Shown: piece after piece, positions 1 to 49,375 of the stretch | How positions within the stretch are numbered: position 1 is the first letter of the stretch | Layout: each line of letters opens with the position of its first letter | Source: Planktothrix serta PCC 8927 | GTDB lineage: Bacteria > Cyanobacteriota > Cyanobacteriia > Cyanobacteriales > Microcoleaceae | Length of the DNA stretch: 49,375 nt | Direction of reading: 5' to 3' | NCBI RefSeq assembly: GCF_900010725.2 | Contig: NZ_LR734878.1 | Span: 1-49,375 of the forward strand | Notes under the pieces: generated by a model | Told to the model about the DNA's origin: nothing | The model's database searches: none | The model's input: only the letters and a program-made list of their open reading frames with translations | Made by a program: the position numbers and the translations under genes

Positions 1-26
1 CTTGTTAAGGGGGGTTAGGGGGGATC
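1..26. repeat. Partial copy of dispersed C/G-rich repeat
   Basis: The first 26 bases match the right arm of the inverted-repeat element at 10574-10686 (AAGGGGGGTTAGGGGGGATC). It is probably one end of the same dispersed family, cut by the window edge. The rest of 27-135 holds a GGGGGTTCCCCC palindrome and no gene. Confidence 0.6.
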
Positions 27-135
27 ATTGACTGGGAATCAGATAGCGCGTGAATTCGGGTTTGAGCGCCTACTTCTAGCGTTAAGTTGACACGCTTTGG
101 GGGTTCCCCCGCCCCTACAAATTTGTGATCTCCTC

Positions 136-843
136 CTACAATTTCCCAGTAATTTGTTGCAAGATCTGAAGACTTTTTAAGGCGCTGCGAATCAGTTTTA
201 ATGCCTTAAAAGGATGTTTTAACATGATTTTAAGTAAGGGAATGGTCTGTAATTTTCCATCGCAACTAATGGCTGGGGTTAAATCAGGTAAATTTTGATC
301 ATAATCATCACTAACAACTCGTACTATTGCCACTTTAATTCCTGCTTGTGTTAAAATTTCTAATAAAATTATCCCTTCCATATCCACCACTTGAACGGGA
401 TAAAGTTGACCTAATTTTTGTTTTTCGTCGGCGGTTATAATCACCCTTTCGGTCGTTAATCCCCAAACTAAATAGGAGGGAATTAAGCGGTGGTGTAAGG
501 CAAGAGTTAAGTTAAAATCGCAGGGAATCACACTATTTTTATCGGGGGAATTTTGAATAGAATTTTGTGAAATCAGAGGTAAACAGTTTTGATAAACAAC
601 AATATCTCCGACTTGTAGCTTTGGAGATAAACTTCCACATAATCCCAAAACTAAAACTTGAAGGAAGGACTGACTTTTAACCGCTTCTGACTCTAGCCAT
701 TCCTTTAAATAAACGCTTAAATATTTACCGCCAATGGGAATCGGTAAAACTTCAATTTTCGAGGATTGAATCGGTTGTAATCCTCGGATTACGGCTTGAT
801 ATTCTTGACCTTGGGGAACAAGAATAAAATTCAATGGCTGCAT
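136..843 (-). CDS. PNP/UDP-phosphorylase-family nucleosidase-like protein
   Basis: A protein of about 235 residues of the nucleoside phosphorylase / MTA-SAH nucleosidase fold. The family hallmark is the late motif VVDMEG, followed by VAIVRVVSDD, which matches the DME(S/G) ribose-binding and S/TD purine-site pattern. An early GLCGSL stretch matches the glycine-rich phosphate or ribose loop. I place the start at the ATG at 843 (MQPLNFILVPQ). An in-frame ATG at 894 would add 17 charged residues that do not look like the family. The substrate cannot be fixed: MTA/SAH nucleosidase and the hopanoid enzyme HpnG (adenosylhopane nucleosidase) are both possible. No hopanoid gene is visible nearby. It is followed on the minus strand by no other gene in the window. 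Confidence 0.7.
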   Translation of the reverse strand: MQPLNFILVPQGQEYQAVIRGLQPIQSSKIEVLPIPIGGKYLSVYLKEWLESEAVKSQSFLQVLVLGLCGSLSPKLQVGDIVVYQNCLPLISQNSIQNSPDKNSVIPCDFNLTLALHHRLIPSYLVWGLTTERVIITADEKQKLGQLYPVQVVDMEGIILLEILTQAGIKVAIVRVVSDDYDQNLPDLTPAISCDGKLQTIPLLKIMLKHPFKALKLIRSALKSLQILQQITGKL

Positions 844-908
844 CCTTCGCTCTGATTTTGATTCTGTTTCAGCCCGGTGAGACTCAGGATGCAATTATAT
901 CATTTCAG

Positions 909-1085
909 TTAGACCAATACTAATTTTTTAACCGTTTTTTCCAAAGAGGAAGTGTAGGTCAGAATTGGTGATTGAACAGCATTCAAATCAGGCATTTCTT
1001 GCCAACAGTGGCGACACCGCCAAACTAGATGACCTCTATGAAAGTGTCGCAGCATGGGATGAGCACAACAAGGACAGTTAGGCAT
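909..1085 (-). CDS. 58-residue zinc-ribbon protein
   Basis: An open frame of 58 codons begins with ATG at 1085. The protein opens MPNCPCCAHPMLRHFHRGHL and continues with a CRHCW motif. Two cysteine pairs (C4, C6/C7 and C24, C27) flank a basic, aromatic segment, as in a treble-clef or zinc-ribbon fold. It ends with a lysine/hydrophobic tail. I recall short cyanobacterial proteins of the pattern CPCC...CxxCWQEMP, which this fits (C24, C27, then WQEMP). No function is known to me. It lies alone between the nucleosidase gene and the GGDEF gene on the same strand. No strong Shine-Dalgarno sequence is visible, so the call rests on the cysteine pattern. Confidence 0.6.
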   Translation of the reverse strand: MPNCPCCAHPMLRHFHRGHLVWRCRHCWQEMPDLNAVQSPILTYTSSLEKTVKKLVLV

Positions 1086-1244
1086 AAACGTTTGTTAAAC
1101 CTCGTCAAAATTGATCATGGATGGTTCCCCGACTAGGGGTAAAATCTAAAAACTGAATTAAAATATTGACTTGAGGATAAAAAAGAAATTTGAAGAAGTT
1201 TTGAAGATTGGGAAAATCCCGAAAAGTGTAACAAATCTATACAT

Positions 1245-4200
1245 TTAAGCTGAATTTTCAAAGGTTTTGCTAAATACACAGACGCGATTTCTTCCCTGTT
1301 GTTTAGCTTGGTACAACGCAGAATCTGCCGCCCGCACGACAGACTCACCCGTTAAACCTTGGCTGGGAAACAGAGCAATTCCTAAAGATAAAGTAATCTG
1401 ACCTAAATCTAGGTCATGATGTTTTAGCTTTAATTTTTGCACTTCAACTCGAATATTTTCTGCCCTTTCCTGAACAATTTCCAGAGAAACTTCGGGTAAA
1501 ATCAGGGTAAATTCTTCACCTCCATAACGACAAGCAATATCTGATCCCCGAATATTTTTTTGTAATACATTACCGAGTTGTTGTAAAACAATATCCCCGG
1601 CTTCATGACCAAAAGTGTCGTTATAATGTTTAAAATGATCAATATCAATCATGATCACCCCTAAATTAAACTTTTGACGTTGCGCTCGGTTAATTTCTCG
1701 TTCTAAAGATTCTTCTAAATAACGACGATTATATAACCCGGTCAAACTATCTCGAATGCTTTGATATTCCAAGGCTTCTCGTAGTTTCAAGTTAGCTAAA
1801 GCTAAAGCAATATGTTCAGCAACGGACGTGGCTAACCGTTGTTGATCTTCAGAAAGTTGTCCCGATTTATGAGATGCTAAACACAACAATCCTAACGCAT
1901 CTCCTTGAGCAATCATCGGAACACAAAGATGTTCAACCATCGGTGAAGAAATAAAAGATAATTCAGTTTCCGTTAATGAATTTATGGGAATATCACTGGA
2001 ATTAAGCAGATTTAATTGATGTTGATGTATCTTTTTAGGAATATGTTTACACAATAAACTACTTTCACAAGAAGCTACAAAATGTCGTCTTCCTCGTCGC
2101 AATGCCCAGCAATCTTGAGGAGCAAAAATACTCTCGCTCACCCCACTTAACTCCCCCCAACTGGCGACCATTTCCACTAGATTTTTAGAATTTTTGATCA
2201 CAAATAAATTACCGGATAGATTCGGAAAAAAAGGCTTGAGTAACTCATTAATCACTTGATAAGCTTCTTCTGTGGAATTACAAGCCTGTAAAAATTCGCT
2301 CATTTGACCTAATAACAAAGTTTCACGGTTGCGTTGTTCCAAATCATTGACCCAGTGAGTCAGCTTTTCATTCACTTCTTGGGCGGCTTCTTCAGTTTGC
2401 TTGCGTTCAGTAATATCTCGACAAGTCACAGCAATGCCATCATAAAGAGGAACAACTTGCAGTTGCACCCATTTCGCTTTAACTGTCGGGTTAGAAACAG
2501 CTAATTCTTCCTCAAATCCTTTATGGGTTTTAAACACACGCAAATATTTATCAATATAGCCCAATTCACACCCCCAAGGAAAGACATCACAGAGTCCTTT
2601 TCCTATCAGGTTTTCTTTATTTTGTAAAATCATTTCTTCCGCTTTAGCATTCATATCAACTAAAATAAAATCGGTTGATTTCCCGGCTTCATTTCGATAA
2701 CTTTGTAATAAAAAAAACGCATCTAAACTGCCATCAATAGCCGCCCTAAACCGGGCTTCTGATTCTTGGAGGGCTAGGGTGGTTTTTTGTCGTTCAATCG
2801 CTTCTTGTTTCAGGTCTTCAATGGCTTTCCCTAACTCATTGGTTCGTTGTTCAACCCGTTGTTCTAGTTGTTCATTAATTTGATGAAGTTTATTTTCCAG
2901 AAGTTTACGTTCAGCGATTTCTCGGATTAATTCATCATTGGAAGTCGCCAGTTGTATTGTCCGTTCTTGAACTTTACTTTCTAGGTCTTCTTGGGCTTTT
3001 TGAATTGCCATTTCAATTTGTTTGCGATCGCTAATATCTCGCATAAAAACCGTTAAAATTTTCCCTTTATCTAACAACAACTGAGAAATAGAAACTTCAG
3101 CCGGAAATTCACTTCCATCTTTACGGCGACCCCTAACTTCAGCATATTCTTTAATATGTTTAACTAAACCATTAGACGGAAATACTTCGGAATTATCTTG
3201 ACCCTGATTTTGAATCAATTCTTGAGAAATTAATAAACTAAAGGGCTGTTTTAAAATTTCATTAGCCGTATAACCAAATATTTTTTCCGCCCCTTGATTA
3301 AATAAGGTAATTTCTTGATCTTCATTAATTGAAATAATAGCATCCTGAGCCATATCTAAAATACCAGCCAAGCGTAAACCCGAATCAATGATGGCTTGTT
3401 CCGCTTGTTTAGCTTTAGTAATATCCCGATTAATTTTAAGAATAGAAATAGGATTTCCGTTCACATCTTTCTTGAGTGACCAACTACTATGAATAATCAT
3501 AGAATTTCCTTGACAGTTGGTTTGAATTAATTCTCCTTCCCAGTTTCCCTGCTCAAACAGTTCTTGTTTAATTTTGTCTAAGGATTTTGGGAATTGAGTT
3601 TTCAGAACTTCAACTAAATTTTTTCCTAAAACTTCTAATTTAGAATATCCATAAAGTTTTTCCGCGCCTTGGTTACAATAAGTGATATAATTACTCAAAT
3701 CAACTACAATAATTCCATCATTGGCTAAATCTAAAAGTTTAGCCTGATCTTGTAAAACTTGTTGAGTTCGTGCTTGTTCTAATAATTCTTCTTTTAATCG
3801 ACTATTTAAAGATTCTAACTCGGCGGTACGTTCAGAAACTTTGAATTCCAGATCTTCATTGATTTTTTTTAACGCTGCTTCTGCCCATTTTTGTTCTGTA
3901 ATATTCGTGAGAATAATCACACAACCTTTAAGATTATTATGGGGAATTGAGAGGGGACTCGCACTCAATAAAAAGTTAAATTTTTCTCCATCTTCTCGAA
4001 TAAATTCTACCTCTTGTCCTTGATAGGGATTCCCATTAATCACAGAAACAATCGAAAACGTGGAATGGCGTTGTTTTTTTAGAAAAGGTTGACTCCCATT
4101 TTGCTTAGGGAGGAGTTCAAGTTTAATCATGTCATCAAAGTTAGAAAGCAGTAAATTTTTACCTAAAATTCTGTGGGCTTCTTCACTCGCTCGAATAATT

Positions 4201-4802
4201 TTTCCTTGATGATTACAAACAATAATTGACTCCGCCGCTTTTTCTAACAGTAATCGCGTTAACCGTTCTTGAGAAATAATTTCTTCATCTCGTTTTTGTT
4301 CTGATAAATCCGTAACAATTAAACAGCCAACATCAACTCCTTGTTGATTTAAGATACTAATCGAAAGATAAACGGGAATCTCCGTACCATCACGAGCAAT
4401 TAAGGTTAATTCTCCCTTTCCTGAACCTGAATGAGCCTTCTGACATAAAGCTTCAAATAGCATTAAATCAGCAGGTAAAATAAAATCCTTAAAATCCGTC
4501 CCCATTAATTTTTTTAACGGTGTTTTAACTAAAGCAGCCAGTCGCTTATTGCAATAGAGTAATAAGGTACTATCGGGGGTAATAGTAGCCGCGCCTTCCT
4601 TCATTTCTTCTACTAACAGCCGATAGGAGGAGTCCGCCCCTTGTAGGGTATAAACTTGTTCTCCCTGTGACCCTGCAATCACTAAAGCGTCTACTTCTCC
4701 ATTCCCGATCGCGCGTAATGTTTCCTGTGCAGTTTCTAACTGATAACGAAGATTTTTAACTTCTTCTTGTAATTCTTTTTCAGATGATCTCCCGTTAACC
4801 AT
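1245..4802 (-). CDS. Multi-PAS/GAF diguanylate cyclase (GGDEF)
   Basis: An 1185-residue cytoplasmic sensor protein with no membrane segment visible. Five PAS or PAS-like domains run from about residue 59 to 845, several ending in the PAC signature (DITE/DISDRKQ) and separated by coiled-coil linkers. A GAF domain follows at about 860-1010, then a GGDEF domain. The active-site loop is GGEEF at 1094-1098, so cyclase activity (2 GTP to c-di-GMP) is expected. An RGSD inhibitory I-site lies exactly five residues upstream (1085-1088), which predicts product inhibition. There is no EAL or HD-GYP domain. It is the last gene of the minus-strand signalling block and starts 31 bases after the KaiB-like gene, so co-transcription is likely. 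The ligands of the PAS and GAF domains cannot be read. Confidence 0.92.
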   Translation of the reverse strand: MVNGRSSEKELQEEVKNLRYQLETAQETLRAIGNGEVDALVIAGSQGEQVYTLQGADSSYRLLVEEMKEGAATITPDSTLLLYCNKRLAALVKTPLKKLMGTDFKDFILPADLMLFEALCQKAHSGSGKGELTLIARDGTEIPVYLSISILNQQGVDVGCLIVTDLSEQKRDEEIISQERLTRLLLEKAAESIIVCNHQGKIIRASEEAHRILGKNLLLSNFDDMIKLELLPKQNGSQPFLKKQRHSTFSIVSVINGNPYQGQEVEFIREDGEKFNFLLSASPLSIPHNNLKGCVIILTNITEQKWAEAALKKINEDLEFKVSERTAELESLNSRLKEELLEQARTQQVLQDQAKLLDLANDGIIVVDLSNYITYCNQGAEKLYGYSKLEVLGKNLVEVLKTQFPKSLDKIKQELFEQGNWEGELIQTNCQGNSMIIHSSWSLKKDVNGNPISILKINRDITKAKQAEQAIIDSGLRLAGILDMAQDAIISINEDQEITLFNQGAEKIFGYTANEILKQPFSLLISQELIQNQGQDNSEVFPSNGLVKHIKEYAEVRGRRKDGSEFPAEVSISQLLLDKGKILTVFMRDISDRKQIEMAIQKAQEDLESKVQERTIQLATSNDELIREIAERKLLENKLHQINEQLEQRVEQRTNELGKAIEDLKQEAIERQKTTLALQESEARFRAAIDGSLDAFFLLQSYRNEAGKSTDFILVDMNAKAEEMILQNKENLIGKGLCDVFPWGCELGYIDKYLRVFKTHKGFEEELAVSNPTVKAKWVQLQVVPLYDGIAVTCRDITERKQTEEAAQEVNEKLTHWVNDLEQRNRETLLLGQMSEFLQACNSTEEAYQVINELLKPFFPNLSGNLFVIKNSKNLVEMVASWGELSGVSESIFAPQDCWALRRGRRHFVASCESSLLCKHIPKKIHQHQLNLLNSSDIPINSLTETELSFISSPMVEHLCVPMIAQGDALGLLCLASHKSGQLSEDQQRLATSVAEHIALALANLKLREALEYQSIRDSLTGLYNRRYLEESLEREINRAQRQKFNLGVIMIDIDHFKHYNDTFGHEAGDIVLQQLGNVLQKNIRGSDIACRYGGEEFTLILPEVSLEIVQERAENIRVEVQKLKLKHHDLDLGQITLSLGIALFPSQGLTGESVVRAADSALYQAKQQGRNRVCVFSKTFENSA

Positions 4803-4833
4803 AGTTAACTCTCAACGCCTACAAAAACATCAT

Positions 4834-5157
4834 TTAAAAGGATAAATTTAAAGCCGTGAGAATTCTTTCTTTTTGAGATAAATCCCCAATAATTCTTTGT
4901 AAGGGTAATGGTAAAAGCCGAATCAAAGTCGGTACAGCAACAATGGGTTCGCCTTGGGTGAGTTCAGGTTGCTGATAAACGTCAATCACTTCTAAATCAT
5001 AATGATCTTTCAAGTGAGTTTCACAAATATACTTGATGGTTTTCAGAGCCAAAATTGACTTTAAATTAGTTCCAGCAATATATAAACGCAGACAATAATA
5101 TCCTTCCTCAATGGAGGGTTGAGAGTTCTGTTTGGGTGACAAATAATGGTCTTTCAT
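4834..5157 (-). CDS. KaiB-like thioredoxin-fold protein (second of pair)
   Basis: A KaiB-family protein of 107 residues. Recognisable landmarks are YYCLRLYIAGTNLKS (beta-1 and helix start), then VPTLIRLLPLPLQRIIGDLS, matching the clock-protein pattern PTLxxxxPPPxRxIIGDLS. The PPP is degenerate (PLPL). I choose the ATG at 5157, preceded by AGAGGAAAA. The longer frame begins with TTG at 5181 and lacks support. It starts 34 bases after the sister gene. KaiB normally acts on KaiC, but no kaiC or kaiA is in the window, so a role as an adaptor to kinases or receivers is inference. The N-terminal domain of SasA has the same fold. Confidence 0.85.
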   Translation of the reverse strand: MKDHYLSPKQNSQPSIEEGYYCLRLYIAGTNLKSILALKTIKYICETHLKDHYDLEVIDVYQQPELTQGEPIVAVPTLIRLLPLPLQRIIGDLSQKERILTALNLSF

Positions 5158-5191
5158 TAGAGTTTTCCTCTGGGTTTTCAATTAAGAGCTT

Positions 5192-5518
5192 TCAAGGGTT
5201 TTTCCATTCTTCCCCTTTCCATAGTTCTAACCCCACTAAGATTTTTTCGGGATTCGATAAATCTCCAATAATTTGCTTAAAGGGAGGGGGAATTGTTCTA
5301 ACTAATGTCGGAAGTACGAAAATTTGATCTTCCTGGGCGAGGTGGGGATCTTCTAACAAATCAATGATTTCAATGTTATATTGACCCTGAAGATACTGCT
5401 CACAAATTTTTTTTAAATTTGTAAAGGCGGTAATCGCTTTAGGAGTTTGTCCAGCAACATATAAACGTAATTCCCAAAGTTTTGGTTCATTTGGTTTCAA
5501 GTTTTTTTGATTATCCAT
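5192..5518 (-). CDS. KaiB-like thioredoxin-fold protein (first of pair)
   Basis: A 108-residue KaiB-family protein, closer to canonical KaiB than its neighbour. It has [16 protein letters not shown] at the first strand and helix, [13 protein letters not shown] in the middle and [20 protein letters not shown] near the end. The start ATG at 5518 is supported by AGGAAAG five bases upstream. Its length matches clock KaiB (about 102-108). The position between a receiver and a second KaiB-like gene, with no kaiC nearby, suggests a paralogue outside the core oscillator. The two copies differ clearly, so the duplication is not recent. Confidence 0.88.
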
Positions 5519-5616
5519 GATGGCTTTCCTGGGCGCAATAACTTTAAATTTCAGGGTCTGGATTTTAAAAAATAGCTTCTAAACAATTCAGTAGCAGCAG
5601 GATGAAAAACAGAAGT

Positions 5617-6042
5617 TTACCATTTTAAGGCAAGTCTAATCTGTTCAATCAACACAAAGGGATCAAAGGGTTTCATGATCACATCAACCACACCTAAATT
5701 TAAGAATTGGCTTTTATCAATCTGTTCGGCTTTAGCCGATAAGACAACAATTGGGATGTGTAGATGCTCAAATTTTTGGTTGAGTAACTGCACAAATTTT
5801 AACCCATCAATCCCCGGCATCATTAAATCTAAAATAATCGCATCTGGTTTTTCAGATAAGGCTTTGAGCAGTCCTTCTTCCCCATTGTTTGCGGTCAATA
5901 CTTGCCAACCTGCAATTTCTTCAAAACAGCTTTGCATAATTTCTAAAATGGTTTCATCATCATCAATGAGCAATAGCTGTTTGGAACAAGTAAAATTTTC
6001 CTTGATGGGGTTAGATGAATCCATTAAAACTGATGAAAACAT
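5617..6042 (-). CDS. Single-domain response regulator (CheY-like)
   Basis: A 141-residue protein consisting of one receiver domain and a short N-terminal extension. The acidic pocket is DDDE, the phospho-acceptor aspartate is in AIILDLMMPG, and the switch residues are S/T in VVLSAK and K in IMKPFDP. There is no output domain, so it should act by protein contact. The ATG at 6042 is used here; an internal ATG at 6024 (MDSSN) is equally possible because neither has a clear Shine-Dalgarno. It starts about 20 bases after the Hsp20-like gene and lies 98 bases before the KaiB-like pair. Confidence 0.88.
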   Translation of the reverse strand: MFSSVLMDSSNPIKENFTCSKQLLLIDDDETILEIMQSCFEEIAGWQVLTANNGEEGLLKALSEKPDAIILDLMMPGIDGLKFVQLLNQKFEHLHIPIVVLSAKAEQIDKSQFLNLGVVDVIMKPFDPFVLIEQIRLALKW

Positions 6043-6063
6043 GGTTTAGACTCAATTGGAATA

Positions 6064-6648
6064 TTAGGAATTTTCGTAATTGATTTCCAACGCTTGAGAT
6101 AACTGGTGTAGAGTTGGAGAACAACGGACTACGATTCCTTGATGACAGGACGAACCGGGTTGTTGTTTCGGTAACGTCAGCACTAATACATTCTTATGTA
6201 ATATTGCGGTTACGGTTTCGGGATGAACCGGATAGGGTAAAGGAATCAAACTTTGAAATTGTTGGGCGGGATAGGTAAAATCGCAATAGCCCAACACTGT
6301 TACCTGTTCAATTTGTTCTCCCGATAAAAACACCGTTTCTGATGTCACCTGAATTTGTAAATTTTCGGGTTTAAGACTAGGAATTGAGACTTTTAACAGA
6401 ATATTGGTGGCGGTTTCTTGCATTTTCACATCCCGAATGGGTGTTGTTCCCTCCTGAGCAACCCAAAGAGTTAGAGGGGAATTAATCGCCGTCGAACGAT
6501 TGGTGAAAGGCTGTATCCGTTGATACAGATTGCTGAAAAACCGCCCAATGTTTAAATTCTCTAAAATCATGATGATTTCTGTTAGTCTGTTAGCGTTTCC
6601 AGAGGAATTCCTGTCAGGGGATTGAACAGGATTCCGTTTGACTGTCAT
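6064..6648 (-). CDS. Hsp20/alpha-crystallin-like small heat-shock protein
   Basis: A 194-residue protein with an alpha-crystallin-type core. The segment TNILLKVSIPSLKPENLQIQ matches the sHSP pattern of a strand followed by PG/PxxLxI, and VLVLTLPKQ is the terminal strand pair (LxLTLPK). The N-terminal 26 residues are polar and may not be translated; an in-frame ATG at 6570 (MILENLNIGRFF) is a good alternative start. The C-terminal tail lacks an obvious I-x-I anchor. The family acts as an ATP-independent holdase. Its place between two receivers suggests a stress-linked regulon or a borrowed interaction domain. The family call is moderately secure. Confidence 0.72.
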   Translation of the reverse strand: MTVKRNPVQSPDRNSSGNANRLTEIIMILENLNIGRFFSNLYQRIQPFTNRSTAINSPLTLWVAQEGTTPIRDVKMQETATNILLKVSIPSLKPENLQIQVTSETVFLSGEQIEQVTVLGYCDFTYPAQQFQSLIPLPYPVHPETVTAILHKNVLVLTLPKQQPGSSCHQGIVVRCSPTLHQLSQALEINYENS

Positions 6649-6800
6649 TACCTATACGCTATCAAGGAAATTTGAGGAAAATTTGAAGTTGAGTATTGAT
6701 TTCTGAAAGTTTTTCAGAGAAATGTACTCCTCCTGTAGATAGGGATTTGCAGACGAGATCGACCCTAGAAACAGCGAAGTTTGTAGCCTAGCTAATCTGG

Positions 6801-7184
6801 CTACCCTTCAATATCCCAGCCCAAAATAGAGGCAATTTGCTGATGCAAGCTCATGGGGTCAAAGGGTTTCTTAATCAAACCTGCAATATTAAATTGGGAA
6901 AAGAGAGCTTGTTCTGTGGCTAATACTTTAGCCGTTAATAATATTACGGGTATTTGCCGATTGATCGGATGATCCTGCAATTGTTTCAACGTTTCAATCC
7001 CATCCATCTCTGGCATAGAAACATCTAATAATACTGCATCTAAAGGCTCAATGGCTGCTATTTTAAGCGCTTCTTGACCGGAATTTGCAACGTGAATTCC
7101 CCATCCGACTAAATCTTCTAAACAAGCTTGGACGACTTCGAGAATCAACTCTTCGTCATCAACAACTAAAATTTTTTTTGTCAT
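6801..7184 (-). CDS. Single-domain response regulator (CheY-like)
   Basis: A 127-residue stand-alone receiver. It has the acidic pair in VVDDEE, the phospho-acceptor in AVLLDVSMPEMDG, threonine in ILLTAK and lysine in LIKKPFDP. It starts 38 bases after the stop of the multi-PAS kinase and is therefore its probable direct partner. It resembles the receiver at 5617-6042 (shared KPFDP and spacing), so the two may compete for one kinase or form a relay. No output domain is present. Confidence 0.9.
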   Translation of the reverse strand: MTKKILVVDDEELILEVVQACLEDLVGWGIHVANSGQEALKIAAIEPLDAVLLDVSMPEMDGIETLKQLQDHPINRQIPVILLTAKVLATEQALFSQFNIAGLIKKPFDPMSLHQQIASILGWDIEG

Positions 7185-7222
7185 AATTCAGGGAACAGTT
7201 ACGAAATATTTTCGGTTTCGCT

Positions 7223-10200
7223 TTACCCTGGGGATGTGGTTGAATTCGGGGGCAGGGGGAGTGTAAAATAGAAACAACTACCTTGATTAAGCTGACTTTC
7301 TGCCCATATTTGACCTCCATGTTGTTGAATAATCATTCGACAGATTGCTAATCCTAACCCCGTTCCTCCTTTCTGTCGGGAATCAGACGCATCAACTTGT
7401 TGAAACTGTTCAAATATGATTTTTATTTTATCATTAGGAATGCCTCTGCCTTGATCTTTGATACGAAATAAAACATAAGGAGGGACAGGACACAAGTTAA
7501 GAATATTCTCATTGGGCAGATTGGCATTTATGTCCTCATCCGTTGTGATCAATTCAGCTTTGATCTCAATGGTGGTTTGAGGAGGAGAAAACTTAATAGC
7601 GTTACTAATTAAATTCGTTAAGGTTTGAATAATAGAATCTGGTACTGCCCACACCCTAGCCTCACAGGGCTGAACAGATAATATAATTTGGTGAGATTCC
7701 GCAAGTGCTGTCATGGCTTCGGCCGATTGTTCGAGTAAATCAGAGACAAGACAAGCTTGAAATAGGGGTTTAACTTTTCCCGATTGCAATCGTTCAAAAT
7801 CTAAAATATCATTAACTAATCGCACTAATCGTTCCGTTTCTCTGTGGGCAATATTTAACATTCGTTTTCTCTTTTCTGGTTTCTGATCATAAACCCCATT
7901 CGCCAATAATCCTAATGCTCCGAGAATACTCGTTAACGGTGTCCGCAATTCATGACTAACAACTGAAATAAACTCCCGTTTCATCTGTTCAATTTGTTGT
8001 TGTTCCGTAATATCTTCCAGCGAACCAACATGACCGATTAAATTACCCATTTTAGACACAATTGGAGCCATTTTTAGCCTCGCAAATCGAACCGTACCAT
8101 CCCGGTGTTGATAGCGGAATTCATCTTGATTTTTGGGGTTTTTAGGCTTATTTTTTGATGAATTTTCTATAACCCGTTCTCGATCTTCAGGATGAATAAA
8201 ATTCTGCCATCCTTGACCTAATGCTTCCTCAAAAGTATAACCTGCAATTTCTTGAGCACGAGGGTTAACATAGATGCAATCTTCCTGATGATTAACGAGA
8301 AAAATCCCATTAGGGGCGAATTCAATCAAAGTTCTAAACTGAGCTTCACTTTTCTCTAAGGCATATTGAATTTTTTTAGTTTCTGTAATATCAGTATTAA
8401 TTTCTAAAATTTTAATCGGAACATCCTTCTGATCTCGTTGTAATACCCAACGACTCAAAACAATTAGACCCGTCCCATCTTTTTTGCGATGAATTAATTC
8501 TCCTTCCCAATATCCAGTTGCTAAAAATTTGCCTTCAATATCAATTAAGGGTTCAGGAAATTGTGTACAGAGGAAGCTATGGGTTGATTGTCCTAACGCT
8601 TCTATTTTTGTCCAACCATACATCATTTCTGCCCCGCGATTCCAGAAGGTAATAATATTATTCAGATTGCGGGTAATAATAGTATCATGGGCAAGATCTA
8701 ATAATTGGGCTTGTTCCTGAAGCCGATCTTGAATCATCTGTTGGTCTTCAAGGATCAGTAGTAAACGTTCATTGATCGCCTGCAATTCTGCTGTTCGTTC
8801 TTGAACTTTATCTTCTAATTCTAATTGATATCTTCTCAATTCTATTTCAACTTTTTTGCGTTCTGTAATATCCATCGCAGCACAAGTGACCCCCACAATT
8901 TCACCCTGTAGATTTCTTAAAGGCTCCACCGTTAAATCATAGTAACCCAATTGTTGCTTCAGGGTGACAGAAACTTCCGTTCTCATTCTTTTTCCCGTTG
9001 ACAAAACTGATTGTTTAATTTCCGTTAATTTTTGAGCCTCTTCAACCGTCATTAAGTCAGCATCCGTTTTGCCTAGGGTAAAATTGGGATCTAAATTTTC
9101 AACCGGATTATAAATCCAAGTATACCGCAATTGTAGATCTTGATTAAACGCAGTAATTGGTGAATTTTGCAGGGCGACTCGAAATCGTTCTTCACTTTTT
9201 TGCAGACTTTCTTGAAGTTGCTTAATATCGGTAATATCAACCGCATTTCCGATAATTTTATTCGGTATTCCTTCCTTATTTCGAGAAAAAACCATCTCCC
9301 AAGTATGGAGCCAGCACCATTCTCCCGCCACATTTTTTACCCGGAATTCATTTTCGATTCTCTCCCCGTTTTGAAGTTGAACTAAACGCCGGGGAAGTTC
9401 CTCTAATTTATACAGATCATCAGGATGAATGATTTCTTGAAAAAAGGCTAATCCCCTTTCTTGAATTTCAGAAATTGACCGACCAAAAAACTCACTTCCT
9501 TTGGGGTTAAGATAAATATTTTTTTGATTTAAAACATCATAAACATATAAAAGATTGGGCGTAGTATCTGATATTTTTTGAATAAATTTCTGGGTTTCTT
9601 GTAAGGCTAATTCTGTAGTTTTAAGCTCAGTAATATCGACAACAATTCCATTCCAAAGCATACGACCATCGCTTAAACGACGGGGAGCAGAGCGACTATG
9701 TGTCCAGCGAATTTCTCCAGAAGTAACTTGTTGACGGAGTTCGGCATCGAAAAGAGATAAATTTTGATAAGCTTCTTCCATCTTTTGTTGCCAAACAGAA
9801 TAATCTTCCGGCAAAATTTGGCTCATCAGCAAACTAGGTTCCTTTAAAATATCTTCCGGTTTAAGCCCTGTAATTTGTTCAATCCCAGCACTAATATAGT
9901 TAAAACAGAAACTTTTATCTAACTCTTGAATAATCTGAAAAATCGCCCCATTTGGTAAATTATCCCCAAGGGAACGTAACATCATTTCCCGTTCTTGTAA
10001 CGCAGTTTCGGTTTGTTTGCGTTCTGTAATATCCCGTTGAATTGCAATCCAATGGGTATACCAACCCGTTTCATTTTTTATGGGAAAGAGATTCAGTTGC
10101 ACCCAAAAAGGAGTTCCATCTTTACGATAGTTAATTAACTCGACCTCTATCGATTGCCATTGCTGCAAAGCCGCCCGAATTTGATCCAAAACCGCCCGTG

Positions 10201-10459
10201 AACATTCAGGGCCTTGAAGTATTCGAGGGGTTTTTCCCAGCACCTCCTCCAAACTGTAGCCCGTCATCCGGGTAAAAGCCGGATTTGCATACAGAATTCG
10301 GGGGCCCGGAAAATCAATCGGTTCAGCTTCTGTAATCAAGATGGCATCATGGGTGCAGTGGACAGCAGATTCCAATAGTTGCAGTTGGGCTTCCTTCGCC
10401 TGATCCAAAGCCCTCGGTAGTTGTTCCTCTGGCTTCTGACTGACATCATCATCGTTCAT
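7223..10459 (-). CDS. Multi-PAS sensor histidine kinase
   Basis: A soluble sensor kinase of about 1078 residues. Six PAS domains occupy roughly 30-830, with PAC signatures such as DITERKQ. The HisKA box is VVSHELRTPLTS (about residue 850), and the ATPase has DQGRGIP (G1) and GTGLGLAI (G2) boxes. There is no receiver domain and no membrane segment. I place the start at the ATG at 10459 (MNDDDVSQKP), which has GGGGGGAAGAAAG just upstream. The longer open frame to 10633 reads through a dispersed repeat (10574-10686) and is rejected. The first PAS resembles a LOV core (GKTPRILQGPE), but the flavin-reactive cysteine of NCRFLQ is replaced by proline, so blue-light adduct chemistry is not expected there. 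Confidence 0.92.
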   Translation of the reverse strand: MNDDDVSQKPEEQLPRALDQAKEAQLQLLESAVHCTHDAILITEAEPIDFPGPRILYANPAFTRMTGYSLEEVLGKTPRILQGPECSRAVLDQIRAALQQWQSIEVELINYRKDGTPFWVQLNLFPIKNETGWYTHWIAIQRDITERKQTETALQEREMMLRSLGDNLPNGAIFQIIQELDKSFCFNYISAGIEQITGLKPEDILKEPSLLMSQILPEDYSVWQQKMEEAYQNLSLFDAELRQQVTSGEIRWTHSRSAPRRLSDGRMLWNGIVVDITELKTTELALQETQKFIQKISDTTPNLLYVYDVLNQKNIYLNPKGSEFFGRSISEIQERGLAFFQEIIHPDDLYKLEELPRRLVQLQNGERIENEFRVKNVAGEWCWLHTWEMVFSRNKEGIPNKIIGNAVDITDIKQLQESLQKSEERFRVALQNSPITAFNQDLQLRYTWIYNPVENLDPNFTLGKTDADLMTVEEAQKLTEIKQSVLSTGKRMRTEVSVTLKQQLGYYDLTVEPLRNLQGEIVGVTCAAMDITERKKVEIELRRYQLELEDKVQERTAELQAINERLLLILEDQQMIQDRLQEQAQLLDLAHDTIITRNLNNIITFWNRGAEMMYGWTKIEALGQSTHSFLCTQFPEPLIDIEGKFLATGYWEGELIHRKKDGTGLIVLSRWVLQRDQKDVPIKILEINTDITETKKIQYALEKSEAQFRTLIEFAPNGIFLVNHQEDCIYVNPRAQEIAGYTFEEALGQGWQNFIHPEDRERVIENSSKNKPKNPKNQDEFRYQHRDGTVRFARLKMAPIVSKMGNLIGHVGSLEDITEQQQIEQMKREFISVVSHELRTPLTSILGALGLLANGVYDQKPEKRKRMLNIAHRETERLVRLVNDILDFERLQSGKVKPLFQACLVSDLLEQSAEAMTALAESHQIILSVQPCEARVWAVPDSIIQTLTNLISNAIKFSPPQTTIEIKAELITTDEDINANLPNENILNLCPVPPYVLFRIKDQGRGIPNDKIKIIFEQFQQVDASDSRQKGGTGLGLAICRMIIQQHGGQIWAESQLNQGSCFYFTLPLPPNSTTSPG

Positions 10460-10486
10460 CTTTCTTCCCCCCTGCTTGCTTCTTGT

Positions 10487-10530
10487 TATATAGCAATCGG
10501 CGCCTTCGAGACCGAGGTTGTAATATTTTA
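10487..10530. repeat. Partial copy of MITE-like repeat
   Basis: The stretch starts TATATAGCAATC and continues to GAGGTTGTAATATTTTAG. It matches the reverse complement of the right end at 20470-20504 (TTACAACC...GGATTGCTATAT) and the arms of 37847-37973. It is read as a solo end of the same family. Confidence 0.55.
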
Positions 10531-10573
10531 GGGTCGGGTTGGCATCATCGGTGTCAACTTTAGCCAAAAACTT

Positions 10574-10686
10574 CGATCCCCCTAAATCCCCCTTAACAAG
10601 GGGGACTTGGATGTCCTCTTCCCCCCTTAACAAGGGAGACTTGGATGTCCTCTTCCCCCCTTTTTAAGGGGGGTTAGGGGGGATCG
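10574..10686. repeat. Inverted-repeat element with internal tandem repeat
   Basis: The left arm GATCCCCCTAAATCCCCCTT and right arm AAGGGGGGTTAGGGGGGATC are imperfect inverted repeats of about 20 bases. Between them a 34-base unit (CCCCCTTAACAAGGG...GGATGTCCTC) occurs twice in tandem from about 10588. The arms could fold into a long hairpin. This G/C-run sequence is typical of dispersed repeats in filamentous cyanobacteria (established observation from memory). It separates the kinase gene from the upstream regulator gene. Confidence 0.75.
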
Positions 10687-10715
10687 TTTAAGTTGACCCG
10701 TCAACCGTCAACACC

Positions 10716-12530
10716 TCACCTGGGAATGGGTTGCAGACGTCTAAGAACTTGAACAATTAGAGTTTCGGTTGCTATGGTTTTACTGAGATAGTCGGAAGCT
10801 CCTACTGCAAAAGCTTGAATAATTGTATTTTCTTCAGTATGAACCGAAAAAAAGATAATCGGTAGATTCCGCCAGCGTTGATCTGTTCGCACCGCTTGAC
10901 AGAGATCTATGCCATTGAAACCCGACATTTCCCAATCTAAAATTAACAGGTCTGGACGACAATCTAACAACACTTCCCAAAAATGTTCGGGATTTTCTAG
11001 GGTCGTAACTGTTAAACCTGTTGCTTCTAAAACCCTAGCAACATAGGCCAAAAGACTGGGATCATCATCCACAATTAAAACACGATTTCCCTTACCTGGT
11101 CGAGATTGAGAAAGTACCTCAGTCACTGTTTTGAGGATTTCATAAGCGGGTAAAGGTTTTTGGAGAAAAGCTTTGACTCCTAAACGAGCAACGGTGACTC
11201 GATCGGTTAAGCTTTGTCGTCCTGTTAAAGTAATTACAGGAATTTGAGGAATCCGATCCGTCAATTCTTCTAATAGGGTTAAACCGTCCTCCTGAGCATT
11301 GGGAAAAGTCAAATCTAGTAAGATAATATTGGGGGGGTTTTGAGCAATCATTTTACGCGCCACAGAAAGATCCGTAGCAATTTCAATTCTTAATCCCCAA
11401 GCGATCGCTTCTACCCGAATTCGTTCGGCTAACATTAAGTCATCATCAACAATTAAAATTAAGGGAGAATAGGCGACAGGTTCTGAGGAAAAGGGCGTTA
11501 ATAGGGTTTCTCGACTGGCTTCAAGACTCAGCGCCACAACTAAATCAGAAATTAATTGAGCTTGGCTAATGTCTAGGTTAGGGTTTTCGAGAAGATCTTC
11601 AATTTCTCGCGCCACTTGGGAGCCTTCTCGGAGTCCAAAAACTCCTAATGATCCGGCTAATTTATGGGCTTCCTTTTTGGCTTCTTGCTGGAGTTTTGCA
11701 CTCAGTTTGCCGTTAAGTAACGCGGGAGAAACTTGCTCTAAAATAGAAATTTGTACCCTAACTTTGTCTTTAAAATTTTCCCAAATCCTCGAAGTAATCG
11801 CCGTCATTTCTTTTCGAGAGTTTTGGGATTGATCCACAGGTTGGGACTCTGGAAGATTAGAGGGCTCTCGCAAACGATATCCCAAACCGTGAACGGTTTC
11901 AATCGGGTCTGAACTGCCAGCAGCTTTGATTTTTTGGCGTAAACATTTAATATGGGTGCTAACAGTTTCTTCGCCAGGAGATTCGGCAAAATCCCACAAT
12001 CGATCTAAAATTGCCCGACGGCTAAAAATTCGTTTAGGATTGAGTAGAAATAGTTCAAGTAAGCAATATTCTTTCGAGGTCAGATGCACTAAGCGATCGC
12101 CTGATTTGATCTCATTATTAATCGGATCAAAACAGAGGTTTTCCCAGGTCATAACCGCCCCAGAAACGGATTTTCCCCGACGCAATAAAGCCCGGATTCT
12201 TGCCATTAATTCGTCGGTGTCAAAGGGTTTAACCACATAATCATCGGCTCCCGCATCTAACCCCATGACCCGATCTGTACTGCTATCTCTGGCGGTTAAT
12301 AGTAGGATCGGATTTTGATATCCTTTGATGCGGAGTTGTTTACAAACACTAATCCCATCGAGTTTAGGAATTTCAATATCTAATAGAATTAAGTCATAGA
12401 TAAAGGTTTCAGCCATTTCTAAAGTTGTAATCCCATCTGCAACTGTATTAACGGTGTATTGATGAGCGTTCAAAATTTCAGCTAAGGCGGCACTGGTCAG
12501 CGTGTCATCTTCGACCAACAGAATTTTCAT
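10716..12530 (-). CDS. Multidomain regulator: REC-OmpR wHTH-Hpt-REC-REC
   Basis: A 604-residue protein combining transcription factor and phosphorelay parts. REC1 (2-115) has D51 and K101. An OmpR/PhoB winged helix follows (about 125-226, with TVHGLGYRL). An Hpt domain follows (about 245-340, phospho-acceptor H289 in KEAHKLAGSLG). REC2 has D406 and K458; REC3 has D532 and K584. All acceptor residues are intact. This allows phosphate to pass among REC, Hpt and DNA-binding modules within one chain. The ATG at 12530 is the natural start (MKILLVEDD). It lies upstream of the kinase on the same strand but is separated from it by 256 bases containing repeats, so co-transcription is uncertain. Confidence 0.92.
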   Translation of the reverse strand: MKILLVEDDTLTSAALAEILNAHQYTVNTVADGITTLEMAETFIYDLILLDIEIPKLDGISVCKQLRIKGYQNPILLLTARDSSTDRVMGLDAGADDYVVKPFDTDELMARIRALLRRGKSVSGAVMTWENLCFDPINNEIKSGDRLVHLTSKEYCLLELFLLNPKRIFSRRAILDRLWDFAESPGEETVSTHIKCLRQKIKAAGSSDPIETVHGLGYRLREPSNLPESQPVDQSQNSRKEMTAITSRIWENFKDKVRVQISILEQVSPALLNGKLSAKLQQEAKKEAHKLAGSLGVFGLREGSQVAREIEDLLENPNLDISQAQLISDLVVALSLEASRETLLTPFSSEPVAYSPLILIVDDDLMLAERIRVEAIAWGLRIEIATDLSVARKMIAQNPPNIILLDLTFPNAQEDGLTLLEELTDRIPQIPVITLTGRQSLTDRVTVARLGVKAFLQKPLPAYEILKTVTEVLSQSRPGKGNRVLIVDDDPSLLAYVARVLEATGLTVTTLENPEHFWEVLLDCRPDLLILDWEMSGFNGIDLCQAVRTDQRWRNLPIIFFSVHTEENTIIQAFAVGASDYLSKTIATETLIVQVLRRLQPIPR

Positions 12531-12601
12531 AAAAATTCCTCCGTTGCTGTTCTCTATTCCTATCCAGGGGTGATAACTCTATTGTATTCAAAGATGAGAT
12601 T

Positions 12602-12628
12602 AAAAGGGAATCCAGGGAACTGATTCCC
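12602..12628 (-). terminator. Candidate intrinsic terminator of the sulfotransferase gene
   Basis: On the minus strand, downstream of the stop at 12676, a GGGAATC/GATTCCC stem of 7 bp with a 9-base loop (12606-12628) is followed by TTTT (12605-12602). The U-tract is short, so efficiency is uncertain. Confidence 0.45.
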
Positions 12629-12675
12629 CGGAAAAGATATACACAATATTAGTCTGATTTGGGTTAGAAAACTCT

Positions 12676-14547
12676 TTAATTCCAATTCAACCGTATTCCT
12701 AAAAAATCCTCTAACTGCTGATTATAGGGTTGAAAATAATCTTTGAGCAAGGCGCGTGTTGATTTAGAGAGGGGGGGATAGGGCCTGGTATTATATTGAT
12801 GATATTTTGATAAGTGATATTCAGGTAAACCCAAAAATTGAAGCACTTGTGTTGTTCCTCGATCGGGATTTGCATAAAAATCTTCACTTTTTAAAATTAA
12901 AAATTGTTCTCTGGGAAAGATTTTCATCCATTTTTCTAAGAAATGAATATACAACCCTTTAGCCAGATATCCTTGAAATTGAGGATGGGTGAGTTTTGTC
13001 CAAAAATCAATCGTTTGATCCTGTAATTGTTCTAGTTCTAATTCCATTGCTTCTTCCAAAGAATGCAACTCCCATTTTAAGCTCAACCAATGATAATAAT
13101 GAGAAACAGCCCGATCAATGGGATTTCTTAACAGAAGAATTAATTTAACATTCGGAAAAACTTTGACTAAGTTTTCAGGAACTTCTGGATGATTAAAATT
13201 AAGGGGTGTTGCTTCTCCTACTAAACAATTATAGCCGGGAGGAATCGGGGGAAAATGAGAAAAATACCACTCTAAACCTCGATCAACTTGATTTGACCAA
13301 AAGGGCATTTCTTTAATCATTGAAGAGATGATATTTGGATGTTCAGACAGATAATAATTTAAAGAGGTTGTCCCTCCTTTTTGAGTTCCAATAATTACAT
13401 AATCGAGGTGATTAACAGGTTGTAATATTTGCTCAATATTCTGCCATTGAGGACGGAATTTAGGGATAATTTTTTGACCTGCAATATGATTATATTCGAT
13501 AGCAGATTTTAAATCGCCTTGAGAAGTATATAATACGGCTAAATTCAAATAAACAATAGAGGATTCTGGATTGATTTCAATCTCTTGATGGTAAATATTA
13601 ATCGCTGTTTTGAGTTGATTTTGTGCTGCAATTAAATCCACAATATTTTGATAATTCCACAGAAATATATCGGGTTTAAGCTCTAAAAATTTGAGATAGG
13701 CACAAACCGCTTCATCCTGCTGTTGGTTGCGAAATAAAGCCATCCCTAAGTTGTAATAAGCTTGGGGATCATTGGGGTTAATTTGCACAGCACTTAGACA
13801 TTGTTCTATTGCTTGCTCTAAAGCTTTCTTTTGCTCTAAAATAGCATTTATTTTTGGAGAAATATCTAAATTATTAGGTTGAATTTTTAAGGCAATGTGA
13901 TAAAATATTAGGGCTGCAAGTTCATGTTTGTTTTGATTGAGAATTTCTGCTACTTTGATATAGAGTTCAACATCAGTTGGTAAAAATTTACTATTATCAG
14001 GTTTATTGACTACCGAGCAATACTCATTAATTACGGAATCTAATCCCTGTTTAATTTGAGATTGAAGCACTTCTGCAATTCGATTTAAACTCTCTAATAA
14101 ATCCCGGTTTTGTTTCCAAGCGTTAAAATAAGCAACAACCGCTTCCTGTTGGTTTTGTTGGCGGTCAAAAGCTTCTCCTAAATAATAATAAGACCAACAA
14201 AACTCTGGGTTGAGTTCAATGGCTTTGGAATAAGCTAAAATCGCCTGATCCGATTGTTTTTGTTGAGATAAAGCTGTTCCTAAGTTATGATAAGACCAGG
14301 AAAAGTTAGGGTTAAGTGCGATCGCTTGACGGTAAACAACAATTGCTTCTGTCCACTTATTTTGCTGGGAGAAAATATCTCCCAGTTGATGATACGCCCA
14401 AGAAAAGTTAGGATCGAGTTCGATAGTTTTTTGATAAAGTGCGATCGCTTCTTCTAAATTTCCCTGATTTCTATAAAGTTCCGCCTGTTCGTATACGGTG
14501 GAAGCTAAAATCGGATTTTCAGGTAATAAGTTAAAATCAAAACTCAT
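12676..14547 (-). CDS. TPR-sulfotransferase fusion
   Basis: A 623-residue protein. Residues 15-375 contain TPR repeats of the pattern A..LGxxxxxQxxxxxAixxYxxAIxLNP. Residues 380-620 form a PAPS-dependent sulfotransferase: the 5'-phosphosulfate loop is GTQKGGTTSL (387-396) and the 3'-phosphate motif is RNPIDRAVSHYYH (474-486). This arrangement resembles the heparan N-sulfotransferase-type Sulfotransfer_1 family. The expected reaction moves sulfate from PAPS to a hydroxyl or amine of a glycan or protein. No transmembrane segment or signal peptide is visible, so it is probably cytoplasmic, with the TPR part holding a partner or substrate. Its context among glycosyltransferases suggests glycan sulfation. 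Confidence 0.9.
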   Translation of the reverse strand: MSFDFNLLPENPILASTVYEQAELYRNQGNLEEAIALYQKTIELDPNFSWAYHQLGDIFSQQNKWTEAIVVYRQAIALNPNFSWSYHNLGTALSQQKQSDQAILAYSKAIELNPEFCWSYYYLGEAFDRQQNQQEAVVAYFNAWKQNRDLLESLNRIAEVLQSQIKQGLDSVINEYCSVVNKPDNSKFLPTDVELYIKVAEILNQNKHELAALIFYHIALKIQPNNLDISPKINAILEQKKALEQAIEQCLSAVQINPNDPQAYYNLGMALFRNQQQDEAVCAYLKFLELKPDIFLWNYQNIVDLIAAQNQLKTAINIYHQEIEINPESSIVYLNLAVLYTSQGDLKSAIEYNHIAGQKIIPKFRPQWQNIEQILQPVNHLDYVIIGTQKGGTTSLNYYLSEHPNIISSMIKEMPFWSNQVDRGLEWYFSHFPPIPPGYNCLVGEATPLNFNHPEVPENLVKVFPNVKLILLLRNPIDRAVSHYYHWLSLKWELHSLEEAMELELEQLQDQTIDFWTKLTHPQFQGYLAKGLYIHFLEKWMKIFPREQFLILKSEDFYANPDRGTTQVLQFLGLPEYHLSKYHQYNTRPYPPLSKSTRALLKDYFQPYNQQLEDFLGIRLNWN

Positions 14548-14568
14548 TAAAATTTATTCGGATAACTT

Positions 14569-14847
14569 TTAACCTTTGGTCAATTGATACACCAGATAAA
14601 ACACTAAACCAGCAATAGCAGGAATTGCCAGTAAATAGATCAATAAAACTTGAGAAATCCCACTCGCTACATATAATAAACCACCGTAAAGCCCAAATAC
14701 AAAGATTAAGAATAAAATCAGTTTAACGGGAGTCCATTTAACGGGTTTTAGGGTTTGCATATTTTTGCCCCCTAAATTGGGTAACATTACAGATTTAGGG
14801 GGAGTTCCAAAGTTATCATGTTTTCCCGATGGCTTTTGTTTTGTCAT
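14569..14847 (-). CDS. Small two-helix membrane protein
   Basis: A 92-residue protein of unknown family. A polar N-terminus of about 40 residues precedes two hydrophobic segments (about residues 43-62, LILFLIFVFGLYGGLLYVAS, and 66-88, VLLIYLLAIPAIAGLVFYLV). An internal ATG at residue 30 (MQTLKPVKW) is an alternative start giving a compact two-helix protein. It ends 21 bases before the sulfotransferase start on the same strand and probably shares its transcript. Function unknown. It is divergent from the glycosyltransferase gene that starts 87 bases away. Confidence 0.65.
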   Translation of the reverse strand: MTKQKPSGKHDNFGTPPKSVMLPNLGGKNMQTLKPVKWTPVKLILFLIFVFGLYGGLLYVASGISQVLLIYLLAIPAIAGLVFYLVYQLTKG

Positions 14848-14934
14848 TAGGCATCAATTTACTTTTTTAAACAATTGATCATCGGTCTCAATAAGAGTTA
14901 TAATAACAGATTGATTATCTAAAACTTTAAATTT

Positions 14935-17900
14935 ATGTCTAGTGTATTCTCCCAAGTTAGCGTTATTATTCCGGTTTATAATGGCGATCGCTACCTTAGC
15001 CAAGCCATTGATAGTGTATTAAGTCAAACCTACTCAAACTATGAGATTATTATAGTCGATGATGGCTCAACAGATAACACTTCTGAAATTATACAACATT
15101 ATGTGGAGAGTTGCCAAGACTCCTCCCTAATTCGTTACATTTTTCAATCTAATCAGGGAGTTGCAGCCGCCAGAAATCGAGGAATTGAGGAAGCTAGAGG
15201 AGAATTAATTGCTTTACTGGATCAAGATGATGTATTTTTGCCCAAAAAATTAGAGCATCAAGTAGCTTGCTTTGAAGCCAACCCCAATGTAGCAATTGTT
15301 AATAGTGGTTGGCGTTTAATTGATCACAATAATAACAAAATTTCTGATATTGAACCTTGGCATAACTTACCGAATTTAACATTAGAAACTTGGATAACAA
15401 GAACGCCAATTTTACCCAGTGCTTTGATGTTTAGGCGTTCAGCTTGGCAACAAATTGGGGGATTTGATTCTCGGTTTAATGGAGTGGATGACGTTGATTT
15501 TATTTGGCGTTTAGCATTGCATGAATATTCAGCAATTTGGTTAACTGAAATTACCGTTAATTATCGACAACACGAGGAAACAGTTTCTAATCAAAAAGCC
15601 AGAGAAAGAGCTAATTTGATGATAGATCTTCATGACAAATTTTTTAGTCAACCTAATTTATCCACTGAAGTTCGGAAACTGGAAAAAATAGCTCGATATG
15701 AATCTTTGACTTGGATGGCATGGCATTTATATCATACGGATCATCCTCAACAAATGGCTGAATTTTTACAACAATCTTTACCCTATACTCCTTATACTGT
15801 AGCGATTACTATTTCTGATTGGGTACATCGATTTATAGGTTATTGTCGGGGTTATGGTTATGAATTTAATTTTAAAATCTTCTATAATTTACCCGAATGG
15901 AAACAATTAATTGCTGAAATTAATCCCCAAAATAAACCTAGAGTTAGTGTGATTATTCCAGCCTATAATTGCGATCAATATATTGAACAATGTGTAAAAA
16001 GCGTTCTCGAACAAACTTATACAGATTATGAGGTTATTGTTATTGATGATGGTTCTCAAGATCAAACTCAACAAATTCTAAAACCTTATTTTCCTGTGAT
16101 TAAATATATTTATCAAGAAAATCAAGGCGCCGCTAAAGCCAGAAATCAGGGTTGTGAAATAGCTCAAGGTGAATTTTTAGCTTTTTTAGATGCAGATGAC
16201 TTTTTCTTACCCCAAAAATTAGCAGATCAAGTAGCATTTCTTGATAATAATCCTGCGATTGATTTAGTCCAAAGTGGTTGGTATTGTGTTAATCAAGAAG
16301 GGCAAAACTGGACAGCCATAACACCTTGGAATACTGCACCAGAACTCAATTTAGAAACATGGATTTTACATAAATGTGTGCGTCCCAGTTGTCTGATTTT
16401 ACGTCGAGAATGGTGGGAAAAAGTGGGAGGATTTGATCATCATTATCCTCCTACAGAAGATTTAGATTTTGTCTTACGTTTATCCTTAATGGGATGCAAA
16501 ACCGCTTGGTTAAAAGAAATTCATGCTGGTTATCGTCAACATGATAAAAATTTAATGTCAGGAGGATTAAAAGTTATTAAAAATACTGAAATGATTATGG
16601 ATAATTTTTTTAATCACCCTAATCTTCCTAACAAAATTCTTCGCTTACGTCGAAAAGAAAGTTATGATCGCTGGGTGTGGTTAGCTTGGAGAATGTATCG
16701 AGATGGTTATCATAATTTAATGATAGAGTGTTTAGAGAAATCCATAGAATATACTTTCTTTCCTCTAACAGAAACGATTTCTCACTGGCTTGATGCTTTT
16801 CAAAATATTGCATCAGACTATGGAGAAAAAGTAGATACTTATGCTTTAATTAACTCTCAGGAATGGAAATCTGTTATCGATAAAATTATGAATCCAAAAC
16901 TTAGCACTCAATCTAAACCCACTTTAACATCCTCCCCGAATAAACCCCACATTCTGTTAATGAATACGGATGATCCTGGTATTGGCGGGTTAGCCCAATA
17001 TGATCATTTAATTTTGTGTGAATTAGCAAAATTAGGATATCGAGTAACAGCCGTTAGACCCCAACATGATAACCCCTTAGTTGAGGGGGAAAAAGACTTA
17101 GGAATTCAGCAATATTGGTTGGAATATAGCACCAGCCAAGATTTACCTCGAATTTTGAGAAATACCCAAGATGCAGAAACCCTTTATAATGAAATTAAGC
17201 CCGATTTTATTATTTTTAGTGATGGCTGGCCTTACTCCCATTTTGCTGCTAAACAAGTGGCAATTCAGCGCAATATTCCCTATATAATTGCTTTAGGATT
17301 AGCGATGCCAGAACATATTGATTTTACAATGGGAGATGGTGTTCCCTACAGCAAAGGGGTATTATATCAATATGGATTAGCCCGTACTTTTAATACCGCA
17401 GCTTATGAACATATTCGGATTTTACAAGACCAATTTGGCTTACCCAAAGATAAAGGAAATATGGTGTATTATGGGCGATCAGAACAATATTTTGCCCCGC
17501 CTAATTTAGCCACTCGTCAACGGTTGCGCCAAGAAATAGGTATTCCTGAAGAGGGAATTATGTGCTTAACTACAGCACGGTTAGCCCCCATTAAAGGACA
17601 TCGATTTCAATTAGAAGCGATCGCCCAATTAAAACACACTTCTATCTGGGAAAAATTATACTTTGTTTGGGCAGGAACGGGACAGGGAAGTGATCATGAT
17701 TTAGAATCTGAATTAAAACAAAAAGTTGAGGATTTAGGAGTTAGCGATCGCGTCATATTCTTAGGACAACGGTGGGATATTCCCGACTGGTTAGATGCCT
17801 GTGATATCTTTATCTTAACCTCCTTAGCAGAAGCCGCTCCCTCCTTTGCAATTATGGAAGCAATGGCGAAAGGATTACCCATTATTGCTTCGGCTGCGGG

Positions 17901-18444
17901 CGGTATTCCTGAAGGTTTAGGAGATACGGGGAAACTCTTAACTGATCCCAATATTGATCCTCAAAAAACAGTTAATGAACTTGTTCAAACCCTGCAAGAA
18001 TTAGCTGTTAATCCTCTGTTATTATCTAAAATGGGTGTAGCGTCTAAACAACGGGCGGAAGAACTCTTTAAAGAAGACCGGATGTTAAAACAAACCCTAA
18101 CTATTATTCAACAAGCCCTAGAAGCAGAATTTGATTCTAACTTTGCCAATCAACCCCAAATTAAAAAAGGAATTAAACAATTAAATCAACAGTTAAATTA
18201 TGCTTCCTGTCTGTGGAATGCTTGGTTTGCCTATACCCAAAATAATCAAACCGATATGTTAAAATACCTGCAAGCATCCTTAAAGGTTTCAACCTCGGAA
18301 TTTATTACCGAAACCCTATTAGATTGGATTGAGGATTTTGTCAGACTCTCAACCTATAAAAATCAACCCTTAAACACCTTAACCATAACCCAATCTTCTC
18401 AATGGAAATACCTGATGGAAACCCTCCTCGGTATTCATTCTTAG
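14935..18444 (+). CDS. Triple glycosyltransferase GT2-GT2-GT4
   Basis: An 1169-residue fusion of three glycosyltransferases. Two GT-A family 2 domains start at about residues 8 and 336 (VSVIIPVYNG and VSVIIPAYNC), each with VDDGS/IDDGS nucleotide-binding and DxDD-type metal motifs (LLDQDD, FLDADD). Each is followed by a helical region. A GT-B family 4 domain spans about 675-1060, with GIGGLAQYD for the N-terminal lobe and EAAPSFAIMEAMAKGLP carrying the EX7E donor-site motif. A short helical tail follows. The two GT2 modules are alike in the extra W-rich segments, which suggests internal duplication. The protein likely adds several sugars in sequence to a surface glycan. Donor and acceptor are not readable. 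Confidence 0.9.
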   Translation: MSSVFSQVSVIIPVYNGDRYLSQAIDSVLSQTYSNYEIIIVDDGSTDNTSEIIQHYVESCQDSSLIRYIFQSNQGVAAARNRGIEEARGELIALLDQDDVFLPKKLEHQVACFEANPNVAIVNSGWRLIDHNNNKISDIEPWHNLPNLTLETWITRTPILPSALMFRRSAWQQIGGFDSRFNGVDDVDFIWRLALHEYSAIWLTEITVNYRQHEETVSNQKARERANLMIDLHDKFFSQPNLSTEVRKLEKIARYESLTWMAWHLYHTDHPQQMAEFLQQSLPYTPYTVAITISDWVHRFIGYCRGYGYEFNFKIFYNLPEWKQLIAEINPQNKPRVSVIIPAYNCDQYIEQCVKSVLEQTYTDYEVIVIDDGSQDQTQQILKPYFPVIKYIYQENQGAAKARNQGCEIAQGEFLAFLDADDFFLPQKLADQVAFLDNNPAIDLVQSGWYCVNQEGQNWTAITPWNTAPELNLETWILHKCVRPSCLILRREWWEKVGGFDHHYPPTEDLDFVLRLSLMGCKTAWLKEIHAGYRQHDKNLMSGGLKVIKNTEMIMDNFFNHPNLPNKILRLRRKESYDRWVWLAWRMYRDGYHNLMIECLEKSIEYTFFPLTETISHWLDAFQNIASDYGEKVDTYALINSQEWKSVIDKIMNPKLSTQSKPTLTSSPNKPHILLMNTDDPGIGGLAQYDHLILCELAKLGYRVTAVRPQHDNPLVEGEKDLGIQQYWLEYSTSQDLPRILRNTQDAETLYNEIKPDFIIFSDGWPYSHFAAKQVAIQRNIPYIIALGLAMPEHIDFTMGDGVPYSKGVLYQYGLARTFNTAAYEHIRILQDQFGLPKDKGNMVYYGRSEQYFAPPNLATRQRLRQEIGIPEEGIMCLTTARLAPIKGHRFQLEAIAQLKHTSIWEKLYFVWAGTGQGSDHDLESELKQKVEDLGVSDRVIFLGQRWDIPDWLDACDIFILTSLAEAAPSFAIMEAMAKGLPIIASAAGGIPEGLGDTGKLLTDPNIDPQKTVNELVQTLQELAVNPLLLSKMGVASKQRAEELFKEDRMLKQTLTIIQQALEAEFDSNFANQPQIKKGIKQLNQQLNYASCLWNAWFAYTQNNQTDMLKYLQASLKVSTSEFITETLLDWIEDFVRLSTYKNQPLNTLTITQSSQWKYLMETLLGIHS

Positions 18445-18517
18445 TTAGCCATCCTATCCCTTCCTGAAAAAATGTTATATTAAGATGAAAACCCCATACA
18501 TAAATCCACTTTAAGCT

Positions 18518-19306
18518 ATGTCAAATCCTACTCAAATCCTATTAGATATTCCAGAAATTGAACTGCCTCCTACCCAAGATCAACTCCCCTATGATGATGG
18601 AATTCCGATGGAAACAGCGCGCCATAAACTGCAAATGGACTTATTAATAGAACCCCTCAGTCATGCTTTACAAGATCAAGATATTTATATTGGGGGGAAT
18701 ATGTTTGTTTACTATAGTCTCGCCCAAGTTCGCAATCAAGACTTTCGAGGGCCAGATGTTTTTATCGTTTTAGATGTTCCTCGTAAAGAACGAAAAAGCT
18801 GGGTGATTTGGGAAGAAGGAAAAGGGCCTGATCTAGTCATTGAACTACTTTCTGAAAGTACCGCACAACGGGATAAAAACGAGAAAAAATTAATTTATCA
18901 AAATCAAATGCGAGTCACCGAATATTTTTGGTATGATCCATTTAATCCCAAAGATTGGCAAGGATTTCGTTTAGACGGAGGTGATTATCAACCCCTAGAA
19001 CTAGATACTAAAGGACAGTTAGAAAGCCAGAAATTAGGCTTAAAATTAGTTCGCTGGTCAGGAATATTTTATAATATTGATACTGTGTGGTTACGCTGGG
19101 CAACCTTAGAAGGGGAACTATTGCCTAATAGTCAAGAACGAGAAAAAACAGCCCAAGAAAATGCAGAAACTGAACGTCAACGGGCAGAAACTGAACGTCA
19201 ACGAGCAGAAACTGAACGCCAACGGGCAGACAAGGCGGAACAAAAAGCTAATCGTTTAGTCGAATTACTACGGGCTGCGGGGATTGATCCTGATCAAATT
19301 GAATGA
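18518..19306 (+). CDS. Uma2-family PD-(D/E)XK protein with coiled-coil tail
   Basis: A 262-residue Uma2 (DUF820) protein. The restriction-endonuclease-like core is visible as GPDVFIVLDV (metal aspartate), PDLVIELLSEST (E...S) and a following lysine-rich stretch with YFWYDP. After residue about 205 the chain becomes a charged coiled coil made of the heptad AETERQR three times, ending KANRLVELLRAAGIDPDQIE. The family is very abundant in cyanobacteria and is thought to derive from transposon-linked nucleases; cellular roles are mostly unknown. It follows the triple glycosyltransferase by 73 bases. No defence partner is adjacent. Confidence 0.85.
   Translation: MSNPTQILLDIPEIELPPTQDQLPYDDGIPMETARHKLQMDLLIEPLSHALQDQDIYIGGNMFVYYSLAQVRNQDFRGPDVFIVLDVPRKERKSWVIWEEGKGPDLVIELLSESTAQRDKNEKKLIYQNQMRVTEYFWYDPFNPKDWQGFRLDGGDYQPLELDTKGQLESQKLGLKLVRWSGIFYNIDTVWLRWATLEGELLPNSQEREKTAQENAETERQRAETERQRAETERQRADKAEQKANRLVELLRAAGIDPDQIE
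19163..19225 (+). repeat. Coding 21-base tandem repeat
   Basis: Three 21-base units (GCAGAAACTGAACGTCAACG plus G/A) encode the AETERQR heptad of the Uma2 coiled coil. The near identity suggests slipped-strand variation in tail length. Confidence 0.85.
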
Positions 19307-19324
19307 TTAAATTTTATAATTTTA

Positions 19325-19341
19325 ACAGGTAAAATACCTGT
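19325..19341 (+). terminator. Hairpin downstream of Uma2 gene
   Basis: ACAGGTA/TACCTGT forms a perfect 7-bp stem with an AAA loop, 18 bases after the Uma2 stop. No U-tract follows, so it may be an RNA-stabilising hairpin and not a true terminator. Confidence 0.3.
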
Positions 19342-19442
19342 TCCGCCCATCTTCTTAATCACAGAGGAATAGTCAAGCTCAAAATCCCTATTTATTAAGA
19401 TTTATGGGGATCAAACTATACACATAAAATAGTAGATTAGTT

Positions 19443-20402
19443 ATGAAAACAGCATTAATTTCTGGGGTATCGGGACAGGATGGAGCTTATTTAGCCGACC
19501 TTTTATTAAAACAAGGTTATTCTGTTTATGGCACATCCCGCGACGCTCAAATGTCTTCTTTTAGCAATTTATCTCGTCTCGGAATTCGAGATAAAATTAA
19601 ATTGAAATCCATGATTTTGACGGATTTTAGAAGTGTATTACAAACTCTAACTAAAATTCAACCCGATGAAGTCTATAATTTGGCAGGTCAAAGTTCAGTA
19701 GGATTATCCTTTGAACAACCTGTAGAAACTTTAGAAAGTATGGCAATTGGAACCCTGAATTTATTAGAGGCTATTCGATTTACTGGGGCTAAAATTAAAC
19801 TTTATAATGCTAGTTCCAGTGAATGTTTTGGTGATACTAAAGGAATTCCTGCCGATGAAAATACTCCCTTTCATCCTCGTAGTCCCTATGCTGTAGCTAA
19901 ATCAACTGCTTTTTGGGAAGTCGCAAACTATCGAGAAGCTTATGGTTTATTTGCCTGTTCTGGTATTTTATTTAACCATGAATCACCCTTGCGTCCTGAA
20001 CGATTTGTAACGCAAAAAATTATTAAAGCCGCGATTGATATTGCAGCCGGAAAACAAGATAAACTCTATTTAGGAGATATTTCTATTCAACGAGATTGGG
20101 GTTGGGCTCCTGAGTATGTAGAAGCCATGTATTTAATGTTGCAGCAGGAAGAACCTGATGATTATGTAATTGCAACGGGAGAAACCTATTCTTTGGCTGA
20201 ATTCGTGGAATCTGCCTTTGCTTGCGTTGGTTTAAATTGGCAAGATTATGTAGAATCTGATAGCAATTTATTACGACTTACGGATATTGCAGTGGGTCGA
20301 GGAAATCCCAGTAAAGCAGAACAAAAGTTAGGATGGAAAGCACAATATAAAATGCCAGATGTTGTCAGAATGATGGTAGTAAGCCCTTCAGGGCTTCAAT
20401 AA
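19443..20402 (+). CDS. gmd: GDP-mannose 4,6-dehydratase-like SDR
   Basis: A 319-residue extended SDR. The Rossmann motif is SGVSGQDG (7-14), which with GQDGAYL is typical of GDP-mannose 4,6-dehydratase. The catalytic set is intact: S125 in the Thr/Ser position, E127 (ASSSECFGD), Y149 and K153 (SPYAVAK). FNHESPLRP and LGDISIQRDWG are further Gmd signatures. The expected reaction converts GDP-D-mannose to GDP-4-keto-6-deoxy-mannose. The C-terminus is odd: the last codons (from about V313) and the TAA stop lie within a dispersed palindromic repeat (20376-20413), so a few native residues have probably been replaced. It sits between two Uma2 genes, away from the CDP-sugar operon. Confidence 0.85.
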   Translation: MKTALISGVSGQDGAYLADLLLKQGYSVYGTSRDAQMSSFSNLSRLGIRDKIKLKSMILTDFRSVLQTLTKIQPDEVYNLAGQSSVGLSFEQPVETLESMAIGTLNLLEAIRFTGAKIKLYNASSSECFGDTKGIPADENTPFHPRSPYAVAKSTAFWEVANYREAYGLFACSGILFNHESPLRPERFVTQKIIKAAIDIAAGKQDKLYLGDISIQRDWGWAPEYVEAMYLMLQQEEPDDYVIATGETYSLAEFVESAFACVGLNWQDYVESDSNLLRLTDIAVGRGNPSKAEQKLGWKAQYKMPDVVRMMVVSPSGLQ

Positions 20403-20413
20403 GCTGTTGCTAC
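20376..20413. repeat. Palindromic dispersed repeat overlapping gmd 3' end
   Basis: GTAGTAAGCCCTTCAGGG opens an imperfect palindrome ending AGCTGTTGCTAC; its core AAGCCCT/AGGGCTT is a 7-bp stem (20381-20396). It supplies the final codons and the stop of the dehydratase gene. Confidence 0.6.
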
Positions 20414-20504
20414 ATACAATCTAGCGCCAAGAGAAGAGGGTTGGGAGACCCAACCCCTACGATCAAATTTACAACCTGCGTCTCAAAGGCGCGGATTGCT
20501 ATAT
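20414..20504. repeat. Degenerate MITE-like repeat
   Basis: A perfect 8-bp hairpin GGGTTGGG/CCCAACCC (20438-20456) is followed by CCCCTACGATCAAATTTACAACCT and the end GGATTGCTATAT. The latter two segments are shared with 37847-37973, so this is a diverged member of that family. Its left arm is poor. Confidence 0.6.
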
Positions 20505-20560
20505 TTTAGGTACTTAACAGCTTATTCAGTCAAAATGGTTAAATTCATGAGATTAAAATT

Positions 20561-21241
20561 ATGTCTAATTATATACCCTTAAAAACAACAATTCTTCCGT
20601 TAGAAAATGGCGATCGCTTAACCCGTCCAGAATTTGAACGGCGTTATCAAGCCATGCCAAATCATCAAAAAGTAGAATTAATTGAAGGAGTAGTTTATAT
20701 GGCTTCCCCATTACGTTTTCGTAGTCATGGAGAACCCCATGCTCAAATTAATACATGGTTAGGGGTTTATTATGCAGCAACCCCTGGGGTTTTAGCCGCC
20801 GATAATACAACAGTACGACTCGATGGAGAAAACGAACCCCAACCCGATGCAATTTTATTTATTAACCCCAATTTAGGAGGACAATGCCATATTAGTGAAG
20901 ATGATTATATTGAAGGTGCGCCAGAATTAATTGTAGAAATTGCAGCTAGTAGTGCGGCTTATGATCTTTATGATAAAAAAAGAGCTTATCAACGGAATGG
21001 GGTACAAGAATATTTAGTTTGGCAGGTGTATGAACGTCAGATTTGTTGGTGGAAACTTCAAGAAGGGGAATATATTGCGTTGGAAACCGATGGAAATGGG
21101 GTGATAAAAAGTCAAGTATTTCCGGGGTTATGGTTAGAGGTGCGATCGCTTTTAGAAGGAAATTTAGCTCAGGTTTTAAAAAAATTACAGGAAGGAATAG
21201 AAAGTGTTGAGCATCAAGAATTTATCCGTCGATTGTGTTAG
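20561..21241 (+). CDS. Uma2-family PD-(D/E)XK protein
   Basis: A 226-residue Uma2 (DUF820) protein. The core shows VELIEGVVYMASP at the start of the fold, PQPDAILFI with the metal aspartate, APELIVEIAASSA as the E-x-S strand and YLVWQVYERQICWW as the final strands. It lacks the heptad tail of the neighbour at 18518, and the two are distant paralogues. Activity is unknown. It precedes the MntA/HepT-like pair by 26 bases on the same strand and could be co-transcribed. Confidence 0.85.
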   Translation: MSNYIPLKTTILPLENGDRLTRPEFERRYQAMPNHQKVELIEGVVYMASPLRFRSHGEPHAQINTWLGVYYAATPGVLAADNTTVRLDGENEPQPDAILFINPNLGGQCHISEDDYIEGAPELIVEIAASSAAYDLYDKKRAYQRNGVQEYLVWQVYERQICWWKLQEGEYIALETDGNGVIKSQVFPGLWLEVRSLLEGNLAQVLKKLQEGIESVEHQEFIRRLC

Positions 21242-21267
21242 AATAGTTAATTTTAAACCCATCTATT

Positions 21268-21627
21268 ATGAGTAAAACTCCTTTTAATACAGCTAAATTA
21301 GATGAAATTTTAGCAAATAAACGTTTTAGACTAGAAAAAGAACGCCAATTTTTGTTAAATAAAACGTTAGAATGGTTAGATAAATTTGGAACTGAGTATG
21401 GAATTGAGCAAGCTTACATTTTTGGTTCTGTAACTGAGTCTAACCGATTTCATGATCAATCAGATATTGATGTTGCTGTGGAACAAGTTAATCCTGAATA
21501 CTTTTTTTCAGCAATTAGTATTCTCTCAGAACATCTAGGACGGGATGTGGATATTATTCGGCTTAATCAATGTCATTTTAGCGATCGCATTCGTCAAACA
21601 GGAATCCTATGGACAAAAACACCTTAG
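21268..21627 (+). CDS. MntA-like minimal nucleotidyltransferase (antitoxin)
   Basis: A 119-residue minimal nucleotidyltransferase. The hallmark is FGSVTESNRFHDQSDIDVAV, that is GS followed after 11 residues by DxD, close to the MntA GSX10DXD rule. In characterised HepT/MntA pairs (type VII toxin-antitoxin) the MntA protein adds AMP to a tyrosine of the HEPN toxin and silences it. The stop lies 19 bases inside the downstream HEPN gene, so translation is coupled. The assignment to antitoxin is by family and context. Confidence 0.82.
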   Translation: MSKTPFNTAKLDEILANKRFRLEKERQFLLNKTLEWLDKFGTEYGIEQAYIFGSVTESNRFHDQSDIDVAVEQVNPEYFFSAISILSEHLGRDVDIIRLNQCHFSDRIRQTGILWTKTP

Positions 21628-22097
21628 TTCTTCTTACGGTTGATTTACAAGCTCAACTCGTATTAATTAAAACCATTGATCAACGCTTAATTGAGCGTTC
21701 TAAAAATTTACAAGCCGATGATCAAATTCTTCTGGAGAGTATTGCTTATCAAATCCACAATCTCTATAATGCAACTGAAGATTTACTGAAAATAGTAGCT
21801 AAATATTTTGAAAATAATATTAGTGATTCTAGTCAATGGCATAGTTTATTACTAAAAAGAATGACGATGAATGTGCCTGAAATTCGTCCGGCTTTGCTAA
21901 GTTCTGAAACCCATAGTATTTTGAATGGTTTAAAAGGCTTCCGTCATTTCTTTCGTCATGGCTATGGTGCTATAATTGAATATGATCAGTTGCAAGCTAA
22001 TTTAGATAAAGCTCTAAAATTAATGCCCTATCTTGAAGCAGATCTCAATCGATTTATTGAGAAGTTATCTAATGATTTAGACATAAATTCCCAATAA
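21609..22097 (+). CDS. HepT-like HEPN-domain toxin
   Basis: A 162-residue all-helical HEPN protein. The catalytic motif RHFFRHGY fits RX4HXY exactly, where R and H form the RNase site and the final tyrosine is the AMPylation target in studied HepT proteins. The length is slightly above typical HepT (about 130-150). It overlaps the MntA-like gene by 19 bases. Together they form a probable toxin-antitoxin module. The order here is antitoxin first. RNase activity is inferred from the intact motif. Confidence 0.8.
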   Translation: MDKNTLVLLTVDLQAQLVLIKTIDQRLIERSKNLQADDQILLESIAYQIHNLYNATEDLLKIVAKYFENNISDSSQWHSLLLKRMTMNVPEIRPALLSSETHSILNGLKGFRHFFRHGYGAIIEYDQLQANLDKALKLMPYLEADLNRFIEKLSNDLDINSQ

Positions 22098-22115
22098 AAT
22101 TAAACATCCCTAGCT

Positions 22116-22565
22116 CTAGGGTAAAAAATCAGAATCCAACAATTGATCAGCTTTAAAAGGACAATATTCAGGAAATATTGCAGCAGAAAGATCGGTTTTT
22201 TTAATCACTTGCTTTCTCGCTTTGGGATAAATTTCTTCTATCTCCTGTAAAAAATAATTATACAGGGTTTTAGACTTTAATAATAATTCCAATTCAAACC
22301 GAAAATTGTCAATTTCAGTTTGCCAACCTTTACCACAACGCTGTCGTTCTGATTCCCAATATTGGTAAAGCAATAAATGAATTAGTAATTGTCTTAAATA
22401 ACTAGAAACTTTGCGTTTTTGTTCGTTACCTAAAGCCAATATTTCCTCCATTAAATGGATTAAATCTAGTCCATTTATATCCTTTTTTTCTAATTTTTGA
22501 TAAGTGTCCTGTAACCAGAGATAATAATCTTGTTCATAAAGACTAGAACTCTCAATATTGTTCAT
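22116..22565 (-). CDS. DUF29 family protein
   Basis: A 149-residue protein with the usual DUF29 landmarks: YEQDYYLWLQDTYQKL at the N-terminus, then IHLMEEILALGNEQKRKVSS, then LRQLLIHLLLYQYW and a late FPEYCPF. The family is helical, common in cyanobacteria and of unknown function. AAAGGTGA precedes the ATG. It starts 33 bases after the retropepsin-like gene and probably forms a two-gene unit with it. It converges with the HEPN gene, with stops only 18 bases apart. Confidence 0.85.
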   Translation of the reverse strand: MNNIESSSLYEQDYYLWLQDTYQKLEKKDINGLDLIHLMEEILALGNEQKRKVSSYLRQLLIHLLLYQYWESERQRCGKGWQTEIDNFRFELELLLKSKTLYNYFLQEIEEIYPKARKQVIKKTDLSAAIFPEYCPFKADQLLDSDFLP

Positions 22566-22598
22566 TGAATCACCTTTGTTTTTGGGATTATTAACTAC

Positions 22599-23216
22599 TT
22601 ATGCTTGACCGCCACGCCATTTAAAAATGATCGTCTCCTCAGCCTGTTTAAACTCGATATCAAACAAATCAAACACCACCTCTCTACCCAAAAGTATTTC
22701 CTCACAAAAATCAGTTTGCGCCCAAGCGATAGGCGCAGCAAAAACATGACCATCCAACTGTATTTCTACCTGTCGTAATAGATACTCAATACTGCCACCA
22801 ACTCCCTCAGCTTGATTATTAACTTCTTCCGATCCTTTAGTATAACCCAAATCTTCACCCAGTTTTTTGCTTATCAAGCTAAGTTCGGCTCCAGAATCCA
22901 CCAGTATTTGGACATTTTCCGAGTTCTGAAATTTAATCGTCACTTCATATCTGGGCTGCCAATCGTGAGATTTCAAAGACCTCATTCTGATCGGGTAAAA
23001 CTTAACAGGCTCAATAAATTCGCTTTCATGTATGCGATCAATTGTATAACTCAATTTAGCTGTATCTGGGGGAATTCCATCTTTCATTTTGTCATAATCT
23101 CGATCATGACTAATCACGCCTTGATTAGTATAAGCGATCCATTGGCCCCGATATTTTTTTAATTTAGGGCGATTGGCTTTATACCAATCATTTGTTGTGG
23201 CATATTCTGGTTCCAT
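22599..23216 (-). CDS. Retropepsin-like aspartic protease-fold protein
   Basis: A 205-residue protein with a single retropepsin-like lobe at about residues 85-190. The active-site motif is ILVDSGAELSLIS, a variant of DTGA/DSGA, followed by hydrophobic strands and LLGREVVFDLF, matching the ALGRDLL-like end of the fold. Such proteins work as homodimers in which each lobe gives one aspartate. The N-terminal 80 residues contain WIAYTNQGVISHD and are of unknown fold. GGGAGATC lies about eight bases before the ATG. It is paired with the DUF29 gene. Confidence 0.78.
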   Translation of the reverse strand: MEPEYATTNDWYKANRPKLKKYRGQWIAYTNQGVISHDRDYDKMKDGIPPDTAKLSYTIDRIHESEFIEPVKFYPIRMRSLKSHDWQPRYEVTIKFQNSENVQILVDSGAELSLISKKLGEDLGYTKGSEEVNNQAEGVGGSIEYLLRQVEIQLDGHVFAAPIAWAQTDFCEEILLGREVVFDLFDIEFKQAEETIIFKWRGGQA

Positions 23217-23406
23217 TATTAATGATCTCCCTTGAATAATATCCAGAAAAAATTGAATAATTGAAAATAATAAGCTAATATTAGCATATAATTAGGTTAA
23301 ACTGGCGGGAATCACTGGGTTTCAGACAACTTTGGACTTGAGTAGAGGAATTGACAAGAAGACCAATTAATTGTAAATTCGATTTCAGTCACCAGTAACA
23401 AATACT

Positions 23407-26079
23407 ATGCAGCCGGACACTTCTACAACCTATCTTAAACAAGGTCAGTATTTACAACGGGAAGGCCGACTGACTGAAGCGGAAGTCGCCTATCGTCAGG
23501 CTATAGAACTCAATCCTACCTTCTATGGTAGTTTTCGATATTTAGGAGAAGTTCTGGCACTTGAGGGAAAGTTGGATCAGGCGGTTGAGGCGTATCAACG
23601 GGCTAAGGAACTTAACCCTAAAGCGTTATGGGTGCATCAAGGGTTAGGTGAGGTATTTCTACAACTGCATAAATTAGGGGATGCGATCGCTTGTTTTCAA
23701 ACTGCTATTCAGATTAACCCCGATTTTAGTTGGGCTTATAATGGTTTAGGGGAATGTTGGAGTTTGAAGGGAAATGGGGAAAATGCGATCGCTGCTTATC
23801 AAAAAGCGGTTGAATTGAATCCTGATTCTGAGACGTTTCGCCACAATTTGGAGAAAGTATTAGCTGAACAAGAATTAGTTTCTGAAGAAGAAATAACGGA
23901 CAAGGTTGAAGATAGTTTGGAGTTAGAGAAAACTCGGATAGGACAAAAAACTATAGAAGAAGCGATCGCCGATTGGCGACGTAATGGTGAGTTAAATTCA
24001 CAAGCAGATAATAATAGCTTTTTAAATAGCTTAGAACCAATATCGAGTTTCCATATTTATCCTGAACAGTTAGCTATTCGTTCAGGTCAACTTGTTGAAA
24101 AAGGCACTAGAAAACAGTTAATTAGTCCAACGGGAAATCAAGGCTTAGTTTCTTTTGGCCCTTATATCAGAGTATCTGATGGTTTGTATCTGATCAATAT
24201 AGATTGGGAATTATTAGAAAGCTTAGAAAATTATTTAGAGAATGAAATATCCCAAATTGTATTCAATTTTGATATTGTTTCAGAAGCAGCTATTGTGGTA
24301 TGGCACGCCTCAACAGTGAATATAGAACAAAAAAAATTGGAATTTTTTCTGGAAATTATAGGTGTGGATAATTTAGAAGTTCGATTTTTTGCTAACGGCA
24401 TTGGTTTTGCAGTAAATTTTATTCAGTTTACCTTTCTATCACAAAAGTTTAATTATTTAAAAGAATTAGGCGGTTTTTTAACTCGAAATGGTTATCAAGA
24501 AGAAGCGAGTGTTGTTTATTACAAAATTGCAAACTCTAATAACAGTAGTTTAGAAGAAAAAATTTCTGCTTGTGAATCAGCACTAGAAATAAAACCTCAA
24601 TGGCTAGAGATAACCTCCAGATTATCTGAACTCCATGAAAACCTAGGACAGTTAGAGAATGCCATTCAAAATTATCAGAAACAACTAGAAACATCACCTG
24701 ATTGGATAGAAGGCTACTTAAAGTTAGCAGAAATTTATGAAAAAATTGGTCAAATAGACTTAGCCATTCATCTTTATCATAGAATTTTAGAGATTGAATG
24801 GGATTATCCAGAAGTCTATGCAAGAATTGGAAAGCTAGAAAGAAAACAAGGTAAATATAAGAGAGAAATTAGCAGAGAGCCTTTTCCTGATCAGGAATTA
24901 AAGTTAACTGTTGTTATTCCAACGTATAACCGATCAACAAGACTTAAGCACTCCCTAGAAAATAATCTCAAAACGGATCGATCTGATATTGAATTTTTAA
25001 TTATTGACAATAACTCGACTGATAATACTGCTGAAGTGGTACAAAATTTCATGGGAAACGATCAAAGGATTAGATATATAAAGAACGTTGCCAACCTAGG
25101 CGCTGCAAGGAATATGTTTTTGGGATTGGTCAGTTCTAAAGCTCCATTAGCAATGATCTTAGCAGACGACGACTATGTTACAGAAGGATTCGTTGACTTA
25201 GTGATTTGGATCTTTGACACTCATCCTACCGTTGGTGGTGTTTTTAATTGCTCGCTAGAGGATATTAAGAAATCTATGTTTTCAACAAATCCAAGAGGGG
25301 GGCTTCTTTACCAGAAAGGATTGGAGGGAAAAGACGTTGCAGGGTGGGCTGGTACTTTATGTGGTAGTGCATTTAGGCAAAGCTTTGTAAATTATCATGC
25401 GTTTAAATTAGATGCTTCCATCATCCCTCAACAGTGGTTTAGCCTTGATCTAGTTATGCGACATGATGTTTACGGTGTTTTTTCAGAAACAGAATATAGT
25501 AGGATTAACGCCTACATAAGCATTACAACAACCGATGGACAGACAGGGGCAAACAATATGTTATGCCGAGTCCAAAATGGATTTATATGGGATGTGGGAG
25601 CTTATGAGATGACCAATTTTAATTTATATAGATTAGCAAAACTTGGTCTTAAGGAACCTGTAGGTAGATATGTTGATGGATGGATCTTCGCACATTTTAG
25701 GATTTGGCTGGCAGATGGTGATCCAGAAGGTGCTTCGATTCTAATTAGTAGAGTAATTAGAAACCCTTACATAAGATACTCAATAGTCTTTTGGAATTCA
25801 TTGATAAACATAGCTTTTTCTGGAGAAGTAGCCTTGCCAATGCCTAACAAATTTTGTCTGGTTCTGCTAGGTTGTTTTATGTTAATTTGGAGATTGATTC
25901 TTAAATTAAGAGAGTATACAGACTCAGGGTTAGCAGATATTTATTATGTTGGGGCATGGCCTCGTAAGGATACCCCTGAACTGAAACACTCTAAACTTGA
26001 CTGGGAGGCGGAAGGTTCTGCTGATATAGGTTATTCAGCTATTACTGTTATTTTTGACTTAGAGTGCGAGTTGGGCTAA
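23407..26079 (+). CDS. TPR-GT2 glycosyltransferase
   Basis: An 890-residue protein in four parts. TPR repeats occupy about 1-150, a beta-rich region of unknown family about 205-345, and further TPR repeats about 350-490. A GT-A family 2 glycosyltransferase starts at residue 499 (LTVVIPTYNRS), with the IDNNSTDNT nucleotide-binding loop and the metal motif ILADDDY near 585. A hydrophobic segment near 805-840 (FCLVLLGCFMLIWRLIL) could anchor it at a membrane. It is monocistronic: divergent from the retropepsin gene, with a 190-base spacer, and convergent with the CDP-sugar operon. The GT2 domain carries several codon and base runs unlike the TPR part, which suggests the fusion was assembled from different sources. 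That last point is impression only. Confidence 0.85.
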   Translation: MQPDTSTTYLKQGQYLQREGRLTEAEVAYRQAIELNPTFYGSFRYLGEVLALEGKLDQAVEAYQRAKELNPKALWVHQGLGEVFLQLHKLGDAIACFQTAIQINPDFSWAYNGLGECWSLKGNGENAIAAYQKAVELNPDSETFRHNLEKVLAEQELVSEEEITDKVEDSLELEKTRIGQKTIEEAIADWRRNGELNSQADNNSFLNSLEPISSFHIYPEQLAIRSGQLVEKGTRKQLISPTGNQGLVSFGPYIRVSDGLYLINIDWELLESLENYLENEISQIVFNFDIVSEAAIVVWHASTVNIEQKKLEFFLEIIGVDNLEVRFFANGIGFAVNFIQFTFLSQKFNYLKELGGFLTRNGYQEEASVVYYKIANSNNSSLEEKISACESALEIKPQWLEITSRLSELHENLGQLENAIQNYQKQLETSPDWIEGYLKLAEIYEKIGQIDLAIHLYHRILEIEWDYPEVYARIGKLERKQGKYKREISREPFPDQELKLTVVIPTYNRSTRLKHSLENNLKTDRSDIEFLIIDNNSTDNTAEVVQNFMGNDQRIRYIKNVANLGAARNMFLGLVSSKAPLAMILADDDYVTEGFVDLVIWIFDTHPTVGGVFNCSLEDIKKSMFSTNPRGGLLYQKGLEGKDVAGWAGTLCGSAFRQSFVNYHAFKLDASIIPQQWFSLDLVMRHDVYGVFSETEYSRINAYISITTTDGQTGANNMLCRVQNGFIWDVGAYEMTNFNLYRLAKLGLKEPVGRYVDGWIFAHFRIWLADGDPEGASILISRVIRNPYIRYSIVFWNSLINIAFSGEVALPMPNKFCLVLLGCFMLIWRLILKLREYTDSGLADIYYVGAWPRKDTPELKHSKLDWEAEGSADIGYSAITVIFDLECELG

Positions 26080-26200
26080 GGTAAGGGAACAATCTTAGAT
26101 GATTGAAGCTAGTATCAGGTATATATCTGACCCTAACATTACCATGTTGATTTCGAGAAAGGTCACAGGGAGCAACTACAGTCATATTCGCTGCCCCCCC

Positions 26201-27262
26201 TTATGAATCCAACAAATATCGGTTCCATGAAATAGTCCGCTTAATAGCTGTCTCAATATCAACCTTCAATCCCAAACCCAATGTTTTTTGAGCTAGGGTA
26301 ATATCAGGAACAAACTTAGAATGATTTGAGTTAGGATCTTCTGCAACACGCGATATTATCTTAGGTCTGAGGGGGAAGTGGTTGGCAATCTTCTCTGCAA
26401 GTTGCCTTAACGTTACTCCATAAGGACTACCCACGTTATAACTTAATCCTACCGTTCCCTGTACTAATATATTCAACAGCCAAAAAGCCATATCACTAGG
26501 ATACATATAGCTTCTAACAGTTTCTCCATCCCCTAAAATACGAATTGGCCCTCCTAATAAACCATCTCGAATAAAGTTATTAATGGCCCAGGGTCTATCT
26601 AAAAGCTGGTAAGGGCCGATAAACGCAAAAGGACGAGCATTAACTATCGGTAGTCTATGTTGATTTCGATAAACGGCACACAGAGTTTCTCCCATCCGTT
26701 TAGCTTCCGCGTAGGCAGAACCAATAGAAGCGAAATCTAAAGTTCCGCGAAAACTCTCAGGAATTGTCTCTAATTCTAAGGGTTGGGAACCATAAACTAA
26801 CCCAGAACTAATATTGAGAAATTTTTGTAAATTTGGCAAGCGAGTGGCAGCCATTAAAACTGATTCTGTTCCCTTAACTATGACATCCATTGTTTTTAAT
26901 GGATCGGAAGCATGAAGGCGATTATCAGGATTAGCAGCGGCATGGATAATCCAACTCACATCACTCGAAATATCCAAAAGACTGCGGATATCTCGCTCTA
27001 TAATCACTACATCCTTTCTCATTGCCAAGTGGGGAGCTTTAGCACTAAAATTATAAGCCCTACCTGATAGGAGAATTAATTTTGTATTGAAGTTATGAGT
27101 GTCATTTAAAAAGGCAACTAATTCAGTTAGCCAAGTCCCAATAAAACCCGTACCTCCGGTAATTAAAACGCACTCACCCTTCAAAGCCGATAAAGCATTA
27201 GAGACACCCGTTGTTACCTGCTCGCAATCTTCTTTAATAATCTCAATTAAGTCTTGTCTCAT
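26201..27262 (-). CDS. NAD(P)-dependent epimerase/dehydratase (SDR), sugar operon
   Basis: A 353-residue extended SDR. It has the Rossmann motif [11 protein letters not shown] (about 32-42) and the catalytic pair YAEAK (Y-x3-K) after a [11 protein letters not shown] serine motif. It resembles UDP-glucose 4-epimerase / dTDP-glucose dehydratase relatives, but substrate cannot be told. Its ATG overlaps the aldolase stop by four bases (ATGA), so translation is coupled. As the last gene of the operon it may reduce or epimerise the product of the ThDP and PLP enzymes. In yersiniose synthesis a reductase (YerF) acts after the branch is added, and this gene is a candidate for the same role. That comparison is inference. 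Confidence 0.85.
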
Positions 27263-28275
27263 GACTTCACTGCACCTTCTGCTGCTAGTTTCATCGCCAC
27301 CTCAATAATTAAATCCTCTTGACCTGCTACCACCTTACGGCGGCCTAGTTCAAAAAATACATCCTTCGCATTAACTTTATACTCCTTGGAAATGCGTTCA
27401 ACGTGTTTGGCAAACCCTGAAAAAACTCCAGATAAGCCACTAACTACACTCAGGGATTTAATACTAGGAATAACAGGCATTAATTCTTTCTCAGCAATAT
27501 CTGCTGCATCTAGCATTTTATATAAATCAATGCCTGTTGAAAATCCCATTCTTTCTAACACCGCTACCAACACTTCAAGCTGAGTATTTCCTGAGCCAGC
27601 GCCAAAACCACGAGCCGTACCATCTAAGATAGTTGCTCCCGCCTGGACAGCCGCCACGGAATTAGCAACTGCCATTCCTAGATTATTATGCCCATGAAAA
27701 CCCACTGGAATAGTTAAACTTTTTACTAGCTCTGCTATTCTCTCCGTCACATCACTCGGAAGGTAAGCACCTGCTGAGTCCATAATTACAACGGCTTCAG
27801 CACCGTAAGATTCCATTTTCAAAGATTCTTCCGCCAAAAGCTCCTTTGATGCCATGTGGCTCATCATTAGGACTCCATACACCTCTTTCCCTTTATCACG
27901 AGCATAACCAATATGTCGCTGAGTGATATCTGCTTCGGTGCAGTGAGAGGCAACTCTGACCAAATCTACACCAATTTCTATGGCAGTTTTCAAGTCTTTG
28001 TTAATCGTGGCAAAACCAGGAATAACATGAATGCTTAACTTCGAGTTGACTAGATTCTCCCTAGCTACTTCCAGCATTTCTCGATCGCCGATCAGACTTT
28101 CTCCTACTTGTAGGGAAGAAGCACCGAGGCCATTACCATGTCCCACCTCAACTATTGGAACACCAGCAGCATCGGCCGCCGCGGCATAGAGAGCGATTTG
28201 ACGGGCATTTAACTGATGACGAACGGCATGATTTCCGTCCCGCAGAGTGGGGTCACTAATCAATACAGTTGACAT
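27259..28275 (-). CDS. 4-hydroxy-2-oxovalerate aldolase (DmpG/MhpE type)
   Basis: A 338-residue class II aldolase of the DmpG/BphI/MhpE family. The motif [13 protein letters not shown] (8-20) holds the conserved R12, D13 and base H16 (TLRDGxHAxRHQ in characterised enzymes). GFHGHNNLG supplies metal ligands H194 and H196. The reaction is reversible cleavage of 4-hydroxy-2-oxopentanoate to pyruvate and acetaldehyde. GAGGAGCC precedes the ATG. It overlaps the DmpF-like gene by 20 bases, which matches the known channelling complex of the two. No catechol meta-cleavage genes are present. Placement in a CDP-sugar operon suggests it works in the synthetic direction to make a 2-keto acid donor (inference). 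Confidence 0.92.
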
Positions 28276-29182
28276 AAGGCTCCTCTACTGAGTCACAATC
28301 ATCATAGTCTAAGTTTCTAATATAGTCTTTGGCATATTCTTCGGCTGTGGCGATCGCAGCACAGTTAATAATATCCAGATTGCCAGCATATCTTGGTAGG
28401 TAGTCGCCCAGCCCTTGAACTTTCACCGTAATTACAATCCGGTTATTCTCGAATACTGGAGGTACCACGAGTTGATATCCGGGAACATATAACCGAATAT
28501 TATTAACCATCTCATTAACAAGAGTATTAAGCTCCTCAATATTAGGCTGATCTACTTTGGCAAATACGGTAGTCTGCATATCAATGCAGGGCTGTGCTGG
28601 GTTGAGGATGAGAATTGCCTTAGCGCGATCGCATCCCGAAAACTTTTTAATTCCCTGTTCGGTCGTTTCAATATATTCATCAATATTAGCACGGGTAGCT
28701 GGCCCGGCGCCTCGGGAAGCGATGCTAGAAACCACCTCTATATACTCAACATTTGCGTGTGTGCGCCCGATCAGATAGGCTAAAGGTATAGAAGCCTGAC
28801 CTCCGCAACTCACCATATTAACATTCTTGTACAAGCTGCATTTTTGGATATTCACAGCCGGAACGCACATTTCTCCCACCTTAGCAGGTGTCATATCAAT
28901 CACAATCTTACCTAGCTTTTCTAGTAAAGACCAGTGATAAATGTGATCTCTAGCGGATGTGGCATCAAAAACCAAATCACAGCAGTCGGGTTCTTTAATA
29001 ATAGCCTCAATACTCTGGTCAGAAATTTTGACCCCCAGACTATTTGCCTTTGCCATCCCTGGAGATCCCATATTGCGCCCAATAAATAGAACGCACTCAA
29101 GAAAAGGCGATCGCATTGTCTTAATTAAAAGATCCGTACCGATATTGCCACTTCCCAGTATTGCTACCTTTAGTTTTCGCAT
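28256..29182 (-). CDS. Acetaldehyde dehydrogenase, CoA-acylating (DmpF/MhpF type)
   Basis: A 308-residue enzyme of the DmpF/BphJ/MhpF family. The NAD motif is [10 protein letters not shown] (8-17) and the catalytic cysteine is C126 in [27 protein letters not shown] is a strong family signature. The enzyme interconverts acetaldehyde, CoA and NAD+ with acetyl-CoA and NADH, and forms a complex with the aldolase. An AGGAGGT Shine-Dalgarno sits upstream of the ATG, the strongest in the operon. In catabolic operons it disposes of acetaldehyde. Here it could supply acetaldehyde from acetyl-CoA to the aldolase (inference). Confidence 0.93.
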
Positions 29183-29243
29183 CTTTTTACCTCCTAATTC
29201 TTGCCAAATTCCTATTTATTAATACCAGAGAAATTGGGAAATT

Positions 29244-31031
29244 CTACACAATTTTTTCACGGACGCAATTTTCTAAGTATTCTTCCCGGGGCAGGAATGG
29301 AAACATATCATCATAAGGCATTGACATCATTCTACCGTCATCCATCTTTTTAGAAGCCACTCTCGGAATCAGTAATTGGTTGGGCGGTGTCATCACTTCA
29401 CAAATTACTGCACCCTGATAATTAATAAGTTCAGCCAGTTTAGCATCCAAATCATCAAGACCTAAAATCCTGATAAATTTAATTCCATAGGCATAGGCAA
29501 TCTTTTCCATATCTGGACAACTCACACCGCTATCTTTATCTACACCGATAAAACGACCCTCCTGAAAATTATTTTGGGTGAGTCGAATCAAGAGGTAGCC
29601 ATTATTATTTAAAATGACTAATTTGACGGGAAGATTGTTCTGAGCGATGGTTTGCAACTCTTGGATATTAAACTGAACTGAGCCATCTCCAGTAATGCAA
29701 AAAACATCTTTTCCCTGACTAGCTGCTGCTACACCTACCGATCCAGGCATATAACCCATTGTGGATAGACCACCTGTGATAATATGTCTCTGTCCGAACT
29801 TTACTTGAAATGCCTGGGCGAAAACATGAAAACAAGAACCTGTATCAACTAAGAAAATTGCATCTTCAGAGACTTTTTCCGAAAACCGCCGCATAAAGTG
29901 ATAGGAGTTAATGCCATCTTTTTCCTGTTGATACTCCGGTAAATCAACGGGATACTTTCCTTTCCAAATTTGGGTTTGTTCTCTCCATAGATTATTGTCT
30001 AACTGATAATCACCTAATCTTTCTAGGAGTAAATCTAAAAACAACTTTGCATCTGTCTGGACTGCTATATCTGGGATAACAGAAGGCTTGGTAAGCTCTT
30101 GCTCGTCAACATCAACACAGATTTTTTTGGCATGACGGGCAAAGTCTTGAAAATCGTAACCTACTAAACCGATACCCAGACGACAGCCAATATTAAGTAA
30201 TAGGTCAGAATTTTGAATAGTAAAGTTAGCTGCGCGATCGCCATAAGTCCCAGGTCTACCCACAAACAAAGGATGGGAATGATCAATTAAATCCATCCCT
30301 AGTCTCGATGTCATTACGGGAATGCCAGTTTTTTCTGCTAATTTGTGAAAATCTTTAATAGCACCTGAAAGTCTAATTCCCGCTCCACCCAAAATACAGG
30401 GTCTTCTGCTTTGGCGAATCGCTTCGACAACCTGATCAACCTTCTCCTTCAGGTCATTACTTGACTGCTGTAATTCTGGGGGTGTAAATCCCTCAAATTC
30501 ATCGGGGTCAAAGTAAGCACCTTGAATATCAATGGGAGATTCAATCCATACCGGGCCTACACGATGGGAGGTTGCCAGGTAAATACACTTTTCGACTTCA
30601 TATCTTACCCTAGATAAATCGTTAAGCATGACGGCATATTTAGTCACCTGTTCAAATATGGGTAAGGTATTGAAACCTTGAAGTGCAAATTGTCTCGGCC
30701 CTGTAACAATGGCTTGGGATACCTTAGACTGACCCGAAACAATAATACAGGGGGAAGAATCTACATAAGCTCCCACAACTCCTGTCAATGTATTTAATGC
30801 CCCAGGCCCGGCGGTAACATAAGCAACTCCCAGTTTTCCTGTGAATCTCCCATAGGCTTCCGCCGCCATAACTGCGGATTGCTCATGGTGACAGCAGACA
30901 AATTTCTGTTTCCCATGCTGATACAGTGCATCGGTCAGGTGCATGATCATGCCACCTGTAATCAAGAATACATACTCTCCACCCGCTTCATACAACTTCT
31001 TTGTTATAAAGTCTGCAACCCGCATTTTCAT
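29244..31031 (-). CDS. ThDP-dependent acetolactate synthase-like carboligase
   Basis: A 595-residue ThDP enzyme with the three domains of the acetolactate synthase/pyruvate oxidase superfamily. The cofactor-activating glutamate is E50 (CCHHEQSAVMAAEAYGR). The middle domain starts RRPCILGGAGIR. The Mg-ThDP motif runs from GDGS (about 447) to NNNGY. I choose the ATG at 31031 (MKMRVADF), with AGGTGG 11 bases upstream; a GTG at 31046 is possible. YerE, which adds a two-carbon unit from pyruvate to CDP-3,6-dideoxy-4-ketohexose, belongs to the same superfamily. Together with RfbF/G/H this makes a sugar-modifying carboligase a better guess than branched-chain amino acid synthesis. Whether FAD is bound cannot be told. 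Confidence 0.88.
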   Translation of the reverse strand: MKMRVADFITKKLYEAGGEYVFLITGGMIMHLTDALYQHGKQKFVCCHHEQSAVMAAEAYGRFTGKLGVAYVTAGPGALNTLTGVVGAYVDSSPCIIVSGQSKVSQAIVTGPRQFALQGFNTLPIFEQVTKYAVMLNDLSRVRYEVEKCIYLATSHRVGPVWIESPIDIQGAYFDPDEFEGFTPPELQQSSNDLKEKVDQVVEAIRQSRRPCILGGAGIRLSGAIKDFHKLAEKTGIPVMTSRLGMDLIDHSHPLFVGRPGTYGDRAANFTIQNSDLLLNIGCRLGIGLVGYDFQDFARHAKKICVDVDEQELTKPSVIPDIAVQTDAKLFLDLLLERLGDYQLDNNLWREQTQIWKGKYPVDLPEYQQEKDGINSYHFMRRFSEKVSEDAIFLVDTGSCFHVFAQAFQVKFGQRHIITGGLSTMGYMPGSVGVAAASQGKDVFCITGDGSVQFNIQELQTIAQNNLPVKLVILNNNGYLLIRLTQNNFQEGRFIGVDKDSGVSCPDMEKIAYAYGIKFIRILGLDDLDAKLAELINYQGAVICEVMTPPNQLLIPRVASKKMDDGRMMSMPYDDMFPFLPREEYLENCVREKIV

Positions 31032-31201
31032 TTTTTTTATGACCACCTAATAGGTTTTATATGAAGTAAATAATGCCTAATTATTTTTACTTATCGAATT
31101 TTTTTGTGCTTATATCGTTTCCGCAAATGATTGCTACAAATAGAACTGGTAAGCCTCCGCCTAGTCAACCCATTATGTAGCAAACATTTGGGTAATCCAT
31201 A

Positions 31202-32305
31202 TTACTTAATAAGCTCAATCAAATTCTTACACACGAAGTCAATATCTTCCTCTACGAGATTAGCTGCTGAAGCCAATGAAATACCTCGTTCCCATACTTT
31301 CTTGGCAACCGGATTAGGAAAACGTTGCTCCAATACTGGAAACCGACTCATTTGGGGAAAGCCAGGGCGACAATGAATATTTAATTCCTTAAGCTTCTGC
31401 AAAACGACATCGCGACTGGCAGAAATACTATCCTCTAACAAAATTGATGGATAGCAATAATTGCTTTTACAGCCTTCCTTTTCTTTAATAATTTTGATAC
31501 CAGATACATTTTTCAACCTTTCATAGTACCAATTAAAAATCTGACGTTTCTTGCCCATTAATTCTTCAATACGCTCTACTTGAGCTAGTGCTAATGCAGC
31601 AGTCAGATTGGCAATTGTGTATTGATAACCGAGCATATCTGACCAAAAAACTGCTTGAGAGTCAGTTCGCCCCATTGAAGCTAATAATTTAGCTTTCTCA
31701 TACATTTCTTCGTTATTAGTTACGAAAATTCCGCCTTCACCACTGACAGTCAGTTTTGCACCATGAAAGCTAAAACAACCTATATCCCCAAAAGTTCCCA
31801 CTTTTTGACCTTTAAATTCTGCTCCCATCGCAGGTGCTGCGTCTTCAATAACATATAGCCCATATTTATGAGCAATAGCCATGATCTCATCCATCTGTGC
31901 TGGATGTCCGAAAGTATGAACTAACATAATAGCTTTAGTCTTCGGCGTGATAGCTTTCTCAATGGCTTGAGGATCGATACACCAAGTATCTGGATCTATA
32001 TCGACAAAAACACATTTAGCACCCGTGTAAGCAATCGCATAAGCGGTAGCTACCCAACTAAAGTCTGTGACAATAACTTCATCTTCCTTGCCTAAATCAA
32101 GTACGGTGGCTGAAAGGTGAAGTGCTAAAGTACAACAATGAGTTGCCAGCGCATATTTGACACCCAAATAATCTGCTACTGTCTTCTCAAGTTTCTTGGC
32201 ATATAGATCATAAGTTTCATAGAAACCATTAAGGGTGGCATCCGTGACATAATCTACCTCTTTTTGAGTAATCCAAGGCCCTGCAAAACTAATTTTCTTT
32301 CTCAT
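31202..32305 (-). CDS. DegT/DnrJ/EryC1 sugar aminotransferase
   Basis: A 367-residue PLP enzyme of the DegT family. The Schiff-base lysine is K184 in FSFHGAKLTVSGEGG, and IEDAAPAMGAEF is the PLP-aspartate motif. Members transfer an amino group from glutamate to a keto sugar nucleotide; it looks most like 4-amino-4-deoxy (perosamine-synthetase type) enzymes. AGAGGC lies six bases before the ATG. It starts 12 bases after the class I aminotransferase gene. It is related in fold to the RfbH of the same operon but keeps lysine, so it should transaminate and not dehydrate. Confidence 0.9.
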   Translation of the reverse strand: MRKKISFAGPWITQKEVDYVTDATLNGFYETYDLYAKKLEKTVADYLGVKYALATHCCTLALHLSATVLDLGKEDEVIVTDFSWVATAYAIAYTGAKCVFVDIDPDTWCIDPQAIEKAITPKTKAIMLVHTFGHPAQMDEIMAIAHKYGLYVIEDAAPAMGAEFKGQKVGTFGDIGCFSFHGAKLTVSGEGGIFVTNNEEMYEKAKLLASMGRTDSQAVFWSDMLGYQYTIANLTAALALAQVERIEELMGKKRQIFNWYYERLKNVSGIKIIKEKEGCKSNYCYPSILLEDSISASRDVVLQKLKELNIHCRPGFPQMSRFPVLEQRFPNPVAKKVWERGISLASAANLVEEDIDFVCKNLIELIK

Positions 32306-32317
32306 GGTTTAGCCTCT

Positions 32318-33472
32318 TTATAGTTTTAACAATTGTTCACACGCTTGTTCCAAAATCGCATTCGATTTCGCAAAGCAAAAACGCACTAAATTTTCACCTT
32401 TGTTACTAGCATAGAATGCTTCACCTGGCACTGTGGCAACACCCACTTTTTTCAGGATAAACATTGCCTTTTCTTTACTGGTTTTACCTGGCAAAGAACT
32501 CACATCTGCCAGTATATAGTAGGCACCGTGTGGAATGTAAGGGGTTATTCCAATCTTTAATAATGTTCCACATAGTTGATCACGCTTTATCTGGTATTCA
32601 TGAGATAACCATTGATAATAATCGGGTAGCAACTGGTTAATACCTTCTGCTACCCCCTTTTGCAAGGGTGCAGGACTGCAAACATAGATTAAATCACTAA
32701 CATAACCAATCATTTGTGCCCATTTTTCGTGACAAACCGCATAACCCACACGCCAACCTGTAATGCTAAAAGTCTTGGAATAACCTGATATTGTAATAGT
32801 GCGCTCCGCTATACTGTCTAATGAAGCGGGGCTGATATGTTTACGTCCATCATAAAGAAAATACTCGTAAATTTCATCCGTAAACACAAATAAATCATGT
32901 TTTATAGCCAAGTCTGCTATTTTTTCTAATTCATCTTTCGTAAATACTTTACCACTCGGATTTGCTGGTGTACAAATCATAATACCTTTTGTTTTTGATG
33001 TAACAACTTGCTTCAGTTCATCCATATCAAAAGTCCAGTCGGGGGGTGATAATGTCACATAGATAGGCACTGCACCAACTGCTAACAAGGTACTTATATG
33101 ATAACCATAGTAAGGTTCAAAAAAGATAACTTCATCTCCAGGGTTAAGTAATGCTAAACACGCAGAGTAAAAAGCACCTGTAGCACCGCTAGAGACAATA
33201 ATATTTTTTTCTGGATCGGTTTTAACGTTATTGTAGGAAAGCATCTTATGCTCAATAGCCTTCCGTAGTGATTCAATGCCATCATAGCGGGTATAATGAT
33301 TTTCACCTTGTTCTATAGCCTCTATTGCACCTTGCTTAACAGGAAGAGGTATCTCTAAATCACAAACTCCTTGAGACATATTAATGCCACCTATACGATC
33401 ACACTCAATAGACATATTTCGTATCTCAGACTGAGAGATTGACTGAGAAAGTCTGCTAAACATTAAAGGCAT
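32318..33472 (-). CDS. Class I/II PLP aminotransferase
   Basis: A 384-residue fold-type I aminotransferase of the AspC/kynurenine aminotransferase group. The catalytic lysine is K233 in TISGYSKTFSITGWRVGY, and the PLP-binding residues are in CTPANPSGKV and FTDEIYEYF. GGGAGA precedes the ATG at 33472. Such enzymes act on amino and keto acids, not on sugar nucleotides. Its place in this operon therefore hints that a keto-acid intermediate, or an open-chain branch, is aminated, or that glutamate is regenerated. It lies 23 bases after the GNAT gene. Confidence 0.88.
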   Translation of the reverse strand: MPLMFSRLSQSISQSEIRNMSIECDRIGGINMSQGVCDLEIPLPVKQGAIEAIEQGENHYTRYDGIESLRKAIEHKMLSYNNVKTDPEKNIIVSSGATGAFYSACLALLNPGDEVIFFEPYYGYHISTLLAVGAVPIYVTLSPPDWTFDMDELKQVVTSKTKGIMICTPANPSGKVFTKDELEKIADLAIKHDLFVFTDEIYEYFLYDGRKHISPASLDSIAERTITISGYSKTFSITGWRVGYAVCHEKWAQMIGYVSDLIYVCSPAPLQKGVAEGINQLLPDYYQWLSHEYQIKRDQLCGTLLKIGITPYIPHGAYYILADVSSLPGKTSKEKAMFILKKVGVATVPGEAFYASNKGENLVRFCFAKSNAILEQACEQLLKL

Positions 33473-33495
33473 CTTAGTATTTCTCCCTTAAACAG

Positions 33496-34179
33496 TTAAA
33501 GAGTTTTTGGCACATATTTCATACACACAAAATAATTGTCAGGAGGTTCCTGATCATCTTGACTTAAGGGTATATGATTGATTTCACCGTTGCTTTCTAC
33601 ACGACGCAAGGGTTGTTTTCCTTCTATAATAAATCCCAGATTGGTATAGAAATTGATAGCATGAGTATTGTCTTGGAGGGTTCTTAAACAGAAACCTTTT
33701 GGAATAATGGTAGACTCAGCCCAATTTAACAAGGATTTAACCCCATAAGACATGATGCCTCGTTCTACACATTGAACTCCCCGAATAACATTATCTAGTT
33801 CCATCAAACCTTCTTCATTTAGTGAATTTGCAAATCCTAAGTGTCCAATGGGATGACCATAGCAATTCACCACCAAAAATAATATCCGGTCTGGAACATC
33901 TAAGACAAGTTTACGTAGCCACTGTTTAGTCCCTTCTAGGGTTACTTTAAATTGATTATGAAAAGTAGTAGCTTCTTCTCGCCATTGAGCTAACTTTGCG
34001 ATCAAATCTTCATCTTCTGCGTACAATTCACTAACACAAAGAAGGTAGCCTTTCTCATCAGCTAACCTTATGCTACATGATACCAATTCATCAAAGCGGT
34101 AGATTGACTTGAGAGAGGCAAATTCTGCTATAACTTTTGCTTGATAAACTTTTATTTCTTCCGTACAAATGTTACTCAT
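33496..34179 (-). CDS. GNAT-family N-acyltransferase
   Basis: A protein of about 227 residues with a GNAT fold. [20 protein letters not shown] forms the beta-2/3/4 strands and the C-terminal part [20 protein letters not shown] is the classic RxxNxxAIxFYxxxGF end of the family. I place the start at the ATG at 34179 (MSNICTEEI), eight bases inside rfbH (ATGAGTAA) and preceded by AAAGGA. A longer frame from 34203 is possible. The likely role is N-acylation of an amino sugar made by the DegT enzyme, as in FdtC/PerB-like partners. The substrate is inference. Confidence 0.8.
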
Positions 34180-35518
34180 ATTTAACGAATCCTTTGAAAA
34201 CATTTACCACATAAGCTAACATTTCCTCAGTCAACCCTGGAAATAGCCCAATCCAAAATGATCTTGCCATAACTTGATCGGTTTTTGGCAAATCTCCCAC
34301 AATTCGATAATTTAACCCTTCATAAGCAGGTTGCTTAATCAAATTTCCACCAAATAATAATCTAGTACCAATCCGTTTTTCTTCCAAATATTGGACTAAC
34401 TCATTCCGAGTAAAAGGAGCATTTTCTTTAACAGAAATAAGAAAACCAAACCAACTAGGTTCGGAACCAGGAGTAGACTGAGGCAATTGTAACACATCCT
34501 GTAAATCTTGCAACTGCTGATACATAAAATCAAAATTATGCTGACGTTTTGCCACAAATTCAGGTAATTTATCCAATTGAGCAACACCGACAGCCGCCTG
34601 CATATCGGTTAGTTTTAAGTTATAACCAACATGGGAATAAGTGTATTTGTGGTCATAGCCCAAAGGTAAATCTCCTAACTGCCAACCAAAACGCTTATTA
34701 CAGGTATTATCAACCCCAGGAGCGCACCAACAATCTCGACCCCAATCTCTAAAGGATTCTACAATTTTTTTTAGGCGTGTATCATTGGTTAAAACTGCGC
34801 CTCCCTCACCCATAGTGATATGATGGGCAGGATAAAAACTGACAGTTGATAAATGACCGAAACTTCCGGTTTTTTTGCCTTGATAAACACTCCCTACCGC
34901 ATCACAATTATCTTCAATTAACCACAAATCATGTTTTTCGACAAAAGCCATCACCGCTTCTAAATTAAAGGGATTTCCCAAGGTATGGGCAATCATAATC
35001 GCACGGGTACGAGGCGAAACTGCTAACTCTAATTGATCAATATCAATATCATAAGTAGGCAGTTTCACATCCACAAATACGGGGACTAACTGATTTTGAA
35101 AAATCGGATTCACCGTTGTAGGAAATCCTGCCGCCACCGTAATTACTTCATCTCCGGGTTTCAGTTGCTTATCCCCTAATTTGGGCGATGTTAAAGCAGA
35201 TAAGGCAACTAAATTAGCAGAAGACCCGGAGTTAACCAGTAAGCAGTGTTTAACCCCCATCCACTCTGCAAAACGTTGTTCAAATTCCGCAGCATAGCGT
35301 CCTGTAGTTAACCAAAAATCCAGTGACGCATCAACTAAATGTACCAGTTCTTGCTCATCAAACACTTTACCCGAAGCCGGGATATAGGTTTGACCTGGGA
35401 TAAAGGTTTTGTGAGTAAACTTATATTGGTAGTAGTCTTTGACCGCAGCAAAAACTTGTTCTCTGAGTGCTTGTTCTTGATCGGAGGTACTAGCAGGACG
35501 AGGTAAAGATTGAGTCAT
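34172..35518 (-). CDS. rfbH: CDP-4-keto-6-deoxyglucose 3-dehydrase (E1, RfbH)
   Basis: A 448-residue PMP/[2Fe-2S] dehydrase of the DdhC/RfbH type. The residue aligned with the Schiff-base lysine is histidine (H232 in [14 protein letters not shown]), the mark of dehydrases as opposed to aminotransferases. Four cysteines keep the exact spacing C205-X57-C263-X1-C265-X7-C273 known for the E1 iron-sulfur cluster. The reaction removes the C3 hydroxyl of CDP-4-keto-6-deoxy-D-glucose. It normally requires the flavin/iron-sulfur reductase E3 (DdhD/RfbI), which is not in the window. I use the ATG at 35518 with AGGAAG upstream; a GTG at 35524 is possible. Confidence 0.95.
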
Positions 35519-35547
35519 GATCACTTCCTAAAATTAGCGATTTCTCT

Positions 35548-35967
35548 TTATTTTAAAGATTTTTTAGCAAAATAAGGACTTGCTGGATTCACAATTAACC
35601 GTTGTTGACGAGGATCTATTAATACATCCATATCCTCCACAGGAATAGCCCCTAATAAGACCTCAGTATCTCCTGATAATACCATTGCTCGACAAGTAGT
35701 AGAACGATTTTCAAAGCGCACTTCTACAGGGCCAACAATCTCTAGTTTCAACTTTGAACCATCTGCTAATTCAGCAATTTGTTCTTCTAATTTCGGTAAA
35801 TCTAGCTGGAGTTTAATGCTTTCATTAATAGCTAACATATAAGCACCACTATCAACTAAAGCATTCACTGTTATTTTCTTGACATTTTCCGGCTGGATAT
35901 ATCCCCGTCTTGCTAAAACCAAATCATCGCCACTAATCAATTCGATTTCTGCGTAGGTAAGTCCCAT
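35548..35967 (-). CDS. Retropepsin-like (clan AA) aspartic protease-fold protein
   Basis: A protein of about 139 residues that is almost entirely one retropepsin-like lobe. NALVDSGAYMLAI carries the active-site DSGA, and VLLGAIPVEDMDVLID matches the LLG...D end of clan AA small proteases common in cyanobacteria. I use the ATG at 35967 (MGLTYAEIEL); AAGGAG lies about 14 bases upstream. It sits inside the CDP-sugar operon, 22 bases after rfbG and 29 bases before rfbH, on the same strand. No role in sugar synthesis is known to me. It may be an inserted passenger gene. Confidence 0.82.
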   Translation of the reverse strand: MGLTYAEIELISGDDLVLARRGYIQPENVKKITVNALVDSGAYMLAINESIKLQLDLPKLEEQIAELADGSKLKLEIVGPVEVRFENRSTTCRAMVLSGDTEVLLGAIPVEDMDVLIDPRQQRLIVNPASPYFAKKSLK

Positions 35968-35989
35968 GAGATTTAATTGCACTCCTTTT

Positions 35990-36973
35990 TTAATTTAAGC
36001 GATCGCGTAAAAAATCTTGATACCATTTTATCGTCTCCTGTAAACATTCATCAAGGGAATATTTAGGCTTCCAATTCAACATTTCACGAGCTTTTTTAGC
36101 GGAAAGATACTGATGCTTAATTTCATTTTTGGCTTGATTCAAAATAATAGGTTCTAAATCCCTCTTATCCATCAAAGCTAGAATTTTCTGCACCAGTTCT
36201 AACACTGTAATTTGCAGTTCATTACTAAAATTGAACGCCTCGCCCCAGATTTCTTTTCTTTCCATTTGTTCCGCCAAATGCAGATAGGCTAATACCCCAT
36301 CCCTAACATAAAAATAATCCCGAATATAACTACCATCACTACGGATAGTAACAGGTTTATCGCGCAATGCTGAACGAATAGTATCCGGTACAATCCGGTT
36401 AAAATTCAAGTCCCCACCGCCATAAAAATTGCCACAGCGAGTAATACAAACTGGCAATCCATAACTAACATAATAAGTGCGACAAATCAAATCTGCACAA
36501 CTTTTAGACACATCATAAGGGTGTTCCCCTTGTAAGGGTGTGGTTTCATCGTAGGGCAAAATTTCTTGATCCCCGTAAGCCTTATCACTAGAAGCCACTA
36601 CAATTCGACTCACTCCCCCCACCCGACGACAGGCTTCTAATAGGTTCCAAGTTCCTTTAATATTGGCTTCAAAGGTCGCTAAGGGTTCACGGTTAGCTAC
36701 TCCGACAATGGTTTGAGCCGCTAAGTGAAAAACAGTATCGACTTCATACTCATTAATCGCTCGTTCTAGGGTTGGTAAATCTTCAATACAACCCCGAACA
36801 ATATTAATTTGATGATGCCAGTTTTCAGTATACAATCGAGACTGGGGAACACCATCTCGGATTAAAGCCGTTACCCTAGCTCCTCGCTGCACTAACTCCG
36901 CTACTAACCAACTTCCTAATAACCCCGTACAACCTGTGACAAACACAGAGCGATCGCGCCAGAATTGACTCAT
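35990..36973 (-). CDS. rfbG: CDP-glucose 4,6-dehydratase
   Basis: A 327-residue extended SDR. The NAD motif is [14 protein letters not shown] and the catalytic residues are in [12 protein letters not shown] (S-x-D-K pattern of CDP-glucose dehydratase) and [12 protein letters not shown] (Y-x3-K). It converts CDP-D-glucose to CDP-4-keto-6-deoxy-D-glucose. The start at 36973 (MSQFW) overlaps the rfbF stop as ATGA and has GGAAGG about seven bases upstream. Upstream ATGs at 36979 and 37009 are less likely. It forms the standard pair with rfbF. Confidence 0.94.
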
Positions 36974-37749
36974 TTCCATACCTTCCAAGGAGCTTGTTGA
37001 GTTTCCCACATTTTATTCAGTTCAGTGTATTCTTTAAAGGTATCCATAGCATAAAAAAAGCCGTGATGCTGATAACTCATTAACTGACCCTCCGCCGTTA
37101 AACGTTCTAAAGGTTCCCGTTCTAATATACAATGCCCCCCCTCTAAATAATCAAATACTTTGCGGTTAAAGACAAAATAACCCGCACTCACCCATTTGTT
37201 ATCCTTAATCTTCTCCCCAAACTTCAAAACCCTAGCTTCTCGTTCATCAATATCCACAATTCCATAACGAGAAGGCGGTTGTACTGTTGTGACGGTTGCC
37301 AGTTTCCCATGTTCTTTATGAAAACTGAGTAATTCTCCAATATTGACATCAGCCAGACCATCTCCATAAGTGACCATAAACAGATCATCTTCGATATATT
37401 TCTCGATCTGCTTAATTCTTCCTCCGGTCTGGGTTTCAAGTCCTGTATTAGCTAACGTTACCCGAAAATTCTGCTCATCGTGATTATTCAGATAACTAAT
37501 TTGGTTAGGAACTCCTAAACCGATGGTAAAGTCATTGTTCATCGCTTCATAGTTGAGGAAATATTCCTTGATCATATTTCCCCGATATCCCAAACAGGTG
37601 ATAAAATCTAAGAACCCATAATGGGCATAGAGTTTCATAATATGCCAAATAATCGGGCGTCCGCCCACTTCAACTAAAGGTTTAGGACGATATTCTGTTT
37701 CTTCTCGAAGGCGAGTTCCCAGACCTCCGGCTAAAATTACAACTTGCAT
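36970..37749 (-). CDS. rfbF: Glucose-1-phosphate cytidylyltransferase
   Basis: A 259-residue nucleotidyltransferase. The signature is [16 protein letters not shown] followed by [13 protein letters not shown], with the DGLADVNI metal motif and a late [10 protein letters not shown] typical of RfbF. It makes CDP-glucose from CTP and glucose-1-phosphate, the first committed step of CDP-3,6-dideoxyhexose synthesis. The ATG at 37749 is chosen; a TTG at 37761 would add four residues. It is the first gene of the eleven-gene minus-strand operon ending at 26201. Confidence 0.95.
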
Positions 37750-37776
37750 CGCTTGCCCCAATATTTAATAAACAAA

Positions 37777-37803
37777 CTTATAATAACCGATTAGAAAGAT
37801 CAA
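37777..37803 (-). promoter_or_regulatory. Weak candidate promoter of the CDP-sugar operon
   Basis: On the minus strand TTGATC (37803-37798) and TATAAG (37782-37777) lie 15 bases apart, with the -10 box 27 bases upstream of the rfbF ATG. The spacer is shorter than ideal, so this is only a candidate. Confidence 0.25.
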
Positions 37804-37804
37804 A

Positions 37805-37819
37805 ATTGATTGAATCAAT
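37805..37819. promoter_or_regulatory. 15-base palindrome upstream of rfbF (possible operator)
   Basis: ATTGATT-G-AATCAAT is a perfect 7+1+7 palindrome directly upstream of the candidate -35 box. It lies between the operon and the MITE-like element. It could bind a dimeric regulator; none is identified. Confidence 0.35.
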
Positions 37820-37846
37820 CAGAACTGCCACTTGATGTTAAACTAC

Positions 37847-37973
37847 ATATAGCGATCCTAAATGATTTGTGATCAAAACCTGTAGGGGTGATGTCCCTCC
37901 AAACCCTCTTTGCGCCTGGGTGGGGAGAACACCCCTACGATAAAATATTACAACCTATTTAGGATTGCTATAT
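37847..37973. repeat. MITE-like element with terminal inverted repeats
   Basis: The element is 127 bases long with 17-base ends: left ATATAGCGATCCTAAAT, right ATTTAGGATTGCTATAT, complementary except for one position. The interior holds CCCCTACGAT and TTACAACCT blocks also found at 20454-20477. It has no coding capacity and lies in the 250-base spacer between the divergent rfbF and TPR genes. Confidence 0.75.
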
Positions 37974-38002
37974 AATGAAAACCTATTCAGCCTGATGACA
38001 AA

Positions 38003-39583
38003 ATGACGGTAAGCATTTTCACTGAAGCCAACCAATTTCTTAGAACTGGTCAACTGGATAAGGCCGTTATAGCCTATCACCAAGCCATTGATCAAAACCC
38101 TAATTTTTATGCTTATTATCAGAATCTCGCAGAAGCTTTAGCTAAAAGAGGAGATTGGCAGGAATCCGTCGCGGCTTACCGTCAAGCTGTCAAGCTCAAT
38201 CCTCGCTCGGCTGGCTGTGTGTATGAGTATGGCACCGCCTTACTGCACACGGGGAACTTTGATGAAGCGGTGGTGATGCTAGAAAAAGCTATTAGTCTCA
38301 ACCCGGAATCATCGGATTTGTATTACAGTTTAGGAAAAGCTCTACAACAACAAGGTCAACTGGATACAGCCCTAGACTATTTTCAAAAAGCCCTGAATTT
38401 AAACCCGCAATTCCCTAAACTTTACGAACAGATTGGCGATATTTTGATTGCTCAGGGGAAAGGAGAAGAAGCTATTAGCTATTGGCAAAATGCCCTAGAA
38501 TTGGGGGTTGGGGGTTGGGAACTTTATATGAAACTGGGGGAAACCAGGCAAGAGCAAAAAGACATAGATAGTGCCATTAACTATTATCAACAAGCCCTTG
38601 AGTTAAATCCTAATTCCCACTGGCTACACTATAAGTTAGGAACAGCTTTAGTTACCCAAGGTAAATCCCAAGAAGCGATCGCAGCTTACAAAAAAGCCAT
38701 AGAGTTAGAACCAGGGGCGGCAATTATTCATCACTATTTGGGACATACTCTATCTGCTTTGAATCAGTGGGAAGATGCGATCGCCAGTTATCGTAAAGCC
38801 CTAAAACTTGCCCCCGACGCGGCTATAATTTATCAACATTGGGGAGATGCTTTAGCTGCCATGCAACAGTGGCATGAAGCCGTTGAAAAATATCGCAAAT
38901 CTGTTGAATTAGAACCTAACTCCCTAGAAGCTCAGGATCATTTGGGGTTTGCTCTAGCTCAACTTGGAGACGAAAAGGAAGCGATCGCTTGCTATAACAA
39001 AGCCCTTGAACTCAGTCCCAATTCCGATGTTGTCAACTCCCATTTAGCGGACACCCTGCGGAAACGGGGAAAGCCTTCGGATTTAGATGCAGCGTTTAGC
39101 TACTATCTCAAAGCAGGTGAGCAGAATGAACTTAACTTAGAAGCGTGCCAAAAAGCCGTTGAAATGAGACCCCATCATGCTCATGCTCGGTTACGCTTGG
39201 GGATAGCCCTAAGCAAACATGGACGTTGGCAAGAAGCAATTGTCGCTTACCACCAAGCTATAGAAATTGACCCGCTCAACTTTTGGGGGCCTCATTTGTT
39301 GGCAGATGCTTTATCAACTAGCGGTCAAAGACAAGAAGCCATTGCAGCCTATCAAACTGCCATAGAATTAAATCCTGATTTTTCTTGGACCCATCACAAT
39401 TTAGGCGATCGCTTACGAGAGCAAGGTGAATATGATCAAGCCATTGCAGCCTATCGTCGCGCCACTGAGATCGAACCCGATGTCGCTAAATTCCATTACG
39501 ATTTAGGGGATACCTTAGCGAAGATAGGGGAAATCAATGAAGCCAGTTTATGTTATCGTCGGGCTTTAGAATTAGAAAGTTAG
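38003..39583 (+). CDS. TPR-repeat protein
   Basis: A 526-residue protein made almost wholly of about 14 tetratricopeptide repeats of 34 residues. Each follows the W/Y-x2-LG-x3-A-x7-A-x2-Y-x2-A-LxLxP pattern (for example YYQNLAEALAKRGDWQESVA and HYKLGTALVTQGKSQEAIA). There is no signal peptide, membrane segment or catalytic domain. It probably scaffolds protein complexes. Its TPR units resemble those fused to the sulfotransferase and glycosyltransferase in this window, so it may belong to the same assembly. It is divergent from the CDP-sugar operon. Confidence 0.88.
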   Translation: MTVSIFTEANQFLRTGQLDKAVIAYHQAIDQNPNFYAYYQNLAEALAKRGDWQESVAAYRQAVKLNPRSAGCVYEYGTALLHTGNFDEAVVMLEKAISLNPESSDLYYSLGKALQQQGQLDTALDYFQKALNLNPQFPKLYEQIGDILIAQGKGEEAISYWQNALELGVGGWELYMKLGETRQEQKDIDSAINYYQQALELNPNSHWLHYKLGTALVTQGKSQEAIAAYKKAIELEPGAAIIHHYLGHTLSALNQWEDAIASYRKALKLAPDAAIIYQHWGDALAAMQQWHEAVEKYRKSVELEPNSLEAQDHLGFALAQLGDEKEAIACYNKALELSPNSDVVNSHLADTLRKRGKPSDLDAAFSYYLKAGEQNELNLEACQKAVEMRPHHAHARLRLGIALSKHGRWQEAIVAYHQAIEIDPLNFWGPHLLADALSTSGQRQEAIAAYQTAIELNPDFSWTHHNLGDRLREQGEYDQAIAAYRRATEIEPDVAKFHYDLGDTLAKIGEINEASLCYRRALELES

Positions 39584-39820
39584 CTTAACCCATGAGAATT
39601 CCCAAATCTCACCCTCCCTTATCGAAAATTTTGGGTTTAAAACCCCGTCCCTTCGACAGGCTCAGGGCAAGCTCTTTCAGGACGGCTTTATGATACAATA
39701 GAAAGGCTTTCAGGTTGAAATCCCGCTCACATCGTGAAAATTCTGCTGAAACAATGCAGCACTTTTGAGGAGAAAACAAATAAGCAAGAGCCACTGAATA
39801 CTCTTTAAACAAGACAGTAA
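39584..39820. other. Intergenic region with dispersed repeat, no gene
   Basis: This stretch follows the TPR gene and precedes the IS200/IS605-type remnant. It holds the repeat at 39648-39683 and no supported reading frame on either strand. A 67-codon minus-strand frame here has no protein-like features. Confidence 0.5.
39648..39683. repeat. Dispersed repeat with CCCTTCGACAGGCTCAGGGC core
   Basis: CCCTTCGACAGGCTCAGGGC followed by AAGCTCTTTCAGGAC is a widespread bacterial intergenic repeat type (from memory). CCCT...AGGG gives a short hairpin. Confidence 0.5.
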
Positions 39821-40072
39821 CCAGTTGACATTGGTGAATGAATAACTAGGTCAGCTTTTGTCGCCAGATAGATAGGGTAGGGCATACCCGAATCTTGGTT
39901 GAAATACCAAAACGCTGGGAGAGCCATCCAGAAACAGGACACTAGATAACAAGTGATCTTCTAGCAAGTTCGGATGGGACATAACAGTGTAAGACCTAAG
40001 TATGGGGAACCAAAAAGGGCGGTTGTTAGCTCAAGAATCCCCGCCGTAAAACGGCGAGGGAGTGTCAACTGG
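39821..40072 (+). mobile_element. Remnant of IS200/IS605 (IS1341-type) element, tnpB lost
   Basis: The right end (about 40035-40068) has the subterminal hairpin CCCCGCCGT-AAA-ACGGCGAGGG followed by AGTGTCAA, characteristic of IS200/IS605 right ends in cyanobacteria. No tnpA or tnpB frame remains on either strand. A 10-base inverted pair, CCAGTTGACA (39821-39830) and TGTCAACTGG (40063-40072), brackets the piece. This may be chance or may mark a non-autonomous derivative of about 250 bases. The family normally lacks terminal inverted repeats, so the exact left boundary is uncertain. Confidence 0.5.
39852..40068 (+). ncRNA. Orphan TnpB-type omega-RNA (right-end RNA) candidate
   Basis: Landmarks in order match my memory of RNAs overlapping the tnpB 3' end in cyanobacterial IS1341 elements: CAGCTTTTGTCGCC (39852), an AACAGGACA block near 39932, GGGACATAACAGTGTAAGAC (39976-39995), GTTAGCTC (40025-40032), then the hairpin and AGTGTCAA end. 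In working elements the guide would begin right after this end (40069 onward). Here the tnpB gene is absent, so the RNA would be an orphan, if transcribed. The assignment is by pattern recall, not alignment. Confidence 0.45.
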
Positions 40073-40168
40073 TGAGATGAATCGCGAGCCAACAGCGGTA
40101 GGTAGTTGCCAAAATTTCAGTTTGTCCTAAACTAATAATGCTAAACATGATGGAGGGAAAATTTTAAT

Positions 40169-41038
40169 TTGAATGCTTTGATTTTCGGTGCTAACGGACA
40201 AGATGGATATTACTTAAACGAGCTTTGCCAAGCCCAAGGAATCAACTCAATGGGAATAGCGCGCTCTGGAGATTTTATTCGCGGTGATGTTTCTGATTAT
40301 GAACTGGTTCAGCAATTAATCAAAGAATATAATCCAGAATATATATTTCACTTAGCGGCAAAATCAACAACGCGACATGATGCAATGTTTGAAAATCATG
40401 GAACAATTTGTACAGGTACACTGAATATCCTAGAATCAGTGTACAGGCACTGTCCTCGCTCTAAGGTTTTTATTACTGGCAGTGGCCTTCAATTCTATAA
40501 TGATGGCACTCCCATTTCAGAAGATAGTCCCTTTGAAGCAAACAGTGCCTACGCCTTTGCCCGTATCCAGTCTGTCTATGCGGCCCGATACTATAGAACA
40601 TTGGGGGTCAAAACTTATGTAGGATATTTATTTCATCATGAAAGTTCCTTGAGAAAGCCTCATCATGTCAGTCAAAAAGTAGTACAAGCTGCTAAACGTA
40701 TTGTGCATGGTTCTGAGGAAAAGTTGTGCCTGGGTGACATTTCTGTAGAAAAAGAATGGACTTTTGCGGGTGATGTTGCACGAGGTATAATGATTCTTAT
40801 GCAACAGGATAATGTTTTTGAAACAGTCATCGGCTCCGGCAAAACATATACTATTCAAGATTGGATAGAAATATGCTTTTCAATGCTAGGTTTAGATTGG
40901 CGAATCTATGTAGATCAGACTGAAAATTTTCAACCCGAATATAAGCGGTTAGTCTCCAATCCGTCACTCATACAGAGTCTGGATTGGCAGCCAAGGATAA
41001 GTCTGCAAGAACTGGCGGCAAAAATGATTCATAATTAG
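40169..41038 (+). CDS. GMD-like SDR with altered catalytic residues
   Basis: A 289-residue SDR related to GDP-mannose 4,6-dehydratase (IFGANGQDGYYL at the NAD loop; LFHHESSLRKPHH and LGDISVEKEW as in Gmd). Relative to the intact copy at 19443 the catalytic set is changed: the Thr/Ser position is G106, the Glu is Q108, and the Lys of YxxxK is R132, while Y128 stays. It is about 30 residues shorter. A 4,6-dehydratase reaction is unlikely; a reductase, epimerase or substrate-binding role is possible. Translation starts at TTG (40169), since no in-frame ATG fits and GGAGGG lies about 12 bases upstream. It is first in a plus-strand operon with the C-methyltransferase. Confidence 0.82.
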   Translation: MNALIFGANGQDGYYLNELCQAQGINSMGIARSGDFIRGDVSDYELVQQLIKEYNPEYIFHLAAKSTTRHDAMFENHGTICTGTLNILESVYRHCPRSKVFITGSGLQFYNDGTPISEDSPFEANSAYAFARIQSVYAARYYRTLGVKTYVGYLFHHESSLRKPHHVSQKVVQAAKRIVHGSEEKLCLGDISVEKEWTFAGDVARGIMILMQQDNVFETVIGSGKTYTIQDWIEICFSMLGLDWRIYVDQTENFQPEYKRLVSNPSLIQSLDWQPRISLQELAAKMIHN

Positions 41039-41058
41039 TTAGGGATTAAAGTAACACT

Positions 41059-42318
41059 ATGCACTTAACACATCGGAAAACCTGTCGGGTATGCGGTTCC
41101 TCAGCCCTCACACCAGTGATCAATTTGGGAGATCAATATCTACAAGGTTCTTTTGTCAAACCAGGTAAAGAGGAACCACCGCAGAGAAAAATTCCCCTTT
41201 CTTTGGTGCGTTGCGATCCAACGCGAGATGAACACGCTTGTGGTTTGCTACAAATGCAACACACCGTTCCGCCGGAGATTTTATATTCAGCTTACTGGTA
41301 TCGCTCCGGTACTAACCAAACCATGCGAAGTCATTTGCAGGGAATTGCTGAAGATGGAGTCTCAATGGTTAGCAAAAGCAAAGCTTTTGTTTTAGATATT
41401 GGCTGTAATGACGGCACTTTACTGAAGTATTATCCCCAAGATTTTATCAAATTTGGGGTCGATCCTTCTGATGTGGCTCAAGAGGTTGGGGATGATATTA
41501 CTGTGATCCAAGATATCTTTCCCTCCCCAGAATTGCTCAAGAGAACGGAAGGCGAAAAGTTTGATGTGATTACGTCAATTGCCATGTTCTACGATTTGGA
41601 AGATCCGGTGACTTTTTGTCAAGAAATTAAGGCAGTTTTGGCTGATGATGGTGTGTGGATTTTTGAAATGTCATATATGCCATCAATGCTGAAAATGAAC
41701 TCCTATGACACTATTTGCCATGAGCATTTAGAGTATTACAGTTTAGCGGTGCTGGATATTATTCTGAAAAAAGCTGACTTGAAGATAGTGGATGCGGTTC
41801 TCAATGATATTAATGGTGGTAGTATTCGCTGTTATGCGACACACATTGATAATTTCACCTTTAAGAAACAAGAGGCTTTGCAGCGCCTCCAGCAGTTGCG
41901 CCAAGAAGAGTTTGATATAGAGCTTGATACTGACAAGCCGTACAAAAACTTCCAAGACAGAATTAATGTCCACAAAGAGCAACTAATAGGAATGCTCAAA
42001 AACCTCAAAAAAGAAGGCAAAAGCATTCATATTTACGGTGCTTCGACCAAAGGTAATACAATCTTGCAATGGTGTGGCATTGACAACCGCATTATTGATT
42101 ATGCGGCTGAACGTAATCCTGATAAGTATGGGGCTTATACTTTAGGTACTGATATTCCGATTATCAGTGAGGCGGAATCAAGAGCCATGAATCCAGATTA
42201 TTATTTAGTCTTGCCCTGGCACTTTAAGGAAGAGTTTCTCAAGCGTGAGGCAGAAACATTAAAAAGTGGTGTGGGAATGATCTTCCCCCTGCCAACAGTT
42301 GACATTATCAAATACTAA
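41059..42318 (+). CDS. Sugar-nucleotide C-methyltransferase
   Basis: A 419-residue SAM-dependent C-methyltransferase of the TylC3/NovU/EryBIII type. It has a zinc-binding N-terminal domain (CRVCGS at 9-14 plus later cysteines), a SAM domain with VLDIGCNDGTLL (motif I) and a C-terminal domain with IHIYGASTKGNTIL. The family methylates C3 or C5 of 4-keto-6-deoxy sugar nucleotides, giving branched methyl sugars. It begins 20 bases after the SDR gene and ends six bases before the first GT4 gene, so it is part of one operon. The keto-sugar substrate could come from the Gmd or RfbG products in the window. Confidence 0.9.
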   Translation: MHLTHRKTCRVCGSSALTPVINLGDQYLQGSFVKPGKEEPPQRKIPLSLVRCDPTRDEHACGLLQMQHTVPPEILYSAYWYRSGTNQTMRSHLQGIAEDGVSMVSKSKAFVLDIGCNDGTLLKYYPQDFIKFGVDPSDVAQEVGDDITVIQDIFPSPELLKRTEGEKFDVITSIAMFYDLEDPVTFCQEIKAVLADDGVWIFEMSYMPSMLKMNSYDTICHEHLEYYSLAVLDIILKKADLKIVDAVLNDINGGSIRCYATHIDNFTFKKQEALQRLQQLRQEEFDIELDTDKPYKNFQDRINVHKEQLIGMLKNLKKEGKSIHIYGASTKGNTILQWCGIDNRIIDYAAERNPDKYGAYTLGTDIPIISEAESRAMNPDYYLVLPWHFKEEFLKREAETLKSGVGMIFPLPTVDIIKY

Positions 42319-42324
42319 GTACCT

Positions 42325-43590
42325 ATGGTAGAGTCAGCGATCAAACCACATTTTGGTGTCAACGTCATCGGTTATGCTACCGGTGAATTTGGGGGGGGAG
42401 AAGGTCTGAGATGCACTCTCAAGGCTTTGGAAGCTGCCGGGATTCCCTTCAATCTTCAAAATATTAGTGTACCCTGGCATCGGAATTTAGATTCTACATA
42501 CACTAATTTTTCTGACGATAACCCTTATCCCATTAACCTTGTACATCTCAACCCCGATTCTTTTTTGCTTGATAATAGCGATACCCAATATTTGCAAAAA
42601 CGGTACAATATTGGATTCTGGGCATGGGAATTACCGAAATTTCCTAGTAATTGGGAGTTTGCCTTTGATTTGTTTGATGAGGTATGGACTTACAGTAATT
42701 ACGGCACTGAAACTATTTCAGAAGTCTCGCCGATTCCTGTACTGAAGATAATGCCTAGCATCGAACTTCCACAGCCATCTTTGGACAGGGAATCTTTGGG
42801 ATTACCAAAAGACAAATTTATCTTTCTGTTCATGTTTGACTTTCATAGTACCCTAGAACGTAAAAATCCGCGAGCAATTATCAAAGCATTTAAACAAGCT
42901 TTTGGGAATTCAAATGAAGATGTATTACTTGTGATCAAGTTTTCTAATGCCGAGCATCATCCCCAAAAACTAAGTCAACTCAATGCACTATCAGAAAATG
43001 ATCCATCAATTCGATTTATAGATGGGCATTTCACAAAAAACAAAGTAAATGCCTTAATCTACAATTGCGATTGCTATGTATCGCTGCATCGATCAGAAGG
43101 TTTTGGCTTGACAATGGCTGAAGCAATGTTCTACGGTAAACCCGTAATAGCTACTGGTTACTCGTCTAATACTGACTTTATGAATGTTGGCAATAGTTTT
43201 CTCGTCAAATATGAATTGGTAACAACCACTGAGGAGTATTTGCCTTATCCCAAAGGTAGTATTTGGGCAGAGCCAGATATAGCTCATGCTGCGTCTTTGA
43301 TGCAGTATATTTTTCATAATTATCGAGAAGCTCAAGAAATAGGATCGAGAGCTTCTGAGGAGATTAAATCTTTACTAAGTCCGCACTCGGTAGGGATAAA
43401 AATTAAAAATCGCCTCGAACATATTATTAGGAAAATTAACCCTTCAGCAGCAAGTCATATCGAAGAGATTAAGACTGAAATAAATTGGCGGGCTTCCCAA
43501 CTCAAAGCTTGGCGACAGACAGCAGAGCAAGCTCAAATCGAATTGGAAGAATGCCGAAGACAAATTCTCCTAACCCAGTCTCAAAGGTAA
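42325..43590 (+). CDS. GT4-like glycosyltransferase, tandem copy 1
   Basis: A 421-residue GT-B glycosyltransferase. The N-terminal lobe starts HFGVNVIGYATGEFGGGEG (glycine loop) and the donor site is SEGFGLTMAEAMFYGKP with the EX7E motif. It lacks a membrane segment. The extreme C-terminus (about 385-421) is a charged helical tail with AWRQTAEQAQIELEECRRQ, also found in the next two paralogues. Donor and acceptor are unknown. It follows the C-methyltransferase by six bases, which suggests it transfers the methylated sugar (inference). Confidence 0.88.
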   Translation: MVESAIKPHFGVNVIGYATGEFGGGEGLRCTLKALEAAGIPFNLQNISVPWHRNLDSTYTNFSDDNPYPINLVHLNPDSFLLDNSDTQYLQKRYNIGFWAWELPKFPSNWEFAFDLFDEVWTYSNYGTETISEVSPIPVLKIMPSIELPQPSLDRESLGLPKDKFIFLFMFDFHSTLERKNPRAIIKAFKQAFGNSNEDVLLVIKFSNAEHHPQKLSQLNALSENDPSIRFIDGHFTKNKVNALIYNCDCYVSLHRSEGFGLTMAEAMFYGKPVIATGYSSNTDFMNVGNSFLVKYELVTTTEEYLPYPKGSIWAEPDIAHAASLMQYIFHNYREAQEIGSRASEEIKSLLSPHSVGIKIKNRLEHIIRKINPSAASHIEEIKTEINWRASQLKAWRQTAEQAQIELEECRRQILLTQSQR

Positions 43591-43677
43591 CAGTCTTGAT
43601 TGAAATAAATTTAAGATGAATAAAATCTGCGGCTTTCAAAAGTTACAAACACTAAAACATTTGGTGTGTTAAACAAG

Positions 43678-44967
43678 ATGGTAAATTCTTCTCTAGGTAT
43701 TAATATTGCGGGCCATGTGAAGGGTGACTTTGGACTTGGGGTAGGTGTGAGGGGGAACATTAGAGCCATAGAGGCTGCTGGTATTCCCTATGTCATCAAT
43801 AATCTCTTATTAAACTTTAAACCGCCAGAGACAGATACAACTTACACAAATTTCTCTGAGGATAACCCTTACCCAATTAATTTGGTACAGACTAATCCTA
43901 ATATGATGGGGCAATCAATTAATAAAGATGGCTCACCAGTTTTAACTGAGAAATATTTTCAGGGTCGATATAATATTGCACTATGGCTTTTTGAATTACC
44001 ACAAATTCCCCCAGAGTGGGATTTTGCTTTTGATTGGTTTGATGAGATATGGGTGATGAGTAATTTCTGTGGAGAAATCTTTGCACCATCGTCACCTATT
44101 CCTGTGTTCAAGGTAATGCCAAGCCTGAATCTTCCCAAGCCATCGCTGAACAGAGAATCGCTCGGATGGCCCAAAAATAAATTTATTTTTCTGTTTATGT
44201 TCGACTTCACTAGCTGTTATGAACGCAAAAATCCTATAGCTACAATTAAGGCGTTTAAACAAGCTTTTGGTCAATCGAATGAAGATGTCTTACTTGTAAT
44301 TAAATACCGCTCGCCTCAATATTATCCGCACCTGCGAGATCAAATGGTGGCAGAGGCAGCAGACTGTCCATCGATTCGTTTCATAGACGGCAATTTGAAG
44401 CGAGATGAGACGAATGCCTTGGTTTATAATTGTGACTGCTATGTATCTCTGCATCGGGCTGAAGGTTTCGGTTTGACAATGGCTGAAGCTATGTTTTACG
44501 GTAAACCAGTGATTGCTACTTCTTATTCCTCCAATGTTGATTTTATGAATGTCAACAATAGTTTTCTAGTAAAATATAAGCTGGTGACCACGACTGAAGT
44601 ACATCTTCCTTATCCAACCGGAAGTATTTGGGCAGATCCCGATATCGACCATGCTGCGTCTTTGATGCGCTATGTTTTTGATAATTATCAGGTAGCTAAG
44701 GAAGTAGGAGCTAGAGCATCTCGCGACATTAAGTATTTATTAAGTCCTCAGACTGTGGGCTGCCAAATTAGAAGTCGCTTAGAGTATATTATGAAGAGGA
44801 TGAATCAAACTCCGCAATCGAGCAGATTACACAAGCTGATCACAGAGAAAGAAGGACTGATATCCCAGGCAAAAGCTTGGCGACAAACAGCACAGGAGAC
44901 GATCGCGGAACTAGAGCGATCGCACCGCCAACTACAACAGGCTCAATCTGAGTTGAGGCATAGATAA
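43678..44967 (+). CDS. GT4-like glycosyltransferase, tandem copy 2
   Basis: A 429-residue paralogue of the preceding gene. The glycine loop is GINIAGHVKGDFGLGVGVR, and the EX7E site is AEGFGLTMAEAMFYGKP, identical over most of the motif. The C-terminal tail has AKAWRQTAQETIAELERSHR. I use the ATG at 43678; a GTG at 43666 would add four residues. It differs from copy 1 mainly in the N-terminal lobe (acceptor side), as expected for duplicated enzymes that add successive sugars. It starts 87 bases after copy 1. Confidence 0.87.
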   Translation: MVNSSLGINIAGHVKGDFGLGVGVRGNIRAIEAAGIPYVINNLLLNFKPPETDTTYTNFSEDNPYPINLVQTNPNMMGQSINKDGSPVLTEKYFQGRYNIALWLFELPQIPPEWDFAFDWFDEIWVMSNFCGEIFAPSSPIPVFKVMPSLNLPKPSLNRESLGWPKNKFIFLFMFDFTSCYERKNPIATIKAFKQAFGQSNEDVLLVIKYRSPQYYPHLRDQMVAEAADCPSIRFIDGNLKRDETNALVYNCDCYVSLHRAEGFGLTMAEAMFYGKPVIATSYSSNVDFMNVNNSFLVKYKLVTTTEVHLPYPTGSIWADPDIDHAASLMRYVFDNYQVAKEVGARASRDIKYLLSPQTVGCQIRSRLEYIMKRMNQTPQSSRLHKLITEKEGLISQAKAWRQTAQETIAELERSHRQLQQAQSELRHR

Positions 44968-45087
44968 GCTCCAATTGACACATTCATTCATAAATGTGGT
45001 TAACTATACTACTTGTTGACTTAGGAGTTAGCTAGTAAAAATCAAGCCCAAACGAGATTCACAAATTACTACAGAGTCAAAAAAATT

Positions 45088-47223
45088 ATGTTAAACAGTT
45101 CTCTAAATTCGGCTTTTGGTATCAATGTGATGGGTTACGTCAGTGGTGAATTTGGGCTTGGGGAAGCTTGTCGGTCTCATATTAGAGCAATGGAAGCTGC
45201 GGATATTCCTGTTGCAATTCAGGATTTTCAGGAACAATCACAACTTAACCTAGATAATAGCTATGCAGGTTTATTATCCAAGGATCGCCCCTATCCTATC
45301 AGCTTGTTACACGCCAATCCGCACCCTCAAGGAGTCATGGATAAGATTAGTCCTGACTATTTCAAAGGTCGATACAATATTGGTTTCTGGGCTTGGGAAC
45401 TGCCCACACTTCATCCGGCTTGGCTGTATGCTTTTGATTTGTTTGATGAGATCTGGACTTACAGTAATTATTGTGCGGAAGCTATCTCTGTTGTTTCGCC
45501 TATTCCAGTAATTAAAGTAATGCCCAGCATTACTTTATCGCCAGCATCATTGAGCCGCAAACAATTAAATCTACCAGAAAATAAATTTATTTTCTTCTTC
45601 ATGTTTGACTTTGCGAGCATATTTGAACGGAAAAATCCTTTAGCGATAATAGAATCTTTTAAACAAGCTTTTGGTACGTCAAATAATCGTGTTTTGCTCC
45701 TAATTAAATACCGACCGCATCCTCTATTTGGACACCAGGAACAGCAAATGAAAGCTCTGGCTGAGTCCTGTCCATCTATTCGCTTTATTGAGGGAGATTT
45801 GAGAAAAGATGAACTAAATGCCTTGATGTACAATTGTAATTCCTATATATCCTTACATCGGGCTGAAGGTTTCGGCATGACAATGGCTGAAGCAATGTTT
45901 CTCGGTAAGCCAGTAATTGCTACTGCTTATTCGTCTAATGTTGACTTTATGAATGTCGGCAATAGTTTTCTTGTGAAATATAAACTGGTAACAACTACGG
46001 AAAATTATGGCCCTTATCCAGCCGGGAGTGTGTGGGCAGATCCCGATGTGGATCATGCTGCTTATCAAATGAAATATGTGGTTGACAATTCCTATGAAGC
46101 GAAGCAAGTAGGAGCAAGAGCTTCTGAGGAGATTAAATCTTTACTGAGTCCCCAGGTAATCGGTCAAAAAATGAGAAGCCGTCTGGAGTATATTATGAGT
46201 AAAATTAATACTCCTACAGTTAAAAGTAGACAAGAAATTCAGCTAGAACCTTACAACCTAGCAGGAGAAGTTACAGTTAAAAATCAGTCCGCGTTACAGG
46301 GTCAAGCCGAGTATGATTTAACGATTCTTTCTATCTTTAGACAAAGTGAAAGATATGTCTATCGATATTTGCAGCAGGTAACTGAAGCCTTCGAGTTAAA
46401 TGGAGGAAAATGCCATGCTGTGTGGTTAGAGGGTGATAGTACCGATAACACTTATAAAATTTTGCAACAGGCGAAAGAAAAGCTGGAGCAAACTGGAAAT
46501 GTTGATGTAACACTCATTAAATTCGATAATGGTGGCCCTTATTGGGGAAGCATTGTCGATTCAGATAGATGGCTTCAGATCGCAACCTGTTGGAATAATT
46601 GCTTGGCAGGTCTTAAACCTTCCAAAATCACAATCTGTGTAGAAAGCGATTTGATTTATAATCCGGCTATCATTAAGCCCTTGGCTGACAAAATTGATGA
46701 CAAACATCATGTCATATATCCCATGCTAATGACCTATGATGGCAGTTACGAAAGAACTCCCGATCACGAAGATTTTCACGATACCTGGGGCATGAGAAGA
46801 GGGAATACACATTTTATTAAAGTTCCCCCCTATTGGCCAGAAAGCGATGAATTAACAGAAGAAGAGGATTTATTAGAGTTAACTAGGGGAGGTGGCATGA
46901 TTGTCACTACCTATGAGCATCAGCAACGTGGTCACTTTGAAACTACCTGCTGTGTAATGAAATATCCTTCTGATGTCAAGCTATTTATGCACAAAGGATT
47001 GAGGATATATCATCCTATGCCGGGAGAAGCGAGATATTGGACACCATCTATTCTTTTAGCAGATTGGGAGCGAGCTCAGTTGCAAGTGCGTCAGACTAGG
47101 GCTGAGAAAATTTGGTTAGAGGCTCAAGTTCAAGCATGGAAGAAGACGGCACAGCAGACTCAGATGGAGTTGGCTCGCTTTCAACGGGAATCTTTGTTAA
47201 CACACTCTCAATTCTCAAAATAG
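45088..47223 (+). CDS. GT4 plus GT-A (Anp1/GT62-like) bifunctional glycosyltransferase, tandem copy 3
   Basis: A 711-residue protein. Residues 1-375 are a third paralogue of the GT4 tandem (GINVMGYVSGEFGLGEACR; AEGFGMTMAEAMFLGKP). Residues about 408-650 form a GT-A-like domain with EGDSTDNTYKIL (about 448) and a metal-type ESDLIYNP (about 518), resembling the Anp1/Mnn9 (GT62) pattern. The C-terminal tail again has QAWKKTAQQTQMELARFQRE (about 680-700). The extra domain therefore lies between the GT4 part and the conserved tail. It is last in the plus-strand operon, 120 bases after copy 2. GT62 similarity is by motif only. Confidence 0.85.
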   Translation: MLNSSLNSAFGINVMGYVSGEFGLGEACRSHIRAMEAADIPVAIQDFQEQSQLNLDNSYAGLLSKDRPYPISLLHANPHPQGVMDKISPDYFKGRYNIGFWAWELPTLHPAWLYAFDLFDEIWTYSNYCAEAISVVSPIPVIKVMPSITLSPASLSRKQLNLPENKFIFFFMFDFASIFERKNPLAIIESFKQAFGTSNNRVLLLIKYRPHPLFGHQEQQMKALAESCPSIRFIEGDLRKDELNALMYNCNSYISLHRAEGFGMTMAEAMFLGKPVIATAYSSNVDFMNVGNSFLVKYKLVTTTENYGPYPAGSVWADPDVDHAAYQMKYVVDNSYEAKQVGARASEEIKSLLSPQVIGQKMRSRLEYIMSKINTPTVKSRQEIQLEPYNLAGEVTVKNQSALQGQAEYDLTILSIFRQSERYVYRYLQQVTEAFELNGGKCHAVWLEGDSTDNTYKILQQAKEKLEQTGNVDVTLIKFDNGGPYWGSIVDSDRWLQIATCWNNCLAGLKPSKITICVESDLIYNPAIIKPLADKIDDKHHVIYPMLMTYDGSYERTPDHEDFHDTWGMRRGNTHFIKVPPYWPESDELTEEEDLLELTRGGGMIVTTYEHQQRGHFETTCCVMKYPSDVKLFMHKGLRIYHPMPGEARYWTPSILLADWERAQLQVRQTRAEKIWLEAQVQAWKKTAQQTQMELARFQRESLLTHSQFSK

Positions 47224-47293
47224 ACTTGACATTATTTTTGAAATTTACCTTGATCTTAACTACAATTATCTGCCTAGAAGTCGCTCAAAAAAG

Positions 47294-47470
47294 CTATAGA
47301 GGCAGAGCCATCAGGTCAAGGTGTATTCTGTCAAAATTCAATTTTTCAGCTAATTTTTCCCAAAATTTTAACCCATCTGGGTCAGCTTCGCGTCCAAGGA
47401 TTACTTGATATGCCATCCGCAGATAGCATTCGTCATTTTTGGAGAGAATGGAAAAAATATCTTCGATCAT
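47294..47470 (-). CDS. DUF4214-like mini-protein (probably truncated)
   Basis: An open frame of 58 codons from ATG at 47470. The segment YQVILGREADPDGLKFWEKL (21-40) is the hallmark of DUF4214 repeats, which occur in larger cyanobacterial glycan- and surface-related proteins. Here one unit stands alone and ends at TAG. No strong Shine-Dalgarno is visible. It may be the remnant of a longer protein. It lies between the GT4 operon (convergent) and the FkbM-like gene (same strand, upstream). Confidence 0.55.
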   Translation of the reverse strand: MIEDIFSILSKNDECYLRMAYQVILGREADPDGLKFWEKLAEKLNFDRIHLDLMALPL

Positions 47471-47539
47471 AATAACAATATTTCCGAGTCTAACTCATGA
47501 TATCATAAAATCTATATTATTTTAATAACTTAGACTAAT

Positions 47540-49165
47540 TTAGGTTAATAAAATTTCTTCTGATGTAATATATTCTCTGTTCTTATCATCTTTTCTGTGA
47601 CCCCCACTAATATCTGAACCATATTTAGGAGAATTGTAAATCAAAAATATATTATTTGTATCTTTAAAATAAGGTTCAATTTGACTTAATATTGAACTCT
47701 TTACAAAAAATAGATTAACACCTTGATTGTTTGCATAAATTAAAGAATACCCTTTAAGTTTTCCTAAGTTATATAATGCTCTGATACTAGCACCAAAGTA
47801 ATTCGTACTATCCCACACAGCATTCGGATCGTATTTAACAACTTTATCTTCCGTTGGTAAGTGGGAAGCATTATATTCGATAATGACAACACGAGGCTGA
47901 TAGATTTCATCTAAACTTTTCCAAATATAAAAATCATTATAATCAATATCAATAGATAATAAGTCTAATTCTTGAGGTACCTTATATTTTTTGAATAGCT
48001 CGTTGATATTTTCAGCAGTAATAAACTCTTGATATAAACCTATTTCTTTGTTTTCGTAACCCCCATCCATTAATAATCCAGACCATCCGCAATTTTCTCT
48101 CAAATTTCTGGTATTACATTCATTTGCATTTTCAACTCCAAACTCAACATAATATTTATTAGTGGTTTTTATCACTTCAAATATTTTTTTAATCACACCA
48201 TCTTCCCCATTTTGGGAAAATATTTTCCTTTCATGTTGGGAAAGATCAATCTGCTGATTATTAACTGATAAAGAATCTTTTAATTTATCCCATTTTTCAT
48301 TGTCAATGGTAACATATTGATCTGGATCAAAACCATTCTCTTGAAGAAAGTTAATGACATCATTATTGATAACTTTATATTTATGTAACAACTTTATGAG
48401 TAATTTTTTTGACTTGTTTTTATAGAAATTATTTTTAAATTGCGGGAGTTTCATTATAGTTTTGTAGTAGCCAAGTGCCGCATAGTATTTACCCTGGCTA
48501 TATAACATTTCCATTAATCTATAATGCAACCAAAATGAATGGGGGTTTAAATTGATAGCATGGTAATAATTGGTAGTCGCCTGATTGATATTACCTTGTT
48601 TCTCTAAAGCATCTCCTAAATTGTAATATAACCACGACAAGTTAGGGTTTAACTCAAGAGCATGGCGATAGTTGGCAATAGCTTCTATTAACTTTCCTTC
48701 CCGTTTAAGTTGGTTGCCAATCTTGATTAAATTACCCGCAGTTCTAGGTAAAATTTGTACTGTAATAGTTTCAGGTTTAGCTCCCTTGTCCTCAAACCAA
48801 TAATGACCTTCTGCTACCACATCAAATACTAATCTAATTTTTCCTTGCTTTAACGGCTTAGTATCAATTACACATTCAAACTCAATAGTTGCACCATCAA
48901 CAAATTTATCTACACATAGGGATCTCCTAAATTCCTGACGTCCAGGTTTATTTTCTTCATAAACCTGAATGCCTATTTTAATAGTTTCCTTATCATCAAT
49001 AAATATATCCCAATCTCGACCACTAATATTTTTAAGTTTACCTGAAACTTTAAGTAAATCTCCCGGTTCTAAAAGCGCAGGGGGTTCAGAAATATTTAAC
49101 TCATACTGATGAGCATCAAGAGCGATCGCATTCTGTAAATGTCCTTCTCGTTTCAGTTGATTCAT
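47540..49165 (-). CDS. Beta-sandwich/TPR/FkbM-like methyltransferase fusion
   Basis: A 541-residue protein. Residues about 20-135 form a beta-sandwich (YELNISEPPALLEPGDLLKV, KLKNISGRDW), like carbohydrate-binding domains attached to glycan enzymes (Wzt C-terminal type is a comparison, not an assignment). TPR repeats occupy about 140-235. From about 310 a domain begins SQNGEDGVIKKIF and continues YVEFGVENANECNTR and LDLLSIDIDYNDFY, matching FkbM-type methyltransferase folds. The N-terminus MNQLKREGHLQNAIAL repeats the TPR phrase NQLKREGKLIEAIANY found at about 148, as if the beta-sandwich was inserted into a TPR array. AGAGGAAAT precedes the ATG. Confidence 0.75.
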   Translation of the reverse strand: MNQLKREGHLQNAIALDAHQYELNISEPPALLEPGDLLKVSGKLKNISGRDWDIFIDDKETIKIGIQVYEENKPGRQEFRRSLCVDKFVDGATIEFECVIDTKPLKQGKIRLVFDVVAEGHYWFEDKGAKPETITVQILPRTAGNLIKIGNQLKREGKLIEAIANYRHALELNPNLSWLYYNLGDALEKQGNINQATTNYYHAINLNPHSFWLHYRLMEMLYSQGKYYAALGYYKTIMKLPQFKNNFYKNKSKKLLIKLLHKYKVINNDVINFLQENGFDPDQYVTIDNEKWDKLKDSLSVNNQQIDLSQHERKIFSQNGEDGVIKKIFEVIKTTNKYYVEFGVENANECNTRNLRENCGWSGLLMDGGYENKEIGLYQEFITAENINELFKKYKVPQELDLLSIDIDYNDFYIWKSLDEIYQPRVVIIEYNASHLPTEDKVVKYDPNAVWDSTNYFGASIRALYNLGKLKGYSLIYANNQGVNLFFVKSSILSQIEPYFKDTNNIFLIYNSPKYGSDISGGHRKDDKNREYITSEEILLT

Positions 49166-49206
49166 TTTTTGATAATTTCCTCTATACTGGCTAAATGGTC
49201 GTGTGA

Positions 49207-49338
49207 CTAATGGAACTTGGGATTATTTTGAATCGCTTCATCCCATTCACCTTTTTGTTCCTGTCGATTAGCTTCTCCCAGAAGTTCAACAGCGGTTTTA
49301 ACCGCCTGAGTTCTTTTAGAATCCGTAAGAATAACCAT
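49207..49338 (-). pseudogene. Short TPR-like remnant ORF
   Basis: A 43-codon frame from ATG at 49338 encodes ELLGEANRQEQKGEWDEAIQ followed by NNPKFH and a stop. The first part is one TPR helix pair (GEWDEAI) and the end looks like the tail of a repeat (LNPNF) joined after a deletion. It stops 42 bases before the FkbM-like gene and could be a decayed relative of its TPR part. Confidence 0.4.
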
Positions 49339-49375
49339 CCTTTTTATGAATTGATTGACAATATTTATGACTAAT

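Follow-up and report, generated by a model that had tools for sequence, protein, structure and literature searches.

Organization of the locus

The window, which is the whole stretch of 49,375 nucleotides of Planktothrix serta PCC 8927 analyzed here, carries a CDP-deoxysugar operon. At the end of this operon, an intact DmpF/DmpG pair is flanked by a predicted ThDP carboligase and an SDR. The features of the locus are as follows:

36970..37761, minus strand: RfbF, glucose-1-phosphate cytidylyltransferase (TIGR02623, 329.7 bits, cut-off 300.25)
35990..37009, minus strand: RfbG-like CDP-glucose 4,6-dehydratase (TIGR02622 as best NCBIfam family, 232 bits, below the cut-off of 278.45)
35548..35982, minus strand: retropepsin-like ORF (PF13975/PF13650, barely above cut-offs)
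34172..35524, minus strand: RfbH, CDP-4-keto-6-deoxyglucose-3-dehydrase (E1) (NF011936, 760.9 bits, cut-off 423)
34700..34906, minus strand: RfbH residues 207-275, C-X57-C-X1-C-X7-C (pattern match)
33496..34203, minus strand: GNAT-type acetyltransferase (PF13302)
32318..33472, minus strand: class I/II aminotransferase (PF00155)
31202..32305, minus strand: DegT-family sugar aminotransferase (PF01041, 350 bits)
29244..31046 (GTG start) or from ATG 31031, minus strand: predicted YerE/ErwE-like ThDP carboligase (three TPP domains, structure match, trees)
30882..30884, minus strand: Glu55 (HHEQ) of the ThDP enzyme (alignment column)
28256..29182, minus strand: DmpF, acetylating acetaldehyde dehydrogenase (TIGR03215, 387.9 bits, cut-off 282.25)
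28805..28807, minus strand: DmpF Cys126 (alignment column)
27259..28275, minus strand: DmpG, sugar-linked 4-hydroxy-2-oxovalerate aldolase (TIGR03217, 392.4 bits, cut-off 286; DmpG tree)
28027..28029, minus strand: DmpG His83, column of BphI Leu87 (alignment)
27421..27423, minus strand: DmpG Phe285, column of BphI Tyr290 (alignment)
26201..27262, minus strand: extended SDR, proposed branch-ketone reductase (PF01370; GGTGFIG and YAEAK motifs)

A preliminary description of this DNA had reported an intact DmpF/DmpG pair overlapping by 20 bases near the ThDP gene, and this is confirmed by family cut-offs and conserved catalytic residues, with the overlap at 28256-28275. The ThDP start proposed there, ATG 31031, agrees with the start of a close relative. 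Its placement of RfbF, RfbG and RfbH upstream also holds, all on the same strand, but it left out the GNAT and the class I/II and DegT aminotransferases (31202-34203), which separate RfbH from the ThDP gene, as well as the retropepsin-like ORF between RfbG and RfbH. It is also silent on the apparent lack of an E3 reductase and on the substitutions in the DmpG active site. The assignment of RfbG itself stands in part: TIGR02622 is the best family, but the score lies below the equivalog cut-off, and for this reason the protein is termed RfbG-like only. Consensus scans for promoters and terminators gave no excess over shuffled sequences (35 versus 34.1 and 8 versus 8.8, respectively).

Ketosugar genes and accessory enzymes

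Genes for CDP-3,6-dideoxy-4-ketohexose are present near the ThDP gene, with RfbF and RfbH above their cut-offs and the RfbG-like protein below. RfbH matches the E1 structures 3bcx and 3bb8 at 594 and 590 bits, and its cysteine pattern starting at residue 207 is what we take to be the E1 [2Fe-2S] motif. The exact motif is absent from 13 of the 37 RfbH matches examined, nine of these being in the 21 RfbF/G/H loci described below. A dedicated E3 reductase for RfbH is apparently missing from the window's genome, where no FAD_binding_6 (PF00970) match was found; the only PF00175 (NAD_binding_1) match in this genome is an FNR-like protein with a CpcD domain.

The class I/II aminotransferase scores below every cut-off among the 25 NCBIfam models listed. 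Solved relatives of the DegT enzyme are named sugar aminotransferase and perosamine synthetase, and the GNAT has a relative in one other of the 386 phylum genomes. In one genome (G352), a GNAT-DegT fusion follows RfbF-RfbG-RfbH, and a split transketolase lies two genes further on; because of this arrangement, a view of the GNAT/DegT arm as unconnected with branching was abandoned.

The predicted ThDP carboligase

The ThDP enzyme has the three-domain architecture of ThDP decarboxylases. Its Glu55 column is glutamate in all 58 non-acetolactate synthase (non-ALS) rows of the alignment, and this residue has a catalytic role in the ThDP superfamily. The GDG motif, found in the window enzyme, occurs in 55 of the 58 rows, with cysteine replacing the first glycine in the other three. 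The best structure match is 8rph, at 439 bits versus 252 for the best ALS. This PDB entry is titled only as a thiamine pyrophosphate-binding protein; the CDG motif described in the consulted part of PMC12247030 suggests that it is JanthE. In effect, the window enzyme is predicted to be a YerE-like carboligase, as it resembles enzymes of that kind more than it does ALS.

DmpF and DmpG

DmpF/DmpG-type pairs are best known from the breakdown of pollutants and aromatic compounds. In E. coli, mhpD lies beside mhpFE, yet no match to the hydratase model TIGR03220 was found there.

The catalytic residues of the window pair are intact. At Cys126, the catalytic cysteine of DmpF, all 39 sequences of the alignment have Cys. 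DmpG, which contains a DmpG_comm domain in addition to its TIGR03217 match, belongs to an alignment in which R12, D13, H194 and H196 are kept in 67/67 sequences and H16 in 65/67.

The sugar-linked DmpGs form a separate set in the DmpG tree (100/98). The column of BphI Tyr290 is Phe in 31/31 members of this set and Tyr in 32/32 catabolic or unlinked DmpGs. The Leu87 column is occupied by residues other than Leu, mostly His, Tyr or Phe, in 29 of the 31, Leu being kept by two (L066 and L081), and the Leu89 column is Ile, Leu or Met in all 31. Since these changes lie in one clade, the uniform Phe does not represent 31 independent events. This separate set, with its Phe and its mostly replaced Leu87, is a new element of the present analysis.

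According to the available text of PMC3962088, the engineered BphI variants L87N/Y290F and L87W/Y290F use only the 4R compound instead of the 4S compound; His, Tyr and Phe at Leu87 are absent from the engineered changes described in that text. The window DmpG has Phe and His in place of Tyr290 and Leu87 of the 4S-specific BphI. Because it thus has a naturally occurring Y290F substitution, accompanied by His at Leu87, it is predicted to make the 4R donor, not the 4S isomer of BphI.

Recurrence of the ThDP-DmpF-DmpG block

The preliminary description had proposed comparing genomes for conserved adjacency, and this comparison bore the linkage out. Beyond the window, 29 loci carry the ThDP, DmpF and DmpG genes as a same-strand group, and a chance adjacency is thereby ruled out; matches to RfbF, RfbG and RfbH are present in 21 of these 29, and an SDR adjoins DmpG in 17. 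In the phylum of the window, DmpG was found in 5 of 386 genomes (the window's included), in all five beside a ThDP gene. The nearest relatives, L039 and L059, both contain the ThDP-DmpF-DmpG-SDR block. The gene set also occurs in many unrelated genomes, among them ones labelled archaeal, Geobacterales and Gastranaerophilales, and in viral contigs; Geomonas limicola Red745 (L071) and Clostridium gasigenes DSM 12272 (L073) are carriers available in culture.

In a scan of named genomes, DmpFG adjoins 22 of 22 ThDP relatives of at least 45% identity, six of which lie at 45-48% and two of which are contigs already in an earlier sample. A restriction of DmpFG to relatives above this level was nevertheless dropped, as four loci (L097, L102, L103 and L149) pair DmpFG with more distant ThDP enzymes. 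The presence of DmpFG tracks the ThDP tree, requiring 2 changes versus 20.3 after shuffling, with none of 500 shuffles as low. Moreover, DmpFG-linked and unlinked ThDP enzymes differ at 21 conserved columns. The linkage of DmpFG to the ThDP gene is not accidental. YerE-like enzymes without DmpFG were found in 7 of 29 loci of the named-genome scan, indicating that DmpFG is not needed for the YerE-like kind as a whole, and in 17 of 20 phylum neighbourhoods.

A class-level search aimed at Pectobacterium, covering 369 genomes, gave six ThDP relatives, and a ThDP search of plasmids gave no match at 1e-90. Among phage records, 18 were found; the 10 listed had about 30% identity and were ALS where annotated.

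Proposed pathway and its alternatives

The probable product of the operon is a CDP-activated deoxysugar of the erwiniose type, with ten carbons and a branch at C4, apparently destined for the cell surface. CDP-4-keto-6-deoxyglucose would come from the action of RfbF and the RfbG-like protein, and RfbH, together with an electron donor, would remove its O3. DmpF, acting in the synthetic direction, would convert acetyl-CoA to acetaldehyde, and DmpG would join this to pyruvate, giving 4-hydroxy-2-oxopentanoate of predicted 4R configuration. The YerE/ErwE-like ThDP enzyme would then decarboxylate this donor and move a 3-hydroxybutyryl unit to the C4 ketone, and the SDR would reduce the new branch ketone. 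Gene content, catalytic residues, conserved linkage and the separate DmpG set are direct observations; from them we infer the direction, substrates, acceptor, donor, stereochemistry, role of the SDR and product. The idea of a DmpF/DmpG pair running in reverse to feed the ThDP enzyme comes from the preliminary description and is partly supported, by the linkage, the trees and the published donor preference of ErwE, its individual reactions being deduced. The accompanying statement that no characterized pathway of this form was known is partly wrong, as both the carboligation and a sugar this large (ErwE, erwiniose) have been published; the outline of the pathway is already in print.

Other readings of the same genes differ mainly in what reaches the ThDP enzyme. 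It might use pyruvate, as YerE is reported to do in the consulted part of PMC12247030, giving a C8 yersiniose-type sugar while DmpFG make or remove acetaldehyde for another need. The many YerE-like relatives lacking DmpFG fit this reading, but it leaves DmpG superfluous despite the active-site change of its set, and both the tree-wide tracking of DmpFG and the 21 distinguishing columns speak against it, making it unlikely. A longer acyl-CoA could enter through DmpF, so that DmpG makes, for instance, 4-hydroxy-2-oxohexanoate on the way to an 11-carbon sugar. BphI does accept longer aldehydes, and Ala at its Leu89 favours them (PMC3962088, in the text available); however, the conserved Ile, Leu or Met at this column, and the passing of the acetaldehyde and 4-hydroxy-2-oxovalerate equivalog cut-offs by DmpF and DmpG, render this route rather improbable. 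It is very improbable that the class I/II aminotransferase transaminates 4-hydroxy-2-oxopentanoate to an amino acid or acyl group instead of leaving it as the ThDP donor. Such an enzyme is present in the window operon and also beside DmpG-DmpF on a Phaeobacter plasmid, but L039 and L059 have the block with no match to the window aminotransferase in the stretches examined.

Two further explanations were rejected. DmpFG could be a remnant of aromatic catabolism lying accidentally next to sugar genes, in keeping with the classically catabolic nature of these families and with most of the eight reference loci, where genes for hydratases, dioxygenases or the like are neighbours. The recurrence of the linked block and the separate DmpG set already contradict this, leaving it scarcely credible; the window's genome also has no TIGR03220 hydratase match, a weak test, since the model found a match in just one of 14 control genomes and none in E. 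coli. Equally hard to credit is that the ThDP gene is the housekeeping ALS of the genome, a possibility that the preliminary description had itself raised against its reading and that was checked and not borne out. TIGR00118 (ALS large subunit) is indeed the best NCBIfam family, but at 370.4 bits against a cut-off of 538.35. Moreover, the genome holds three other ThDP relatives at 28-34% identity to the enzyme (33-34% for the ALS-like ones), and two of the three are separate from it in the ThDP tree at 100/100.

Biological meaning

If an erwiniose-type sugar is indeed made in this way, the locus indicates which genes could provide the hydroxylated donor reportedly preferred by ErwE-type enzymes, and a textbook catabolic pair becomes a recognizable biosynthetic marker. 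The cassette would allow genome-based prediction of C10 branched sugars in groups distant from known producers, including the archaeal, Geobacterales, Gastranaerophilales and viral sequences mentioned above. It also yields a sharp prediction, namely a 4R product of DmpG that should shift towards 4S if the two residues are reverted. A broader view can be offered only tentatively: a widespread biosynthetic DmpFG set may have evolved naturally the stereoinverting active-site change of the engineered type and may provide the ErwE-like carboligases of bacteria, archaea and phages with (4R)-4-hydroxy-2-oxopentanoate, the C10 sugar here being further aminated and N-acylated.

Comparison with known systems

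The closest parallel is ErwE of Pectobacterium atrosepticum, reported to join CDP-4-keto-3,6-dideoxyglucose with 4-hydroxy-2-oxoacids and so to give erwiniose, a 10-carbon branched sugar (PMC12247030, PMC8657720, in the parts available). The window would share with it a YerE-like ThDP enzyme, the type of donor, the acceptor and a 10-carbon C4-branched product; the aminotransferases and the GNAT are additional in the window. The text of PMC8657720 gave no content on an erwiniose gene cluster. According to the consulted part of PMC12247030, ErwE takes 4-hydroxy-2-oxoacids and not pyruvate, and YerE donors are limited to transfer of a C3 chain at most. YerE of Yersinia pseudotuberculosis, which acts in yersiniose A formation, resembles the proposed system in ThDP-dependent acyl transfer to C4 of the same CDP-ketosugar but differs in its reported donor, pyruvate, and no link to DmpFG is described for it in the texts consulted.

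MMAR_2332 of Mycobacterium marinum, linked to caryophyllose, is described as YerE-like and as similar to ErwE in the donors it prefers (PMC12247030, in part). Caryophyllose is likewise a 3,6-dideoxyhexose whose C4 branch is hydroxylated, but this branch is a six-carbon tetrahydroxyhexyl group, as given in the available text of PMC5706390. Finally, the DmpFG, BphJI and MhpFE pairs of aromatic catabolism are homologous to the window pair and have the same catalytic residues. The window DmpG differs from them in belonging to the separate set, in which Phe takes the place of Tyr290 and Leu87 is mostly replaced by His, Tyr or Phe, and the window pair is predicted to work in the opposite direction and with the opposite C4 configuration.

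Operon and Proposed Pathway

The operon runs on the minus strand from 37761 to 26201 and encodes, in this order, RfbF, an RfbG-like protein, a retropepsin-like ORF, RfbH, a GNAT protein, a class I/II aminotransferase, a DegT aminotransferase, the ThDP enzyme, DmpF, DmpG and an SDR. DmpF and DmpG, the genes of which overlap by 20 bases, pass their NCBIfam equivalog cut-offs; RfbF and RfbH also pass theirs, and the RfbG-like protein falls below its own (232 vs. 278.45). Among the 10 window ORFs scanned outside the operon, several are glycosyltransferases, two are GDP-mannose-dehydratase-like SDRs that score below the threshold of that family, and one resembles C-methyltransferases, a content that fits a surface-polysaccharide region. 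Two Uma2-family ORFs (18518–19306 and 20561–21241) lie on either side of a GDP-mannose-dehydratase-like gene. Small retropepsin-like proteins are encoded within the operon (35548–35982) and at 22599–23216; the related locus L059 has two such copies (4946–5804) at the place matching that in the operon.

In the proposed pathway, CDP-glucose formation, 4,6-dehydration and 3-deoxygenation would lead to CDP-4-keto-3,6-dideoxyhexose. DmpF and DmpG would make a 4-hydroxy-2-oxoacid, the ThDP enzyme would transfer a C4 unit, and the SDR would reduce the ketone. The window RfbH matches E1 structures and has the Cys motif. A search of its own genome gave no FAD_binding_6 match and no dedicated E3 reductase for an E1-type RfbH; the only NAD_binding_1 protein is a single FNR-like protein with a CpcD domain, and ferredoxin or FNR may serve RfbH as electron donor.

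Three compared loci (L063, L067 and L071) contain, among the genes searched for, only RfbF, RfbG, RfbH, ThDP, DmpF, DmpG and SDR, which is read as the minimal set. At the position of the window GNAT, aminotransferase and DegT genes (31202–34203), locus L039 carries an additional SDR, and in L059 an additional SDR is accompanied by an FkbM-type methyltransferase. In genome G352 (locus L153, 8246–14024), RfbF-RfbG-RfbH is followed by a GNAT-DegT fusion, a TylF-like gene and a split transketolase pair. The role of the three window genes could be amination of the branch or synthesis of a second sugar.

Conservation of the Gene Association

Within the phylum of the window, a ThDP relative (E ≤ 1e-110) occurs in 47 of 386 genomes and DmpG (E ≤ 1e-45) in five, the window's genome being counted in both. 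All five DmpG-bearing genomes have DmpF and a ThDP gene alongside; the fifth, G223 (locus L149), escaped the ThDP search owing to the divergence of its ThDP enzyme. Neighbourhoods were examined for 20 of the other 46 genomes with a ThDP relative, some on short contigs: DmpF and DmpG adjoin the ThDP gene in three but not in the other 17. In the class of a Comamonadaceae genome, DmpG is present in 27 of 369 genomes, at 28 places. Two of these, at 65% identity, adjoin ThDP genes, and the other 26 (30–46% identity) have no ThDP gene within about 1.5 kb.

A scan of named genomes, which is biased by kinship since its query was an alignment of four DmpFG-linked ThDP sequences, yielded 29 loci. The arrangement ThDP-DmpF-DmpG-SDR is found in all 16 loci at identities of at least 65% (the SDR of L072 being cut by the contig end), and the order DmpF-DmpG-ThDP in all six at 45–48%; DmpFG occurs in none of the seven under 40%. 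Many of these records are MAGs, and some origins, archaeal included, could be binning errors; no MAG label appears in the record titles for Geomonas limicola, Clostridium gasigenes or USR001.

The preliminary description had proposed a genome search for adjacency of DmpF/DmpG, the ThDP gene and RfbH. Such adjacency does recur: ThDP, DmpF and DmpG lie together on one strand in 29 loci besides the window, with L076 and L078 left out as repeats of contigs already counted. The window and G223 bring the total to 31. Among the 29, the order is ThDP-DmpF-DmpG in 19 (17 with the SDR next) and DmpF-DmpG-ThDP in 10. Best matches to RfbF, RfbG and RfbH are also present in 21 of the 29, several of the remaining eight being short or ending near the match. 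The exact Cys motif is missing from the RfbH match in nine of these 21 and present in 24 of 37 RfbH matches overall. The ThDP proteins of L061 and L062 are identical. A second ThDP relative shares the locus with the DmpFG-linked one in L074 (6224–7948) and L040 (2108–3898). DmpF in L040 (6877–7753), and both DmpF and ThDP in L099 (3860–8464), appear as separate ORF pieces, possibly through frameshifts or assembly errors.

Four of five viral-contig ThDP matches (IMG/VR; L095, L096, L097 and L099, of 192, 75, 66 and 23 kb) are accompanied by DmpF and DmpG, and some also by RfbG/RfbH matches. Phage-type genes nearby include a helicase and an exonuclease in L096 and a head maturation protease in L097; in L095, the only one is a weak tail match.

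Identity of the ThDP Enzyme

The window ThDP enzyme passes no NCBIfam cut-off among the best 25 of 53 models, the top one being TIGR00118 (370 vs. 538). Its own genome encodes three further ThDP relatives (28–34% identity), and the two placed on the tree both split from the window gene at 100/100. The best-scoring solved structure is 8rph (439 bits, vs. 252 for an acetolactate synthase structure), which is taken to be JanthE from the CDG motif as described in PMC12247030. A housekeeping acetolactate synthase, the identity that would have contradicted the preliminary description, is ruled out by the TIGR00118 shortfall, the tree split and the structure scores. The nearest named relative is from Oscillatoriales cyanobacterium USR001 (94%); this relative and the CpcD domain of the NAD_binding_1 protein make a cyanobacterial origin of the window's genome probable.

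The ThDP tree comprised 60 rows: 29 DmpFG-linked, two acetolactate synthases and 29 unlinked, nine of the last with less than 3 kb of flanking sequence at one end. The DmpFG label requires two changes (shuffled mean 20.3; 0 of 500 as low), a low count that near-copies favour. The linked enzymes fall into two clades, one of 26 rows (97/96) and one of three (L097, L102 and L103); the L149 enzyme lies closest to the smaller one. Twenty-one columns separate the 26 main-clade rows from the 29 unlinked ones (for example, window residues 79, 107, 124, 248, 401–407 and 486); Glu55 is conserved in 58/58 rows other than the acetolactate synthases.

The Aldolase and Comparison with Known Systems

In the DmpG tree (67 rows), 31 sugar-linked sequences and two from plasmid clusters form one set (100/98), separate from eight reference and 23 of 24 unlinked DmpG, where "unlinked" means only that no ThDP match lies within their short loci. 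The remaining unlinked sequence, L125, joins just outside this set (94/85). A catabolic role was assigned to the references from the annotations of neighbouring genes and is less clear for Vibrio L112 and Pseudonocardia L114. On the plasmids, DmpFG of the biosynthetic set lies alongside KAS III/ACP genes (Streptomyces, L100) or ATP-grasp and aminotransferase genes (Phaeobacter, L101), apparently representing other biosynthetic uses.

JanthE is reported to accept 4-hydroxy-2-oxovalerate with benzaldehyde (PMC12188165), erwiniose is described as C4-branched (PMC9912281) and as a 10-carbon sugar (PMC8657720), and the structure of caryophyllose is given in PMC5706390. The literature search, conducted mostly at listing level, met no paper tying DmpFG to such a cluster; the primary ErwE study (Steitz 2022), outside the search, may already discuss an aldolase and a dehydrogenase.

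The window DmpG has Phe285 at the BphI Tyr290 column and His83 at the Leu87 column, where pWW53 DmpG has Tyr and Leu, respectively. At the Tyr290 column, Phe occupies 31/31 sugar-linked sequences and Tyr all 8 reference and 24 unlinked ones; the two plasmid-cluster rows have Phe and Cys, and the distant outgroup His (2/2). The Leu87 column contains His (19), Tyr (5), Phe (5) or Leu (2; L066 and L081) in sugar-linked DmpG, Leu in 8/8 references, and Leu (23) or Ile (1) in unlinked sequences. Wild-type BphI is reported to use only the (4S) isomer, Y290F to lose stereocontrol, and L87N/Y290F or L87W/Y290F to accept only (4R) (PMC3962088). By analogy with these variants, the two columns give about an even chance that the sugar-linked aldolases make a 4R donor, the milder outcome being a loss of stereocontrol. 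Erwiniose is 3,6,8-trideoxy-4-C-[(R)-1-hydroxyethyl]-D-gulo-octose, a full name not found in the literature searched. On this name, C7 would be R, in agreement with a 4R donor.
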